From Synechococcus sp. CBW1108 (lineage in GTDB: Bacteria > Cyanobacteriota > Cyanobacteriia > PCC-6307 > Cyanobiaceae): a stretch of 64,000 nt of DNA. The position numbers and the translations under genes are program-made. The notes below the pieces were generated by a model. That model ran no database searches. It saw only the letters and a program-made list of their open reading frames with translations, and was not told where the DNA came from. The stretch lies in NCBI RefSeq assembly GCF_015840335.1, contig NZ_CP060395.1:1240001-1304000 (forward strand). The letters run 5' to 3'. How positions within the stretch are numbered: position 1 is the first letter of the stretch; each line of letters starts with the position of its first letter. Shown piece after piece: positions 1-64,000 of this stretch.

Positions 1-1
1 A

Positions 2-106
2 ATTGCGAAGGTTGCCAGAGAACCCATCTCTAATACGGCATTAATTTTATCGCGTGGCTTCGGAGGCCAGAACAGCGCATTGATCATCCGGGCAAGCAGC
101 CGATGA
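2..106 (+). CDS. Beta-ketoacyl-ACP synthase, C-terminal fragment (5' end outside window)
   Basis: The window opens inside a reading frame whose last 34 residues end in ILSRGFGGQNSALIIRASSR. The Gly-Phe-Gly-Gly-x-Asn signature followed by a short hydrophobic strand is the usual end of condensing enzymes of the FabF/KAS II type, which extend acyl-ACP chains with malonyl-ACP. The stop codon lies 11 bp before the next start, so the gene probably shares a transcript with the AcpS-acyltransferase fusion that follows. The catalytic Cys-His-His region lies outside the window, so neither activity nor subtype can be judged. Confidence 0.7.
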   Translation: MAKVAREPISNTALILSRGFGGQNSALIIRASSR

Positions 107-117
107 GATCATGAATA

Positions 118-1314
118 ATGCCTAATAGATACAAATGTGGTGTTGACCATGTAGATATCGCCCGAGTGCGGCAGCTGGTGGATCATTCATCTAATGAAGA
201 TCTCAAGGGAATCTTTAGCCAACAGGAACTCGATTATGCGGGCAAATCAAAGAGCCGCTATGGGCGCCTAGCCGCTCGCTTTGCCGCGAAGGAAGCTTGC
301 CTCAAGCTATTTCCGCTGGAAACGGCAACCGCAGCCATTGATCTCTCTGATTTTTCAGTAGAGAATGATGGCTACGGGGCCCCCTTTATATGCCTATCGC
401 CAAGGGCAAACGCCCTGCTGAATTTGTATGGATTTGAGCAGATCTCAATCAGCCTGAGTCACACCAAAGCCCACGCTGCGGCCACGGCAATAGCATCAAG
501 CAAAGACTTTAAAGCCCCCCTGATCGGCAGATTGGCCTATCGGCTTCTACCCATCAGACGAAAGCTGGTGCTGGCCAATCTTGAAAGGGTCTATGGCAGA
601 ACACTTAGCAAATCTCAGATTAAATCCATAGCCCAGGCCCACTATGCCCATTTCATTAGAATCGGCATCGAGTTCATCCAGTTTCAGTTTCTATCCCAAG
701 CCCAGCGGATGGCCCAGGCGAGGGTAGAAAATGCCGACCTGATCGGCGCCGCCCTTAGCAAGGGCCAGGGGGCCATCATCCTGACTGGCCATTTTGGTAA
801 CTTCACTACAGCCATTGCGGCCGGAGTTACCAACTTTCCTGAAGCCAGGGGACGTTTTTACTTTGTGCGCAGACCGTTGCAGCCGGCTTGGTTCGAGGCC
901 CTGATTAATAAACAATTTGAAAAATCCGGTTTCAAGAGCCTGCCAAAAACAGGGTCGATGGAAGCAATCATGAACTGCCTAGAGGCGGGCCATGCGGTTG
1001 TCTTCCCCTTCGACCAACACGCTGGCGGCAAGAGCAGCATCCTGGTTGACTTCCTTGGCCACCCGGCCGGAACCTTTCGCAGCCTCGCCCTGATTGCGAT
1101 TGCTTCAGGCGCCCCAGTAATTCCAGCATCAAGCTGGAGGGACGAAAATGGCAACCACGTATTGCGGTTTGAGGAACCCTTACAACTGATTGAATCGACC
1201 AGTGCAAAGGAAGAGATCCGGCTCAATACACGCCTTTTCAATGCGAGCCTGGAGCAAATGGTGCTGCGTCACCCGGATCAGTGGTGGTGGGTTCACCGGC
1301 GCTGGCGCAACTGA
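118..1314 (+). CDS. Fusion of AcpS-type phosphopantetheinyl transferase and LpxL-like acyltransferase
   Basis: Residues 1-125 read as a holo-ACP synthase: GVDHVDIARV (Asp10), RFAAKEA (Glu59) and SLSHTKAHAA (His115) match the Mg/CoA-binding signatures of enzymes that load 4'-phosphopantetheine onto acyl carrier proteins. Residues 135-398 resemble the LpxL/HtrB lysophospholipid acyltransferase family, with RRKLVLANLERVYG, TGHFGNFT, DQHAGG and a C-terminal WWWVHRRWR. The family's catalytic HX4D/E motif is altered: His225 is followed five residues later by Thr230 instead of an acidic residue, so the acyltransferase half may be inactive or changed. The gene follows a ketoacyl synthase end, which suggests a dedicated acyl-ACP pathway. 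It is AT-richer than most of the window. Confidence 0.8.
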   Translation: MPNRYKCGVDHVDIARVRQLVDHSSNEDLKGIFSQQELDYAGKSKSRYGRLAARFAAKEACLKLFPLETATAAIDLSDFSVENDGYGAPFICLSPRANALLNLYGFEQISISLSHTKAHAAATAIASSKDFKAPLIGRLAYRLLPIRRKLVLANLERVYGRTLSKSQIKSIAQAHYAHFIRIGIEFIQFQFLSQAQRMAQARVENADLIGAALSKGQGAIILTGHFGNFTTAIAAGVTNFPEARGRFYFVRRPLQPAWFEALINKQFEKSGFKSLPKTGSMEAIMNCLEAGHAVVFPFDQHAGGKSSILVDFLGHPAGTFRSLALIAIASGAPVIPASSWRDENGNHVLRFEEPLQLIESTSAKEEIRLNTRLFNASLEQMVLRHPDQWWWVHRRWRN

Positions 1315-1327
1315 GCTGGTTTAGGGC

Positions 1328-1630
1328 TCATGCCGCCTGCAGGGCGTCGCTGCCGCATCGGGCGCAGAAGCGTTGCTGACCCAATTGGCGATGGCTGCAT
1401 TTGCCACACACCTGCACCACCGGCGCCACATTGCGGCCATCCTCAACGCCATCGCGCAGGTCGATCTCCCGCAGCTTGGCCTCCAGCTCGGCCTGGCCAA
1501 CATGGCCGCTGGCCAGCAGCAGCTCAAATAGGGCCTCAACCCGCAAAACCACCTGCTGCAAACGGGTGTCTACGGCATCCAGCCGGATGGCCAATTCCTC
1601 AGGGCTTGGTGGCGGGCTCGATCGTTCCAT
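1328..1630 (-). CDS. Small zinc-ribbon protein with coiled-coil N-terminus
   Basis: This 100-residue protein has a helical, Leu/Glu-rich segment (about residues 10-65, probable coiled coil) and then a zinc ribbon made of two Cys-x2-Cys knuckles, CGKC and CARC, near the C-terminus. Such small proteins usually bind nucleic acid or another protein through the ribbon, but no specific role can be read from the sequence. It is convergent with the preceding gene, with the two stops 13 bp apart. It is the most protein-like of several overlapping frames here because of the paired cysteines. Confidence 0.6.
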   Translation of the reverse strand: MERSSPPPSPEELAIRLDAVDTRLQQVVLRVEALFELLLASGHVGQAELEAKLREIDLRDGVEDGRNVAPVVQVCGKCSHRQLGQQRFCARCGSDALQAA

Positions 1631-1690
1631 GGGGTGACATTAGGGGGCCAGGCTGGACCGGTAACTTGACTGCCACCTAGGGCATGCACG

Positions 1691-2333
1691 ATGGAGATCA
1701 CCCTGGTGGGTAGCGGCCTGTTGGGCACGGCGATCGGCGAACGGTTGCTGGGCCGGGGCTACCGACTCCACGTGTGGAACCGGCGGCCGGAGCGTGCCCT
1801 GCCGGGGCTGTGGCCGCGGGCGAGCTCGTGATCACCGTGCTAGGTGACGGCCCCATCCCCGCTGAGGTGCTGCTCAACCAGGCCGGCACCGCCCTCCCGG
1901 GGCGGCTGGTGCTACAGATGGCGACCATCGCGCCGGCCGAAAGCCGCGACCTGGCGATCGCCCTGCAGCAACGCAGTGCCCGCTATCTGGGAACCCCCGT
2001 GCTGGGGAGCCGGCCGATCTCGAACGGGCCCGGCCGGTGTTCATGGCCCTCGGAGGCGAACCGCGCCATCTCGGACATGTCGGAGCTGCCCTGCACACCA
2101 AGCTGGCCCTCAACCAGCTGATCGCCAGCCTCACCCACAGCTTCAGCCTGGCCCTGCACGCGGTGCAGCAGGCCGGCGTGGAGGTGGAAACCTTCATGGC
2201 AATCCTGCGCGAAAGCGCCCTCTACGCCCCCACCCTCGACAAAAAACTGGCCAAGGAACTGGCCGACGACCCATCAACAAAGCGTGAAAAGCGGAAGAAC
2301 CGTAACGATATTAATCGAACCAAGGTTTCCTAG
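1691..2333 (+). pseudogene. Broken NAD(P)-dependent 6PGDH/3-hydroxyisobutyrate dehydrogenase-like gene
   Basis: The sequence starts as a Rossmann dinucleotide-binding domain (MEITLVGSGLLGTAIGERLL) at 1691, continues in a second frame from about 1800 (GELVITVLGDGPIPAEVLL) and in a third from about 2030 (LHTKLALNQLIASLTHSFSL). Together these give the order expected for a 3-hydroxyacid dehydrogenase of the 6-phosphogluconate dehydrogenase superfamily. Two frame changes, an apparent internal deletion after the first strand-helix-strand, and loss of the C-terminal third mean that no functional enzyme can be made. The third frame runs into unrelated basic residues and stops at 2333. Confidence 0.75.
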
Positions 2334-2400
2334 CAAAAAAGCATTCTTCAGCCATCAAGCTGTCTCTTTGCCCAACCCAAATCAATAGATATCCCTAGCG

Positions 2401-4089
2401 ATGAACAGACTCCGTCAAATCCGCAAAATCTGGATTTTACTGGCTCTATGCCTGGCCCTCTATCTTCCTGGCCTCTCCAGGCTGCCCGCCACTGACCGCG
2501 ATGAGTCGCGCTATATGCAAGCAACCCATCAGATGGTTGAAAGTGGCGATTTCATCGACATACGATTCCAGGACAATGCCCGCCACAAGAAACCTGTGGG
2601 CATCTACTGGCTGCAAGCCGGAGTCAGTAAGGCTGCGCAATTTATCGGTATATCCCCAACAGAACGCGCCTCTTACCGGGCCGTTTCAGCCATCGGTGCA
2701 ACTGGCGCCGTGCTGGCACTTTTCCTGGGATTCAGGAGGTTGATGGGTGAGCACGATGCCCTAATTTCCGCTGTTTTTCTATCCGCCACGCTCCTGCTCA
2801 GCGTGGAAGCACATCTGGCCAAAACCGACGCGATGCAGTTAGCCGCGATAGTGACGATGCAAGTTGGCCTGGCCCGCTTGTATTGCGTCGGCAACACAAA
2901 TGGATCGTGGCAAGCTCGCCTGCTTTTCTGGCTAGGTCTGAGCCTGGGAATACTGATCAAGGGACCAGTTGCCCCCGCAATCGCAGCCATGACCTTAGCG
3001 TGGATCTGCTGGACCGAAAGAAGCTTCTGGCCCCTGAGAGCGCTTCAACCTCTGCGCTGGCTTGCGTTGCCTGTGTTGATCGTTGGGCCATGGCTACTAA
3101 GTATTCAAAGCCTCAGTGAAGGCCAGTTTGTGCAGGACTCTATTGGGCGCGATTTTCTCGCAAAGATTCTCGAGGCCCAGGAGTCCCATGGAGCCCCCCC
3201 TGGCACCTATCTGCTGGTGACCCCAATCCTGCTCTGGCCCGTTTCCTGGCTTCTGATTCCCAAGGCCTGGCTAGGGCTCCAAAGCATCGAGGAGAGAAAT
3301 CCACGCCTAACAACATTTGCTATCGCGTGGCTTGTGCCTTCCTGGCTGTTATTTGAAATCATGCCAACCAAACTGCCCCACTATGTGCTGCCACTGATAC
3401 CAGCACTATGCCTACTTGGGGGAATCGGATTCAGCCAGAGTAGAGACCAGCAACAAACAGCGCTGGCGGCATCAAAGTGGCCGCAGAAAATTGGCTGGGC
3501 GGCCTGGATTTTTACAGGCTTGATTATCGTGGCAGGCCTCCCTGCGGTATCGATCTGGTCCTCTGGCAGGATTTCAACACCAGCTTTCCTCGTTAGCCTG
3601 CTCGGGATCGCGACCATTGCTCTTGCTCCCCGGCTGAAGAACGATGGACAGAGATTACTGGCATCAACGGCAGCAGCCGTGATCATCTTCGGCTTAATCT
3701 TTGAGCTCGCTCTTCCCCAACTAAAATCACTATGGCCAGCCGAAATAATGCGAAAGATTATTGACAGTCACGGCCTTGCCAGCGTACCAGTAGCTATCAC
3801 CGGGTACCACGAACCCAGTGTCGTTTTCAATCTGGGGACCGACACCAAGCTGACAGATATAAATGGGGTGGTCAGCCATGTATCCAGCAACCCTGAGACG
3901 ATTGCCATCGTGCCATTGGAGCAGGCCGATGAATTGCAGCGGCAACTCTCTCAGGAGGTCAGACTCAACACTTTTGGGCAAATTAACGGCTTCAATTACT
4001 CAAAGGGCAAAGCCGTTAACTTGGCGCTAATACACACTATTAGGGCTCCTGAATTGAAACCAATCCCCGCCCCGCCGCTGATAGATTAG
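2401..4089 (+). CDS. Family 39 (ArnT-like) polyprenyl-sugar glycosyltransferase
   Basis: This is a 562-residue membrane protein with many hydrophobic segments. The N-terminal loop ATDRDESRYMQA carries the acidic pair of the ArnT/PMT fold, which moves sugars from undecaprenyl-phosphate to lipid A or another acceptor on the periplasmic face. The loop KKPVGIYWLQAG is also typical. Length matches ArnT-like transferases (about 550). It lies between two pseudogenes and is itself intact. No aminoarabinose synthesis genes are in view, so the sugar and acceptor are unknown. The codon and base composition are AT-richer than the housekeeping genes. Confidence 0.8.
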   Translation: MNRLRQIRKIWILLALCLALYLPGLSRLPATDRDESRYMQATHQMVESGDFIDIRFQDNARHKKPVGIYWLQAGVSKAAQFIGISPTERASYRAVSAIGATGAVLALFLGFRRLMGEHDALISAVFLSATLLLSVEAHLAKTDAMQLAAIVTMQVGLARLYCVGNTNGSWQARLLFWLGLSLGILIKGPVAPAIAAMTLAWICWTERSFWPLRALQPLRWLALPVLIVGPWLLSIQSLSEGQFVQDSIGRDFLAKILEAQESHGAPPGTYLLVTPILLWPVSWLLIPKAWLGLQSIEERNPRLTTFAIAWLVPSWLLFEIMPTKLPHYVLPLIPALCLLGGIGFSQSRDQQQTALAASKWPQKIGWAAWIFTGLIIVAGLPAVSIWSSGRISTPAFLVSLLGIATIALAPRLKNDGQRLLASTAAAVIIFGLIFELALPQLKSLWPAEIMRKIIDSHGLASVPVAITGYHEPSVVFNLGTDTKLTDINGVVSHVSSNPETIAIVPLEQADELQRQLSQEVRLNTFGQINGFNYSKGKAVNLALIHTIRAPELKPIPAPPLID

Positions 4090-4129
4090 ACTCGGATCAT
4101 ACGAGACTCCGGATCAGGAAAGCTCAGCC

Positions 4130-4755
4130 ATGTCCACAACCTTCAGCTTCCCCTCACGCCAATTTTGTCCCAGTCCACCCTGTGCGGCCACATCGCGATT
4201 GTGGCCATAATTTTATGGTTGGTGGGCTGCCTGGCGCTGCTGGTCGACGTGCCCCTCGCCGTCTGGATGGCAGATAAACCCCTACACAAGAAAATCTCTC
4301 GCATCCTGCATCTCGCCGAGTTTGCGGCCATGGCACCGGGGCAGCAATGATTCTGATTGCAGCCCTGGGATGCAGCAGGCTCAACTGGAGCCGTCAGGTG
4401 GAACGAAGCCTGGCCTGGCGGTTGATTGGCGGCACTTTCCTCGGCTCCCTTGTGGTTGATGTGCTGAAGCTCCTTATCCCCCGCGTCAGGCCTCGGGTTG
4501 CCCAGCTGGAGAATGCCGGCGCAGTGCTCGATACTTTCGGGCGACAGCTGCTGGAGGCTGGCGATCACAGCCGATCAGCATTGATGAGCTTTCCATCAGG
4601 GCATGCCGCGGTAGCGGATCAGCAGCAGTAGCCACTATCTCAGCGATATCTGCTTCGGTGCCGCCTTTGGATTGGCAGGGGCACTGCTTTGCATACCCAG
4701 AACGGCGCGCTCAGCCGCCGCTCCTGCTTCCGAATTGGGTTCAGCAGAGGAGTAG
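4130..4755 (+). pseudogene. Broken PAP2 superfamily phosphatase
   Basis: Three frames together carry the three PAP2 phosphatase motifs. An N-terminal membrane segment begins at 4165. From 4347 come KLLIPRVRPR (motif 1) and SFPSGHA (motif 2). From 4633 comes HYLSDICFGAAFG, which holds the His and Asp of motif 3, and that frame ends at 4755. Frame changes near 4345 and 4605-4632, with loss of the segment between motifs 2 and 3, disrupt it. An intact relative would dephosphorylate a lipid phosphate such as undecaprenyl pyrophosphate or phosphatidate, which fits the neighbouring polyprenyl-sugar transferase. Confidence 0.75.
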
Positions 4756-4952
4756 GAACGTTTCGCACGTCCTTGCAGGTAATTCGGCTATTACCCCTCT
4801 GATCGTTCTGCCGGTAGACGAGGTCGATCGCCTCAACAAGATCCAGCTCGGCACCCAGATCCAGCTGAAAAAACTCCAGGCACTGAAGGGCTTGGGCTTG
4901 GGCTTGACCATGCCCCTTGGGAGACATGCTTGCGGCAGGCGGCAAGATCATG

Positions 4953-7724
4953 TCAGCCCAACTCCCCCAGCCGCCTGCGGGCCAGGGCCGCCTGGGCTTC
5001 GGCTTCGGCCAGGTTTGCCTTGCACTCCAGCACCACCTCAGGCGGGGCCTTATCTGCAAAGTTGGGATTGGCGAGGCGACTCGCCAGGCCCTTGGTCTCC
5101 CTATCGGCCTTGGCGATGTCCTTCTCCAGCCGGCCGCGCAGGGCGTCGAGATCCACCAGGCCCTCGATAGGCAGCAGCACCTGCAGCTCACCACTCACGC
5201 CGGCCAGGGCCTTGGCGGCCGGAGCAGCTTCGGCCTGCTCGGGGCTGAGCGCCGCCACGCTCTCGGCTCGGGTGAGGGCCGTGATGTCAGAGCTGGCCTC
5301 CTGCAACAGGGCTGCCAGCTCAGCGCGACCAGTCACAAACGTCACCGGCGCGCTCTGGCTGGGCTTGAGCCCCGCCAAAGCCCGCAGGTTGCGCACCACC
5401 CGAATCGCCTCGATCAGCTCGGCAAACTGGGCCTCAAGCTGGTCGTCTAGAGCGGCCCGATCAAGCACCGGCCAGTGCTGCAAGGCCAGGAAGCTGCTCT
5501 CTGGCTGGCCAGTGAGGCCGTGCCAAAGCTCCTCACTCAGGTGCGGCATCAGCGGATGCAGCATCACCAGCAACTCGCCAAGCACCTTGGCCAGCACCTG
5601 GCGGGCGGTGCGCTGGTCGGCCAAAGCTGCTGGGCTCGGGTTTTCACCTGGGTTGAGCCGCCGCTTGATCAGCTCCACATACCAGTCGCAAACCTCATTC
5701 CAGGCGAACTCATAAAGCCCCTTGGCCGCCTCGCCCAGGCCGTAGTTGCCATAGCGCTCAGTCGTATCAAGATTGACGCGGGCCAGTCGCGAAAGGATCC
5801 AGCGGTCGGCCAGCTGCAGGGCCGCTGGATCCGGCTCACCCAGCGAGGCCGGCGTCTCGCCGCCCAGGTTCATCAAGGCGAAGCGGGTGGCGTTCCAGAG
5901 CTTGTTGGCGAAGTTGCGCGAGGCCTCCACCGTGGCGGAGGTGTCGGATTTGCGGTCGTAGTCGAGGCGGATGTCCTGACCGGCCCCCGCCACCTCGCGC
6001 ACTAAGGCAAAGCGCAGGGCATCGGCGCCATAACGATCAATCAGAAGCAGCGGGTCGATGCCGTTGCCAGCAGACTTGCTCATCTTGCGGTTCTGTTCAT
6101 CCCGCACCAGGCCGTGGATGTACACGTCTTTGAAGGGCATCTGGCCCGTAAAGGCGCCGGCCAGCATCGTCATCCGGGCCACCCAGAAAAAGATGATGTC
6201 AAAGCCCGTCACCAGCACGCTGGTGGGATACCAGCGGGCCAGGTCGGAGGCCTGCTCGTCCGGCCAGCCCAGGGTCGAGAAGGGCCAGAGGCCGCTCGAG
6301 AACCAGGTATCGAGGGCGTCGGGGTCCTGCTCGAGCAGCAGGGGGTGGGCGTGAGTGCCGCCGCCAAATTGGGCCCGGGCCTTCGCCATGGCTTCCGCCT
6401 CATCGCGCGCCACCACATAGGGCGTGTTGTCGGTAATCACACCGCCGGTTTCGCTCACCACAAACCAGGCGGGGATGCGGTGGCCCCACCACAGCTGGCG
6501 GGATATGCACCAGTCGCGGATGTCGGTGAGCCAGTCGCGATACACCTTGGCCCAGCGCTCCGGCACAAAGCGCGGATCTGGCCCGGCGGCAGCGGCCAGG
6601 GCCTCACGGCAACGGGCTGCCAGGGGCTCGGTTTTCACGAACCACTGGGTAGAAAGCAGCGGCTCCACCGGCACCTTGCCGCGATCGGAAAAGGGCACGC
6701 TGTGGCGGTAGGGCTCCACCCGAGCCAGGAACCCTTCTGCCTCCATGGCCGCCACCACGGCCTGGCGGGCCTCGAAGCGATCCAGGCCTGCAAAGCGGCC
6801 TGCCGCCTCATTCATGCTGCCGTCCTTGGCCATCACCGTGATCAGCGGCAGATCGTGGCGCTGGCCGATCGCGAAGTCGTTGGGGTCGTGGGCGGGGGTC
6901 ACCTTTACACAACCGGTGCCGAATTCGGCATCCACGTGGTCGTCGGCGACGATCGGGATCTGGCGACCCACCAGCGGCAGGGTGAGGGTCTGCCCCACCA
7001 GCGCCGAGTAGCGCGGGTCATTGGGGTTCACCGCCACGGCCGTGTCGCCCAGCAGGGTTTCGGGCCTAGTGGTGGCAACCTCGAGGAAGCCGGCACCGCT
7101 GCTGAGCGGATAGCGAAAGTGCCAGAGGTGGCCGTCCACCTCCTGCATCTCCACCTCCAGATCACTCACCGCCGAACCGGAGGCGGGGCACCAGTTCACC
7201 AGGTATTCGCCCCGGTAGATCAGGCCCTGCTCGTGTAAGCGGTTAAAGGCCTCGATCACGGCGGTGCTGCAGCCGGAATCGAGGGTGAAGCGCTCCCGCC
7301 GCCAGTCCACCGAGTAGCCCAGGCGGCGCAGCTGGCCCACGATCGTGCCGCCGCTGCCTGCCTTCCACTCCCAGGCCTTCTCGAGGAATGCCTTGCGGCC
7401 CTGATCTTCATTGCGCTTTCCTTCAGCCTTGAGCTGCTTCTCGAGGATCGTCTGCACAGCGATCGAGGCGTGGTCGGTGCCAGGCAGGCACAACACGTTT
7501 TTGCCCCGCAGGCGCTGGAAGCGCACGATCGTGTCGATCAGGGCCGTGTTGAAGGCGTGGCCCATGTGCAGGCTGCCGGTCACGTTCGGCGGCGGAATGA
7601 CGACGGAGAAGGGTTCACCCTGCGCAGCAGGATCCGGGTGGAAGGCTCCCGAGGTCTCCCAGGCCTGCTGCCAGCGGCTCTCGGTGCCCGCTGGGTCGTA
7701 GGTCTTGGGCAGGGCCTCGGTCAC
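4953..7724 (-). CDS. valS: Valyl-tRNA synthetase
   Basis: This class I aminoacyl-tRNA synthetase charges tRNA-Val with valine. The start of the enzyme ([17 protein letters not shown]), the HIGH-type motif ([13 protein letters not shown]), the CP1 editing domain, the KMSKS loop ([13 protein letters not shown]) and a C-terminal coiled coil appear in order. A GTG at 7724 gives about 923 residues, the usual family length; another GTG at 7748 would add eight residues. The same frame stays open upstream to 8123, but that part overlaps proX and has no synthetase character. The 184 bp between valS and proX hold no gene I recognise. Confidence 0.95.
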
Positions 7725-7908
7725 TGAGGGGCGCGGTGCCAGGGACACAGTGGCGTTCGGAAGGACTTCCCATGGTCTCAAAGGGAACGGCAGCGGAACG
7801 CTGAATTCTTCGAGACGCCGCCCGCAACCCTCCTTGATGGCTATGCCCGAAGCGGTCGCTTCCTCCGCCGGTTCTCGATTCGCCAGTAGTTCGATGCCAC
7901 TGCCGTCT

Positions 7909-8943
7909 TCAGCGAGGCGGTGGCGACGGGGAGCTCGGCCCATCCGGACCTGCTTGCGCCGCCTCCGTCGTCTCCTCCAGCTGACCGTTGACCCAGTAAG
8001 CGACACGGCGGGGATGTGCTTGCAGGAAGGCCTCCACGGCCAGTCGCGGGCTGCTGTCCCGGGCAGCGAGCAGCAGATCCGCCAGCTCGTTCTGCTCGAG
8101 GTGGAAGCGGGCCAGCAGATCAACGACCTCGGGGAAGTCGCGGTCGAAGCCCCGGCGCGCCACGGCGTGGATCCGTTCGCGGCGGCCGAGCACCCCGCGC
8201 GGGTCGTCGAGGAAGCGCAGCTCGTGCCGGGCGAAGATCCAATGGGGCCGCCAGGCGGTCACCACCACCCAGGCGTCGGGGCTCCGCATCGCCCGTTCGA
8301 GCACCGCGGTCATCGCTGCGCCGCTGGCCGGCACGAGCTGCAGCCCCCCCTGAAGCCCGTAGGCCTCCAGGGCCCGCTCCGAGGCCTGCATCAGGCCGGA
8401 ACCGGGGTCGATCCCCTGGATCCGCCCTCCCAGCCGAGCCGCTACGGCGGGGTCCCGCAGGTCCTCGATCGAACCCAGCTGCGCTGCCGGGATCCGCTCG
8501 GGCACGACCCAACCCAGTCTGCCGGTGTAAATCGGTCCGAGGTCGACCACCCGCGTGCGTACCCGATTCCAATAGCTGCGATGGGTTTCGGGCAGCCAGG
8601 CCATCAGCATCAGGTCAAGGTGGCCGCGTGCCACCCCCTCGTACTGGATGCCGATGTCAGCCATCACCCGCTCCACGTCCAGCCCGAGTCGCCGCTCCAG
8701 CAGCCGCTCAACCAGCAGGCTCACAACTTCGGCGTCGGCCCAGGACGTCCAGCCGAGTCGCATCCGGCTGGCCCTGCCCACGCCGCCGCTCCCCGCCGTC
8801 GTGGTGGCGGCTCCTCCAACGGCACCAGCGACTGGGGCGTCGTCGCCGAGTCGCACCACATAGGCCATCGCTAAGCAGGCCAGGCCCAGAGCGGCCAGGC
8901 CCCGAAGGCGGGCGAGCCAGCGGCCCTGGGGGGTGGTTCTCAT
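7909..8943 (-). CDS. proX: Glycine betaine ABC transporter, substrate-binding protein
   Basis: This is a periplasmic solute-binding protein of the OpuAC/ProX type. It has an N-terminal signal or anchor segment ([18 protein letters not shown]), followed by a domain with the family pattern [20 protein letters not shown] and a later [15 protein letters not shown]. It is the last gene of a proV-proW-proX operon. The ATG at 8943 overlaps the proW stop as ATGA; an ATG two codons further upstream (8949) is possible. Next to the betaine synthesis genes it probably recovers betaine or related osmolytes from the medium. Confidence 0.88.
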
Positions 8944-9854
8944 CGCCACACTCCCCAGAGCCGGGCCAGCTCCCTCAGCCGCTGGCCCATACTGCGAGGT
9001 CGGCAGGCGAAGCTCTGGCCGAGGCGATCGAGCAGCACCGCCAGGATCACCACGGCGAGCCCCCCCTCGATCCCGAGCCCCAAGTCGAGCTGCTGGATGC
9101 CGCGCAGCACCATGTCGCCAAGGCCGCCGGCGCCGATCATCGAGGCGATCACCACCATCGAGAGGGCAAGCATGATCGTCTGGTTAAGACCTGTCATCAA
9201 CGTCGGCAACGCCGCCGGGATCTGCACCCGGCGCAGGAGCTGGCCAGGGGTGCAGCCGAAGGCGAGCCCGGCCTCAATCAGATCCGCCGATACCTCCTGG
9301 ATCCCCAGACGGGTGAGGCGCACCGCCGGAGGCATCGCAAAAATCACCGTGGCGATCGTGCCCGGAACCTTGCCAGTGCCGAAGAACATCACCGCCGGGA
9401 TCAGGTAGACGAAGGCCGGCATCGTCTGCATCAGGTCGAGCAGCGGCCGTAGCAGGCCCCAGGCCCGCTCGCTGCGGGCCGCCAGGATCCCCAGCGGGAA
9501 CCCAAGCAGCACGCAGATCGCGGTGGCCGAGAGCACCAGAGCAAGGGTGGCGACCATCGGCGACCACAGGCCCAGGCCCACCACCAAGGCCAGGGCGAGC
9601 AGGGCGGCAAGACCGAAGCCCGCACCGAGGCGCCAGATCCCCAGCAGAAAGATCAGCAGGCAGGCCAGCCAGGGCGGCGGCAGCAGCAGGAGGCTCTCCA
9701 CCGCCTGAGTGAGGCCGTCCACCAGGGCGAAGACGCCGTTGAACAGGGGCTGGGCGTGCTCCAGCAGCCAGACCACCACGGGCTCCGCTGCGGACCCGAG
9801 CGGCAGGCGGCCCGGCAGCTGCGCCGGCATCGGCAGGGCATCGACCAGTGGCAT
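8940..9854 (-). CDS. proW: Glycine betaine ABC transporter, permease
   Basis: This 304-residue inner-membrane permease of the binding-protein-dependent type has about six to seven hydrophobic helices. The cytoplasmic coupling loop contains EAGLAFGCTPGQLLRRVQIP, which matches the EAA motif that contacts the ATPase. The segment MQTMPAFVYLIPAVMFFG is characteristic of ProW/OpuAB. Its start overlaps the end of proV by one base and its end overlaps proX, so the three subunits are probably made from one message. Confidence 0.92.
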   Translation of the reverse strand: MPLVDALPMPAQLPGRLPLGSAAEPVVVWLLEHAQPLFNGVFALVDGLTQAVESLLLLPPPWLACLLIFLLGIWRLGAGFGLAALLALALVVGLGLWSPMVATLALVLSATAICVLLGFPLGILAARSERAWGLLRPLLDLMQTMPAFVYLIPAVMFFGTGKVPGTIATVIFAMPPAVRLTRLGIQEVSADLIEAGLAFGCTPGQLLRRVQIPAALPTLMTGLNQTIMLALSMVVIASMIGAGGLGDMVLRGIQQLDLGLGIEGGLAVVILAVLLDRLGQSFACRPRSMGQRLRELARLWGVWR

Positions 9855-11017
9855 CAGGCCAGGCTTCGCAGCAACCTGCGGGCGGAGACAACGCCCAGGA
9901 AGCGACTGCGCTCCCCGAGCACGGGCACCGGGTACGGGGCCCCCGCCACCACTGGGATCGCCTCCTCCACTGTGGTGGCGGCCGCCAGGGTTGGGCCCGG
10001 GGGCGGCGTCTCCGTAGGCGGCCAGGGGGGCACCGCCATGAGCTGCTCTCGTCCCAGCAGGCCGCGGTAGCGCTGGTCGCCCTCCACCAGGTACGCGACG
10101 CCGTCGGCTGCCGTCGCCCGCCGCAGCTGGGCCGGATCAGGGGGGCGCCGCGGATCGAGCACCAGCCCGGGCGGCTCGGCCAGGTCCGCCACAGTGAGCA
10201 CCTGGGCTGTATCCACATCGCGGAAGAAGCGGCGCACGTGCTCGTCCGCGGGGTCGCGTAGCAGCTGGCGAGGTGTCCCCACCTGCAGAATCCGCCCTCC
10301 CTCCATCAGAGCGATGCGATCGCCGAGTCGGATGGCCTCGTCGAGGTCGTGGGAGATGAAGACGATCGTGCGCGGTCGTTGCCGCTGCAGCTCCAGCAGC
10401 TCCTCCTGGAGACCGCGGCGGATCAGCGGATCAAGGGCAGAGAAGGCCTCGTCCATCAGCAGCACGGGGGGATCCATCGCCAGGGCGCGGGCTAGCCCGA
10501 CCCGCTGGCGCATGCCGCCGGAGAGCTCGGCGGGCAGCCGGCCGGCATCCCCCTCCAGGCCCACCTGCTTGAGGGCGGCCCTGGCCCGGCGCACCGCTTC
10601 GGTCCGGGGTCGCCCGGCGATGCTGAGCCCGAAGGCGGCGTTCTCGAGAGCGCTGAGGTGAGGGAAGAGGGCGAAGGACTGGAACACCATTGCCGTGGTG
10701 GTCCTTCGAAAGCGCACCAGCTCGGTGCCTTTCATGGCGGTGACGGCCCGTCCGCCGATGCATACCTCGCCGGCAGTGGCGGTGATCAGGCCGTTCAGCA
10801 GCCGCACCAGGGTCGACTTGCCGGAGCCGGAAAGCCCCATCACCACAAAGATCTCCCCTTGGCGCACCCGGAAGCTGACATCGCGCACGGCGACACTGAC
10901 GCCGTAGCGGCCACGGATCTCGGTGTTTGTCAGGCTCTGCCTGAGCCTGGGAAGCACCTCGGCCGACCGCTCTCCGAACAGCTTCGTGAGATGGTCGACG
11001 ACGATTGCATCCCCCAT
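9854..11017 (-). CDS. proV: Glycine betaine ABC transporter, ATP-binding protein
   Basis: This is the ATPase subunit of a ProU/OpuA-type osmolyte importer. It has a Walker A motif (GLSGSGKSTLVRLLNG), an ABC signature (LSGGMRQRVGLARALA), Walker B (VLLMDEAFSALDP) and a switch His in IVFISHDLDEA. The C-terminal ~110 residues look like a degenerate pair of CBS modules, which in OpuA sense ionic strength. It is the first gene of the operon and starts 230 bp from the divergent betaine synthesis gene. Osmotic control is inferred from the family and the arrangement. Confidence 0.93.
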   Translation of the reverse strand: MGDAIVVDHLTKLFGERSAEVLPRLRQSLTNTEIRGRYGVSVAVRDVSFRVRQGEIFVVMGLSGSGKSTLVRLLNGLITATAGEVCIGGRAVTAMKGTELVRFRRTTTAMVFQSFALFPHLSALENAAFGLSIAGRPRTEAVRRARAALKQVGLEGDAGRLPAELSGGMRQRVGLARALAMDPPVLLMDEAFSALDPLIRRGLQEELLELQRQRPRTIVFISHDLDEAIRLGDRIALMEGGRILQVGTPRQLLRDPADEHVRRFFRDVDTAQVLTVADLAEPPGLVLDPRRPPDPAQLRRATAADGVAYLVEGDQRYRGLLGREQLMAVPPWPPTETPPPGPTLAAATTVEEAIPVVAGAPYPVPVLGERSRFLGVVSARRLLRSLA

Positions 11018-11247
11018 CCAGGCCTTACTCCAGACGTCGCCTCGGCGCGGTCGAGCGGCCGCTTACCGCTACCAAGCCTATGCAGACGGTCCCTGCGGTA
11101 GTGGCCGAGGCGGCTCGGCCGTAACACAATCGGCCCTGCGGGCTGCGCATCGCGACCCATCTCGTTAGGGTCGGACCAAGGGGCTTGAGCCGTTGGGGGG
11201 TGACCCACCCGCTTCGCTTAGCCCGTTGTCGTAACGATCGTGTGTAG
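11018..11247. promoter_or_regulatory. Divergent control region between proVWX and bsmAB
   Basis: This 230-bp gene-free stretch separates the start of the betaine importer operon (minus strand) from the start of the betaine synthesis operon (plus strand), so promoters for both must lie in or near it. I see no clear NtcA box, riboswitch or strong -35/-10 pair. A GC-rich partly palindromic stretch (CGGCTCGGCCG, around 11112-11122) is a possible protein site but is unproven. Confidence 0.5.
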
Positions 11248-12096
11248 ATGCCACCAACTGTTTCCAAGGTCAGCAAGGTCCTTGACGATTCCCAGCGTTT
11301 CGGCGATGCGCCGGTCGAAGTTCGCGAAACCGATCACTACCAGCAGGAATACATCGAAGATTTTGCCGATCGCTGGGACGCACTGATCGACTGGGAGGCA
11401 CGGGCTGAGGCGGAAGGAGATTTCTTCATCCGCCAGCTGCGCGACCGTGGCGTGCGCTCGGTTCTCGACGTGGCTACCGGCACGGGGTTTCACTCAGTGC
11501 GGCTGCTGGAGGAGGGATTCGACGTGGTGAGCGCTGACGGCAGCCCGAACATGCTGGCCAAGGCGTTCCGCAACGCCCGCGATCGCGACCTGCTGCTGCG
11601 CACCGCGCAGGCGGACTGGCGCTTCCTTAACCGTGACATTCACGGCGAGTTCGACGCTGTGATCTGCCTGGGCAACTCCTTCACCCATCTGTTCAAGGAA
11701 CGCGACCGCCGCAAGGCCCTGGCTGAGTACTACGCGGTGCTCAGGCACAACGGGGTACTCATCCTCGACCACCGCAACTACGATCGCCTGCTTGAGGGCG
11801 GCGCGGCGGTCCGCTCCGGTAGGAGCGGTGTCTATTGCGGCAAGAACGTGGAGGTGGGCCCCGAGCATGTCGACGACGGTTTGGCCCGTTTTCGTTATGC
11901 CTTCCCTGATGGCAGCGCCTATCACCTCAACATGTTCCCGCTTCGCCGGGGCTACGTGCGGCGGCTGATGCGCGAGGTGGGATTCCAGAAGATCAATACC
12001 TACGGCGACTTCGTCTCAAGCCACGACGATCCTGACTTCTACGTGCACATCGCCGAGAAGGCCTACCGCTTCGAGACCGACCTCACCGAGATCTGA
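11248..12096 (+). CDS. bsmA: Glycine/sarcosine N-methyltransferase
   Basis: This 282-residue SAM-dependent methyltransferase makes the first two methylations from glycine to sarcosine to dimethylglycine in the glycine route to betaine. Motif I (SVLDVATGTGFHSVRLLEEG), the acidic motif II (DVVSADGSPNML) and DAVICLGNSFTHLF are the hallmarks of halophile and cyanobacterial GSMT enzymes. The next gene, six bases downstream, encodes the partner enzyme for the last step. The divergent proVWX genes import the same solute. The start ATG follows a gene-free region and gives the normal family length. Confidence 0.92.
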   Translation: MPPTVSKVSKVLDDSQRFGDAPVEVRETDHYQQEYIEDFADRWDALIDWEARAEAEGDFFIRQLRDRGVRSVLDVATGTGFHSVRLLEEGFDVVSADGSPNMLAKAFRNARDRDLLLRTAQADWRFLNRDIHGEFDAVICLGNSFTHLFKERDRRKALAEYYAVLRHNGVLILDHRNYDRLLEGGAAVRSGRSGVYCGKNVEVGPEHVDDGLARFRYAFPDGSAYHLNMFPLRRGYVRRLMREVGFQKINTYGDFVSSHDDPDFYVHIAEKAYRFETDLTEI

Positions 12097-12102
12097 TTCC
12101 CC

Positions 12103-12951
12103 ATGTCTTCCTGCAACGCCCGGGCGTCCGCCGTTGCGTCCGCTTATTACGACAGCAGCGACGCCGACCGTTTCTACGCCGCCATCTGGGGGGGCGAGGA
12201 CATCCACATCGGCATCTACCACGACCCGCAGGAGTCGATCGCTGCGGCCAGCGCCCGTACCGTGACCACACTAATGGAGCTGGCCGGTGGCGGCTCTCCC
12301 GATTGGACTGTGGTTGACCTTGGCGCCGGCTACGGCGGTGCCAGCCGGCGCCTGGCAAACAGCTGGGGCTGCCGGGTTGAGGCGGTGAACATCAGCAGCG
12401 TGGAGAACGGACGACACCGCGCCCTCAACCGTGCCGCCGGCCTGGAGGGACGCATCCGGGTCCACGACGCCTCGTTCGAGGCCTGCCCGCTGGAGGATGG
12501 CTGCGCCGATCTGGCCTGGAGCCAGGATGCCATTCTCCATGCCGGTGACCGCCAGGAGGTGCTGCGGGAGGTCAAGCGGCTGCTGCGTCCCGGCGGCGCT
12601 TTTGTATTCACAGACCCAATGGCCGCCGACGGCGTCGACTCGGTGCGGCTGCGCCCGATCCTCGAACGTATCCACCTTGGCGACCTGGGCAGCCCCAGCC
12701 GCTACCGCGCCTGGGCGGAGCAGGCCGGCCTGGTCTGCGAGCACTGGAGTGACCACACCGATATGCTGGTGAGCCATTACACCCGCGTCCGCGAGGAACT
12801 GCGCCGTCGCCGCGACGAACTGGCCGCCACGATCAACTGCGGCTATCTCGACCGTATGGACGCTGGCCTGGGCCATTGGATCGAGGGGGGGCAAGCGGGG
12901 CTGCTCAGCTGGGGGCTGATGCGCCTCCGGAGGCCAGCTGGCCCCACCTAG
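12103..12951 (+). CDS. bsmB: Sarcosine/dimethylglycine N-methyltransferase
   Basis: This 282-residue SAM-dependent enzyme converts sarcosine and dimethylglycine to glycine betaine. Motif I (VVDLGAGYGGASRRLANSWG), VEAVNISSVENGRHR and the post-motif LAWSQDAILHAGDR match the SDMT group, which resembles sarcosine and phosphoethanolamine methyltransferases. It follows bsmA with six bases between stop and start, so the two are very likely co-transcribed and co-translated. Together they let the cell make its compatible solute from glycine and SAM. Confidence 0.92.
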   Translation: MSSCNARASAVASAYYDSSDADRFYAAIWGGEDIHIGIYHDPQESIAAASARTVTTLMELAGGGSPDWTVVDLGAGYGGASRRLANSWGCRVEAVNISSVENGRHRALNRAAGLEGRIRVHDASFEACPLEDGCADLAWSQDAILHAGDRQEVLREVKRLLRPGGAFVFTDPMAADGVDSVRLRPILERIHLGDLGSPSRYRAWAEQAGLVCEHWSDHTDMLVSHYTRVREELRRRRDELAATINCGYLDRMDAGLGHWIEGGQAGLLSWGLMRLRRPAGPT

Positions 12952-12975
12952 GTCTGCAGAGCCCCCTGGGCGTTC

Positions 12976-13782
12976 TCAGCTGGGGGCACCCAGGGAGTTC
13001 TTGAGCCGATTCACGGTGTCGTGAAGGAGCTCAATCGAAACATCCTCAGCGGAATCAGGATCGGAAAAACCGAAGGGATTGTCGATGTCGTCGATCAATC
13101 GCAGCAGCAGGATCACCAGGAAGGAGATCACGGCCAGGAAAAAAACCGACTCGGGCAGGCTTTCGGCTTTGGCCAGCACCAGGCCAGCGAACAGAAGCCC
13201 GGCTGCTGTGTAGGCCATCCAGTAAACGAGGGGAACAAAACCTGTGTCTCGGATGGTCTGCACCCGATTGATCTTTTGCAGCACCACTTCAAGATCCTGC
13301 ATCAGCCTGCCGCGAAGTGTGGAAGCATCGCCCTTGATCTGTACAGCTACAAGCACCACCTGGTGATGGGTCTGGTGAAAGCAGCTGAGCAACGCCTCGG
13401 TATCGATCAATTCCAACAGCCACTTGATCAAGGCCTGGCCCAGATCTGTCACCGCCAAGAGGGCAGGGGCGACATCCGCGCCCTTGGCGTAGGCCGAAAT
13501 CGCCTTGATTTCAAGCGAGAGGGATTCAAGTGTGGTGGCCAGCTCGCTTGGGATCTTTTCGCTCTCCTTGAAGTCTGTCAGCACCCCACTCAATAGAAAG
13601 CCCAACAGAAAAACTGTGGAAGCAACCATGGCTGAAAACAGCTGGCTTACCGAAATCCGTTCAAGCCCAAGAGAATGAATGCTGATCTTAATGGCGCATA
13701 GAATCAAAACCTGTATCGCAACCAGTCGAATTTTTCTGAAGCGAGTCCTGCGGGCTGCGCCTTGATGACCAAAACGTTTCAA
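12976..13782 (-). CDS. Four-helix membrane protein, possibly DUF4239/bestrophin-like
   Basis: This 268-residue protein has two hydrophobic segments near the N-terminus (about residues 20-65), a hydrophilic helical middle of about 110 residues, and two more membrane segments (about 185-232). The last ends in LLLRLIDDIDNPFG. The Asp-x-Asp-Asn-Pro-Phe end after the final helix is like the DUF4239 bestrophin-like family, some members of which are anion channels. That assignment rests on the motif and topology only. It is convergent with bsmB (24 bp between stops) and divergent from the Nif11-like gene. Confidence 0.65.
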   Translation of the reverse strand: MKRFGHQGAARRTRFRKIRLVAIQVLILCAIKISIHSLGLERISVSQLFSAMVASTVFLLGFLLSGVLTDFKESEKIPSELATTLESLSLEIKAISAYAKGADVAPALLAVTDLGQALIKWLLELIDTEALLSCFHQTHHQVVLVAVQIKGDASTLRGRLMQDLEVVLQKINRVQTIRDTGFVPLVYWMAYTAAGLLFAGLVLAKAESLPESVFFLAVISFLVILLLRLIDDIDNPFGFSDPDSAEDVSIELLHDTVNRLKNSLGAPS

Positions 13783-13904
13783 TGGCGCGATTTGTCCACC
13801 GTTTCAGGCAATGGTACGGGCCTTCCTCTGGGTTACGCACGTGTTGTGCGACACACGAGCCGGAATGGCAGCGCTTTACGCTTCAGGTGTGTTTTGTATC
13901 ACTG

Positions 13905-14168
13905 ATGGTTGAAGAACTTCTGGCTGCCGTGCGTGCTGATGAGGCTCTGCAGAGCCAGATGCGCACGGTGACAACCTCTGCCGGACTGGCTGAGGTGGCG
14001 AAGAAGGCCGGGCTGGACGTGGAAGCTGGTGCCCTCGTGAAGGGGTTTGCTCAGCTGCTCCTCCAGGCTGACAACGATCTGGCGGCACGCAACTTCGACA
14101 ACCTCGGCTGGGATGTCGGTGAGCTGCTCTGGGCGCTCAAGACCTGGGAGCTGCCCAGCCAGGATTGA
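13905..14168 (+). CDS. Nif11-like domain protein
   Basis: The ATG at 13905 gives an 87-residue protein whose first ~50 residues (ELLAAVRADEALQSQM, then LAEVAKKAGLDVEAGALVKG) follow the Nif11 pattern also used as the leader of lanthipeptide precursors such as prochlorosins. The rest (DNDLAARNFDNLGWDVGELL) is helical and acidic. There is no Gly-Gly cleavage site and no Cys/Ser/Thr-rich core, and no lanthionine synthetase is nearby, so it looks like a stand-alone Nif11 protein rather than a peptide precursor. The frame is open further upstream, but that part overlaps the divergent membrane gene's promoter. Confidence 0.65.
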   Translation: MVEELLAAVRADEALQSQMRTVTTSAGLAEVAKKAGLDVEAGALVKGFAQLLLQADNDLAARNFDNLGWDVGELLWALKTWELPSQD

Positions 14169-14186
14169 GCCCCCGTTGGTCCTGGG

Positions 14187-14807
14187 TCATCCCCTCGCCA
14201 GACGGCTGAGGAAGTCCTGGAGGTTGCCGGCGTTGATCCAGCCAGTGGCGATGGTTTTGCTGCAGTCGGGGTTCACCCGGCCGCGGTGGATGTGGGACGG
14301 CCCGGCCGGAAAGATCACTAGCTTGCCCCGCTCAGCCTGCTCGTGGTGCCCCTGCCAGTGGAACTCCGTGCCGGCCTCGGGCACCGTGTTGCAGTAGAGG
14401 ATCCAGGCCAACACCCGGTGCACCGGTTCCGTGGCCTCGTCGCTGATCGTCCAGTCGCAGTGCCAGCGCTTGAAGCCCTCGCCCGGGGCGTAGTGCTGCA
14501 GGTTGAAGATCGGATTGATAAACAGCTGCTGGTCTGGGCAGCAGGCGCGAAACAGGGGCCGCTCCTGCAGATAGCGCTCCAGGCCGGCGCCCACCCCCCG
14601 CAGGATCACATCGGCTAGGGCGAAGGCTTCGGGATCGGAGCGGTCGAGCGCCACCAGGCTGATGTCGGTTGACACCTTGGCGGGCTCGCCGCCAGGCCCG
14701 AAGGCCACTCCGGGGCGCTGCAAATCGTTGCGCCGCCCATAGAAGGCCAGCACGCCATCGGCCAGGGCCTCAAAGCCGGCGTTGCGATAGGAGGCGATCA
14801 ACTGCAT
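14187..14807 (-). CDS. 2-oxoglutarate/Fe(II)-dependent oxygenase
   Basis: This 206-residue protein has a prolyl-4-hydroxylase-type jelly-roll. The iron ligands are His116 and Asp118 (KRWHCDW) and a distal His in FPAGPSHIHRG (about 172-174). Lys184 (SKTIATGW), ten residues on, fits the 2-oxoglutarate carboxylate contact. NLQHYAPGEGF precedes the first ligands, as in many cyanobacterial and phage hydroxylases. The substrate is unknown. Its ATG shares one base with the stop of the upstream gene (TGATG), so the two are translationally coupled and may work together. Confidence 0.85.
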   Translation of the reverse strand: MQLIASYRNAGFEALADGVLAFYGRRNDLQRPGVAFGPGGEPAKVSTDISLVALDRSDPEAFALADVILRGVGAGLERYLQERPLFRACCPDQQLFINPIFNLQHYAPGEGFKRWHCDWTISDEATEPVHRVLAWILYCNTVPEAGTEFHWQGHHEQAERGKLVIFPAGPSHIHRGRVNPDCSKTIATGWINAGNLQDFLSRLARG

Positions 14808-15265
14808 CAGGGTGTCTGCTGGTCATGATGCCGCCAGGGAATGGCCACCACTCCTTCAAGATGCTGCCAGTGGTTCGGCTGGGCCACGAGCCGGGGCAGC
14901 AGTTCCAACCGCTCCAGGGCCTGGGCCACCCGGGCGGGCTCCAGGGAGCTGCCTTGATGCAGGGGGAGCACCAGCACCTGCTGCTCGGCCGGATCGGCCA
15001 GCACCTGGAGATCCATGTCGTCCAGTTCCCGTTCGAAGAACAGGCGGCGCATGCGGCCACTGACCGATCCCAGGGCCGCCGCAAAGGTTTCCAGACCCTG
15101 ACGATCGCCGCTGCAGCCGCAGTTGAGCGACAGCCAGATCATCAGCTTGGCCCAACTCTCTGTGCTCCACAGGGGCTGAAAGCTCTCGCGGTGCTGGCGC
15201 ACCAGCTCGCCGATGGCGAAATCAAACAAGCTGGCCTGCAGGCTGGAGGCGTTCATGGCCGCCAT
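14807..15265 (-). CDS. Conserved-looking protein of unknown function, coupled to the 2OG oxygenase
   Basis: I do not recognise a family. With an ATG at 15265 (or 15256) the protein has about 150 residues, is soluble, and is rich in Leu, Glu and Trp. It contains an aromatic stretch (STESWAKLMIWLSLNCGC) and a segment ending in RRLFFERELDDMDLQVL. The frame continues upstream to 15616 but there overlaps the opposite-strand small gene at 15314, so the internal start is preferred. The stop overlaps the start of the oxygenase gene by one base, which suggests a shared function, perhaps as substrate or chaperone. Confidence 0.65.
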   Translation of the reverse strand: MAAMNASSLQASLFDFAIGELVRQHRESFQPLWSTESWAKLMIWLSLNCGCSGDRQGLETFAAALGSVSGRMRRLFFERELDDMDLQVLADPAEQQVLVLPLHQGSSLEPARVAQALERLELLPRLVAQPNHWQHLEGVVAIPWRHHDQQTP

Positions 15266-15313
15266 CCTGCCCAGCCGCGGGCAGACTGCAACCACCCGCG
15301 CCCGCCGCAGCCC

Positions 15314-15571
15314 ATGGCCCTCGACTTCAACGATCCTGAACTGGAGTTCGGCGATCTCGTCTACGCCTACCAGAGCTGGGTGATGGCGGTTATCAACGAT
15401 GAGAAGCTCGGCGGCAGCGAAACCCTGCTCACCGAAGAGATCGCCGACGACGCCCTCAACGCCATGCGCTTCCTGCCCGGCGAAGTGACCAGCGCCATCG
15501 AAACCAGCCTGGCCCGTGTCTATGACGTCGATGCCGAGGAGCTCGCCAACCTGCTGTTCCCGGAAAGTTGA
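15314..15571 (+). CDS. Small acidic protein of unknown function
   Basis: The 85-residue product (start MALDFNDPELEFGDLVY, end DVDAEELANLLFPES) is strongly acidic, with no membrane segment, signal peptide or known motif. It reads as a compact helical protein and looks like one of the small conserved proteins of picocyanobacteria, although that cannot be checked here. It is divergent from the gene at 15265, 48 bp away, and its stop is 18 bp before the ATPase gene, so it may be co-transcribed with that gene. Confidence 0.65.
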   Translation: MALDFNDPELEFGDLVYAYQSWVMAVINDEKLGGSETLLTEEIADDALNAMRFLPGEVTSAIETSLARVYDVDAEELANLLFPES

Positions 15572-15589
15572 CACCCCGCAAGAGCAGTC

Positions 15590-18253
15590 GTGCCCCCTCT
15601 CCCCGCTGACGTCCACAGCCGCGCCGGCTCCGAGCTGGCAGCCGAGCTGGCCAGCAGCACCAGCCAGGGGCTCAGCGATCAGGAGGCAGAGCGGCGCCTG
15701 GGGGTTTGGGGGCCGAATGCCCTCGGCAACGGGGGGGGCTCACCGGCCTGGCGCCGGTTCCTGGGCCAATTTCACGACCCCCTGCTCTACACCCTGCTGA
15801 CGGTGGGCGGGATCAAATTGCTACTCCACGAACCCGGCGAGGCGCTGGTGATCTGGAGCGTCACCCTGATCAACGCCGTGATCGGCTACGTGCAGGAAAG
15901 CCGGGCCGAAACGGCGATTGCCGCCCTGGCCCGAGCCGTGCGCACCGAAGTGGAGGTGATCCGCGCGGGCCGGCGCCATCGCCTCGCCTCCGAGCAGCTG
16001 GTGCCGGGCGACCTGGTGCGCCTGGAGGCGGGCAACAAGGTGCCGGCGGATATGCGCCTGCTCCAGGCCCGCAACCTGCAGCTGGATGAATCGAGCCTCA
16101 CCGGCGAATCCCTGCCGGCGGCGAAAGACAGCGCAGCCGTTGCCAAGAGCACTCCCCTGGCAGAGCGGATCGGCATGGCCTATGCCGGCAGCCTGGTGAC
16201 CAGCGGCCTGGGCCTGGGCCTGGTGGTAGCCACCGGTGCCGCCACCGAAGTGGGCCAGATCTCGAGCTCCCTGCAACAGCAGGTCAGCCTGAGCACGCCC
16301 CTAACCCGCAAGTTCCGCCGCTTCAGCCACACCCTGCTGCAGCTGGTGCTGGTGCTGGCCGGCCTCACCTTCTTGGTGGGTCTGCTGCGCGGCCGCGATG
16401 GGGTCGAGATGTTTGACGGGGCGGTGGCCCTGGCGGTTGGGGCGATTCCGGAGGAGCTGCCGGCGATCGTGACGATCACCCTGGCGATCGGCGTGAACCG
16501 GATGGCCCGCCGCAACGCGATCATCCGCAAGCTGCCGGCGGTGGAAGCCCTGGGCAGCACCACCGTGATCTGCTCAGACAAGACCGGCACCCTCACCCAG
16601 AACCGGATGACGGTGCAGGAGATCTATGCCGGCGGCGCCCTGGTGCCGATCGAGGCGCTCTGGCCAGGCAATGGCAGTGACGGTGATCTCCTGGCCAGCA
16701 ATCGGGCCCTGGAAGAAACCCTGCTGGCAGGCCTGCTCTGCAGCGACGCCCGGCCCAGCCAGCAGGAGGGGCTGGTGGGGGATCCCACCGAAACGGCCCT
16801 GCTCCAGGCCGCCGCAACGGCTGGCCTGGACCGGCAGCAGGCCCTCGAGCGCCACCCCCGTCGGGATGCCATTCCTTTTGAGTCAAAACAGCAATACATG
16901 GCCACCCTGCACGGCAGCGACCGCATCCTGGTCAAGGGCTCGGTGGAAGTGGTGCTGGCCCGCTGCAGCCGCCAGCTGAACCCGAGCGGCCAGGCCGAGC
17001 CCCTGGAAGGCGAGCGCATCACCGCCGCGGTGGCGACCATGGCCGGCCGGGGCCAGCGGGTGCTGGCCTTCGCCATCGGGCAGGCCGATGGGGATCCCAA
17101 CCAGCTGAAGCCCAGCCAGATCGAGCGGGGGCTGGATTTTCTGGGTCTGCAGGGCATGCTCGATCCCCCCCGCCCCGAGGCGATCCGGGCCGTGGCCGCC
17201 TGCCAGGGCGCGGGAATCAGGGTGAAGATGGTCACGGGCGACCACCTCGAAACCGCCCGCTCCATCGCCCTCCAGCTAGGCCTGGGAGATGGAGTGGGCA
17301 GCCTGGGGGCCATCGATGGCCGCAGCCTGGCCAGGCTCAGCCCGGCTGAGCTGGTCGACTGCGTCCGCCACAACGACGTGTTTGCCCGGGTGGCACCCGC
17401 CCAGAAGCTGGCCCTGGTGCGGGCCCTCCAGGCCGATGGGGCCGTGGTGGCCATGACCGGCGATGGCGTCAACGACGCCCCGGCCCTCAAACAGGCCGAC
17501 ATCGGCATTGCCATGGGCAAGGGGGGCACCGAGGTGGCCCGGGAAGCGGCCGACATGCTGCTGACCGACGACAACTTCGCCACGATCGAAGCGGCCGTGG
17601 AGGAGGGCCGGGCCGTTTACCTCAACCTGCACAAGGCCCTGGCCTTCGTGCTGCCGGTGAACGGCGGTGCCTCGATGACAATCCTGCTGGGGGCGGTGCT
17701 GGGCCTGGAGCTGCCGGTAACAGCCCTGCAGGTGCTTTGGCTGAACATGGTCTGCTCCCTGAGCCTCTCGATCCCCCTGGCCTTCGAGCCCCGGCCACCG
17801 GGGCTGATGCGGCAAGGGCCACGGCCCCCAGCCCAGCCCCTCCTGAGCTGGGGTCTGGTGCGCAAGGTGGTGCTGGTTTCAACCTTCTACTGGTGCTTCA
17901 TCTTCGGGGTATTTCTCTGGGCCCGCTCCCATGGCCACAGCCTGCCCCTGGCCCGCACCATGGCGATCCAGGCCCTGGTGCTGGCCCAGATCGCCTATCT
18001 GGTCAGCATCAGCCAGGTCAGCAAGCTGGGCTGGCGCCATTGGCACCACAATCCGATCCTGCTGGCGGGCATCGGCACGGCGGTGGTGCTGCAGCTGGGC
18101 TTCAGCCAGCTCGGCTGGATGAACCGCTTCTTCGCCACGGCCCCCCTGGAGCCCCAGCAGTGGTTGATCTGCGGCGTGGCCCTGCTGGTGATGGTGCCGG
18201 TGGCCGCCATGGCCGAACGGCTCGATCCCACCACGGGAATTCCGAGGGACTGA
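15590..18253 (+). CDS. P-type cation-transporting ATPase (P2 type, PacL-like)
   Basis: This 887-residue ion pump has the full set of P-ATPase elements: an N-terminal cation-ATPase domain, the actuator TGES (171-174), M4 with IPEELP, the phosphorylated Asp330 in SDKTGTLTQ, the ATP-binding domain, the hinge GDGVNDAPAL (about residue 625) and six C-terminal hydrophobic helices. Domain order and length fit the P2 group (Ca2+ or Na+/K+ pumps). The metal is not certain because M4 reads PEEL rather than the PEGL usual in Ca2+ pumps. The start is a GTG, 18 bp after the stop of the small acidic protein gene. Confidence 0.9.
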   Translation: MPPLPADVHSRAGSELAAELASSTSQGLSDQEAERRLGVWGPNALGNGGGSPAWRRFLGQFHDPLLYTLLTVGGIKLLLHEPGEALVIWSVTLINAVIGYVQESRAETAIAALARAVRTEVEVIRAGRRHRLASEQLVPGDLVRLEAGNKVPADMRLLQARNLQLDESSLTGESLPAAKDSAAVAKSTPLAERIGMAYAGSLVTSGLGLGLVVATGAATEVGQISSSLQQQVSLSTPLTRKFRRFSHTLLQLVLVLAGLTFLVGLLRGRDGVEMFDGAVALAVGAIPEELPAIVTITLAIGVNRMARRNAIIRKLPAVEALGSTTVICSDKTGTLTQNRMTVQEIYAGGALVPIEALWPGNGSDGDLLASNRALEETLLAGLLCSDARPSQQEGLVGDPTETALLQAAATAGLDRQQALERHPRRDAIPFESKQQYMATLHGSDRILVKGSVEVVLARCSRQLNPSGQAEPLEGERITAAVATMAGRGQRVLAFAIGQADGDPNQLKPSQIERGLDFLGLQGMLDPPRPEAIRAVAACQGAGIRVKMVTGDHLETARSIALQLGLGDGVGSLGAIDGRSLARLSPAELVDCVRHNDVFARVAPAQKLALVRALQADGAVVAMTGDGVNDAPALKQADIGIAMGKGGTEVAREAADMLLTDDNFATIEAAVEEGRAVYLNLHKALAFVLPVNGGASMTILLGAVLGLELPVTALQVLWLNMVCSLSLSIPLAFEPRPPGLMRQGPRPPAQPLLSWGLVRKVVLVSTFYWCFIFGVFLWARSHGHSLPLARTMAIQALVLAQIAYLVSISQVSKLGWRHWHHNPILLAGIGTAVVLQLGFSQLGWMNRFFATAPLEPQQWLICGVALLVMVPVAAMAERLDPTTGIPRD

Positions 18254-18362
18254 CCCGGTGATACTGGGCAATACCCGGTGAGGGTTCAAGCACCGGGTTG
18301 GCTGGACAACATGGCCAAATGCTGCCCCAAGGCTGGGGATCAAGAATCCGAAGCAGGGCAAC

Positions 18363-19400
18363 ATGGCCGATCGAGATACCTTCGCCGTAAACAGCGGAGA
18401 GAAGTTTCACCTGGTCGAGAACTTTCAGTTTGAAAGCGGCCAGACACTTGCCCTTGCGCGCATTAATTACACCACCCTGGGCATGCCCCAGCTTGACTCA
18501 AATGGACAGATCCAAAATGCGGTTCTGCTCATTCATGGAACCGCATGCAGCTGGCAGATATTCACAGAGGATTGGTGGGCCAACAGCATGTATGGCCCCG
18601 GCCAGCCGCTCGATCTGGGCCAAACCTTTGTGATTATCTCAGACAACATTGGTGCAGGCGGCTCAAGCAAACCAAGCGATGGCCTGCGCATGAACTTCCC
18701 CTCCTACCAGCATGGGGATGTGGTTCGGGCCCAGCACGACCTGGTAACCAATCACCTGGGTATCAACCAATTACGGGCCGTGATCGGCAGCTCCTTGGGC
18801 GGCAGGCTCGCATGGCAATGGGCAATTCAATATCCCCAGGCGGCCAAGAGCATCATTCCGATGGTCGCCTCTCCCTTTCCGCTGGCTGGCCGTCGTGGCA
18901 TGCAGGATTATCTCGGAATTGAGCCCTTGCTCATTGATCCAAGCTGGGATGGTGGCAATTACCTTGAGCCCCCACGCAACTTTCCCCTAGCCATCATGAC
19001 CTATTGGATATTTATGTCCGGGGTCAACCACCTATGGAGAGCTGCCCCCACCAGGGAGCTAGCCCTCCGGCACCTGCCCAGGCTGGCAAAGAAAATCGCC
19101 GCAAAACTAGATGCCAACGACTGGATCTACCAATTGCGCGCCAATGACACATTCAACGCTGCCCTATCACTTGAAGCGATTGAAGCCCAAGTGCTTGCCG
19201 TAGCAATTGACGGCGACGAAATGGTGCCAGTTGAGCTGGGCCAGTTGGATGAGGCCAGGCGCATACTTGCCGAGAAAATGGAAATCGTTCAGATTGGCGA
19301 TTCCGGCTCGGGCAGGGGCCACACCTCTTTGCAGCATGTACTCCAGGCCTGTGCACCAAGAATTGGTGAGTTCCTTAAATCGCTAGACTGCGATTATTAA
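18363..19400 (+). CDS. Alpha/beta hydrolase of the homoserine acetyltransferase (MetX) family
   Basis: This 345-residue alpha/beta-fold protein has the oxyanion-hole region (AVLLIHGTACSWQIF), a nucleophile elbow GSSLGG (Ser in AVIGSSLGGRLAW), an acid in AIDGDEMVP and a C-terminal His in SGRGHTSLQ. Architecture and the GGSSKPSDG loop match MetX-like proteins, but true homoserine acetyltransferases carry other lid residues, so it may be a hydrolase or acyltransferase of another substrate. It stands alone, and its lower GC and different codon choice from both neighbours suggest separate ancestry. Confidence 0.75.
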   Translation: MADRDTFAVNSGEKFHLVENFQFESGQTLALARINYTTLGMPQLDSNGQIQNAVLLIHGTACSWQIFTEDWWANSMYGPGQPLDLGQTFVIISDNIGAGGSSKPSDGLRMNFPSYQHGDVVRAQHDLVTNHLGINQLRAVIGSSLGGRLAWQWAIQYPQAAKSIIPMVASPFPLAGRRGMQDYLGIEPLLIDPSWDGGNYLEPPRNFPLAIMTYWIFMSGVNHLWRAAPTRELALRHLPRLAKKIAAKLDANDWIYQLRANDTFNAALSLEAIEAQVLAVAIDGDEMVPVELGQLDEARRILAEKMEIVQIGDSGSGRGHTSLQHVLQACAPRIGEFLKSLDCDY

Positions 19401-19466
19401 GCCAAAATTACTGGCCCAAACTGTTTGACAGCCGCCGCGGCTACTACGCGGAGCAAAAAGATAAGA

Positions 19467-19538
<72 letters not shown>

Positions 19539-19565
19539 TTGCTGCGCAACCTACACCAACCAACC

Positions 19566-20087
19566 ATGGCCAGCGGCCCCAGCCACGACCGAGCAACCTG
19601 GGGACTGTGTCTGCCCTTCGGATTGCTGTGGTGGCCGTGGCAGGGGCTGGCCGGGGCGGCCTGCGCCAGCCTGGCCTTCCTGCTGGGGGGCCTGCTGCTC
19701 TCCCCCGACCTCGACACCCGCTCCAATCCCACCCGCCGCTGGGGAGTCCTGCGGCTGCTCTGGTGGCCCTACCGCAACCTGCTGCGCCATCGCTCCCTGC
19801 TCTCCCACAGCCCCCTGCTGGGCAGCTGCGGGCGGCTGCTCTACCTGGGCAGCCTGCTGATCGGCCTCAGCTGGCTGGCCCAACCCCTCGGCACCCCTAC
19901 CCCCGCCGCCCTGGCGCAGCTGGCCCAGCAGCTCTGGCGCGGGCACCAGCCCCTGGTGATCGCGGCGCTGGTGGGGCTGGAGGCCAGCGCCTGGCTGCAT
20001 CTGGTGCAGGACGGTGATCCGATGCCCAAAACGCCGCGGTTGCTGCGGCGGGGGCACAAGCGGCGGGGGCGCAAACGGCGCCGATGA
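19566..20087 (+). CDS. DUF2227 family putative metal-binding membrane protein
   Basis: This 173-residue protein has three to four hydrophobic segments and the DUF2227 signature: LLLSPDLDTRSNPTRRWG, a basic WWPYRNLLRHRSLLSHSPLL with clustered His, and LHLVQDGDPMP near the C-terminus. Acidic and His residues are placed as in YdjM-like membrane hydrolases, but no reaction is known. The tail is very basic (Lys/Arg-rich). The ATG at 19566 is preferred over an upstream TTG next to the tRNA. The stop codon lies in the first copy of a 14-bp tandem duplication. Confidence 0.75.
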   Translation: MASGPSHDRATWGLCLPFGLLWWPWQGLAGAACASLAFLLGGLLLSPDLDTRSNPTRRWGVLRLLWWPYRNLLRHRSLLSHSPLLGSCGRLLYLGSLLIGLSWLAQPLGTPTPAALAQLAQQLWRGHQPLVIAALVGLEASAWLHLVQDGDPMPKTPRLLRRGHKRRGRKRRR

Positions 20088-20110
20088 GAGGGTGGCGATG
20101 AGAGGGTGGC
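20083..20110 (+). repeat. Perfect 14-bp tandem duplication
   Basis: GATGAGAGGGTGGC is present twice head to tail. The first copy contains the stop codon of the DUF2227 gene and the second contains the proposed GTG start of mazG. The GAGAGG of the first copy can serve as ribosome-binding site for that GTG. Confidence 0.95.
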
Positions 20111-20960
20111 CCTACCGCGCCCCGCCACCCCCATGGGCTCCCCCTCCAGCACCCCGACCCTTGAGGCCCTCGCCGAGCTGATCGCCGTGGTGGCAAGGCT
20201 GCGCGACCCCAGGACCGGCTGCCCCTGGGACCTGGAGCAGACCCACGCCTCCCTGGTGCCCTACCTGCTCGAGGAAGCCCATGAGGTGGCCGATGCGATC
20301 CGCCATGGCGACGACAACCACCTGGCCGAGGAGCTGGGCGACCTGCTGTTGCAGGTGGTGCTGCACGCCCAGATCGCCGGCGAGGCAGGGCGCTTTGACC
20401 TGGCGGCGATCGCCCGCGGCATCAGCGCCAAGCTGGTGCGCCGCCACCCGCACGTGTTCGGCGGCGAGCCGGCCAGCTGGGAGGCGATCAAGGTCCAGGA
20501 GCAGGCCGAGCGCGAGGGCGCAAGCGCAAATTCCGCCAGCCCCCTCAGCGAGCGCCTGACCCGCAAGGTGCGCGGCCAGGGAGCCCTGGCCGGCGCCATG
20601 ACCATCTCCAAACAGGCGGCCGCGGCCGGCTTCGAGTGGGATGACATCGAGGGGGTGTGGGCGAAGGTGCACGAGGAGCTCGACGAGCTCAAAGAAGCTG
20701 TGGCCTCCGGGGATCACCGCCATGCCCAGGAGGAGCTGGGCGACCTGCTGTTCACCCTGGTGAACGTGGCTCGCTGGTGCCGGATCAACCCGGAAGAGGG
20801 CCTGGCCGGCACCAATCGGCGCTTTCTCAATCGCTTCTCCCGGGTGGAGGCCGCCCTGGGCGGCGATCTCCAGGGCCGCAGCATCGGCGAGCTCGAAGGC
20901 CTATGGCAGCAGGCCAAGGCCCAGATCCGGGCGGAGAACGGGCCGCCGGCTGGCAGCTGA
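20106..20960 (+). CDS. mazG: Nucleoside triphosphate pyrophosphohydrolase MazG
   Basis: This all-alpha NTP pyrophosphatase hydrolyses (d)NTPs to NMPs and pyrophosphate. It has two MazG-type repeats: RDPRTGCPWDLEQTH and LLEEAHEVADAI with EELGDLLLQVVLHAQ in the first half, and KVHEELDELKEAVASGD with EELGDLLFTLVNVAR in the second. Both carry the EExxE...ExxD metal-binding pattern. A GTG at 20106 has GAGAGG 12 bp upstream; ATG 20133 is an alternative that removes nine residues. Length (about 275-284) is normal for the cyanobacterial form. Confidence 0.9.
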   Translation: MALPRPATPMGSPSSTPTLEALAELIAVVARLRDPRTGCPWDLEQTHASLVPYLLEEAHEVADAIRHGDDNHLAEELGDLLLQVVLHAQIAGEAGRFDLAAIARGISAKLVRRHPHVFGGEPASWEAIKVQEQAEREGASANSASPLSERLTRKVRGQGALAGAMTISKQAAAAGFEWDDIEGVWAKVHEELDELKEAVASGDHRHAQEELGDLLFTLVNVARWCRINPEEGLAGTNRRFLNRFSRVEAALGGDLQGRSIGELEGLWQQAKAQIRAENGPPAGS

Positions 20961-20993
20961 GGCGGCAGGCCCGCTGCCGATCTGGTGCTTCCG

Positions 20994-21019
20994 GGAGGTT
21001 GTACAGATGTACATGCTCC
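20994..21019. repeat. 26-bp palindromic element, copy 1
   Basis: Arms GGAGGTTGTACA and TGTACATGCTCC flank a GA spacer; 10 of 12 positions pair. The same element occurs at 31626-31651 in the opposite orientation, with 19 central bases identical and similar flanks (CTTC before the GGGAGG). It lies in the 79-bp gap between the mazG stop and the arfB stop. There is no T-run, so it is not an obvious intrinsic terminator. Confidence 0.8.
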
Positions 21020-21039
21020 TGTAGGCATCCACAAACAGC

Positions 21040-21495
21040 TCAGTCTTCCGGCAGCAGAGGACGCGACCCCCGCTGCCCCTTGATGGCGCTGCGCAGTTTC
21101 TTGGCGGCGAGGCGGCGCTCTTTTGAACCCCGGGTGGGCTTGGTGGCCCGCCGCGGCGGCGGCGGTGGTTTGATCGCCTCCTGCAGCAGCTCCACCAGGC
21201 GCCGCTGGGCCGCCACCCGGTTCTGCCACTGGGAGCGGTGCTCGCTGGCAGCGATTACCACGCACCCCTCCACTAGCCGCCCCTCCAGCCGCCGCAGGGC
21301 CCGGGCCTGGAGCAGGGGCGGCAGGGCAGCGGAAGCCTCCAGATCAAACACCAGCTCCACCCGGGAGTCGGTGGTGTTCACGTTCTGGCCCCCCGGGCCG
21401 GAGGAGCGCGAGAAGCGCCAGCGCAGCTCAGCAGCGGGGATCACCCACCGCCCACTCAGCCGCATATCGCCAGGCACCCCACCAGTCATCACCAA
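21040..21495 (-). CDS. arfB: Alternative ribosome-rescue peptidyl-tRNA hydrolase ArfB
   Basis: This 151-residue class I release-factor-like protein lacks the codon-recognition domain. The catalytic loop FSRSSGPGGQNVNTTDSRVE holds the GGQ motif that hydrolyses peptidyl-tRNA. The C-terminal tail is Lys/Arg-rich (KPTRGSKERRLAAKKLRSAI), as in ArfB (YaeJ), where it enters the empty mRNA channel of stalled ribosomes. Size and domain order match that family. The gene is convergent with mazG and divergent from speE. Confidence 0.9.
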   Translation of the reverse strand: MVMTGGVPGDMRLSGRWVIPAAELRWRFSRSSGPGGQNVNTTDSRVELVFDLEASAALPPLLQARALRRLEGRLVEGCVVIAASEHRSQWQNRVAAQRRLVELLQEAIKPPPPPRRATKPTRGSKERRLAAKKLRSAIKGQRGSRPLLPED

Positions 21496-21568
21496 AGCCT
21501 GTCATGGACAGCCCAGGGGGATCGGCAACCCGTGATGCGCAAATGTGGAGAGGTGATCCTTCCCGTCC

Positions 21569-22432
21569 ATGGCCGCGAGCAGCACCCCACCCAGCCCAGG
21601 CTGGATCGACGAGATCTTCGACGGCGTGCGCTACGGACTCGAGGGCACGGTGGTCGCCGAGGCCCAGTCACCCATCCAGCGGGTGACCATCATCGACAGC
21701 CAGCGCTACGGCAAGGGCCTGCTGCTCGATGGCTGCTGGATGACGGCCGAGCGCCAGGAGCGGCATTACCACGAGGCGATCGTGCATCCGGCCCTCTGCG
21801 GCGCGGCGAGCATCAAGCGGGTGCTGGTGATCGGCGGCGGCGATGGCGGCACCGCCCGCGAGTGCCTGCGCCACGCCGGCGTGAAGCAGCTCGACCTGGT
21901 GGAGATCGACGGCTTGGTGGTGGAGTGGAGCCAGCAGTACCTGCCCTTGATCGGCGGCGGTTGCTGGAGCGACCCCCGCTTCCAGCTGACGGTGGGCGAC
22001 GGCATCGCCTGGGCCGCCAATGCGCCCGATGCCAGCTACGACGTGGTGATCGTCGATGGCTCCGACCCGGCCGGCCCGGCCGAAGGCCTGTTCAACCGGG
22101 CGTTTTTCGAGCACTGCCGCCGCATCCTGCGGCCCGGCGGCGTGTTCGCCACCCAGAGCGAATCACCCGAGGCCTTCCGCCAGGTGCACATCGACACGGT
22201 GAAGCTGATCCGCGAGGTGTTCGGCTTCGCCGACCCGATGTATGGCTGGGTGCCCATGTATCCGAGCGGCTGGTGGAGCTGGACGTTCGCCGCCACAGAC
22301 GGCCGTCGCTATCTGGAGCCGGACCCCACCCGAGCCGCGGCCGTCGTCTGTGGCTCGGAGATCTGGAGTCCCCGCTGGCAGCGGGGCGGCTTCGACGCCA
22401 TCCCAGCCGCGATCGAGCGGGAGCTTCAGTAG
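21569..22432 (+). CDS. speE: Spermidine synthase (polyamine aminopropyltransferase)
   Basis: This 287-residue enzyme transfers an aminopropyl group from decarboxylated SAM to putrescine or a related amine. It has the N-terminal strand region ([20 protein letters not shown]), the dcSAM-binding Gly-rich loop [15 protein letters not shown], and the catalytic [19 protein letters not shown]. The start ATG at 21569 is preceded by only 73 bp from the divergent arfB. The last seven bases overlap the end of the convergent cyclic-nucleotide-binding protein gene. Confidence 0.93.
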
Positions 22433-22824
22433 CAGCAGGTGCCGCTGGTGCGCTGCTCGCGCAGGCGTTCATGCTGCTGGCTGATCAACAGCACGGCCAG
22501 GGTGGGGTGGTTGTGCAGCAGGTTGAGGAAGCGGAGGCGATCGAGCCGCAGGATTTCCACCGGGGTGCGGGCCAGGGCCTCATTGCGGTAGCAGCCATCG
22601 CCCCAGACGATGTCCTGGTAACTGAACAGCTCGCCGGGCCGGTAGCAGAGTTTTTCCCCACCTTCGCCAACCAACTCCACGATGCCGCGCCGCGCCCCAT
22701 AGATGGAATCGGCCCGCTCCCCGCGGGAAAACACCTTGGCACCGGTGGGCAGGGTGAGTATCTCGCAGTCCACCTGGGCCGCCATCAACTCGATAGGGGT
22801 GGTGATCGACATAGTTGCGGTCAT
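22426..22824 (-). CDS. Stand-alone cyclic nucleotide-binding-fold protein
   Basis: The 132 residues form a single cNMP-binding beta-roll of the Crp/Fnr type: [40 protein letters not shown] and a C-terminal helix. There is no helix-turn-helix domain. The phosphate-binding cassette expected for cAMP (GE-x-A with Arg) is not clear, so ligand binding is uncertain; cyanobacterial relatives are often small sensor proteins without known output. The gene is convergent with speE, overlapping it by 7 bp, and ends in two cysteines (GTCCY). Confidence 0.75.
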
Positions 22825-22930
22825 CTCAGCCTCCTCCGGGAACCATCAGATAACTTAATAACGCAGCATCCCTGCTGTGGCCAGGCAAAGCGGCCAGGCC
22901 GATCAGTCATGTAAAAAATTTATATCCGCT

Positions 22931-23188
22931 TCAGCTTTGGCCCAGGACGGCATCGAGGCTGAGTTGCTGATTCGCCAGGGACCCAGCTAGGGAGTCATCA
23001 GCTGATCCGGCGCCTTGCCCCCCCGCCAGCACCGGCAGCCGCGGTGGCCGGGCCGTCCAGTGGTGGCACCACAGCTCGGTAGCCAGCTCGGGGTGGATCT
23101 GCAACTGGCGCAGCTGGCACCAGCCCATTTCCGCCCCCCTGGGCGGGGCGCAATGGCGGCAGCTACGACAGCAGGGTCTTTGACCCAT
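22931..23188 (-). CDS. Small cysteine-rich, probable metal-binding protein
   Basis: An 85-residue protein starts at the ATG at 23188. Six cysteines fall in the pattern CC-x2-C-x2-C-x10-C-x16-C, followed by two histidines (ELWCHHWTARPPRLPVL). This spacing suggests bound zinc or an iron-sulfur centre. The C-terminal ~30 residues are low in complexity. I do not know a function. The frame is open further upstream to 23326 but would overlap the divergent gcvT start, so the internal ATG is chosen; 116 bp then separate it from gcvT. Confidence 0.6.
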   Translation of the reverse strand: MGQRPCCRSCRHCAPPRGAEMGWCQLRQLQIHPELATELWCHHWTARPPRLPVLAGGQGAGSADDSLAGSLANQQLSLDAVLGQS

Positions 23189-23304
23189 CAACAGATCGGG
23201 ATTTGGTCTCCCAAGGTATGGACGCCTGGCACTGCTGGGAAGCAAGAAACCCGAATCTTTCGAGTTCCTTCGTGATTGCCGCGACCCCCCAATAGGATCC
23301 CCCC

Positions 23305-24414
23305 ATGACCCTGCTGCACACCCCACTATTCGAAGCAGCCCGGGCGGCTGGCGGCCGGATGGTGCCCTTCGCCGGCTGGGAGATGGCCGTGCAATTTTCA
23401 GGCCTGGTGGCCGAGCACACCGCCGTGCGCAGCCACTGCGGCGTTTTCGATATCTCCCACATGGGGGTGCTGGGCCTGCGGGGCGATGGTGTCAAGGATG
23501 CCCTGCAGAGACTGGTGCCCACCGACCTGTTCCGCATCGGCACCGGCGAGGCCTGCTACACGGTGCTGCTCAACGAGGCCGGCGGCATCCGCGACGACCT
23601 GATCGTCTACGACCGGGGCTGGCGCCAGGGAGCCAAGGGCGAAGCAGCCAGCCATGAGCTGGTGCTCGTGATCAACGCCGCCTGTGCCGACACCGACACC
23701 GCCTGGATCCGCAGCCAGCTGGAGCCCGCCGGCATCACCATCGACGACCGCAAGGGCGATGGGGTACTGCTGGCCCTGCAGGGGCCCGAGGCCCAGGTGC
23801 GCCTGGAGGCCCTCTGCGGCGAAAGTCTTTCTGGCCTGCCCCGCTTCGGCCACCGGGAGCTGGAGCTGGCGGGGGCCACCGCCTTTGTGGGCCGCACCGG
23901 CTACACCGGCGAAGACGGCTTCGAGCTGCTCCTGCCCCGCCAGGCGGGCCTGGACCTCTGGAGCCAGCTGCTGGAGGCGGGGGTCACCCCCTGCGGTCTC
24001 GGCGCCCGCGACACCCTGCGCCTGGAGGCCGCCATGCACCTCTACGGCAGTGAGATGGATGCCAGCACCACGCCCCTGGAGGTGGGGCTGGGCTGGCTGG
24101 TGCACCTGGAGATGCCCAAGCCCTTCATCGGCCGGGCGGTGCTGGAGCGCCAGAGCGCCGAGGGGGTGGGGCGGCGGCTGGTGGGGCTGGAACTGCAGGG
24201 CCGGGCGATCGCACGCCACGGCTACCCGGTGCTGCACAACGGCGCAGTGGTGGGCGAGGTGACCAGTGGCAGCTGGTCCCCCAGCCTGGGCAAGGCCATC
24301 GCCCTGGCCAGCGTGCCCGTCGCCGCCGCCAAGCTGGGCACCGAGCTGGCGGTGGAGGTTCGGGGCAAGGCCGAGCCGGCCACCGTGGTGAAGCGGCCCT
24401 TCTACCGGCGCTGA
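23305..24414 (+). CDS. gcvT: Glycine cleavage system T protein (aminomethyltransferase)
   Basis: This tetrahydrofolate-dependent enzyme releases ammonia from the aminomethyl-lipoyl H protein and forms 5,10-methylene-THF. N-terminal features include [23 protein letters not shown] and [10 protein letters not shown]. The folate-binding Asp lies in the middle domain, and [16 protein letters not shown] is the family hallmark. The length of 369 is standard. I searched the 116-bp upstream region for a glycine riboswitch and found none. The gene lies 41 bp before aspS on the same strand, so read-through is possible. Confidence 0.95.
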
Positions 24415-24455
24415 CGGCGCCGTGGGAAAATCGCGGATTCGCTTGCTTTCTCCCC

Positions 24456-26279
24456 ATGCGCAGCCACGGATGCGGCGACCTGCGCCAAGACGCCAGCGGT
24501 CAGGCCGTAGAGCTGTGCGGCTGGGTAGACCGCAGCCGTGACCATGGCGGTGTGATTTTTGTCGACCTGCGTGACCGCAGCGGCAGCGTGCAGATCACCG
24601 TCGATCCCGACAACGGCGCCGCAATGTTCGCCGTAGCGGAGCACCTGCGCAACGAAACGGTGATCCAGGTGGCCGGCACCGTGCGCCAGCGCCCCGCCGA
24701 CGCCATCAACGACAAGCTGGCCACCGGCCAGGTGGAAGTGATGGCGGCCTCCATCACCGTGCTCAATGCCGTCAAGGGCAACCTGCCTTTCCCGGTGTCG
24801 CTGCACGACGAGGAGAACACCCGCGAGGAGCTGCGCCTGCGCCACCGCTACCTCGACCTGCGCCGCGAGCGCATGGCCCGCAACCTGCGCCTGCGCCACC
24901 GCACCGTGCAGGCCATGCGCCGCTTCCTGGAAGAGGCCGGCTTCATCGAGGTGGAAACCCCGGTGCTCACCCGCTCCACCCCCGAGGGCGCCCGCGACTA
25001 CCTGGTGCCCAGTCGGGTGTGCGGTGGCGAGTGGTTCGCCCTGCCCCAGTCACCCCAGCTGTTCAAACAGCTGCTGATGGTGGGCGGCATCGAGCGCTAT
25101 TACCAGGTGGCCCGCTGCTTCCGCGATGAAGATCTGCGGGCCGATCGCCAGCCGGAATTCACCCAGCTGGATATGGAGATGAGCTTCATGGGCCAGGAGC
25201 AGATCCTGGAGCTCAACGAAGCCCTGATCGCCAGCATCTGGCAGGCCGTCAAGGGCATCGAGCTGCCGCGCCCCTTCCCGCGGCTCAGCTGGCATGAGGC
25301 CATGGCGCGCTACGGCACCGACCGGCCCGACACCCGCTACGGCCTGGAGCTGTGCGATGTCTCCGACCTGGTCAAAGACATGGGCTTCAAGGTGTTTTCA
25401 GGGGCGGTGGCCGCCGGCGGCGCGGTGAAGTGCATCGCCGTGCCCGGCGGCAACGAGGCGATCAGCAACGTGCGCATCAAGCCCGGCGGCGATGTGTTCA
25501 GCGAGGCCCAGAAGGCCGGGGCCGGCGGCCTGGCCTTCATCCGCGTACGCGAGGGCGGCGAGATCGACACGATCGGAGCCATCAAGGACAACCTCCCAGA
25601 CGACAAAAAAGCCGAGCTGCTGGCCCGCAGCGGCGCCACACCCGGCACCCTGCTGCTGTTCGGCGCAGGCGACACCGCCACGGTGAATAAGGCCCTCGAT
25701 CGGGTGCGCCAGTTTCTGGCCAGGGAGCTGGGCCTGGTGCAGGGCGAGCGGCAGAACGACCAGTGGAACTTCCTCTGGGTGGTGGACTTCCCGATGTTCG
25801 AGTTCAACGCCGGCGAAAACCGGCTCGAAGCCCTGCACCACCCCTTCTGCGCCCCCAACGCCGCAGACCTTGGGGCAGATCCGGCCGCCTGGGCCGAAAC
25901 GCTGCCCACGGCCCGCGCCCAGGCCTACGACCTGGTGCTCAACGGCCTGGAGCTAGGCGGCGGCTCCCTGCGCATCCACGATTCGGCCCTGCAGCGCCAG
26001 GTGCTGCAGACCATCGGCCTGCCCCTGGAGGAAGCAGAGCGCCAGTTTGGCTTCCTGATGGAGGCCCTCGATATGGGCGCCCCGCCCCACGGCGGCCTGG
26101 CCTACGGCGTGGACCGGATCGTGATGCTGCTGGCGGGCGAGGATTCGATCCGCGACACGATCGCCTTCCCCAAAACCCAGCAGGCCCGCTGCCTGATGAC
26201 CCAGGCCCCGGCCGGGGTGGCCGACAAGCAACTGGAGGAGCTGCATGTGGCGAGCACCTGGACGGAGGAGGAGGGGTGA
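24456..26279 (+). CDS. aspS: Aspartyl-tRNA synthetase
   Basis: This 607-residue class II synthetase of the bacterial type charges tRNA-Asp. It contains an N-terminal OB-fold anticodon domain ([20 protein letters not shown]), motif 1 ([20 protein letters not shown]), motif 2 ([20 protein letters not shown]), the bacterial GAD insertion (about residues 300-420) and motif 3 ([17 protein letters not shown]). The start ATG is 41 bp after the gcvT stop. Whether it is discriminating or also acts on tRNA-Asn cannot be told by eye. Confidence 0.96.
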
Positions 26280-26321
26280 CTCCCTGGCCACCCCAGCCTC
26301 CCCCTATGAATGGCAAAACTG

Positions 26322-27053
26322 CTACCGATCAAACATGGCCTTGAGTGTCTGAATTAGACCACGCAATTCCTCGCTTGTAACTATGACACTCACGCCGGCT
26401 GCGCCAAGCTGATTGACACCTGCTTGGCCACTCTGCAAAGTTTCTCGCACCACAGGCGCTGTATCTTCGGTCTCCTTTTGAAGAGCCTTGGCCAGATCAG
26501 AAAAAAATCCCGCCCCTTGACGCATGGAACTCAATGTGATCGGGACATCACTGGCAAAGACCTTACCCGCATTGGCAATTGTTGCATCAAGCCGCATACG
26601 CGTTTGCGCCAGGCCTATCAACAATTCCCTTGTATCAAGTGCAGGATCGAGAGGAAGCTCAAGCGTTGAATCACTTGCCCGATTCAGCTCTTTAGGCTTC
26701 GTCTTAGATAAATCTGGCGTTATGGAAATAAAGGAATCCCCAATAAGCCCCTCCTGATCCACCCTCAAAACGCTGGATGGGCCGATAAAATTTGCATAGC
26801 TTGGGTCCACATCAAGTTTTCCAATTATACGGGCATCGTCTGCTATCGAGAGGGTCTTGAGCCGACCAACAGTCAGGCCAGACAATTTGACCTCCATGCC
26901 AGGGCTCAAGGATTTCGCCGATTTAGCCACCATGGTGATCCGCAATGGCCTTTGCCACCAGGAAATCCAGCCCTGCTCCAGGGCGAACGCCACCAATGTG
27001 GCGCCGAGGAGCACAAAGGTAATGGAGCTAAAAATCCAACTATCTCGCTTCAT
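26322..27053 (-). CDS. MCE/MlaD-family lipid-transport protein
   Basis: This 243-residue protein has an N-terminal membrane anchor (IFSSITFVLLGATLVAFAL) and one MCE domain: ITMVAKSAKSLSPGMEVKLS, then LTVGRLKTLSIADD and VDQEGLIGDSFISITPDL. A helical C-terminal part follows. MCE proteins form hexameric rings that carry phospholipids between membranes, powered by a permease and an ATPase. The permease-like gene lies immediately upstream in the same operon, but no ATPase gene is present here. Base composition is AT-richer than the flanking housekeeping genes. Confidence 0.85.
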   Translation of the reverse strand: MKRDSWIFSSITFVLLGATLVAFALEQGWISWWQRPLRITMVAKSAKSLSPGMEVKLSGLTVGRLKTLSIADDARIIGKLDVDPSYANFIGPSSVLRVDQEGLIGDSFISITPDLSKTKPKELNRASDSTLELPLDPALDTRELLIGLAQTRMRLDATIANAGKVFASDVPITLSSMRQGAGFFSDLAKALQKETEDTAPVVRETLQSGQAGVNQLGAAGVSVIVTSEELRGLIQTLKAMFDR

Positions 27054-27065
27054 TCCACCAGCTTT

Positions 27066-27659
27066 TTAGAAAATCATTTGGCGCACAAAGATCCAAGCAA
27101 TTTTTGTCGCCATCACAGCAGCAAAGACATGGACCGTCACCGAGCTAATCACCAGGGCAATGGGCTTACCCTTGCCGATGCTAGACCTAGACTCTATCAA
27201 GGCCCATGTACTTGCGATCATGACATAAACACTTGCCTCCAAGCTTGAAAGGGCCAAGTCTGCGGCCCTTACGGCAGCAAAAATAAGCCGGAATTCACCA
27301 ATCACATCCTGACGAGAACTAATTAATACTCCAGCAACAACGGAGGCCAAAAGAAAATAAAAGTTCAAAATAGCGCCAGTAACCGCCGCGGGCACAACGA
27401 CCCTTAGCCAAGCAGCACCAATCCCGAGCCGATAAAAACGAACCCAATGGGGGCTCAACCTCATGGTGATCAGCAGCGCACAGGCAATCGGCCCTGCCAG
27501 ATGCAGCGATGCATTAACCAATAAATGGAGCCCAAACGCATTTGACTGGTGTAGCTTTTCGGCAATATATACACTTCCAGCACCCACAAATAGGCCGGCT
27601 AAAATTGCCTCATCGGCGCAGTGCTTACCATCTCTCTCGATAGCTCCCAGCAGGGCCAT
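27066..27659 (-). CDS. Divergent MlaE-like ABC permease
   Basis: This is a hydrophobic protein whose order of segments follows MlaE/YrbE: LAGLFVGAGSVYIAEKLH, a middle LAGPIACALLITMRLSPHW (where MlaE has REL-GP-x-L-TALL), and a C-terminal EASVYVMIASTWALIESR. It ends 12 bp before the MCE gene start. The conserved RELGP and EQI(D/E)AL coupling elements are poorly preserved. The start is uncertain: ATG 27659 gives 197 residues, two GTGs lie 15 and 30 bp upstream in a repeat, and the frame is open to 27830. MlaE proteins are usually about 250 residues, so the N-terminus may be shortened. Confidence 0.65.
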   Translation of the reverse strand: MALLGAIERDGKHCADEAILAGLFVGAGSVYIAEKLHQSNAFGLHLLVNASLHLAGPIACALLITMRLSPHWVRFYRLGIGAAWLRVVVPAAVTGAILNFYFLLASVVAGVLISSRQDVIGEFRLIFAAVRAADLALSSLEASVYVMIASTWALIESRSSIGKGKPIALVISSVTVHVFAAVMATKIAWIFVRQMIF

Positions 27660-27695
27660 AAGCCGCTTGATCACAAGCCTCTTGATCACAAACCT
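27657..27695. repeat. 15-bp tandem repeat, about 2.6 copies
   Basis: Units CATAAGCCGCTTGAT, CACAAGCCTCTTGAT and a partial CACAAACCT follow each other without gaps. On the minus strand they read Val-Ile-Lys-Arg-Leu twice, directly ahead of the ATG proposed for the permease gene, and each full unit offers a GTG codon in that frame. The copy number therefore changes the possible N-terminus by five residues per unit. Confidence 0.85.
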
Positions 27696-27859
27696 AAATT
27701 TCCCGTAAGCGTTCAGGTGTCGCGGTGCCAGCACGTCTATTTCCAGGGACAGCTCAGCCGCCTGACGGGAACGCCGGTGGCCTGCGGAACAACAAAGCTC
27801 AACACAGGGCTGCCAGGCCCCACCGACCAACTAAAACGGAATTATTACGCATAAGCCCC

Positions 27860-28363
27860 ATGGCCTCCAATCCAGCCGCTCCCACCGGCGCCCCCCCGAT
27901 CGACATCGGCATCCCGGAAGCCCAGCGCCTCCAGATCGCCGCGGGGCTGGGCCAGGTGCTGGCCGACAGCACCGTGCTGTACGCCAAGACCCACGGCTTC
28001 CACTGGAACGTGACCGGGCCGATGTTCAACACCCTGCACCTGATGTTCATGGAGCAGTACACCGAACTCTGGATGGCCTTAGACGCCATCGCCGAGCGCA
28101 TCCGCGCCCTTGGCTGCCCAGCCCCCTACGGCGGCGCCACCTATGCGGGCATCTCCTCAATTCCCGAAACTGCAGGCGTGCCCGGTGCCCTGGCCATGGT
28201 GCGCGAGCTGGTGGAGGGCCACGAAGCGGTGGCCCGCACGATCCGCAGCGTGTTTGCCACCGCCGATGGCGCCAACGACCAGCCCACCGCCGACCTGCTC
28301 ACCCAGCGGCTGCAGATCCACGAGAAGACCGCCTGGATGCTGCGCAGCCTGCTGGAGGCCTGA
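27860..28363 (+). CDS. dps: Dps-family ferritin-like DNA-protection protein
   Basis: This 167-residue four-helix ferritin-like protein forms dodecamers that oxidise and store iron and protect DNA from peroxide. The inter-subunit ferroxidase ligands are visible in KTHGFHWNVTGPMFNTLHLM (two His) and ALDAIAERIRALG (Asp and Glu). The N-terminal 15 residues are Ala/Pro-rich with no clear DNA-binding lysines. The ATG at 27860 fits the family length. It is divergent from the MCE operon and 58 bp before pyrG. Confidence 0.92.
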   Translation: MASNPAAPTGAPPIDIGIPEAQRLQIAAGLGQVLADSTVLYAKTHGFHWNVTGPMFNTLHLMFMEQYTELWMALDAIAERIRALGCPAPYGGATYAGISSIPETAGVPGALAMVRELVEGHEAVARTIRSVFATADGANDQPTADLLTQRLQIHEKTAWMLRSLLEA

Positions 28364-28403
28364 GCCGCAGGGGCGAGGGTGCTTGGGGCGCCCGGTACAT
28401 TGA

Positions 28404-30053
<1,650 letters not shown>

Positions 30054-30379
30054 GCGGCGAGGATCTGCTCTCACCTGAGTTCACAGGCGGGCAAAGGGCC
30101 CCTGAAAGTTTATCCACGCTTGGCGTGTCGATCAACGCTGCCGACTACGGCCTCCAGCAGGGCGGTGCCGAACCCTAAAACCCTGACAACTGCGCCGGTA
30201 CCTGCAACCAGCCCGCCCTAGCGACCGAAAGCCTTTGAGCAACAACTACCCGCCCAGCTCCGCCCCTGGAGGCCCTTCGGCACTGGAAGGCATAAAACGT
30301 TGCTGGCTCGCCATGTAGGACAGCCACGTCCTCTGCCAGGAGAATCGATGGGATCTCCCTGCTGGCCCCGGCAAGCCCT
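30054..30379. other. Gene-free interval between pyrG and queE
   Basis: I see no convincing protein or RNA gene here. A short perfect hairpin, CACGC-TTG-GCGTG at 30115-30127, has no T-run and is a weak candidate terminator. I looked for a preQ1 riboswitch ahead of queE and found no matching pseudoknot sequence. AGGAG at about 30339-30343 belongs to a short frame that stops before the queE start. Confidence 0.4.
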
Positions 30380-31051
30380 TTGACCCCTGCGCCCCAGCCA
30401 CCGACACCCAATCCGAATCCACCACCGGCACCGCCCAGCCAGGCCCTGCCGGTGGTGGAAACCTTCCACTCCCTGCAGGGGGAAGGGATCCACGCCGGCC
30501 GCAGCGCCTTCTTCATCCGCCTGGCGGGCTGCGGCGTGGGCTGCAGCTGGTGCGACACCAAGCATTCCTGGGCCGCGGCGCCCCACCCCCTGCGCCCACT
30601 GGCCGAGCTGGCCGCCGAAGCCGCCTCAGCTGCAGCAGCAGGGGCCGCCTTTGTGGTTGTCACCGGCGGCGAACCCCTGCATCACGAGCTCTCCGCCCTC
30701 TGCGCCGCCCTCGCCAGCAGCGGCCTGCCCCTGCATCTGGAGACCAGCGGCGTCGATCCCCTGAGCGGCCGCTTCGACTGGATCACCCTCTCACCCAAAG
30801 CCCACCGGCCGCCCACAACCGAGCTGCTGGCGAGCTGCCACGAACTCAAGGTGGTGGTGCACGGGGCCGGCGATCTGGCCTTCGCCGAAGCCATGGCGGC
30901 AGCGGCCGCCGCCGCTGGCAACCAGCCAGCGCTGCTGCTGCAGCCGGGCTGGGACTCGCAGAGCGGCCAGGCCCTGGCCACGGCCCACGTGCTGCGGCAT
31001 CCCCAATGGCGGCTCAGTCTCCAGAGCCACAAGTGGCTGGGGCTGCGCTGA
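30380..31051 (+). CDS. queE: 7-carboxy-7-deazaguanine synthase
   Basis: This radical-SAM enzyme turns 6-carboxytetrahydropterin into 7-carboxy-7-deazaguanine on the queuosine pathway. Residues 51, 55 and 58 form the Cys-x3-Cys-x2-Cys cluster motif (CGVGCSWCDTKHSW), preceded by VETFHSLQGEGIHAGRSAFF. The TGGEPL loop and HELKVVVHG follow, as in QueE. Length is about 223. The start is uncertain: TTG 30380 gives a Pro-rich N-terminus, and GTG codons at 30452/30455 would begin right at VVETFHS. queC follows on the same strand after the ecotin gene on the other strand. Confidence 0.9.
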   Translation: MTPAPQPPTPNPNPPPAPPSQALPVVETFHSLQGEGIHAGRSAFFIRLAGCGVGCSWCDTKHSWAAAPHPLRPLAELAAEAASAAAAGAAFVVVTGGEPLHHELSALCAALASSGLPLHLETSGVDPLSGRFDWITLSPKAHRPPTTELLASCHELKVVVHGAGDLAFAEAMAAAAAAAGNQPALLLQPGWDSQSGQALATAHVLRHPQWRLSLQSHKWLGLR

Positions 31052-31573
31052 TCACTGCAGGCGGGCCGGCCGCTCCTGGACCTCGGCCTTCCACAGCCGC
31101 CAGCGCAGCTCCAGCGGCCGGGGCGCATCCACCACGATCGGTTGGCTGGCGTTGTAGGGCACCACAAAGGCCTTGCCAGCCATCGGCACAAAGGCGCGGC
31201 GCCGGGGCTGATCCGGCGGGCAGGCCATGCGGGTGGAGGCCAGCTGCCCCACATCGGTGACCCGATAGAGCAGGGGGCCGCCCGGCTGGGCGGGCTTCAC
31301 GGGCCGCAGCTTGCCGCCGAAGGTCTGCCGGTTGCAATCGAGCTCCACCATCTGGCCCACGATCAGCTGGACCCGCCAGTCGGCGGGGTTGGTTGACAGC
31401 GCCGGATCGGCCTGGGGAGGCAGCACCCCCGGCAGCTGGATCACCCAGCGGCGATCGCCGGCGGCGGGTTTGGGATGGCTCGAGAGATCGAGCCGGGGGA
31501 TCGCGGCTGCGGAGCCCCCAAGCAGCATGGCCACTGCAACCCAGGCCTGAAAGCGAACGCGCACCATCAACAC
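31052..31573 (-). CDS. eco: Ecotin-family serine protease inhibitor
   Basis: The 173 residues start with a signal peptide (AWVAVAMLLGGSAAA) and then follow periplasmic ecotin: RRWVIQLPGV, VQLIVGQMVELDCNRQTFGG, STRMACPPD, and PYNASQPIVVDAP with RWRLWKAEV at the end. Cys80 and Cys118 match the single disulfide that holds the protease-binding loop. The position equal to the reactive Met84 of E. coli ecotin (STMMACP) is Arg115, which would favour trypsin-like targets. Ecotins are dimeric periplasmic inhibitors. The stop abuts the convergent queE stop. Confidence 0.85.
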   Translation of the reverse strand: MLMVRVRFQAWVAVAMLLGGSAAAIPRLDLSSHPKPAAGDRRWVIQLPGVLPPQADPALSTNPADWRVQLIVGQMVELDCNRQTFGGKLRPVKPAQPGGPLLYRVTDVGQLASTRMACPPDQPRRRAFVPMAGKAFVVPYNASQPIVVDAPRPLELRWRLWKAEVQERPARLQ

Positions 31574-31625
31574 TTTGCCTTTGCACTGCCGCCATCGTGG
31601 CGTGAATGGCCATCGGTCGCCTCAG

Positions 31626-31651
31626 GGAGGATGTACATCTGTACAACCTCC
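31626..31651. repeat. 26-bp palindromic element, copy 2
   Basis: Arms GGAGGATGTACA and TGTACAACCTCC around a TC spacer pair at 11 of 12 positions, better than copy 1 at 20994-21019, of which it is an inverted match. It lies between the ecotin gene and the proposed queC start, so it may sit in the 5' region of the queC message or in both promoters. Confidence 0.8.
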
Positions 31652-31683
31652 CGAAGCGGCTCGCGAATCAGACCCTCGCCCCC

Positions 31684-32376
31684 GTGTCCATCCCCCACCA
31701 ACCCACCGGCCGCCGATCCACTGCTCGCCAGCCGACCGCGATCGCCCTGCTCTCCGGCGGCCTGGATTCAGCCACCGCCGCGGCCCTGGCGATCGAAGCC
31801 GGTTATCGGGTGATCGGGCTGTCGCTGGATTACGGCCAGCGCCATCGCCGCGAACTGCAGGCCGCCGCCGAACTCGCCCCGCTCCTGGGACTGGCTGAAC
31901 ACCACACCATCGCCGTCAACCTGGCCGCCTGGGGTGGCTCCGCCCTCACCGACACCGCCATCGCCGTACCCAGCGCCGGGGTTGAGGCGGGCATAATCCC
32001 GAGCACCTACGTGCCGGGACGCAACACCGTGTTCATCGCCTTGGCGCTGAGCCTGGCTGAGGCCCGCGGCGCCCAGAAGCTGGTGCTGGGCGTAAATGCT
32101 GTCGACTACTCCGGCTACCCCGACTGCCGCCCCGACTACCTCGAAGCCTTCCAGACCCTGGCTGAGCTGGCCAGCAAGGCCGGCCGCGAAGGCCGCGCGG
32201 CCCAGCTCTGGGCACCCCTGGTGAGCTGGAGCAAAACCCGGATCGTGCAGGAGGCCCGGCGGCTGGGCGTGCCGATCGAGCGCACCTGGAGCTGCTACGA
32301 GGGTGGCGAGCGGCCCTGCGGCGTGTGCGACAGCTGCCGCATTCGCGATGCCGCCCTGCTGGCAGCCGGGGTATGA
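31684..32376 (+). CDS. queC: 7-cyano-7-deazaguanine synthase
   Basis: This ATP-dependent enzyme converts CDG to preQ0, the step after QueE. The PP-loop ATP-binding motif [16 protein letters not shown] lies near the N-terminus, followed by [11 protein letters not shown] and [14 protein letters not shown]. The zinc site is C-x8-C-x2-C-x2-C in [16 protein letters not shown]. The GTG at 31684 gives about 230 residues, the family size. The frame is open upstream to 31606, but that part runs through the palindromic element and adds no known domain. The stop overlaps the pabB start as ATGA. Confidence 0.93.
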
Positions 32377-33710
32377 GCCCGCCCCGCCACCGCGAGCCCC
32401 TGCATCACCCCCTGCCCTGGCGGGATCCCTGGCCCCTGGTGCAAGCCCTGGCGGCCGAGCTGGGCAGGGAGGGTCTGGTGTGGCTCGATAGCGATGGCAG
32501 CGCCCAGGGCCCCTGCAGCCGCCTCGGCCTGGCGCCCCTAGAGCAGCGCATCTGCCGCGGCCTGCCGGGGGAGGCCCGAGCCAGGGATCCATTTGCGCTG
32601 CTGGCCGATCTGGCGGCGGGCGGCGGCCATTGGATGGGCTGGCTCAGCTACGAAGCCGGGGCCTGGGTGGAGCCCGCACCCCATTGGCAGTCGCCCGACA
32701 TGGCCCTGCTCTGGGCCGCCCGCCACGACCCGGTGCTGGTGTTTGACCATGGCAGCCAGCAGCAGTGGCTCGAGGGTCAAGATCCAGGGCGGCTGAGCAG
32801 CTTCGCTGCCCTGTTGGAGCGGCTTGATCTAGGCACCGCGCCTGCGAGCCAACCGCCGGCCGCGATCGCGCCAGCCTCCTGGCACTGGCACACGCCCCCC
32901 GAGCGCTTCGCCGATCAGGTGGAGCAAGTGTTGGCCTGGATCGCCAGCGGCGATCTTTTCCAAGCCAATCTCACCGCCTGCTGCGAGCAGCAACTGGCGA
33001 ACCCCGCCGATCCCCTGGAGCTCTACGGCCGCCTGCGCCGCAGCTGCGCCGCACCCTTCGGTGGCCTGGCGGTCGCCGGAGCGGCAGCGGCTGGTGAGGC
33101 GGTGCTCTCGGCCTCCCCGGAACGGTTCCTGCGGCTGGATGGAACGGGGCAGGTGGAAACGCGGCCGATCAAGGGCACCCGGCCCCGCCACCAGCACCCC
33201 GACGCCGATGCCGACGCCGCCGCCGACCTGGTCACCAGTGCCAAGGACCGGGCTGAGAATGTGATGATCGTTGACCTGCTGCGCAACGACCTGGGGCGGG
33301 TGTGCCTGCCGGGCTCGATCCAGGTGCCCCAACTGGTGGGGCTGGAAAGTTATCGCCAGGTGCACCACCTCACCTCAGTAGTGCGGGGCCAGCTGGGCGA
33401 TGGGCTGAGCGCCATTGACCTGCTGCGGGCCTGCTGGCCGGGGGGCTCGATCACCGGGGCCCCAAAAATCCGGGCCTGCCAGCGGCTGCACGGCCTGGAG
33501 CCGGTACCCCGGGGCCCCTACTGCGGCTCCCTGTTCCGGCTGGGGGCCGACGGGCAGTTCGACAGCAGCATCCTGATCCGCTCGCTGCTGCTGCGGGGCC
33601 AGCGGCTACGGGCCCACGCCGGCTGCGGCATCGTGGCCGACTCCGATCCCGCCGCCGAAGCCGAGGAGCTGGGCTGGAAACTGCAACCGCTGCTGGAGGC
33701 CCTGGCGTGA
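32373..33710 (+). CDS. pabB: Aminodeoxychorismate synthase component I
   Basis: This chorismate-utilising enzyme of the TrpE/PabB family makes 4-amino-4-deoxychorismate from chorismate for folate. The C-terminal catalytic domain shows [54 protein letters not shown] and [14 protein letters not shown], all chorismate-binding signatures. About 445 residues is typical of PabB rather than the longer TrpE. The following gene is an aminotransferase-like lyase for the next step, and the genes overlap by 4 bp on both sides, so queC-pabB-pabC is one coupled operon. Confidence 0.9.
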
Positions 33711-34609
33711 ATCGCCCCCAGCCCATGGCCGCCGCGATTGCCTGGCTGGGGGATGGCTCGGGGCATGGTTGCTGGGGTAGCCCCGCTGACCTGGCCATAC
33801 CGCTCGACGATCGGGGCCTGCTGCTGGCCGACGGCCTGTTTGAAACGGTGCTGGTGGAGGCCGGCCGCGCCTGGCTGCTGGCGGAGCACCTGGAGCGCTG
33901 GCAGGGCTCGGCGGCCCTGCTGGGGCTGCCACCACCACCGGGGGCAGCGACCGTAGAGGGCCTGCTGGGCGCAGCCACCGCCCGCAGCGGCATCGGCACG
34001 GCCCTGGGCAGCAGCGGCGCCCTGCGGCTCAACTGGAGCCGGGGCAGCAGCGACCGGAGCAGCACCAGCCGGGGGATCGACCTGGCCGGCAACGACGAGC
34101 CCCGCTTCTGGCTGCAGCTCAGCGCCATCGAGCCCTGCTTCGCGCCGCTGCGGGTGATCGTCAGCCCCACCGAAACCCGCAGCGCCACCAGCCTGCTGAG
34201 CCGCTGCAAGAGCTTCGCCTATGGGGCCTCGATCCAGGCCCGCCGCCAGGCCCGCGCCGCCGGCGCCGACGATGCCCTGCTGCCCAGCTCAGCCGGCGGC
34301 CTCTGCTGCGGCACCACCGCCAACCTGCTGGTGTGGCGAGGGGACAGCTGGATCACCCCACCGCTGAGCAGCGGCTGCCTGCCGGGGGTGATGCGGCGGC
34401 GGGCCCTGGAGCGGGGGCTGGTGGCGGAGGCCGTGATCGGGGAACAGGATCTGCTCGGGGCTGGGGCGGCCTGGTTGATCAACAGCCTCGGCTGCCGGCC
34501 GATCAGCCACCTGGGCGCGGTGCCCCTGGCGAGCAGCGGCCAGCAGCCCGGCCAGCAGCCCGAAAAGTTCTGGCGCCAACTACTCCTGCCCGATCGCCCC
34601 TGCGGTTAG
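33707..34609 (+). CDS. pabC: 4-amino-4-deoxychorismate lyase (class IV aminotransferase fold)
   Basis: This 300-residue fold-type IV PLP enzyme releases pyruvate and p-aminobenzoate from aminodeoxychorismate. The start of the fold reads IPLDDRGLLLADGLFETVLV. The catalytic Lys is in LLSRCKSFAYGASIQARRQA, and the PLP phosphate loop is in GGLCCGTTANLLVW. A branched-chain or D-amino acid aminotransferase has the same fold, but overlap with pabB makes the lyase role likely. It starts with GTG inside the pabB stop region and ends in a 15-bp repeat tract. Confidence 0.85.
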   Translation: MNRPQPMAAAIAWLGDGSGHGCWGSPADLAIPLDDRGLLLADGLFETVLVEAGRAWLLAEHLERWQGSAALLGLPPPPGAATVEGLLGAATARSGIGTALGSSGALRLNWSRGSSDRSSTSRGIDLAGNDEPRFWLQLSAIEPCFAPLRVIVSPTETRSATSLLSRCKSFAYGASIQARRQARAAGADDALLPSSAGGLCCGTTANLLVWRGDSWITPPLSSGCLPGVMRRRALERGLVAEAVIGEQDLLGAGAAWLINSLGCRPISHLGAVPLASSGQQPGQQPEKFWRQLLLPDRPCG

Positions 34610-34649
34610 TTGCAATGCAGTCAGTTGCAACGCAGTCAATTGCAACCCA
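34605..34649. repeat. 15-bp tandem repeat, three copies
   Basis: GTTAGTTGCAATGCA, GTCAGTTGCAACGCA and GTCAATTGCAACCCA follow in register. The tract covers the pabC stop (34607-34609), the short gap, and the stop and last codons of the convergent secreted-protein gene, so both genes end within it. Confidence 0.9.
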
Positions 34650-35124
34650 TGGTGGAGATCCGATAGGTGAAGCCGGTGGCCGCCTGGTCGGCACTGGCAC
34701 CGATCTTGAAGTTGAGCTGGCTGACGGTTTTGCCGGGAATCGCCGGGAAGGGGCCCCACATGCGGCCCGTACCCATCTGGGGGGCGAACGACTCGTTGAT
34801 CACCTGCAGATTGGAGCCATCGGTGAACTTGAGGTAGCCCTGGATCGGGTAGGTGGCACTCACCGAGGAATCAGCTGTGAAGAAAAATTTGTAGATGGCG
34901 TAGGGCTGGGTCACGAAGAAATCGGTGTTCCAGTTCGGACGGCCAAACGGATTGCCCGGGCCCACTGTCTTGAGCACGATGTTGGTGGTGCCATTACCTC
35001 CCACCGGGGCCAGGAATTGGCAGGTTTGGGCCTGAACTGGAGCCAGGCCGGCAATCAAGGTGGTGCTGCAGAGAGTGGCCGCAGAGGCCGCCGCGAAGGC
35101 CGCCGCGAAGTAAGCACGCATCAA
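34636..35124 (-). CDS. Small secreted protein of unknown function
   Basis: This 162-residue protein has a clear Sec signal peptide (AAAFAAASAATLCSTTLIAG, cleavage likely after AQA near residue 33). The mature part is rich in Gly, Thr, Phe and Tyr, with beta-type character (YAIYKFFFTADSSVSATYPI), and has two cysteines (near the start and at the C-terminus, MGCN) that could form a disulfide. I do not recognise a family. It lies just beyond the 3' end of urtE on the same strand (the urtE start is at 35927) and reads away from the urea genes, so it may be a separate unit. Confidence 0.65.
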   Translation of the reverse strand: MMRAYFAAAFAAASAATLCSTTLIAGLAPVQAQTCQFLAPVGGNGTTNIVLKTVGPGNPFGRPNWNTDFFVTQPYAIYKFFFTADSSVSATYPIQGYLKFTDGSNLQVINESFAPQMGTGRMWGPFPAIPGKTVSQLNFKIGASADQAATGFTYRISTMGCN

Positions 35125-35159
35125 ATTTCAAAGTGAGATTAACCACCACCTATACAACC

Positions 35160-35927
35160 TCAAACGCTCAAGAATCGCTGGATCATCTCCGAACTGAGAT
35201 CTGCCATGGCGCCACTGGCCACAATTCCACCCTTCTGCATGGCGTAGTACCAGTCGGATTGGCGCACAAAGCTGGGGTGATGCTCCACCAGCAACACCGA
35301 AATACCTGTCTCCCGAATGATGCGGCTCACGGCCCGCTGGATGTCGAGCACCACCGATGGCTGGATGCCCTCGGTGGGTTCATCGAGCAGCAGCAGGCGG
35401 GGCTTGCCGAGCAGGGCTCGGGCGATGGCTAGTTGCTGCTGTTGACCACCGGAGAGGTCGCCACCACGGCGGGCCAGAAACTTCTCCAGTACGGGGAACA
35501 GCTCAAACACCAGCGGGTCGATATGGCGATGGCGACCCATACCCCCCGGCAGGGCTTCAAGGCCCAATAGTAGGTTTTCGCGCACGCTGAGCTGGGGAAT
35601 AATCTCTCGCCCCTGGGGCACGTAACCGATGCCGGCCCGGGCCCGGTGGTGCGGCAGTAGCGACGTCAGGTCCTTGTCCTCAAGCTGCACCGAACCACTG
35701 CGCTGGCGCAGCAAGCCGATGATCGTCTTAAGCAGGGTGGTCTTGCCGACACCGTTGAGGCCGATCAGACAGGCCATCTGGCCCGGCGCGATCGAGAGAT
35801 CGACGTTGCGCAGAATGTGGCTCTCGCCGTAGTAAACGTTGAGGCCACGGATGGCGAGTAGGTGCCCATCACTACCCTCGGGGGGATGGGGGGTGGCAGG
35901 TTCACCGCGGGAGATAGTGCTGGTCAT
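35160..35927 (-). CDS. urtE: Urea ABC transporter, ATP-binding protein UrtE
   Basis: This 255-residue ATPase of the branched-chain amino acid/urea class (LivF-like) has Walker A LIGLNGVGKTTLLKTIIG, signature DLSGGQQQQLAIARALL, Walker B LLLLDEPTEGIQP and YGESHILRNVDLSI near the start. It is the last gene of urtABCDE. The start overlaps the urtD stop by 4 bp. It pairs with UrtD to drive high-affinity urea import through UrtB and UrtC. Confidence 0.95.
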   Translation of the reverse strand: MTSTISRGEPATPHPPEGSDGHLLAIRGLNVYYGESHILRNVDLSIAPGQMACLIGLNGVGKTTLLKTIIGLLRQRSGSVQLEDKDLTSLLPHHRARAGIGYVPQGREIIPQLSVRENLLLGLEALPGGMGRHRHIDPLVFELFPVLEKFLARRGGDLSGGQQQQLAIARALLGKPRLLLLDEPTEGIQPSVVLDIQRAVSRIIRETGISVLLVEHHPSFVRQSDWYYAMQKGGIVASGAMADLSSEMIQRFLSV

Positions 35928-36670
35928 GCTGGGTCCTCAACTCCTAAGTACACCTCGATAACGCGAGGATCGCGCTGCACCTCATCCATGCTGCCCTCGC
36001 AGAGCACATGGCCCTCGTGCAGCACCGTGACTGGGCAATTGAGTTCGTGGATGAAGTCCATGTCGTGCTCGATCACCAGCACGGTGTGATCACCGGCGAG
36101 GCTGCGCAACAGCTCTCCGGTGCGCTCGGTCTCCTCATCGGAGAGCCCAGCGACTGGCTCATCCACCAGTAGAACCTCGGGATCCTGGGCCAGCAACATG
36201 GCGATCTCCAGCCACTGCTTCTGGCCGTGGGAGAGGCTGCCGGCCTGCTGGGAGGCGTGGACTTCCAGGCCCACAACGGCGAGCAGTTGCTGCACTCGGT
36301 CGCGCTGGGCGGCACTGAGGCTGCCAAACAGCAGGGTGAAGGGCGAATGGCTGCCCTTGACGGCCAACTCAAGATTGCGCCGTGGCGTGAGGTTGTGATA
36401 GACACGCGGCGCCTGGAACTTGCGGCCGATGCCGAGCCTGGCGATGCGGTGCTCGCTAATGCCCACCAGCGAGCGACCCCGGAAAAACACATCCCCCTTG
36501 GTAGGCCTCACCTTCCCGGTGATCACATCGAGGAAGGTGGTCTTGCCAGCGCCGTTGGGGCCGATAACGGCCCGCAGTTCGCCGGGAATGAGGGAGAGAT
36601 TGAGGTCATTGAGCGCCCAGAAGCCATCAAAGCTGACACTCACTTGGCGCAGTTCAAGCAGAGCAGTCAT
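35924..36670 (-). CDS. urtD: Urea ABC transporter, ATP-binding protein UrtD
   Basis: This LivG-like ATPase has Walker A VIGPNGAGKTTFLDVITGKV, the long loop typical of this class (LGIGRKFQAPRVYHNLTP), signature SLSHGQKQWLEIAMLL (the usual LSGGQ is here LSHGQ, as in other UrtD/LivG proteins) and Walker B LLVDEPVAGLSDEE. Residues total 248. It overlaps urtC by 4 bp upstream and urtE by 4 bp downstream, which points to translational coupling of the transporter subunits. Confidence 0.95.
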   Translation of the reverse strand: MTALLELRQVSVSFDGFWALNDLNLSLIPGELRAVIGPNGAGKTTFLDVITGKVRPTKGDVFFRGRSLVGISEHRIARLGIGRKFQAPRVYHNLTPRRNLELAVKGSHSPFTLLFGSLSAAQRDRVQQLLAVVGLEVHASQQAGSLSHGQKQWLEIAMLLAQDPEVLLVDEPVAGLSDEETERTGELLRSLAGDHTVLVIEHDMDFIHELNCPVTVLHEGHVLCEGSMDEVQRDPRVIEVYLGVEDPA

Positions 36671-37854
36671 GGCAAACCTCCAGATCCTGTGGAACCGGTT
36701 TCTTCAGCAAGGGCACGGGCTTCAATCTCGCGCTTCTCGGCCTGTACGAGTGGATCGAGGTCAAGGCCGGGATAGGTGGGAGCCAGCGGCGGCCAGCCCA
36801 CCATCGCCTGAATGTGGCGAAGCCCGCCTTTGCGCCACCAGCCCACTACCCCATCGGGCAGGGCTGTAACCACCAGCAGGAAAAGCCCCCCCTGAACGAA
36901 CAGCCAGGTTTCGGGTAGCTGTTCGCTGATCAGGCTCTTGGCGTAGTTGATCAACACCGCACCGAACACGGCGCCGATCAGGGTGCCGCGGCCCCCCACC
37001 GCCACCCAAATCACCATCTCAATCGAAAAGGGAACCGACATGAACTGGGGCGAAATAATGCCCGATTGCACGGTGTAGAGGGCACCACTGATACCGGCAA
37101 GAGCACCAGCGACGGTGAACACAAGGGTCTTGTAGGCGGTGGGGTTGTAGCCGGTGAAGCGCAGCCGCGGCTCGTCATCGCGCACTGCCACCAGGGCATC
37201 GCCAAAGCGACCGCTTGTAAGCCAGCGGCAGAGGAACCAGGCAGCCACCACGAGCAACACCGTGATCCAAAAGAGGTAACGCTGCATGCCATCGGAACCC
37301 ACCAGCTCACCGAAGAAGCGAGCGGTGTCTGTCTTGAGACCGTTGGTGCCGTTAATCAGCTTCTGCTGGCCGTTGAAGAAGTTAAAAAACACCAGCAGGG
37401 CCGCCTGGGTGAGGATCGAGAAGTACACCCCTTTGATGCGGTTACGAAATACAAGAAAGCCCAGTACTCCAGCCACAATCGCTGGAATCACCCAGATCGC
37501 CAAAAGCGTGAACAGGGGCGAATTGAACGGCTGCCAGAAGAGGGGCAGGCTCTTGACGCCATAGAGGCTGAAGAACTCCGGCAACTGGCCAGGCTCAAGC
37601 GAATTGAGCGAAAGATGCATACCCAGGGCATAGCCGCCGAGGGCAAAGAAGATTCCCTGACCAAGGCTAAGCAGGCCGGTGAAACCCCAGATCAGATCAA
37701 CACCCAGAGCGACGATGCCAAGAGCCAAAAAGCGACCGAGCAGGTTGAGCCGAAAGGGCGGCAACACGAAGGGCAGGATCAGGGCGGCCGCCACGATCAG
37801 AATCCAGGGCCACCAGCGACGCAGAAAAACGATAAGGAAAGGTGAGCTGCTCAT
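36667..37854 (-). CDS. urtC: Urea ABC transporter, permease UrtC
   Basis: This is a 395-residue LivM-like membrane permease with about ten hydrophobic helices. Family elements include ALGVDLIWGFTGLLSLGQGI near the N-terminus and VAVRDDEPRLRFTGYNPTAY, the cytoplasmic loop that contacts the ATPases. The C-terminus is hydrophilic and Glu-rich. It starts 4 bp downstream of the urtB stop and overlaps urtD. Confidence 0.95.
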   Translation of the reverse strand: MSSSPFLIVFLRRWWPWILIVAAALILPFVLPPFRLNLLGRFLALGIVALGVDLIWGFTGLLSLGQGIFFALGGYALGMHLSLNSLEPGQLPEFFSLYGVKSLPLFWQPFNSPLFTLLAIWVIPAIVAGVLGFLVFRNRIKGVYFSILTQAALLVFFNFFNGQQKLINGTNGLKTDTARFFGELVGSDGMQRYLFWITVLLVVAAWFLCRWLTSGRFGDALVAVRDDEPRLRFTGYNPTAYKTLVFTVAGALAGISGALYTVQSGIISPQFMSVPFSIEMVIWVAVGGRGTLIGAVFGAVLINYAKSLISEQLPETWLFVQGGLFLLVVTALPDGVVGWWRKGGLRHIQAMVGWPPLAPTYPGLDLDPLVQAEKREIEARALAEETGSTGSGGLP

Positions 37855-37858
37855 CGCC

Positions 37859-39016
37859 TCAGGCCTCCACCATGCGTCCCTTTTGCGGGAACAGGCCTGC
37901 AGGCCTGAACTGCAGGAAGACGACGATCAGCACGAACACCAGCACCTTTGCCATCGATGTGGTGGCAAAAAAGGTGATCGTCTCGTTCAGGCCGGCGGGC
38001 ATCGTCGGCCAAAGCAACAGGAGGGAACCAGAGCCGAGCACATAGCTCAAGATGCCGATGCCGAGGGCCGCCACCACGGTGCCGAGCAGCTTGCCGACCC
38101 CACCGAGTACCACGACCATGAAGCAATCAACGATGTAATTACCGCCAAGGTTTGGGCCCACCGAACCCAGCAGGGTGACGGCAACACCGGCCACCCCGGC
38201 CAGCCCCGAGCCAACCAGAAAGGTGAGGGCGTCGACCTTTTGGGTGGGGATGCCAAGGCAACTGCTCATCGGCCTGTTCTGGGTGACGGCCCGAATGCGG
38301 ATACCCCAAACACTCTTCTGCAGGAACCAGTTCACCGCCACAAGGGCAATTGCCGTCAGCGCGATGATGAACAGACGGCCGGTGGGCATTGTCACCCCCG
38401 CCAAATCGATCGAACCACGCAGCCACTGAGGCGCCGTGACATCAATGTTGCGAGCACTGAACCAAGGCTGATCCAGGGCTCTCACGCTGCCAAGGGCCGA
38501 AGCCAGCCCAATACCCAGAACGCCGGCCAACACCCAGCCGCCAACGCCAAGCAGCGGCGCCCAACGCCTCTGCCACCAGATCTGGGGGGTGAGACGCGGC
38601 GCGAACATCCCCAGCAACACCGCCAGCAGCAAGCCGAGAAAGAAGGCCGTGGAAACTGAACGCACGAACTGCTGCAGGATCAGGCTGACGCCCCAGGTGG
38701 CCAGCAAGGTTTCCAGGGGACGGCCGTAGAGGCGCCTAATCACCGTCTTCTCGAGAAGCAGCCCGGCCAAGCCACTAACCAGGAAGGCGATCGGTATCGC
38801 AATCAGTAAATAGATGGGGAAGAGGCCGGAAAGGGGGCCGTTCTTGAGCAGGTTCTGCACCACGAAGGTGGTGTAGGCGCCGAGCATCATCAACTCCCCA
38901 TGGGCCATGTTGATGACACCCATCAGGCCGAAGACCACAGCGAGGCCAAGCGCCGCCAGCATCAGCACCGAGCCGATCGCCAGCCCGTTGAAGAGCGTGT
39001 CGTAAAGAGCTGTCAT
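37859..39016 (-). CDS. urtB: Urea ABC transporter, permease UrtB
   Basis: This LivH-like membrane permease has NGLAIGSVLMLAALGLAVVF and GLMGVINMAHGELMMLGAYT near the N-terminus and GIRIRAVTQNRPMSSCLGIP in the coupling loop. The ATG at 39016 gives 385 residues and starts directly at the conserved LYDTLFNG; the frame is open nine codons further. The message segment between urtA and urtB contains a terminator-like hairpin, so urtB may be expressed at a lower level than urtA. Confidence 0.95.
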   Translation of the reverse strand: MTALYDTLFNGLAIGSVLMLAALGLAVVFGLMGVINMAHGELMMLGAYTTFVVQNLLKNGPLSGLFPIYLLIAIPIAFLVSGLAGLLLEKTVIRRLYGRPLETLLATWGVSLILQQFVRSVSTAFFLGLLLAVLLGMFAPRLTPQIWWQRRWAPLLGVGGWVLAGVLGIGLASALGSVRALDQPWFSARNIDVTAPQWLRGSIDLAGVTMPTGRLFIIALTAIALVAVNWFLQKSVWGIRIRAVTQNRPMSSCLGIPTQKVDALTFLVGSGLAGVAGVAVTLLGSVGPNLGGNYIVDCFMVVVLGGVGKLLGTVVAALGIGILSYVLGSGSLLLLWPTMPAGLNETITFFATTSMAKVLVFVLIVVFLQFRPAGLFPQKGRMVEA

Positions 39017-39040
39017 GGAGTCCCGAAGGGGACAAAGGAA

Positions 39041-39082
39041 CAAAAATAAAAAAGGGGAAGAAGACTAAATGTCTCCCCCCCC
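39041..39082 (-). terminator. Rho-independent-type terminator between urtA and urtB
   Basis: On the minus strand, GGGGGGGGAGAC (39082-39071), loop ATTTA and GTCTTCTTCCCC (39065-39054) form a 12-bp stem with three G-U pairs, followed by TTTTTTATTTTTG. It begins 24 bp after the urtA stop and ends before the urtB start. This is the form of an intrinsic terminator and probably lets only part of the transcripts continue into urtBCDE. Confidence 0.8.
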
Positions 39083-39105
39083 TGCAGCTAATCAAAGTGG
39101 GCTGA

Positions 39106-40398
39106 TCACATCTTGAACTTGCCAGCGTCAGGACGATCCTGCGTCCAATCGCAGGTGTAGCCCTTGGTTTCGGGAACGAACTGGTTCCAGGCAATCGGCT
39201 TGAGCACACCCTTATCTTCGATGATCTTGAACATGCCGTCCTTTTGGACCTCACCAATCATCACCAGCTCGGTGGTGTGATGGTTGGGCTGCACCTCGAT
39301 CTTGCCCTGGGGGGCATCGAAAGTAACCCCGATTAGCGATTTGCGCACGGCGCTGTTGTCAACGCTATTGGCCTTCTCCGCTCCAGCGGCCCAGAGATAG
39401 ATCATGTTGTAGGCAGATTCAGCCGGGTCGTTGGTGACTCGGTTTTCGCCATATTTGGCCTTGAAGTTCTTGGTGAACTCCTTGGAAGCTGGTGTATCCA
39501 GGCTCTGGAAGAAATTCCAGGCCGCATAGGTGCCTTCCAGGTACTCAGGGCCGATTGCCGCAACCTCCTCCTCAGCAATTGAGAAGCTCATGATCGCGTA
39601 GCCGTTGGCAGGGGTGATGCCAGCAGCCTTCATCTGCTTGAAGAAGGCAACGTTGCTATCGCCATTAAGGGTGTTGACGATCACGCCACCCTTGGGCAGG
39701 GCCTGCTTGATCTTGGCAATGATCGGAGCCACCTCAGTGTTGCCAAGTGGCAGGTAGTCCTCACCCACCAGGTTGCCGCCCTCAACCTTGAGCTGCTCCT
39801 TCATGATCGTGTTCGCGGTGCGCGGATACACGTAGTCGGAGCCCACTAGGAAGAAGTCCTTGCCCTTGTTCTTCAGCAGCCAGGAGACCGCGGGTTCCGC
39901 CTGCTGATTGGGGGTAGCACCGCTGTAGAAAATGTTCTTGGAGCACTCCTGACCTTCGTATTGGATCGGATAGAAGAGGAAGTGATCCTTGGCTTCAAAC
40001 ACCGGCAGCATCGCCTTGCGGCTAGCTGAGGTCCAGCCACCAAACACCACAGCCACCTGATCCTGATCGATCAGTTTTTTGGCTTTCTCAGCGAAGGTGG
40101 GCCAGTCAGAGGCACCATCTTCTTCGACGGGAACAATCTTCAGCTTTTTGCCCTCGATGGTGATCCCGCCCTTGGCGTTGATCTCCTCGATCGCCATCAA
40201 CTCGGCTTCAGCCACCGTGTTTTCGGAGATGGCCATGGTGCCTGAGCGGGAATGCAAAATCCCCACCTTCACTTCACCATCAAAATCGCCAGAGGCTTTT
40301 TCGCCGCCGCCGCAGGCCACGAGCGAAAGGCTGGCTGCCATCGCCGTAGCGCCAGCGACGTAACGCATGGTGGTTTTGCGCATCAGGGAAGACTTCAT
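39106..40398 (-). CDS. urtA: Urea ABC transporter, substrate-binding protein UrtA
   Basis: This is the periplasmic urea-binding protein. The ATG at 40398 has AGGAG eight bases upstream and gives about 430 residues. The N-terminus is a lipoprotein signal (AASLSLVACGGG, lipobox Cys). The mature part shows the UrtA features VKVGILHSRSGTMAISE, VFGGWTSASRKAMLPVFE and GQECSKNIFYSGATPNQQ. The frame stays open 64 codons further upstream across the promoter, which is rejected. A probable NtcA promoter sits 55-97 bp upstream of the start. Confidence 0.96.
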   Translation of the reverse strand: MKSSLMRKTTMRYVAGATAMAASLSLVACGGGEKASGDFDGEVKVGILHSRSGTMAISENTVAEAELMAIEEINAKGGITIEGKKLKIVPVEEDGASDWPTFAEKAKKLIDQDQVAVVFGGWTSASRKAMLPVFEAKDHFLFYPIQYEGQECSKNIFYSGATPNQQAEPAVSWLLKNKGKDFFLVGSDYVYPRTANTIMKEQLKVEGGNLVGEDYLPLGNTEVAPIIAKIKQALPKGGVIVNTLNGDSNVAFFKQMKAAGITPANGYAIMSFSIAEEEVAAIGPEYLEGTYAAWNFFQSLDTPASKEFTKNFKAKYGENRVTNDPAESAYNMIYLWAAGAEKANSVDNSAVRKSLIGVTFDAPQGKIEVQPNHHTTELVMIGEVQKDGMFKIIEDKGVLKPIAWNQFVPETKGYTCDWTQDRPDAGKFKM

Positions 40399-40452
40399 AA
40401 AAACTCCTACGGGAAACCGCTGAATGTTCCGCTTCTGCTCAGCGGTTGTAGG

Positions 40453-40495
40453 AAGGTATCCAGTAGTCCCATTTTGGCTTTGTAGCGGTTGCAAC
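40453..40495 (-). promoter_or_regulatory. Probable NtcA-activated promoter of urtA
   Basis: On the minus strand a GTT-N8-TAC element (40495-40482, inner bases GCAACCGC) differs by one base from the NtcA consensus GTA-N8-TAC. It is followed, after exactly 23 bp, by TACCTT (40458-40453), which fits the TAN3T -10 box. The spacing is that of class II NtcA promoters, and urea transport genes are known NtcA targets in cyanobacteria. Confidence 0.6.
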
Positions 40496-40517
40496 GGTTC
40501 CACTAAAAGCAAGCCAA

Positions 40518-41114
40518 TTAGGGCAGCTGGGCCCACAAAAACTGCTCCACCGCCTCCAGCCCTTCGCCGCTGCGGATGTTGGTGAAGCACCAGGGGCGCC
40601 CAGGGCGCATGCGCTCGGTATCCGCTGCCATCACCTCAAGGATGGCCCCCACCATCGGGGCCAGATCGATCTTGTTGATCACCAGCAGGTCGGAGCGGGT
40701 GATCCCCGGACCGCCCTTGCGGGGGATCTTGTCGCCAGCGGCGACATCGATCACGTAGATGCAGAGATCCACCAGTTCCGGGCTGAAGCTGGCAGCCAGG
40801 TTGTCGCCGCCGCTCTCCACCAGCACCAGATCCAGATCGGGAAAGGCCGCCTCCAGCTCGGCCACCGCAGCTCGGTTGATCGAACAGTCCTCACGGATGG
40901 CGGTGTGGGGGCAGCCACCGGTTTCGACGCCGCGGATGCGTTCGGGCTCTAGGGCCCCAACTCGGGTGAGGAACTGGGCGTCTTCCTGGGTGTAGATGTC
41001 GTTGGTGACAACCGCCAGCTGCAGGCGATCGCGCAGCCGCCGGCACAGGGCCTCCACCAGGGCCGTTTTGCCCGAGCCCACCGGCCCAGCTACGCCCACC
41101 CGCAGCTTGCTCAT
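40518..41114 (-). CDS. ureG: Urease accessory GTPase UreG
   Basis: This 198-residue SIMIBI GTPase uses GTP hydrolysis to deliver nickel to urease. P-loop [32 protein letters not shown], the nickel-binding Cys-Pro-His in [17 protein letters not shown], and the base-recognition NKIDLAP are all present. There is no His-rich N-terminus. It is the last gene of ureE-ureF-ureG, nine bases after ureF, and lies beside the urtA promoter. Confidence 0.96.
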
Positions 41115-41123
41115 CCGATCCGC

Positions 41124-41765
41124 TCAGCTGCGAAACAGCCTGGAGTACAGCTCGGCGTGGCGCAACTGGGCCAGACCCGCACCCACACCACCGCTCCAGA
41201 GCTGATCTGGATCGGCAGCCGCCAGTTCCAGGGCCCGCTCGGCAATCAAAGGCGCCAGGCCCAGCTGTAGGCGCTGGGCCTCGGTGGGTCCTAGGGGCAC
41301 CAGCCGCAAGGCCGCACTGAGCTGGTTTGCCACCCAGCCATACAAGTAGGCCTCCACCAGCTCGGTGGCAGCAACCTCCAGGGCGCGGCCCGCCAGGGCA
41401 AAGGCTGCTGGCCAGGCCAGGTTCAAGGCGGGCGGATTGAAGCCCAGATCGGCCAGCAGCCCCAGCAGCGACGCCCCCATCTGACGCTGCTGGGCGCGCA
41501 CCTCGGCCGCCTCCCGCAGGGCCAGCAACCAGCTGTCGCGCTCGCGCAATTCGGCCACCTCAGCCAGCAGCAAGCCCGGCAGGCTCGCCGCCTCCAGCGC
41601 CAGGGTGCCGCGCTGCAGCTCGGCCTCCAACCAGCGCCTCACCCCAGCCCCATCCAGCAAAAGCCCGCGCTGCACCAGCACCTCCACACCCTCCGAATAA
41701 CTGAAGGCCCCCACCGGCAGCGCCGGGCTGATCAGTTGAAACAAGCGCAGCCGGCTAGTGGTCAT
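41124..41765 (-). CDS. ureF: Urease accessory protein UreF
   Basis: This all-helical urease chaperone acts with UreD/UreG as a GTPase-activating and fidelity factor. The ATG at 41765 gives 213 residues beginning RLRLFQLISPALPVGAFSYS, the typical UreF opening with SxSxG character. The C-terminal half carries the conserved FSRGLE-like LYSRLFRS end. It overlaps ureE by 11 bp. The frame continues upstream into ureE but there it is a shadow. Confidence 0.9.
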   Translation of the reverse strand: MTTSRLRLFQLISPALPVGAFSYSEGVEVLVQRGLLLDGAGVRRWLEAELQRGTLALEAASLPGLLLAEVAELRERDSWLLALREAAEVRAQQRQMGASLLGLLADLGFNPPALNLAWPAAFALAGRALEVAATELVEAYLYGWVANQLSAALRLVPLGPTEAQRLQLGLAPLIAERALELAAADPDQLWSGGVGAGLAQLRHAELYSRLFRS

Positions 41766-42261
41766 GGCTTTGGCTGTGGCCGTGGGCGGAGCCGTAGGCA
41801 CCGGACTCGGGCTGAAAGGGGGCCTGCAGCTGGCCCACCTGCAGACCGCGATGCTCCAGCAGGTGGGCCAGCACAGAATCGGCGAGCAGGCGCAGTTCAC
41901 CAGCCCTGATCTCCATCGCCACATGGCGATTGCCGAGGTGATAGGCGGCCTGGAGCAGGGCCAGGGGATCGGCGCTGCGCACCTGCATCAGCTCCTCCAG
42001 CGCCGCCCGCACCTGCACCAGCGGTTCGGCAGCCGTGGCGGCCAGCCACTCACCGGGCTGCAGGGCTGCCCCCCGGGGCAGCTGCAGCAGCACCTGCCTG
42101 CCACAGGCAGTGCAACGCAAACCCCGCAGCTGGGTGCGCTCCGCCGCCGAAAGGGCCAGCACCAAGCCAGGAACGGCCCCCGGGCTGGCGGCCAGCCCGC
42201 GCTCACGCAGCACCAACGGCCGGTCAGCAGGCTCAGAGCTGGCCATCGCCGGGTGCACCAT
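41755..42261 (-). CDS. ureE: Urease accessory nickel metallochaperone UreE
   Basis: This is the nickel-binding urease chaperone. The N-terminal peptide-binding domain (RPLVLRERGLAASPG..., LRGLRCTACGRQVLLQLPRG) and the C-terminal metal-binding domain (AAYHLGNRHVAMEIRAGELR) are recognisable. The tail ends in a short His cluster (HGHSQSHDH) that would add nickel sites. The start is ATG 42261 or 42246, giving 163-168 residues; longer frames cross ureD. Only 21 bp separate it from the divergent ureD start. Confidence 0.9.
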   Translation of the reverse strand: MVHPAMASSEPADRPLVLRERGLAASPGAVPGLVLALSAAERTQLRGLRCTACGRQVLLQLPRGAALQPGEWLAATAAEPLVQVRAALEELMQVRSADPLALLQAAYHLGNRHVAMEIRAGELRLLADSVLAHLLEHRGLQVGQLQAPFQPESGAYGSAHGHSQSHDH

Positions 42262-42282
42262 GGTCTTTAAACAGCATGCCTG

Positions 42283-43209
42283 GTGAATCATCCCAACACC
42301 ATTGCGGCAGGCCGCTGGCACGGCGCCGCTGAGCTGGAGTTCACGGCCCGGCAGGGCAGTCCGGGGGAGCCGACTGCAACTGTGCACCAGGGCTGGGCCA
42401 CCTCCCCCCTGAAATTGCAACGGGCCTACCCCCAGGCAGACGGCCGCTGCGAATTGCCCCTCCTGCACACCGCCGGCGGCCTGGTGGGGGGCGACCAACT
42501 CACGCTGCGGGCCCACCTCGCCCCAGGCAGCCAGGCCCTGATCACCAGCGTGGCGGCCCAGAAGGTTTACGGCACGGTGGGGCGCTCCCGTTTGGTGCCG
42601 CAGGGCCAGTGGGCCCGGCAGAGCCTGCACTTCAGCCTTGAAGCCGGCAGCGACCTGGAATGGCTGCCCCAGGAGTTGGTGCTGTTTGCCGGCGGACTGC
42701 TGGAGCAGAACCTCACGGTGGAGCTAGCAGCGGGGGCCAGCTGGCTGGGCATGGACGTCGTGCGGCTGGGCCGCAGCGCCGCCGGCGAAACCCTGGGCCA
42801 GGGGTGCTGGCGTTCACGGCTGCAGATTTGCCGCCGCGGCCCCGAAGGCCGCCGCTGGGAGCTGGTGGATCCCCTGGAAATCAGCGGCGCCCAACTCGCA
42901 GCAGAACACGGCATGGCCGGCCAACCGGTGCTGGGATCGCTGGTGTGGGCAGCGCCGCAGCCCCTGGGGGCCGCTGCCCTGGCCCAGCTGCTGGCCGACT
43001 GCCGCAGCGACCGCCAGGGCCTGGAGGGCGAGATGGCCTGCGGCGCCCTAGACCAAGGCCTAATCGCCCGCTACCGCGGCCCGTCCAGTCAGGCGGCCCG
43101 GTTTTGGTTCACCAGGCTATGGGCCCGGATCCGGGCCGCACGGGGCCTCTGCGCCCCGGAATTGCCCCGGGTATGGCCCTTCCAGGAACAGCCCTTGGGT
43201 TCAGGCTGA
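42283..43209 (+). CDS. ureD: Urease accessory protein UreD
   Basis: This 308-residue scaffold protein of urease maturation binds apo-urease and recruits UreF and UreG. Family elements are RWHGAAELEFTAR, PLKLQRAYP, LLHTAGGLVGGDQLTLRAHL, ALITSVAAQKVYG and FFAGG-like LVLFAGGLLEQNLTVEL. The start is a GTG only 21 bp from the divergent ureE start, so the promoter of each gene must overlap the other's coding region. It is followed by ureA after 37 bp. Confidence 0.92.
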   Translation: MNHPNTIAAGRWHGAAELEFTARQGSPGEPTATVHQGWATSPLKLQRAYPQADGRCELPLLHTAGGLVGGDQLTLRAHLAPGSQALITSVAAQKVYGTVGRSRLVPQGQWARQSLHFSLEAGSDLEWLPQELVLFAGGLLEQNLTVELAAGASWLGMDVVRLGRSAAGETLGQGCWRSRLQICRRGPEGRRWELVDPLEISGAQLAAEHGMAGQPVLGSLVWAAPQPLGAAALAQLLADCRSDRQGLEGEMACGALDQGLIARYRGPSSQAARFWFTRLWARIRAARGLCAPELPRVWPFQEQPLGSG

Positions 43210-43246
43210 ACGGGTCAAGGCGCCCTAAAGCTGCCAAAGTTGGGCC

Positions 43247-43549
43247 ATGCACCTAACCCCCCAGGAAAAGGACAAGCTGCTGATTGTCACCGCCGCCCTG
43301 CTGGCAGAGAGGCGGCTCAACCGCGGCCTGCGGCTCAACCACCCTGAGGCGGTGGCCTGGCTCAGCTTTCAAGTGATCGAGGGCGCCCGCGACGGCAAGA
43401 CCGTTGCCGCCCTGATGGCCGAGGGCAGCACCTGGCTGAGCTGTGAACAGGTGATGGAGGGGGTGGCGGAGCTGGTGAGCGAAGTACAGATCGAGGCGAT
43501 GTTTCCCGACGGCACCAAGCTTGTGACCCTGCACAACCCGATCCGCTGA
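43247..43549 (+). CDS. ureA: Urease gamma subunit
   Basis: This 100-residue structural subunit of the trimeric urease has [20 protein letters not shown] at the start and [40 protein letters not shown] and [11 protein letters not shown], which cover the whole conserved UreA. The end LVTLHNPIR is the usual C-terminus. It lies 26 bp before ureB in ureDABC. Confidence 0.97.
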
Positions 43550-43575
43550 TCGCTGCCCCCCAACCCCGATCCGCC

Positions 43576-43893
43576 ATGCCCCCCCTGATCCCTGGTGAAC
43601 TGCTGCCCGAACCCGGCGAGATCGTGCTCAACGCCGGCCGGCCCGTGACAACGCTGCTGGTGGCCAACACGGGCGATCGGCCCGTGCAGGTGGGCTCCCA
43701 CTTCCACTTCTTTGAGGCCAACAGCGCCCTGGAGTTCGACCGCGACGCGGCCCGCGGCCTGCGGCTCGACATTCCCGCCGGCACGGCTATTCGCTTCGAG
43801 CCCGGCGACAGCCGCGAGGTACAGCTGGTGCCCTTCGCCGGCGAGCGCCGCATCTTCGGCTTCAACGGCTTGGTCAACGGCCCGCTCGATTAA
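43576..43893 (+). CDS. ureB: Urease beta subunit
   Basis: This 105-residue subunit contains the conserved [33 protein letters not shown]-like [20 protein letters not shown] and [20 protein letters not shown], and ends with [15 protein letters not shown]. It packs with UreA and UreC in the mature trimer. It is separated from ureC by 12 bp. Confidence 0.97.
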
Positions 43894-43905
43894 CCCTTTT
43901 TTTAC

Positions 43906-45630
<1,725 letters not shown>

Positions 45631-45707
45631 CCGGGCTTCCGTATCAATACACACCGGCGATAACCCCGCCGGCTGGACATGATCCCGCCACGTCGAGGGG
45701 GTGATCC

Positions 45708-47147
45708 ATGTTCACGGAATACAAACCCAACAAGGGCTACGACGAATATTTCAGCGCCGCCGACCAGCCCCGCAGCGCCCTGAGGCCCCTGGTCTCCTCC
45801 CTGGGTCAGCTGGGCCTCGACGAACTCAACCGCAACCATGCCGCCGCCGGAGTGCTCCTGCGGAGGCTGGGGGCCACCTTTCGCCTCAACGATTCCGGCA
45901 GCCAGGGGGGGGAGCGGATCCTGCCCTTTGATCCCCTGCCCCGGCTGATCAGCAACGACGACTGGCAGCGGCTGGAGGAGGGCCTGCTGCAGCGCCTGGA
46001 GGCGATAGACCTCTTTCTGGCCGACGTCTATGGCCCCCAGCAAATCCTGCGCGATGGCCTGATCCCCAGGGAAGACGTGGAGAGCTCCCAGGGCTGGCGG
46101 CCCCAGCTGCAGGGCTTCAAGCCGCCCCTGGGCCGCTGGTGCCACATCTCCGGCCTGGATCTGGTGCGCGACGGCCAGGGAGCCTGGCGGGTGCTGGAGG
46201 ACAACCTGCGCTGCCCCTCCGGCGTGGCCTACTTCCTGGAAAATCGCCGCGTGATGAAGCGGATGTTCCCGAGCCTGTTCTCAGGACGCACGGTGCAACC
46301 GATCGACGATTACCCCTCCCGCCTGCTGCAGACCCTGCGGGAGCTGGCCCACTGGACCGATACCCCCAAGGTGGTGCTGCTCACCCCGGGGGTTTTCAAC
46401 AGCGCTTACTTCGAGCACAGCTACCTGGCCCAGCAGATGGGCATCCAGCTGGTCGAGGGTCGCGACCTGATCTGCCAGGACGAGCGGGTGTGGATGCGCA
46501 GCACGGCTGGCCTGGAGCCCGTGGATGTGATCTACCGGCGCATCGATGACGACTTCCTCGATCCGGCAGTATTCCGCAGCGATTCAATGCTGGGGGTGCG
46601 GGGCCTGATGGCGGCCTACCGGGCCGGTCGGGTGGCGATCGCCAATGCCCCCGGCACCGGCGTCGCCGACGACAAGCTGATCTATGCCTACGTGCCGGAG
46701 ATGATTCGCTACTACCTAAGCGAGGAGCCGATCATCGAAAATGTGCCCACCTACCTCTGCTCCCGCCAGGAAGACCGGGCCTATGTGCTGGCCCACCTGG
46801 GCGAGTTGGTGGTCAAGGCGGTGGCTGAGGCCGGCGGTTACGGCATGCTGATCGGCCCCCATGCCAGCCCGGAGGAGATCGCCGAATTCGATGCCAAAAT
46901 CCAGGCTGATCCGCGCAATTACATCGCCCAGCCCACCCTGGAGCTCTCCACCGTGCCGTCGTTGAGCGAGGGTGAACTGTTCCCCTGCCACGTTGACCTG
47001 CGGCCCTACGTGCTGCGCGGCCGGGGCGCCTGGGTCAGCCCCGGTGGCCTCACCCGGGTGGCCCTGCGCCGGGGATCCCTGGTGGTGAACTCCTCCCAAG
47101 GGGGAGGCTGCAAGGACACCTGGATCGTGGCCGAGCAACCATGCTGA
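45708..47147 (+). CDS. Circularly permuted ATP-grasp protein (amide ligase family)
   Basis: This 479-residue protein of the DUF404/DUF407 permuted ATP-grasp family is predicted to ligate a carboxylate to an amine with ATP. Family elements include FRLNDSGSQGGERILPFDPL, LFLADVYGPQQIL, VLEDNLRCPSGVAYFLENRR, IDVIYRRIDDDFLDP-like VDVIYRRIDDDFLDP, GTGVADDKLIYAYVPEMIRY and a final VNSSQGGGCKDTWI. No product is known. It begins a four-gene run (with alpha-E, transglutaminase-like and DUF2126 genes) in which each gene overlaps the next; here ATG of the next gene overlaps this stop (ATGCTGA). Confidence 0.9.
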   Translation: MFTEYKPNKGYDEYFSAADQPRSALRPLVSSLGQLGLDELNRNHAAAGVLLRRLGATFRLNDSGSQGGERILPFDPLPRLISNDDWQRLEEGLLQRLEAIDLFLADVYGPQQILRDGLIPREDVESSQGWRPQLQGFKPPLGRWCHISGLDLVRDGQGAWRVLEDNLRCPSGVAYFLENRRVMKRMFPSLFSGRTVQPIDDYPSRLLQTLRELAHWTDTPKVVLLTPGVFNSAYFEHSYLAQQMGIQLVEGRDLICQDERVWMRSTAGLEPVDVIYRRIDDDFLDPAVFRSDSMLGVRGLMAAYRAGRVAIANAPGTGVADDKLIYAYVPEMIRYYLSEEPIIENVPTYLCSRQEDRAYVLAHLGELVVKAVAEAGGYGMLIGPHASPEEIAEFDAKIQADPRNYIAQPTLELSTVPSLSEGELFPCHVDLRPYVLRGRGAWVSPGGLTRVALRRGSLVVNSSQGGGCKDTWIVAEQPC

Positions 47148-48100
47148 GCCGCGTCGCCGATTCGCTGTACTGGATCAACCGCTATGTAGAGCGGGCTGAG
47201 AACATCTCCCGCTTCGTCGAGGTGAGTGAGGCCATGGCCCTCGACTGCCCTCCCGGCAGCGCCGAGCCCTGGCTGCCCCTGATCGATGCCAGTGGCGATC
47301 GGGAGTTGTTTGATCGGCTCTATCCGGCCGGCGGGCCCGAGCAGGTGGTGGAGTTTCTGGTGCGGGCAGAAGCCAACCCCCACAGCGTGGCCAACTGCAT
47401 CGCCATCGCCCGGGAAAACGCACGCCAGATCCGCGACGTGATCACCACCGAGATGTGGGAGCAGCTCAACGACATCTACTGGACCCTGCTTGACAGCGAA
47501 GGCTTCTGGAAACAGCAGCCCCAGGAGCAGTTGCGGGACATCCGTCGGGCCTGCCAGCTCTTCTATGGCATCACCGATGCCACCCTCAGCCGTGACCTCT
47601 CCTGGCACTTCAGCCGGCTGGGCCGACTGCTGGAGAGGGCCGACAAGACCACCCGCATCCTCGATGTCAAATACTTTCTGCTGTTGCCCTCCCCGGATGA
47701 GGTCGGCGGTGTGCTGGATGAACTGCAGTGGATCTCGCTGCTGCGCAGTGCCGGGGCCTATCAGATGTTCCGCCAGTCCCAGCAGCAGGCGATCGAACCG
47801 AAAGCCGTGGCCGCCTTTCTCCTACTGGATCCGATCTTTCCCCGGTCGGTGCGCTACTGCCTGGAGCGCATCAACGAAACCCTGCGCATCGTGCGGGGCC
47901 AGGCCGTGCCAGGTGCCCCCGATGAGCTCGAATGCCTCAGCGGTCTCACCCTGGCCCGCTGGAGCTACACGAGCATCGACGAGCTGATCGCCGGGGGATT
48001 GCACGAGTCGATCGACGATCTGCAAAGCGATCTCAACCGGCTCCATGATCTGGTCGAGCAGCGCTACTTCATCGCCGACTCCGCATGCGTGCCCGCGTAA
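47141..48100 (+). CDS. Alpha-E (DUF403) domain protein
   Basis: This 319-residue mostly helical protein begins LSRVADSLYWINRYVERAEN, the alpha-E signature, and carries further conserved stretches (SRDLSWHFSRLGRLLERADK and YCLERINETLRIVRG). Alpha-E proteins always accompany permuted ATP-grasp ligases and are thought to act with them, although their activity is unproven. It overlaps the ATP-grasp gene by 7 bp and the transglutaminase gene by 16 bp. Confidence 0.9.
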   Translation: MLSRVADSLYWINRYVERAENISRFVEVSEAMALDCPPGSAEPWLPLIDASGDRELFDRLYPAGGPEQVVEFLVRAEANPHSVANCIAIARENARQIRDVITTEMWEQLNDIYWTLLDSEGFWKQQPQEQLRDIRRACQLFYGITDATLSRDLSWHFSRLGRLLERADKTTRILDVKYFLLLPSPDEVGGVLDELQWISLLRSAGAYQMFRQSQQQAIEPKAVAAFLLLDPIFPRSVRYCLERINETLRIVRGQAVPGAPDELECLSGLTLARWSYTSIDELIAGGLHESIDDLQSDLNRLHDLVEQRYFIADSACVPA

Positions 48101-49005
48101 TCCACACCTTCACCTACAGCTACAGCGCACCCGTGCTGCTTGGCCCCCACCGCTTCTGCCTCAAACCCAGGGGCCAGGGTTTCCAGCGCCTGCTGGATTT
48201 CCAGCTGACGATCAGCCCCCAGCCCGGACGCCAGTACCCCCTGGTGGCCGCCAGCGGCGATGAAATCATCCGGGCCCGCTTCAACGGACCCTGCGAAGCC
48301 TTCAGTGTGCGGGCCAGCAGCCTGGTGGAAACCGAAACGCCCCCCCTGCTGCAGGCCTGCCTGGAGGGCAACGAACCCCTGCTGCCCTACCCCGTGGGCC
48401 ACCTCAACGGGGATCTGGCCGGCAGCCTGGAGGGCTGGCTGCCCAATGGACAGCACGATCCAGCCGCGGTGGACGTGGCCCAGGAGGCGCTGATGGGCAG
48501 CGATCAGCGGGCCCTGATGTTCCTGCAGCAGCTGGTGGAGATCATCCAGGACCGGGTCAAGTACACCCAGAGGCACGTGGGTCCGGCCTGGCCCGCCGGC
48601 CGGACCCTCAAGGAGCGGGTGGGCTCCTGCCGCGACCTGGCGATGCTGATGGTCGAGGCTTGCCGCTGCGTCGGCCTGCCGGCCCGTTTTGTCAGCGGTT
48701 ACCACCTGGTGGAACCGAAACCTGAGATTTACGACCTGCATGCCTGGGCCGAGGTCTACCTCCCCGGTGCCGGCTGGCGGGGCTTTGACCCGAGCGGCAG
48801 CGGCATCATCGACGACCGCTACATCCCCCTGGCCACCTCCTCCAAGCCGGAGCTGACGGCGGCGGTCACCGGCAGCTTCTCCGGCCCCAACGGCGTGGAG
48901 AGCAAAATGAGCTGGAGCATCGAGGCTGAAATCCAGGAGTCGGCAATCCAAGAGTCGACAATTCATGAGTCGTCCGGGGCCCCTGAGGTTCCCCATCCCC
49001 TCTGA
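48085..49005 (+). CDS. Transglutaminase-like thiol peptidase family protein
   Basis: This 306-residue protein has a beta-rich N-terminal domain (RVIHTFTYSYSAPVLLGPHR) and a transglutaminase-like core with catalytic Cys in ERVGSCRDLAMLMVEACRCV, His in YDLHAWAEVYLPGAGW and Asp in GFDPSGS. Such bacterial proteins are probably peptidases or amidases rather than cross-linkers. It would cut or exchange the bond made by the ATP-grasp ligase. The C-terminal ~30 residues come from a 15-bp repeat and overlap the DUF2126 start by 41 bp in another frame. Confidence 0.88.
   Translation: MRARVIHTFTYSYSAPVLLGPHRFCLKPRGQGFQRLLDFQLTISPQPGRQYPLVAASGDEIIRARFNGPCEAFSVRASSLVETETPPLLQACLEGNEPLLPYPVGHLNGDLAGSLEGWLPNGQHDPAAVDVAQEALMGSDQRALMFLQQLVEIIQDRVKYTQRHVGPAWPAGRTLKERVGSCRDLAMLMVEACRCVGLPARFVSGYHLVEPKPEIYDLHAWAEVYLPGAGWRGFDPSGSGIIDDRYIPLATSSKPELTAAVTGSFSGPNGVESKMSWSIEAEIQESAIQESTIHESSGAPEVPHPL
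48928..48972 (+). repeat. 15-bp tandem repeat, three copies, at a gene junction
   Basis: GAAATCCAGGAGTCG, GCAATCCAAGAGTCG and ACAATTCATGAGTCG follow in register near the end of the transglutaminase gene. Only the third copy has CATGAG in place of CAGGAG/CAAGAG, which creates the ATG taken as start of the DUF2126 gene. Confidence 0.92.
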
Positions 49006-51052
49006 GCCCGAGCCAGCCGTGTCTGAAGCGATCCCAGTCCCTGCTGAGGCCATCCCAGGTCCTGCTGAGGTGATCGAACAACGCCTGCGCCAGGCCGGCG
49101 TGCAGCTCACCATGGGAGGGGAGCCAACCTTGGTGCCCCTAGAACCGGATGGGGCGGAGTGGAACGTGGCCGCCGATGGCCCCACCAAGCTCGGCTATGC
49201 CAGGGCCCTGGCCAAGGAGCTGCAACGTCGGGCCTGGCCCGACAGCACCCTGCTCTACTGCCCCGGCAAGCGCTACGACGGCGAAGTCAATCCCCGCTGG
49301 GCCCTACGGCTGATCCGCGGCGGCGACGGCGACCCCCTGGCGCTCTGGCCTAGCCCGAACCCAGCCGCGGTGCCCAGAAAAAGCCAGGCGCTGAAATTTT
49401 TGGCGAAACTCGGCAAGGGGCTCGGCTGCCGCCTGCACCCCCTGGCCCTGCGGGACCCCCTCCAGGCCGAGCGGCGGATTTGGGCCATACCGTTGAGCTG
49501 CGAGCAGGGCCGCTGGCATTCGCTCAACTGGCCGCTGGCCAAGCCCCTGCGCCAGCTCAGCGCAGCCCAGGGCCCGGCCGGGCTGCGCCTGCCCCTGCAG
49601 CACTTCCCTGAGCAGGGCCTGCGCCAGGTGCTCACCTTGGAGCTCGACGGGGAGGGCTGGGGACTGTTTCTGCCACCCCTGGCCCGGGAGCCCCTGGAAC
49701 AGCTGCTGCAGCTGATCGCCCGGCACAGCAGCGCCTGGCAGCGGCCGGAGCTCAGCGGCGTGCTGCCGGTGGACTGCAGCGGCCACTGGCAGGTGCTGGG
49801 CCTGACGGCCGACCCCGGCGTGCTGGAGGTGAACCTGCCGGTGTGCCCCAGCTGGCAGGACTATGCCGACTGGATCCTGCTGCTGGAGCAGGCCGCCGCG
49901 GCCGTGGGCCTGCGCTGTTGGCGGGAGCAGGGCGGGCGCCGCGAGGGCACCGGCGGCGGCAACCACCTGCTGCTGGGGGGGCCGAGCCTGGAGACCAACC
50001 CCTTCTTTGCCCGACCTGCCTGGCTAGTGGGAATCCTGCGCTACTGGCAGCACCACCCATGCCTGGGTTATCTGTTCAGCGGCCGCAGCGTCGGCCCGGC
50101 TTCCCAGGCACCCCGAACCGATGAGGGCTCCGCCAGCCTGCTGGACCTGGAACTGGCCCACCGGGCCCTCGAGCACCTGCCCCCGGGGGACCAGCGGGTG
50201 GCGATCGGCGAAACCCTGCGCCACCTGCACGCCGACCGCAGCGGCAACACCCACCGCAGCGAGATCAGCCTCGACAAGTTCTGGAACCCGGCCTGGACCG
50301 CCGGCTGCCAGGGACTACTGGAATTTCGGGCCCTGGAGTCCTTGCCTGAACCCGGCTGGACCAACGCCGTCGCCCTGCTCTGGCGCGCCCTGGCCGTGCA
50401 TCTGCTCGAGCCCGCCCATCGCCCCAGCCAACTGCGTGACTGGGGCCCAGCCCTGCACGACAGGCTCCTACTCCCCAGCCAGCTCTGGAGCGATCTGGAG
50501 CAGGTGCTGGCCGAGCTCGCCGCTGCGGGCCTGGCGCTCGATCCCAAACCCTTTGCGGAGATCTGGCAGTGGCGCTTCCCACAGCTGCTGCACTGGCAGG
50601 AGGGGGCTGCAGAGCTGACGATCCGCCAGGCCCTCGAACCCTGGCCCCTGCTCTGCGACACGCCGGTGGAGGGGGGCAGCACCAGCCGCTTCGTGGACAG
50701 CTCCCTGCGGCGCTTCGAACTGATCACCAGCCCCGACTTCCGCCGCCGCTTCCGGCTGGAACTGCAGGGCAGAGCCGTGCCCCTGCCAGCTCCAGAGGAG
50801 CAGGGGCCGCTGGCCGTGCGCTACCGCCAGGAGGCCCTGTTCCCCTGCCTGCATCCCTGCCTGCCGGTGGATGTGCCCCTAGAGCTGGTACTGAGCGATG
50901 CCGCCAGCGGCACCAGGCTGCAGGCCTGGCGGCTAGAGCGGGAGGAGCAGGGCTTTGGGCCCATCGCCGACCAGCCCGGGGAGCCCAGGGGTAAGGGGCC
51001 AAGCCTGCGCGGCCCAGATCCGGGATCCTGCAGCCTCGATCTGCGCCTCTAG
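48965..51052 (+). CDS. DUF2126 protein (partner of the transglutaminase/ATP-grasp cluster)
   Basis: The DUF2126 fold starts at VQLTMGGEPTLVPLEPDGAE, followed by GYARALAKELQRR, LYCPGKRYDGEVNPRWALRL and many conserved aromatic/acidic stretches, and ends SLDLRL, a complete C-terminus. In many bacteria this domain is fused behind a transglutaminase-like domain; here the two are adjacent, overlapping genes in different frames. The ATG at 48965 lies in a repeat, and an in-frame GTG at 49070, right before the conserved part, is an alternative that would remove a Pro/Glu repeat N-terminus. Function is unknown. Confidence 0.85.
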   Translation: MSRPGPLRFPIPSEPEPAVSEAIPVPAEAIPGPAEVIEQRLRQAGVQLTMGGEPTLVPLEPDGAEWNVAADGPTKLGYARALAKELQRRAWPDSTLLYCPGKRYDGEVNPRWALRLIRGGDGDPLALWPSPNPAAVPRKSQALKFLAKLGKGLGCRLHPLALRDPLQAERRIWAIPLSCEQGRWHSLNWPLAKPLRQLSAAQGPAGLRLPLQHFPEQGLRQVLTLELDGEGWGLFLPPLAREPLEQLLQLIARHSSAWQRPELSGVLPVDCSGHWQVLGLTADPGVLEVNLPVCPSWQDYADWILLLEQAAAAVGLRCWREQGGRREGTGGGNHLLLGGPSLETNPFFARPAWLVGILRYWQHHPCLGYLFSGRSVGPASQAPRTDEGSASLLDLELAHRALEHLPPGDQRVAIGETLRHLHADRSGNTHRSEISLDKFWNPAWTAGCQGLLEFRALESLPEPGWTNAVALLWRALAVHLLEPAHRPSQLRDWGPALHDRLLLPSQLWSDLEQVLAELAAAGLALDPKPFAEIWQWRFPQLLHWQEGAAELTIRQALEPWPLLCDTPVEGGSTSRFVDSSLRRFELITSPDFRRRFRLELQGRAVPLPAPEEQGPLAVRYRQEALFPCLHPCLPVDVPLELVLSDAASGTRLQAWRLEREEQGFGPIADQPGEPRGKGPSLRGPDPGSCSLDLRL
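49025..49075 (+). repeat. 21-bp tandem repeat, about 2.4 copies
   Basis: Two 21-bp units at 49025-49045 and 49046-49066 share 17 of 21 bases and encode Glu-Ala-Ile-Pro-x-Pro-Ala; a partial third unit follows. They lie in the N-terminal extension of the DUF2126 gene, ahead of the alternative GTG start. Confidence 0.85.
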
Positions 51053-51054
51053 AG

Positions 51055-51561
51055 CTACCAGCTGACCCCGTGCAACTTGGGCAGGGGCGCCGTTTTGAAG
51101 GTGGTGGCAAACAGGCGCGGGATGCGGCGGCTGTTGTAGACGCGGAATTCCCGCTGCACGCTGGCACCCTCCTCGCGCACGGCCTGGTTGAGCACCACTG
51201 AGCCATCCGGGTCGGAAACGGAGCGGTGGAAGGTGCCCGGGGGAATGCGCAGGATGTCGCCACCGGTTTCCAGGCGAACTATGTGATAGGGGTAATTCCA
51301 GCCGAAATTCACCAGGTAGAAGGTGCGGCCGCCGTGGAGGGCCAGCAGGTTGTCCTCCTGGTGGGGGTGCAGATAAAACTGCCAGGCGCCGGTCTTCTCC
51401 TCGTCAGGGGGGCTGATGGCCGGGCCGGCATGGATCACCAGGTCGCGGGCATTCGATGCGGCGACGGTGATGTCAAAAAAGCGCACCGCCGGGGTATCCC
51501 GGAACTTCTCGTAGGGGATCAACTCAAACATCGGAGCCGGCTTGGGCATGAACGCAGTCAT
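51055..51561 (-). CDS. Cupin-like protein of unknown function
   Basis: This ~168-residue protein (ATG 51561; an ATG 16 codons upstream is possible) has two beta-barrel cupin-type motifs: FYLHPHQEDNLLALHGGRTF and, later, ILRIPPGTFHRSVSDPDGS. The first holds His and Glu residues and the second a His that could bind a metal. The core reads as a conserved cyanobacterial cupin with no assigned reaction. It is convergent with the DUF2126 gene (2-3 bp between stops), so it is not necessarily related to that cluster. Confidence 0.7.
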   Translation of the reverse strand: MTAFMPKPAPMFELIPYEKFRDTPAVRFFDITVAASNARDLVIHAGPAISPPDEEKTGAWQFYLHPHQEDNLLALHGGRTFYLVNFGWNYPYHIVRLETGGDILRIPPGTFHRSVSDPDGSVVLNQAVREEGASVQREFRVYNSRRIPRLFATTFKTAPLPKLHGVSW

Positions 51562-51704
51562 TAGGTCCGGCACGGGGGCTGGCTTGAGAAGCTTCAGTGA
51601 AACGAACAATCCGGCCTAGCAACCGTTTCAACCACTACTGAAACAGCCGAACCACGGGCCAGTTCCGCCAGTGACCCGAAGCCCTGCCCCCTCAGATCTG
51701 ACCC

Positions 51705-52511
51705 TCAAAAGGGAATCGGCATCTCCACGGCAGCTGGAGCGGGACTGCAGGCGGCCACCCGCTGGGCCACCACCTGGCCCACCAGCACGATCGAGGGGGA
51801 GGCAAACGCCTCTGCTTCAGCCCGGTCGGCCAGTTCGCCCAGGGGGCTGAGCAACAGGCGCTGGCCCACCACCGTGCCCTGCTGGATCACTGCCGCCGGC
51901 GTGTCAGCGGCCAGGCCCCCCAACATCAATTCCTCGGCGATGCGGCGCAGGTTGTGCAGGCCCATGTAGATCACCAGGCCGTCGCTGCAGCGGGCCAAGC
52001 CACGCCAGTCGACCCCCGGACGCTGCTTGTCGATCTCCTCATGGCCGGTCACAAAGGTGACGCTGGAGCCGGCCCGCCGGTGGGTCACCGGAATGCCGGC
52101 GTAGGCGGGCGCCGCAATGCCAGCCGTCACGCCGGGCACCACCTGCACCGGGATGCCCCGGGCCGCCAGATGGGCCGCCTCCTCGCCGCCGCGGCCAAAC
52201 AGAAAGGGATCGCCGCCCTTGAGCCGCACGATCAAACGGCAGCGGCCGGCCAGCTCGACCAGCACCGCATTGGTACTGGGCTGGGGCACCGAATGGTGGC
52301 CGCGGCGCTTGCCCACGAAGCGGCGCTCACAGCCCGCCGGCACCAGATCCAACAGGGCCTTGGGCACCAGGGAGTCGTAGACGAGGGCATCGCACTGCTG
52401 AAGCAGGCGATGGGCCTTGAGGGTGAGCAGCTCGGGATCGCCCGGGCCCGCCCCCACCAGATACACAGTGCCTGGCTGGGGGACAGTGCCGGGCTGGGGG
52501 GCGGTACTCAT
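51705..52511 (-). CDS. cobA: Uroporphyrinogen-III C-methyltransferase
   Basis: This SAM-dependent methyltransferase makes precorrin-2 from uroporphyrinogen III, the branch to siroheme and cobalamin. TVYLVGAGPGDPELLTLKAH, LVYDSLVPKALLDLVPA, RLKGGDPFLFGRGGEEA and VVPGVTAGIAAPAYAGIPVT are the CobA/CysG-A signatures. The ATG at 52511 gives 268 residues; the frame is open beyond but overlaps the chelatase gene. The stretch before the fold is a tandem duplication (PQPGTV twice). The start overlaps the stop of the CbiX fusion by 4 bp. Confidence 0.94.
   Translation of the reverse strand: MSTAPQPGTVPQPGTVYLVGAGPGDPELLTLKAHRLLQQCDALVYDSLVPKALLDLVPAGCERRFVGKRRGHHSVPQPSTNAVLVELAGRCRLIVRLKGGDPFLFGRGGEEAAHLAARGIPVQVVPGVTAGIAAPAYAGIPVTHRRAGSSVTFVTGHEEIDKQRPGVDWRGLARCSDGLVIYMGLHNLRRIAEELMLGGLAADTPAAVIQQGTVVGQRLLLSPLGELADRAEAEAFASPSIVLVGQVVAQRVAACSPAPAAVEMPIPF
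52465..52500 (-). repeat. 18-bp tandem duplication in the cobA N-terminus
   Basis: Two 18-bp units (52465-52482 and 52483-52500) differ at one base and encode Pro-Gln-Pro-Gly-Thr-Val twice in a row on the minus strand, before the conserved start of the methyltransferase fold. Confidence 0.9.
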
Positions 52512-53809
52512 GGCAGGGCCTCCAGTTCGGCCAGCAGCAGCTGGTGCAGGAGCGGCCTTTGCAGCAGCGGCGGACCCACCTGATCGGCAAGCTGGTCGGT
52601 GAGCCGATTGGCCGCCAGAACCAGGGGCAGCGCCGGGGCGGAGAGGGACAGCTGCAGCTCGGCGAGGTGCTCTGCACTGTATGGAGTGGCCAGACAACGG
52701 CAACCGGTGCGCCGTTCCAGGGTGGCCAGATATCGCCCTGCCAGGGGGCCCTCGAGGGGATGGTGCAACAGCAGGGGCACAGCGAAGCCCTGGGAATCCC
52801 TGGGGCCCAACCCCGCCAGCTCCACAGCCAGCGCCGCCTGCCAGCGGGGCCAGGCCCCCAGAAAGGGGATGCGCTGCAGTCGCGCAAACCCAGCCCAATG
52901 GCGCGCGATCGCCGGCAGGTCGTGGCGCACATGGCCGCCCGGCAGCAGCAGCAAGGGCACCAGGGTGAGCGGCTGATCGCCCAGATCGCCCAGCAGCAGC
53001 TCCTGGGGCGCCGGCGGCGCCAAAGCGCTGAGGGCCTGCAGGCGCACGGGCGCCCCGCGGCGGCGCTCCAGTTCGGCAGCCAGGGCCACCAACTCAGCCG
53101 GCAGCCCCCCGCCCATGCGGCCATGCACCACCAGCAGCAGAGGCCGGGCGGGGATGGCCGCGAGGCGGCGACCAAGGCGCTCCGCCACCTGGGGATCCAG
53201 CTGGCGAAGGCCCAGGGGCACCAGGGCCCGGCGGGCGCCGGGCAGACGGGCCAGCAGATCCACCGCTGTGGCAGCCAGCTGGGTATCCAGACCGGCGGCG
53301 AGGGCGCTGAGCACAACCCGCAGCTGGGCCCGGGGCCACACCGACAGGCCCCGGGCCACCCCCTCCAGCGCTGAGCGCCGCAGGTGCCTGGCAATCGGCG
53401 CCTGCAACCAGGCCTGCAGCACCGGCCAGGCCTGACGCTGGCGCTGGTGACCCAGCAAGGGAAGCAGGGCCGCCGCCACAGCGGGGGGCAACTCCGCAGC
53501 AAGGGCAGCCGGGCCAGCGGCCAGCTGCTCCAGCAACCAGGCAGCACTGGCCCCATCCAGGTGGCGCAGCACCTGGGCGGGTAAGGCGGGATCGGGCTTG
53601 GCCTGCTGGCGCCACCAGCGCAGCATTCGCAACTGGGCCGGAGGATCCAGGCGCTCCGCCAGGACGGCCAAAAGATCCTGGTCTGCCCCCAGAACTCCAG
53701 CCTCCAGCGCCGCCAGCCAGTCTTCGGCAACCAGCTCAGGCTGGTGGCGCAACCTTTGCAGCCAGGACCAGCGATCCGCGCAGCCCATCGGTGGCAGATC
53801 CGCCGGCAT
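52508..53809 (-). CDS. HEAT-like repeat domain fused to CbiX/SirB-type sirohydrochlorin chelatase
   Basis: Residues 225-433 read as a CbiX/SirB chelatase: LLLVVHGRMGGG (His229) and VPLLLLPGGHVRHDLP (His293) match the two active-site His that insert metal into sirohydrochlorin. Residues 1-220 are Leu/Ala-rich helical pairs like HEAT repeats, a module not part of normal chelatases. With cobA downstream (overlapping by 4 bp) and nirA upstream it probably makes siroheme for nitrite reductase. No separate precorrin-2 dehydrogenase is seen. The helical part could be a docking domain. Total length is 433. Confidence 0.75.
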   Translation of the reverse strand: MPADLPPMGCADRWSWLQRLRHQPELVAEDWLAALEAGVLGADQDLLAVLAERLDPPAQLRMLRWWRQQAKPDPALPAQVLRHLDGASAAWLLEQLAAGPAALAAELPPAVAAALLPLLGHQRQRQAWPVLQAWLQAPIARHLRRSALEGVARGLSVWPRAQLRVVLSALAAGLDTQLAATAVDLLARLPGARRALVPLGLRQLDPQVAERLGRRLAAIPARPLLLVVHGRMGGGLPAELVALAAELERRRGAPVRLQALSALAPPAPQELLLGDLGDQPLTLVPLLLLPGGHVRHDLPAIARHWAGFARLQRIPFLGAWPRWQAALAVELAGLGPRDSQGFAVPLLLHHPLEGPLAGRYLATLERRTGCRCLATPYSAEHLAELQLSLSAPALPLVLAANRLTDQLADQVGPPLLQRPLLHQLLLAELEALP

Positions 53810-53924
53810 TAGTTGGGGCTCAACAGGGGCCAGGGCAATCAGCTCGCGAGGTGTGCTGGGTAGGTAACCACTGGATTCCAGCCCGCTGGTGTTCTTACCA
53901 CCACCACCCTGATCAGCTGGCTGC

Positions 53925-55481
53925 CTATTCGCGGCGGCGAGCTCCGAAGCGGTCCACCAGCAGCTGCTCCATCACGTCCGGTAGGTCGCTGAGAGGCACA
54001 CCCTTGTCATGCAGCTCAGCCAGCCTCGGGTCGGCGTCCATGGAGCCGCCGAGGAAGATCTTCACGGCTTCCACCATCTCGCCGTCCTTGCGGGTCTTGG
54101 CTCCCATCAGGCCGATCTGACCCATGTAGGGCTGGCCGCAGGCGTTGGGACAACCGGTCCAGTGGGTGCGCACCCCATGGGGCAGCTCCACCCGCCGCTC
54201 CAGCTCCTCCACCAGCTCCTGGGCCGTGCTCTTGGTGGGGATCAGGGCAAAACTGCAGTAGGCGTTGCCGGTGCAGCTCACAGCCTCGGCCTGCAGGTGG
54301 CCGGGATCGGGGCGGAAGCGCTGCAGCAGCGGCTCGGCCAACAGCGCCTCCTGGCTGGCTTCCGGCACGTTGACGATCAGGGCGTTCTGGGCCTCGGTGA
54401 GCCGCAGTTCACCGCTGCCGTACTGCCGGGCCAGACCGGCCAGGGCCAGCATCCCTTCGGCATCGAGACGGCCCATCGGCACGTGCAGGCCCATCCAGCC
54501 GAGCCCCTCCTGGGCCTGGGCATTCCAGCCGAGGCCATCCCGGGGGGCCCGTGTCACCAGGTGCGTGCCGTCGTGGGGCTGGAGCGAGGCCATCGCCTCG
54601 CCGCCGGCCAACGCCCCATAGGCCGCCTTGATCGTGTCCCTGTAGGTCTCAAGCCCCAGATCATCGATCAGATACATCAGCCGGCTCTTGTTGCGCAGCT
54701 TGCGATTGCCGTTCTGCTCGAAGTGCAACAGCACCGTGAGGGCAAAATCAGGCAGCTGATCAGCCCGCAGCCACAGGCCGAGCGGGATGGCGAGTTCGTT
54801 GCGCTGGGCTGAGAAGAAGCCGCCCACCATCACGGTGAAGCCGAGCTCGCCGGCGTGATGGGCGGGCAGGAAGGCGAGGTCGTTGTGGAGCAGGAAGCTG
54901 TCGGGAGCACCGCCGACGGCCACGTTGAACTTGCGCGGCAGGTTGCGGGGGCCATCCGGCTGGAACAGCCGCGCCTGAATCGCCTGCACGAGGGGACGCG
55001 TGTCGACGATCTCCTCGGGATCGATGCCGGCCAGGGGGTTGCCGGTGATGTTGCGCGGGTTGTCGTGTCCCGACTGGCGACTGGTTAGGCCCACCCGCTC
55101 CATGGCCTCCAACAGCGGCGCCATGTCCTCGAACAGCAGGCCCCGCAGCTGCAGGTTCTGGCGGGTGGTGATGTCGGCGCTGCCGTGCTCGCCGCAACGA
55201 TCCACCGCCTCGGCGAGCAGCACCAGTTGCTCAGCGCTAACCACGCCGTTCGGGAGTCGCAGCCGCAGCATGAAACGGCCGGGGGCGACGGGCCGAAAGA
55301 AGATGCCCATCCACTTCAGCCGGATGGTGAGGGTGGCCTCGTCGAGGCTGTCCCAGCCCGCGGCGGCCAGCTCAGCCAGCTGGGGTTGCAGATCGAGGCC
55401 GCAGAGATCGGCCTTGGCCTGCTCCACCTTGGTGAGGCCGGAGCTGGGGGCAGGCGCAGCGGGGGTGCTGGAAGAGCTCAT
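53925..55481 (-). CDS. nirA: Ferredoxin-nitrite reductase
   Basis: This 518-residue siroheme/4Fe-4S enzyme reduces nitrite to ammonium with six electrons from ferredoxin. Cys403, Cys409, Cys444 and Cys448 (SCTGNAYC and TGCPNACGQP) bind the cluster and siroheme. Both nitrite/sulfite reductase half-domains are present, with GADITTRQNLQLRG-like SADITTRQNLQLRGLLF. The ATG at 55481 begins a Ser/Ala/Pro-rich lead; upstream extension is unlikely. cobA and a CbiX fusion follow on the same strand, 115 bp on. The stretch 55482-55761 has no gene. Confidence 0.96.
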   Translation of the reverse strand: MSSSSTPAAPAPSSGLTKVEQAKADLCGLDLQPQLAELAAAGWDSLDEATLTIRLKWMGIFFRPVAPGRFMLRLRLPNGVVSAEQLVLLAEAVDRCGEHGSADITTRQNLQLRGLLFEDMAPLLEAMERVGLTSRQSGHDNPRNITGNPLAGIDPEEIVDTRPLVQAIQARLFQPDGPRNLPRKFNVAVGGAPDSFLLHNDLAFLPAHHAGELGFTVMVGGFFSAQRNELAIPLGLWLRADQLPDFALTVLLHFEQNGNRKLRNKSRLMYLIDDLGLETYRDTIKAAYGALAGGEAMASLQPHDGTHLVTRAPRDGLGWNAQAQEGLGWMGLHVPMGRLDAEGMLALAGLARQYGSGELRLTEAQNALIVNVPEASQEALLAEPLLQRFRPDPGHLQAEAVSCTGNAYCSFALIPTKSTAQELVEELERRVELPHGVRTHWTGCPNACGQPYMGQIGLMGAKTRKDGEMVEAVKIFLGGSMDADPRLAELHDKGVPLSDLPDVMEQLLVDRFGARRRE

Positions 55482-55488
55482 GGAAAAG

Positions 55489-55509
55489 GTACACGGCGCG
55501 CTAGTACAC
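55489..55509 (-). promoter_or_regulatory. Direct repeat just upstream of nirA
   Basis: GTGTAC-N9-GTGTAC on the minus strand ends 8 bp before the nirA ATG. The repeat is exact and its spacing places the two copies one and a half helical turns apart. No NtcA consensus with proper spacing was found in the 280 bp upstream, so this could be a binding site for another regulator, or chance. Confidence 0.3.
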
Positions 55510-55761
55510 GCCCAGACAACGCGGCCGTGAACGTGACCCCATGGCACCACCAAGCTCAGCCCCGGGATCGGGAGGGGATGGAGCCGGTGAACGCCAATGA
55601 GGGATGCGTTGTCCGGAATGGGAGGGCAGCGCCATGGCGCTGCGGCTCCCCTTCGAGATGAGCTGGGATCTGCAATCACAGACCTTCACTGATCTTGCAG
55701 GCGCGGGGCAGGACCGGGTGTCGTGGTCGTTACGGATCTGTTATCCCTGACCTGGCTGGCT

Positions 55762-55968
55762 TCAGCGCTCCCCCAGGGCACTCCAGAGGGTGGCGGGATG
55801 GGCCACCACCGAGGCGGCTCGCCCGGCGGAAGCGGCAGGCGCCGCGTCGCGTAGCAGACCGGCCAGCAGTTGAACTCCCAGGGACCCCACCACAAACATG
55901 CCGACGAAGGCGAGGGCGACGCCGAGGGGGGAGCTGGCGCTACGGGTGGTCTGCAGCGGAGTGGCCAT
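55762..55968 (-). CDS. Small single-helix membrane protein of unknown function
   Basis: This 68-residue protein starts at the ATG at 55968 and carries one strong hydrophobic helix (LGVALAFVGMFVVGSLGVQLL) and then an Ala-rich tail. A start seven codons upstream is possible. I recognise no family. It lies 280 bp upstream of nirA on the same strand, so it could be read in the same direction but probably has its own terminator or promoter. Support is limited to the clean hydrophobic profile and the absence of overlap with other genes. Confidence 0.45.
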   Translation of the reverse strand: MATPLQTTRSASSPLGVALAFVGMFVVGSLGVQLLAGLLRDAAPAASAGRAASVVAHPATLWSALGER

Positions 55969-55989
55969 GGCGGAGCTGCCGAAGAACAA

Positions 55990-56415
55990 ACTCCAGTATC
56001 GAAGCTGGATGAGGGGATTCAGAAGCGGGCGCCGGCTGGGGGGGCAGGGCTCCAGGCCCCCACCAGAGCTGATCCAGGCGCCTCAACGACGCTGTTGGGC
56101 CGCAGCTCAAGGCTCACCAGACCATGCAGGCATCCGAGCAGAAGCCCGCAGCAGGCAGCAAATCGCATCGGCGCACCCAGGTCTCAGGATCGACTGTCTC
56201 CAGCCAGGGGGCCATCGGGATGCAGCGGTTGGTACCGAACCGAAGCCGCCTGGTTCCGGCGCCAATCTTCAGGATGTCTTCCGTGTCGGTTGATACTTCT
56301 TTTCCGTTCTGGCCTTTGTTCGGTGGGGCGCACGCTGGACGATCACTGGTGACAGCATGGAGTTCTCGACCATGCAGTTCGTGCGGCCCACGCTGCCCCC
56401 TCCCCTCAGCCCTAG
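55990..56415. other. Gene-free region with a possible NtcA site upstream of the TrpD2-like gene
   Basis: No convincing gene is seen in these 426 bp. At 56283-56296 on the plus strand GTG-N8-TAC (inner TCGGTTGA) differs by one base from the NtcA consensus, about 120 bp before the start at 56416. No TAN3T box lies at the expected 20-24 bp, so the assignment is weak. The rest is GC-rich with no clear hairpin followed by T-run. Confidence 0.35.
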
Positions 56416-57534
56416 ATGGCGCTCCCTACCGGCACCCTGCCCAACGCCTCGCCTGAGACCGGACTGAACGGCCATGCCCCTGCTGCCGAGCTTCTGTCTG
56501 GCCGGGAGCGTTTCAAGCACTATCTGCAGAAGGTGGGCAGTGGCGAGCACACCAGCCGGGGGCTGAGCCGGGAGGAGGCCGGCCATGCGATGGAACTGAT
56601 GCTGAACGAAGAGGCCACGCCGGCCCAGATCGGCGCCTTTCTGATCGCCCATCGGATCCGTCGGCCCGAGCCCCAGGAATTGGCCGGAATGCTGGATGTC
56701 TACCGGCGCCTGGGGCCGAGCCTGCACAGCGCCGAGCCTGCCCTCTGCTTCAGCATGCCCTTTGACGGCCGCACCCGCACGGCCCCCATTTACCCGCTCA
56801 CCGCCCTGGCCCTGAGTGCGGCCGGGCTGCCCGTGGTACTGCAGGGGGGGGGGCGCATGCCGGTGAAATATGGCGTGCCGGCCATCGAGCTGTTCGCCGC
56901 CCTGGGGCTGGAGCTGCAGGGGCTGGACCTGACCACGGTGCAGGCAGGGCTGACGCAGCACCGCCTGGCCCTGGTGCACCAACCGGACCACTTCCCGCTG
57001 GCGGAGAGCCTCACGCCGATCCGCGACGACCTGGGCAAGCGCCCCCCCGTGGCCAGCCTCGAATTGCTCTGGACCGCCCATCAGGGCCCCCACCTGCTGG
57101 TGAGCGGCTTCGTGCATCCCCCCACCGAAAGCCGGGCCTGGAAGGCCCTGGAACTGGCCGGCGAGGCGATGGCCATCACGGTGAAAGGCCTCGAGGGCAG
57201 CACCGACCTGCCGATCAGCCGCGCCTGCATCACGGCCCGGGCCCAGGGAGGTGATGGGGAGCGCCTGATCCTTCACCCGCGCGACCACGGCTGTTACGAC
57301 CACGATGCCCTCTGGCAGAATCTAGAGACCTGGCGCGAGCAGGCCCTGGCCGCTCTGGGTGGCCAGGGGCCCCTGGCCACCGCCCTGATCTGGAATGCCG
57401 GGGCCTATCTCTGGTATGGCGGTGTCTGCCAGGATCTGGCTGCAGGCGTGGCCCGCGCCACAGATCTGGTCCAGAGCGGAGCGCTGCTGGATCAGCTGCG
57501 TGCCCTGATCCAGTGGAGACACGATGCTTCCTGA
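56416..57534 (+). CDS. TrpD2-like anthranilate phosphoribosyltransferase-family protein
   Basis: This 372-residue protein of the TrpD/nucleoside phosphorylase fold shows the N-terminal helical domain (LSREEAGHAMELMLNEEATP then AQIGAFLIAHRIRRPEPQEL) and the glycosyltransferase domain. The PRPP-binding KTGSTG loop of true TrpD is not seen: the region reads FDGRTRTAPIYPL and VVLQGGGRMPVKYGVP. It is therefore more like the TrpD2/YbiB group, which binds nucleic acid, than tryptophan synthesis. It overlaps narM by 11 bp and is in the nitrate cluster, where its role is not known. Confidence 0.8.
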   Translation: MALPTGTLPNASPETGLNGHAPAAELLSGRERFKHYLQKVGSGEHTSRGLSREEAGHAMELMLNEEATPAQIGAFLIAHRIRRPEPQELAGMLDVYRRLGPSLHSAEPALCFSMPFDGRTRTAPIYPLTALALSAAGLPVVLQGGGRMPVKYGVPAIELFAALGLELQGLDLTTVQAGLTQHRLALVHQPDHFPLAESLTPIRDDLGKRPPVASLELLWTAHQGPHLLVSGFVHPPTESRAWKALELAGEAMAITVKGLEGSTDLPISRACITARAQGGDGERLILHPRDHGCYDHDALWQNLETWREQALAALGGQGPLATALIWNAGAYLWYGGVCQDLAAGVARATDLVQSGALLDQLRALIQWRHDAS

Positions 57535-58012
57535 AGGCTCCCATCCTTGCTCCCACTGCTTCGGCTTCGAGCGCGACTTCGTCGGGAACTGGCGCTGCAT
57601 TCCCCTCTGCCTACGCCGCAAGCTCGATCTCTGCGGTGTGAAACTGCGGCTCAACCACTGGCTGGCCCTCACGGAAAGCCAGCGGGATCAGCTCGTGCTC
57701 TGGCGTGACGGCCCCGACGACCTGGCGGCCCTGGCGGCCGAGCTGCGCCAGAGCACGGCGGCCATGGCGGACGGCGGGGTCACCTCCCTGCCCATCCCCC
57801 GCGAAGCCCCCTGGCAACACCCTGGAGAGCCCCCCGCTGAGGTGAGCAGCTCAGCCGCAGAGCTGGGCTATGGGCTGGGGCCTGACCAGTGGAATGGTCT
57901 CTCGGAGCTGGAGCGGTTTGCTCTCTGCAAGCTGGCCCGCCCCGGCCACGACCATCACAACCTGCCAGCGGCGCTGGTGGAGCTGTTTGCCCCGACCGGG
58001 GCCACCTCCTGA
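57524..58012 (+). CDS. narM: Nitrate reductase-associated protein NarM
   Basis: This 162-residue protein begins with Cys-rich CSHCFGFERDF followed by WRCIPLCLRRKLDLCGVKLR and ends with ALCKLARPGHDHHNLPAALV. This is the NarM/nitrate-reductase-associated family, which cyanobacteria need for active ferredoxin-type nitrate reductase, probably in cofactor insertion or stability. It is coupled to the TrpD2-like gene by an 11-bp overlap. Its 3' end overlaps that of narB by 58 bp on the opposite strand, so both genes are convergent and interdependent in sequence. Confidence 0.88.
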   Translation: MLPEGSHPCSHCFGFERDFVGNWRCIPLCLRRKLDLCGVKLRLNHWLALTESQRDQLVLWRDGPDDLAALAAELRQSTAAMADGGVTSLPIPREAPWQHPGEPPAEVSSSAAELGYGLGPDQWNGLSELERFALCKLARPGHDHHNLPAALVELFAPTGATS

Positions 58013-60162
58013 ACCCTGGCGACGGCCACGGCGGCGGCCTTGAGTTCGGGCTGCCTGGAGATCGGGCAGGCCTGCTCGTGCAGCAGGGCGTTGGCCTCAC
58101 AGGCCTGCTCCTGCATGAAGCCCCAGTGCATCGGCAGAAACACGGTGCCCGGTCGGATGCGCTCGGTCACCGTCGCCCGGGCCGTGATCGTGCCACGCAG
58201 GGAGCGGATCTCGGCCATGGAGCCATCCTCCAGGCCGAGGGGGCCGGCATCCTCGGGGTGAATCTCGAGCAAGGGCTCAGGATGCAGGGCGTTGAGGCGA
58301 GGCACCTTGGCGGTGCGCGTCATGGTGTGCCACTGGCCCAAGTAACGGCCCACCGTGAGCACCAGTGGATACCCGTCGCTGGGAGGCTCCGCCAGGCCCA
58401 TGGGCTGCTCGGCGATGAAGCGGGCCCGACCACTGGCGGTGGGGAAGTGGTGGTCGGTGTACAGGCGCCGGGGCTCTTGGCTGGGAGCTGAGCCGCAGGG
58501 GAAGGGCCACTGCTGGGGACCCTCGCTGGCCAGCAGGGCATGGCTGAGACCGGAGTGATCGCAGAGCCGACCGGCGGTGAGGGCGGTCAGCTCGGCGTAG
58601 ACCTCCGCCGCGGAGCCGTAGCTGAAGGACTCAACGAAGCCCAGCCTGCGGCCCACCTCCGCGAACACCTGCCAGTCGGGGCGGGCCTCGCCGGGGGGCG
58701 GCCGAAAGGCCGGACACAGGGTGACCCGCCGCTCTGAATTCACCATCACCCCGGGCTTTTCACTCCACTGGGCCGCAGGCAGCAGCAGGTGGGCGTACTG
58801 GGCGGTCTCGGTGTCGGCATAGGCATCACTGAGCACCACCAACGGGCAGCGGCTCACGGCGGCCTTGACCCGCTCCAGGTTCGGCATGCTCACCAGGGGA
58901 TTGGTGGCGGCCACCCACCAGAGATCAAGGGCACCGGATTCCATCGCCTCCACCTGCCGCCAGGCGTCGAGGCCAGGCGCGGGATCGATCGCGCCGGCCT
59001 CGAACCGCCAGGCCGCCTCCACCACGGCCCGGTGGGAGGGATCCACCACCGTGCGATAGCCCGGCAGCAGGTGGGCCAGCCCACCGGCTTCGCGGCCGCC
59101 CATGGCATTGGGCTGGCCGGTGAGGGAGAAGGGCCCCGCTCCCACCTTGCCGATCTGGCCGGTGAGCAGGTGCAGGTTGATCAGGCCCGCCACCTTGGCG
59201 GTGCCCTCCACGCTCTGGTTGAGGCCCATCGACCAGAGGCTGAGCACGCTGGGGGCCTGGCCCCAGAGCTGGGCCAGCTGCCGCAGGGCCGCCTCAGGGA
59301 TGCCGCACAGCCGGCTGACCCGCTCGGGGGTCCAGGCCTGCTGGAGTTCGGCATAGGCGGCGAAACCTTCGGTGGACTCCTCGATGAACTCCACGTCGAT
59401 CGTGAGCGCCTGCACCATCAGATGGGCCAGGCCGTGCATCAGCACCAGGTCGGTGCCGGGGCGAATCGCCAGGTGCAGGTCGGCCGCGTCGCTGGTGGCC
59501 GTCTGCCTGGGATCCACCACTACGATCGTGACGCTGCCGGGCTGGCGCCGTTTGCGCTTCAGCAGCCGCTGAAACAGCACCGGATGGCACTCCGCCGTGT
59601 TGGTGCCGATCAGGAAGGCCACGGCGCAGTGGTCGAGATCCTCGTAGCAGCAGGGGGGGCCATCGGAGCCGAGGCTGCGGGCATAGCCCGCCACTGCCGA
59701 ACTCATGCACAGGCGCGAGTTGGCATCGAAGTTGTTGGTGCCGATCGCCCCCTTGAGCAACTTCTGGGCGACGTAGTAGTCCTCGATGTGAAACTGGCCG
59801 GAGCCATACATGGCGATCGCACCGGGGCCCTTGCTGGCCAGGGAGCTGCGGATCCTGGCCACGATGCTATCGATGGCCTGATCCCAGCTGATCGGCTGGA
59901 AGGGCTCATCCAGGCTGGCGCGAGCCAGCGGCTGGCTGAGCCGTCCGTGGCGCAGGGTGTCGCACACCGTGGCCCCCTTGATGCACACCTGCCCAAGGCT
60001 GGAGGGATGGCGCCGATCCCCCCGGGTGCCCCAGAGGGGAAGGCCGTCGGCGTCGCGCCGGGTGGGCTGATTTTTGGCAGCAGGGGGAAGCAACTCCAGG
60101 CCACAGCCCACGCCGCAGTAGGGGCACTGGGAGCGCACCGAGCCTGGTGGGGAAGCAGCCAT
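57955..60162 (-). CDS. narB: Ferredoxin-nitrate reductase, catalytic subunit
   Basis: This 735-residue molybdopterin oxidoreductase of the assimilatory type reduces nitrate to nitrite with ferredoxin. Cys13, Cys16, Cys20 and Cys60 (CPYCGVGC and QVCIKGATV) bind the 4Fe-4S cluster. The Mo-bis-MGD ligand is in NSRLCMSSAVAGYARSLGSD, with GTNTAECHPV and QPNAMGGREAGG as further family marks. The ATG at 60162 is used; an upstream ATG adds eight residues. It follows nrtP by 79 bp on the same strand. Confidence 0.95.
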   Translation of the reverse strand: MAASPPGSVRSQCPYCGVGCGLELLPPAAKNQPTRRDADGLPLWGTRGDRRHPSSLGQVCIKGATVCDTLRHGRLSQPLARASLDEPFQPISWDQAIDSIVARIRSSLASKGPGAIAMYGSGQFHIEDYYVAQKLLKGAIGTNNFDANSRLCMSSAVAGYARSLGSDGPPCCYEDLDHCAVAFLIGTNTAECHPVLFQRLLKRKRRQPGSVTIVVVDPRQTATSDAADLHLAIRPGTDLVLMHGLAHLMVQALTIDVEFIEESTEGFAAYAELQQAWTPERVSRLCGIPEAALRQLAQLWGQAPSVLSLWSMGLNQSVEGTAKVAGLINLHLLTGQIGKVGAGPFSLTGQPNAMGGREAGGLAHLLPGYRTVVDPSHRAVVEAAWRFEAGAIDPAPGLDAWRQVEAMESGALDLWWVAATNPLVSMPNLERVKAAVSRCPLVVLSDAYADTETAQYAHLLLPAAQWSEKPGVMVNSERRVTLCPAFRPPPGEARPDWQVFAEVGRRLGFVESFSYGSAAEVYAELTALTAGRLCDHSGLSHALLASEGPQQWPFPCGSAPSQEPRRLYTDHHFPTASGRARFIAEQPMGLAEPPSDGYPLVLTVGRYLGQWHTMTRTAKVPRLNALHPEPLLEIHPEDAGPLGLEDGSMAEIRSLRGTITARATVTERIRPGTVFLPMHWGFMQEQACEANALLHEQACPISRQPELKAAAVAVARVQEVAPVGANSSTSAAGRL

Positions 60163-60241
60163 GGAGCTCAGAGAACAGGCGGACAAAAAAGGGGCCGACC
60201 CAGGGCCTGCCCCTCATCAGCGATGCGGTTGAGGACCCGGA

Positions 60242-61807
60242 TCAGACCAGCGGCGGGGAAGCCACAGCCGTTTCTCCTTCGTGGAGCTCATCGAAGGATC
60301 CCTTGGGCTCCTTCAGCATGAAGTAGCAGAGGAAACCAACGATCAGACCAGCCACACCCAGAACCTGGAAGAAGGCACTGTTGGAGGCAGCCACCACGGC
60401 GGGGGTGGGTTCGGCATCGGCGGCACCGGACAACCACAGCGGCAGCAGGCTGTAGATGGTGAGGTAGGCCACGGCACCCACGTTGCCGTAGGCGCCCACC
60501 ATGCCGGCAATCTGGCCTGTGACCCGACGCTTCACCAACGGCACCATGGCGAAGGTGGATCCTTCCCCTGCCTGCACAAAGAAGGAACACAAAATGGTGA
60601 TCACCAGGGCCAGCAGGATGCCGGCGGAGCCAACGAACGTTCCGGGCTTGATCATGCCCATCAGCAGATAGCCGAAACCAAGACCAACCGTGAGGAAGCC
60701 CATCGTCGACTTGCGCGACCCGAGCTTGTCCGAGAGCAGGCCGCCGCCGGGACGTGCCACCAGGTTCACAAACGCGAAAGCCGAGGCCAGGATTCCCGCT
60801 GTGGCCTTAGGCAGGTCAAAGGTGGTTTCGAAGAAGGTGGGGAGCATGGACACCACGGCCAGCTCCGAGCCGAAGTTCACGATGTAGGTGAGCTCGAGAA
60901 TGGCCACCTGCTTGAACTCATAGCGATCCTCCTTGGGATACACCTTGGTTCCGGCGATCAACTCCTTGTTGGTGCGGATGATGCCCCAGGTCTGGAACCC
61001 GAAGAACAGCAGCACCAGCACGATGGCGATGGCAAAGCCGGTGTCATCGAGAAACTTCACCTTCTGAAGGCGCCAGGCCAGCACGGCCAGGATCACGCCG
61101 AAGGGCACGTTCATGCCGATCAGGCCCCAAAAGTCCCGCATGGAGGTCACCTCCAGGCCAGCCGTCCTGGCGGGGCGCTGGTAGGTGCGGCCAGGCGGGG
61201 TGTCTTCAACGTTGAGGTAGTAGAAGACGCCGTAGATGGCGGCGATGATGCCGGAGAGGGCAATGGCCCCGCGCCAGTTGAGCACCACGCCATCGACCGC
61301 GAAACCACCTCCGAAGGAGAGCCAGCCGGCCAGGGTGACCATGGTGAGGGCCGAGAAAGCGGAACCGAAGTTGCCCCAGCCGCCGTAGATGCCTTCAGCC
61401 AGGCCGATCTCCTTGGGCGGGAACCATTCAGCCACCATGCGAATGCCGATTACAAAGCCGGCGCCCACGATCGAAAGCAGCAGGCGGGCCACCACCAGCT
61501 GGTTGAAATCCTGAGCGAAGGCGAACAACAGGCAGGGGAAAGCAGAAAAAACCAGCAGCGCCGAGTAGGTGAGGCGGGGCCCGTACTTGTCGAGCAGCAT
61601 TCCAATCAGGATGCGGGCCGGTACGGTGAGGGCCACGTTGCAGATTGCAACGGTGCGAATCTGGGGCACCGTGAGGCCCAGATCAGCCTTGACGGTGGTC
61701 GCCAGCGGCGCCAGGTTAAACCAGACAACAAAAGTAAGAAAGAACGCAAACCAGGTGAGATGCAGCGTCTTGTATCTCCCCTGGAAAGACCAGAGTTCAC
61801 CGAGCAT
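60242..61807 (-). CDS. nrtP: Nitrate/nitrite permease NrtP (NNP family MFS)
   Basis: This 521-residue permease of the major facilitator NNP family imports nitrate and nitrite and has about 12 membrane helices. Signatures include FLTFVVWFNLAPLATTVKAD, RILIGMLLDKYGPRLTY and GLAEGIYGGWGNFGSAFSAL, with a later VNLVARPGGGLLSDKLGSRK. The long cytoplasmic loop (KELIAGTKVYPKEDRYEFK) is normal for NrtP. It starts an nrtP-narB operon with an NtcA-like site 80-121 bp upstream of the ATG at 61807. Confidence 0.96.
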   Translation of the reverse strand: MLGELWSFQGRYKTLHLTWFAFFLTFVVWFNLAPLATTVKADLGLTVPQIRTVAICNVALTVPARILIGMLLDKYGPRLTYSALLVFSAFPCLLFAFAQDFNQLVVARLLLSIVGAGFVIGIRMVAEWFPPKEIGLAEGIYGGWGNFGSAFSALTMVTLAGWLSFGGGFAVDGVVLNWRGAIALSGIIAAIYGVFYYLNVEDTPPGRTYQRPARTAGLEVTSMRDFWGLIGMNVPFGVILAVLAWRLQKVKFLDDTGFAIAIVLVLLFFGFQTWGIIRTNKELIAGTKVYPKEDRYEFKQVAILELTYIVNFGSELAVVSMLPTFFETTFDLPKATAGILASAFAFVNLVARPGGGLLSDKLGSRKSTMGFLTVGLGFGYLLMGMIKPGTFVGSAGILLALVITILCSFFVQAGEGSTFAMVPLVKRRVTGQIAGMVGAYGNVGAVAYLTIYSLLPLWLSGAADAEPTPAVVAASNSAFFQVLGVAGLIVGFLCYFMLKEPKGSFDELHEGETAVASPPLV

Positions 61808-61886
61808 GTCGAGGTGGAATTATGATCGAAGCTTCAGAACGCTGAGCCAGACCTGATGGGCGGCGCTTTATGCAAGCCGCGATGCA

Positions 61887-61928
61887 ACTACACCAGAGCG
61901 TCTGATTCATTTCTGTGGTTGACGCTAC
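61887..61928 (-). promoter_or_regulatory. Probable NtcA-activated promoter of nrtP-narB
   Basis: On the minus strand GTA-N8-CAC (61928-61915, inner GCGTCAAC) differs by one base from GTA-N8-TAC, and TGTAGT (61892-61887) follows after exactly 22 bp. This is the spacing of NtcA class II promoters, and nitrate transport is a classic NtcA target. The same bases read on the plus strand as GTG-N8-TAC and also form the first codons assigned to mobA. Confidence 0.6.
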
Positions 61929-62592
61929 CGAGATCAGCCGATGCTGTTCCACGCCATTGGATTCCACGCCATTGGAACTGATCCGGCCCCAGGCCCCCCT
62001 GCGCTGCTGCCTGATTAGTGGCGGCAGCAGCCGGCGCATGGGCTGCGACAAGGCACTGCTGAGCCACCCCGAGGGCGGCAGTTGGCTGGAGCGCACGCTG
62101 CTACTGCTAGCCCAACTCCAGGCGCCGATCGCCCTGTTGAGCCGCCATGGGCCGCACCTGGAGCGCTCCGAGGCGCTGCAGGTCGAGCTCAAAGCGAGCG
62201 GCGTTGCCCTGGAGCTGATTGCCGAACCGCCGCCCTGGGAGGGGCCGCTGCTGGCCCTGCACCGGCTGATGGAACACCACCCAGACGAGCGCCTGTTGCT
62301 CTGCCCGGTGGACATGCCGGATCTCAGCCTGGCCGCCCTGCAAGCCCTGCTAGCGGGCGCAGCAACCGGGAGCCCGATCCGGCTGCAGCTGGCCCACGAC
62401 GGCGAGCGGCTGCAACCGCTGCTAGGCCTCTATCCGAGCAGCGCCCCGATCCGGGCCCACCTGGCCGCAGCGGTGGGCCGAGGCGAACGGCGCTTGCAGA
62501 GCTGGCTGGCGACGCTGCCCTACCAGACGGTGCCATTGGATCCCCGTGCCATCCGCAACGTGAACCGGCCCGGGCCAAGTCAGTTGGCCTAA
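61915..62592 (+). CDS. mobA: Molybdenum cofactor guanylyltransferase
   Basis: This enzyme attaches GMP to molybdopterin to form MGD for NarB. The nucleotide-binding start LISGGSSRRMGCDKALLSHP, the middle AEPPPWEGPLLALHRLM and LLLCPVDMPDLS are the MobA/MobA-like signatures. The GTG at 61915 gives 225 residues, but the first ~30 (including a 15-bp duplication reading STPLDSTPLE) are outside the fold; TTG 61957 and 61972 are later possibilities. It is divergent from nrtP, so nitrate reductase and its cofactor enzyme are side by side. Confidence 0.88.
   Translation: MVDATEISRCCSTPLDSTPLELIRPQAPLRCCLISGGSSRRMGCDKALLSHPEGGSWLERTLLLLAQLQAPIALLSRHGPHLERSEALQVELKASGVALELIAEPPPWEGPLLALHRLMEHHPDERLLLCPVDMPDLSLAALQALLAGAATGSPIRLQLAHDGERLQPLLGLYPSSAPIRAHLAAAVGRGERRLQSWLATLPYQTVPLDPRAIRNVNRPGPSQLA
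61947..61976 (+). repeat. Perfect 15-bp tandem duplication
   Basis: TTCCACGCCATTGGA occurs twice head to tail in the 5' part of the mobA frame, adding Ser-Thr-Pro-Leu-Asp/Glu. It lies 19 bp downstream of the NtcA-like element. Confidence 0.95.
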
Positions 62593-62598
62593 GCCAAT

Positions 62599-62982
62599 TC
62601 AGGCGTCCGATTCGCCCAGCGCCGCCACCATGCGCTCGCACCGCTCCAGCTCCGCCTCGACCAGGGCCAGCAGCTCCTGCCGCGGCGCGGGCAACGGAAA
62701 TGGGCCCTGCTCATAGCGGGCCTCCACCGCAAACACCTGCAGCTCAAGCAGCAGGGGATCAAGCTGCTGACCAGCCAGGGCGAACAGATCTTCGAGGTCG
62801 TGGACCCGGGGTGGCCGCCGGTCGGCCAGCACAATCCAGGCTTTGAGCAGTTTCTCCACCGCCTGCTGGGCGGTGAAGCCCCAGTCTTCGTCGGGATAGG
62901 CAGAGTCAAGGGTCAGCCCCAGGCTGCGCAGATGGCGACGCACAATCGCCAGCAGCAGCAAGGCGTCTTCAGCGGGCGACAT
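62599..62982 (-). CDS. HEPN-domain protein (probable toxin of MNT-HEPN pair)
   Basis: This ~127-residue helical protein, from the ATG at 62982, has WGFTAQQAVEKLLKAWIVL and RRPPRVHDLEDLFALAGQQL; the Arg-x4-His in RPPRVHDL fits the HEPN Rx4-6H motif of a metal-independent RNase. The nucleotidyltransferase gene ends inside its start (14-bp overlap). Such pairs form toxin-antitoxin modules in which MNT adds AMP to HEPN or binds it. A frame opening further upstream would lengthen the N-terminus without known features. Confidence 0.82.
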   Translation of the reverse strand: MSPAEDALLLLAIVRRHLRSLGLTLDSAYPDEDWGFTAQQAVEKLLKAWIVLADRRPPRVHDLEDLFALAGQQLDPLLLELQVFAVEARYEQGPFPLPAPRQELLALVEAELERCERMVAALGESDA

Positions 62983-63388
62983 ACAGCACCCGGCCCTCAC
63001 GGGCCACATCGCCGAACACGTGCCAACGGGAGCCACTCAGGCGCTCGGCATCAGCGCTGCCCGCCACCACCAGGTCGACAGCCACTCCCTGCCGGCCCAG
63101 CGCTCGGTTAAAGCGCTTCCAGCAAGCCATCTTTTCGGTCGGCGTGAGCTGGGGCTGGCCCACGATCACCGCCAGATCCAGATCTGAGTCGGGCCGTGCC
63201 TCACCCCTGGCCCGCGAACCAAAGGCGATCACCGCCTGCACATCGGGTTCGGCGCACAGACGCGCCAAGGCTTCCCCAGACCTCTGGGGATCCAACCCCG
63301 GACCCAGCTCAGGAGCCGGCTCCAGCGCCAGGGGATGGCGCCAGGGGATGGGGGGCGGCGTGAAACGCTCGGCAGCGGAGGCGACCAT
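62969..63388 (-). CDS. Minimal nucleotidyltransferase (MNT antitoxin)
   Basis: This 139-residue member of the DNA-polymerase beta superfamily of minimal nucleotidyltransferases has the metal site IAFGSRARGEARPDSDLDLA (Gly57-Ser58 and Asp69-x-Asp71) and a third Asp in GVAVDLVVAG. Residues 1-40 are a Pro-rich lead. Translation is coupled to the HEPN gene by the overlap. In known MntA-HepT pairs this protein AMPylates the toxin at a Tyr near its active site; here that Tyr is not seen next to the Arg/His motif, so the silencing mode is uncertain. Confidence 0.82.
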   Translation of the reverse strand: MVASAAERFTPPPIPWRHPLALEPAPELGPGLDPQRSGEALARLCAEPDVQAVIAFGSRARGEARPDSDLDLAVIVGQPQLTPTEKMACWKRFNRALGRQGVAVDLVVAGSADAERLSGSRWHVFGDVAREGRVLYVAR

Positions 63389-63409
63389 GCTGAAACGCTA
63401 CCGCCAACA

Positions 63410-64000
63410 TCAGCCCGCGAAACCCAGGAGCTTCGCGGCGGCCAGCAGCAGCACCAAGGCCAGACAGCGACGGATCCAAGCCACCGGCCAGTGGCGGCTA
63501 CCAAGCCGCGAACCCACCGCACCGGCCAGCAGCACCATCAGCAACATCCAGCCCAGCTGGGCCGGCAGGGCCGGCAGCAGGGCCCCAGATGGCTGGCGGG
63601 CCAGCAGCAGGCCGGCCAGGCCGCTGAGCGAGTTGCCGAAGATGAACAGCGACGACACCGCTGCCGCCTGGCGGGTGGAGGCCCAGCTGCAACACAACAG
63701 CAGGGGCGTGAGGAACACGCCGCCGCCGGTACCGGTGAGGCCAGCCAGCAGCCCCAGCCCGGCACCGCTAAGCACAAGCAGAATCAGTGGCGGTTGCGTC
63801 AAGCGTTCGGGATCGCCTGGCTGGCGGAGAAAGCGCAGGGCCGAGGTCAGCAGCACCACTGCGACCAACCGCTGAAACCAGAGGGTGGGCAGATCGAGCC
63901 AGCCCCCCAGAAAGGCCGCCGGCAGGCCGGCCAGCAACACCGGCCAGAACAGCCGCCAGCGCAGGTGGCCGGCTCGCCAGAACTGCCAACTGCCCTGGGC
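63410..64000 (-). CDS. TauE/SafE-family membrane permease (5' end outside window)
   Basis: The frame is open to the window edge and ends at 63410. It is hydrophobic throughout, with two halves that carry GLLAGLTGTGGGVFLTPLLL and TRQAAAVSSLFIFGNSLSG, the TauE/SafE (sulfite/organosulfonate exporter-like) repeat with Gly-rich kinks. At least six hydrophobic segments are visible. The first half of the protein lies beyond position 64000. The substrate cannot be judged. It lies 21 bp upstream of the MNT start on the same strand. Confidence 0.8.
   Translation of the reverse strand, partial: AQGSWQFWRAGHLRWRLFWPVLLAGLPAAFLGGWLDLPTLWFQRLVAVVLLTSALRFLRQPGDPERLTQPPLILLVLSGAGLGLLAGLTGTGGGVFLTPLLLCCSWASTRQAAAVSSLFIFGNSLSGLAGLLLARQPSGALLPALPAQLGWMLLMVLLAGAVGSRLGSRHWPVAWIRRCLALVLLLAAAKLLGFAG

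Follow-up and report, generated by a model that had tools for sequence, protein, structure and literature searches.

A single polypeptide joining AcpS to an LpxL-type acyltransferase without the HX4D/E acid, a candidate enzyme for loading and unloading a dedicated acyl carrier protein in picocyanobacteria

The last gene of a seven-gene fatty acid operon of a picocyanobacterium encodes one protein of 398 aa in which a phosphopantetheinyl transferase (AcpS) is joined to an LpxL-type acyltransferase (LPLAT). We believe, slightly more than we doubt, that this protein is a two-ended enzyme of the acyl carrier protein (ACP), which would load a dedicated ACP and then catalytically unload the finished acyl chain from it onto a lipid. 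Although the acid of the HX4D/E motif is missing from the LPLAT half, this half is probably not dead, since the likely catalytic pair read from its sequence, H225 and D299, is intact. If this is right, the first and the last enzymes touching the carrier protein would be one polypeptide and a special fatty acid would be kept apart from the general pool. The window, that is, the whole stretch of 64,000 nucleotides analysed, corresponds to C1:1240001-1304000 of the source genome (G000, one contig), and the features dealt with here are the following:

1..106, + strand: 3' end of the Cys-less ketoacyl synthase (KS-beta, 426 aa; G000:C1:1238826-1240106; locus L024)
118..1314, + strand: AcpS-LPLAT fusion gene, 398 aa, an open frame with Pfam PF01648 and PF03279 above their cut-offs
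118..501, + strand: AcpS (phosphopantetheinyl transferase) domain, residues 1-128 (Pfam, NCBIfam)
502..1311, + strand: LpxL-type acyltransferase (LPLAT) domain, residues 129-398 (Pfam; Foldseek on a weak model)
790..792 (CAT), + strand: H225, predicted catalytic His of block 1, kept (His in 90/90 and 41/41 aligned rows)
805..807 (ACT), + strand: T230, place of the missing HX4D/E acid (T, T and A across the three fusions)
916..918, + strand: F267, equivalent by profile alignment of LpxM R159 and PatA R164, the Arg being also missing
1012..1014, + strand: D299, block-3 acid equivalent by alignment to LpxM D192 and PatA E200, kept (90/90, 41/41)

The union of an AcpS with an LpxL-like domain, put forward in the initial annotation of this DNA, was confirmed by Pfam in one uninterrupted frame. 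The ACPS profile (PF01648) matched residues 7-93 with 39.0 bits (cut-off 25) and Lip_A_acyltrans (PF03279) residues 136-397 with 122.2 bits (cut-off 22.3), the latter starting at profile position 41 of 295. These were the sole Pfam matches at E values up to 1, a search in which DUF374 gave none. The AcpS half narrowly missed the NCBIfam cut-off of TIGR00516 (acpS; 58.5 bits vs 59.8) and reached that of the broader TIGR00556 (53.2 bits vs 45.35); it contains D10 (GVD) and E59 (KEA), which we take to be the metal-site Asp and Glu of AcpS. The NCBIfam cut-offs for named lipid A acyltransferases were not reached by the LPLAT half, the best being NF006270 with 134 bits vs 248. An AlphaFold model of the fusion built from 4 sequences was weak (mean pLDDT 55.6, pTM 0.50) and served for the fold search only, in which the top Foldseek matches were LpxM (5knk, E 2.0e-11) and PatA (5f2z, E 2.1e-11). 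The motif reads G224-H225-F-G-N-F-T230, so that the Thr described at the place of the acid is indeed there; the predicted catalytic His and block-3 acid are present as H225 and D299. The equivalences of D299 and F267 come from profile alignment to solved chains, with residue numbers counted by hand.

The nearest named matches to the fusion were proteins of Synechococcus sp. CS-1331 (97% identity) and Synechococcus sp. GFB01 (74%). It was found in 2 of the 60 relatives searched and in 3 of the 400 family genomes (the window's genome, CS-1331 or G015, and GFB01 or G256). Of 386 genomes sampled across the phylum, only the window's own carried it. These samples overlap, and the total is three distinct genomes of two genera. 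The codon for position 230 is ACT (Thr) in the window, ACA (Thr) in CS-1331 and GCT (Ala) in GFB01. Since Thr is thus specified by another codon in CS-1331 and replaced by Ala in GFB01, a sequencing error hiding an Asp or Glu is unlikely, and an error or frameshift was discarded in view of the three genomes with their three codons. The possibility that Thr itself is kept among such fusions was borne out for CS-1331 and not for GFB01, the acid being missing in the three of them; a fusion with an intact HX4D/E acid was not seen among the three found in the family and phylum searches. Matches were present in 34 plasmid records, none covering 80% of the fusion protein, and two alignments run against viral contigs gave 12 and 9 pattern matches, none encoding a relative. 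No publication on an AcpS-LpxL fusion was found in a literature search which, leaving subscription journals mostly uncovered, is weak evidence.

The fusion with the altered position 230 is under purifying selection and both its halves are maintained. The dN/dS of the LPLAT half was 0.063 between the window and CS-1331, 0.128 between the window and GFB01 and 0.135 between CS-1331 and GFB01, within the range of the other genes of the operon. For the AcpS half it was 0.147 between the window and CS-1331 and 0.084 between the window and GFB01, this last comparison having synonymous sites near saturation and that of CS-1331 with GFB01 giving no value. Between the window and CS-1331, the dN of the LPLAT half (0.008) was lower than that of the AcpS half (0.028).

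The initial annotation had taken the acid of HX4D/E as the relay partner of the His, a premise which is weak because the structures of PatA (PMC4792965) and of A. baumannii LpxM (PMC6286764) contradict it. In mycobacterial PatA, the block-3 acid E200 lies 2.8 A from H126 and activity is abolished by both H126A and E200A, while the D131A mutant, altered in the HX4D Asp, retains 37% activity, D131 being assigned a structural role (PMC4792965). In the same way, H122 of LpxM bonds D192 and the HX4E acid, E127, is found at a distance of 7.6 A, paired with R159 (PMC6286764). In addition, LpxJ is an active late acyltransferase described as having neither HX4D/E nor the second positive residue, and its His-Asp dyad spans blocks 1 and 3 (PMC6148475). 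The Ala mutants of E. coli LpxL answer the question of the catalytic acid in the way opposite to those of PatA: the loss was about 3000-fold for E137 (HX4 acid), 170-fold for R169 and 15-fold for D200 (block-3 Asp), so by the rules of this enzyme the fusion would be badly crippled. Being a natural case in which the HX4 acid and the Arg were lost and the His and the block-3 Asp kept, the fusion makes the disputed catalytic acid of LpxL, LpxM and PatA testable.

The conservation of these positions was studied in 90 LPLATs of Desulfobacterota, a phylum in which 203 of 247 genomes gave a match. They were picked by hand instead of at random, as the 30 best matches, 40 just below these and 20 from the lower part of the listed matches. 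His at 225 and Asp at 299 were present in all 90, while 80 had Glu at position 230 and the other 10 had P, L, M, T or F there; Glu occupied this position in each of the 30 best matches, L125 for instance reading HFGNWEMM. Arg was found at position 267 in 79 of the 80 acid-bearing proteins vs 3 of the 10 acid-less ones (Fisher p 1e-7, a value which is not a true probability as the sequences are related). The 41 further rows comprised 35 stand-alone proteins of Cyanobacteriota, S. meliloti LpxXL, L112, L023 and the three fusions. Two antisense frames matching the profile (L009 901-2403 and L008 1612-2631) were left out of the analysis. H225 and D299 were again in all of them, that is, in 131 of the 131 scored rows. 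The acid occurs in each of the 35 stand-alone cyanobacterial proteins, and the Arg in 34 of them; positions 230 and 267 are E/K in S. meliloti LpxXL, E/R in L112, P/M in L023 and T/F, T/F and A/F in the fusions, where the Arg is absent in 3/3. The alignment suggests that the HX4 acid and the Arg tend to be lost jointly, although not in strict coupling, as 3 of the 10 acid-less Desulfobacterota proteins retain the Arg. The constancy of H225 and D299, the existence of acid-less PF03279 proteins outside the fusion and the activity reported for LpxJ argue against the earlier view that a domain without this acid would not transfer acyl groups. If this is right, PF03279 proteins should not be called dead for want of HX4D/E.

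The order of the operon is enoyl reductase, ketoreductase, ACP, dehydratase, ketoacyl synthase (KS), Cys-less KS and fusion, and it is the same in CS-1331 and GFB01; the five genes other than KS-beta and the fusion lie upstream of the window on the same strand as the fusion (L024). The enoyl reductase is FabL-like (NF005975, 353.3 bits vs cut-off 328) with YX6K present, the ketoreductase is of FabG type, the ACP has 143 aa and the dehydratase is a double-hotdog protein of 292 aa (L024). The KS carries its Cys (HTACASG) and KS-beta does not (NHGTSG); among the matches listed in a search of 386 genomes with KS-beta, the window's own aside, identity was at most 36%. The dedicated acyl-ACP pathway beside a ketoacyl synthase that had been anticipated is supported by the operon having its own ACP, AcpS and KS. 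Inspection by eye of the dehydratase (L024:12649-13527) indicated that the FabZ-type Glu region is kept in the first hotdog half (FFPQSLVAEAIGQ), and that the second half has the His region DHFPKKP with His in place of the expected Glu; the two halves may together make up one composite active site. Products of the aryl-polyene type are unlikely because the operon has an enoyl reductase.

The best-understood set of genes of similar make-up is the rhizobial acpXL-fabZXL-fabF2XL-fabF1XL-adh-lpxXL cluster, which serves the very-long-chain fatty acid of lipid A (PMC11901934). Both have a dedicated ACP, a dehydratase, a KS with a Cys-less KS and a terminal LpxL-type acyltransferase on one strand (L111). 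Unlike that cluster, the operon includes a FabL-type enoyl reductase, at its head, and a FabG-type ketoreductase, and it has no zinc dehydrogenase between KS-beta and the fusion; S. meliloti LpxXL reads HSGNFE, whereas in the fusion the HX4 acid is missing and the AcpS is fused on. Over 74 aa, the operon ACP and S. meliloti AcpXL are 39% identical. The KS shares 35% identity with FabF1XL and 41% with one cyanobacterial KS, from L096, and KS-beta 26% with FabF2XL, 28% with FabF1XL and 31-36% with cyanobacterial KS proteins. As neither is nearer to that cluster than to other cyanobacterial KS proteins, these identities do not establish descent from the acpXL-lpxXL cluster. By analogy, the operon resembles that cluster in parts and order and would work like it.

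With LpxL and LpxM the fusion shares the PF03279 match, the His, the block-3 Asp and a C-terminal WxHRRW. It differs from them in the loss of the HX4D/E acid and the block-2 Arg, in a shortened N-terminus with the AcpS in its place and in four residues (ARGR) inserted between block 1 and block 2. The relay from His to block-3 acid described for PatA may be likened to H225/D299, but PatA has the HX4D Asp and the Arg and the fusion has neither. LpxJ, which is similar to the fusion in being without HX4D/E and the second positive residue, belongs to another Pfam family (DUF374). The acid-less Desulfobacterota PF03279 proteins keep, like the fusion, the His and the block-3 Asp, and one of them, L225, reads HIGNFT. 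In the surroundings of L023, the sole such locus read, there was neither an AcpS half nor a KS operon, unlike in the fusion.

In the mechanism that we propose, the AcpS half would put phosphopantetheine on the operon's own ACP, on which KS/KS-beta, ketoreductase, dehydratase and enoyl reductase would extend the chain, presumably in successive steps. Once finished, the acyl chain would be moved by the LPLAT half to a lipid, with lipid A or a related glycolipid of the outer membrane as the most likely acceptor. For this the LPLAT half would use a putative His225-Asp299 relay from block 1 to block 3, the second ion pair of HX4 acid and Arg (T230, F267) having been dropped, as in LpxJ. Lipid A precursors are plausible, as LpxC was found in the 9 genomes tested out of 9, and the cyanobacterial lipid A pathway comprises lpxA, lpxC, lpxD and lpxB (PMC3087551). 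If the proposal is right, some picocyanobacteria of freshwater type should contain a long-chain lipid so far unrecorded. The literature search, in which subscription journals were mostly uncovered, likewise gave no paper describing such a lipid A operon in picocyanobacteria, which is again weak evidence of absence.

That the acceptor of an active LPLAT half is other than lipid A, such as a glycolipid or an envelope carbohydrate, has in our judgement a minor although appreciable chance. No lipid A gene lies within the operon, and PF03279 includes PatA, which acylates mannosides (PMC4792965). Moreover, a matching LPLAT appeared in just 26 of 400 family genomes, which would make secondary acylation of lipid A by PF03279 proteins optional there. 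On the other side, the acpXL-lpxXL operon serves lipid A (PMC11901934), and among 16 genomes of the genus the fusion is the sole PF03279 protein found in G000 and CS-1331, while 12 of the other 14 have a stand-alone one and G003 and G006 have none. The fusion looks as if it had taken over the job of the stand-alone enzyme, yet in GFB01 two stand-alone copies accompany the fusion; a replacement may therefore hold for two genomes and not for GFB01. In the latter, the two stand-alone LpxL genes are in tandem (L069:1482-2429 and 2581-3603).

Binding of acyl-ACP without transfer was the job suggested for the LPLAT half in the initial annotation; such a half might keep the carrier in place for the AcpS half or gauge the length of the chain. 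The pair of HX4 acid and Arg is gone in the three fusions, the conservation of the domain would be equally explained by binding, and this role keeps some chance because E. coli LpxL strongly needs both positions that the fusion lost. Nevertheless, H225, D299 and the C-terminal HPDQWWWVHRRW block are kept in all three fusions, a catalytic pair would be superfluous for a pure binder, and acid-less relatives without the AcpS half exist, which indicates that the loss of the acid is not a consequence of the fusion. As no finding points positively to it, we consider binding without transfer possible but unlikely and do not favour it. An even less probable idea is that the LPLAT half is an acyl-ACP reader gating the AcpS half, tuning the supply of holo-ACP to the length or amount of finished acyl-ACP, in which case H225 and D299 would serve to retain the thioester or to remove stalled chains by slow hydrolysis; if true, it would be the first such sensor built from a lipid A acyltransferase. 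Finally, a decaying remnant, to which the loss of two family residues could be attributed, is very hard to believe in view of a frame open in three genomes, dN/dS values of 0.06-0.14 and an LPLAT half more conserved than the AcpS half.

Concerning the origin of the LPLAT half, the fusions branched apart from their genera's stand-alone LpxL at 100/100 in the tree and fell at an unresolved fork that they share with sequences of Desulfobacterota, alphaproteobacteria and other classes. An origin from the genus's own LpxL was ruled out by this separate branch of stand-alone proteins, all of which read HLGCWD, and is also disfavoured by the better matches of Desulfobacterota LPLATs, whose best E was 1e-40 with the LPLAT half alone as the query, vs 4e-20 with the whole protein among the family genomes. 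Ten acid-less Desulfobacterota proteins and L023 formed one clade (84/85), with the fusions outside it in the best tree; consequently the acid was perhaps lost twice, a single clade of both groups not being rejected (p-AU 0.149). The members of this clade (within L185-L244, plus L023) show GNFP/L/M/T and GNLF with the His and block-3 Asp kept, and two acid-less proteins, L023 and L225, are carried by G740. No relatives of the KS operon were detected in the stretches, several of them short contigs, read near 20 Desulfobacterota LPLATs. Among ten stand-alone AcpS genes of other cyanobacteria, a KS was present in 2 of the 10 stretches and the operon in none. In the 16 genus genomes, there were two PF01648 proteins in G000 and CS-1331, one in 13 genomes and zero in G009; the second phosphopantetheinyl transferase of the first two genomes favours a dedicated pathway.

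The operon sits between DedA and valS in the three fusion genomes, and a 182-aa gene is also found there in the window's genome and CS-1331. The DedA-valS gap is about 60 bp in G002 and G008, and about 3.1 kb, with other genes inside, in G013. The GC content of the operon genes is 49.5-57.2% vs 65.7% for the window. A cassette acquired at one site is a possible explanation that fits, with loss in the other genomes as the alternative. Further low-GC stretches (50-58%) were located in the window at about 26401-28200 and 38401-40200. Long LPLAT frames of 615-746 aa were observed at L164:7381-9618, L107:7777-9621 and L108:7580-9568; their extra parts are not AcpS and gave no Pfam match at E 0.001. 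Downstream of the fusion, positions 2271-4956 of the window are absent from CS-1331. They contain the gene of an ArnT-like glycosyltransferase (2401-4089) together with what looks by eye like a broken frame of phosphatase type. This segment truncates a dehydrogenase-like gene with indels (about 1690-2290), whose copy in CS-1331 is an open frame.
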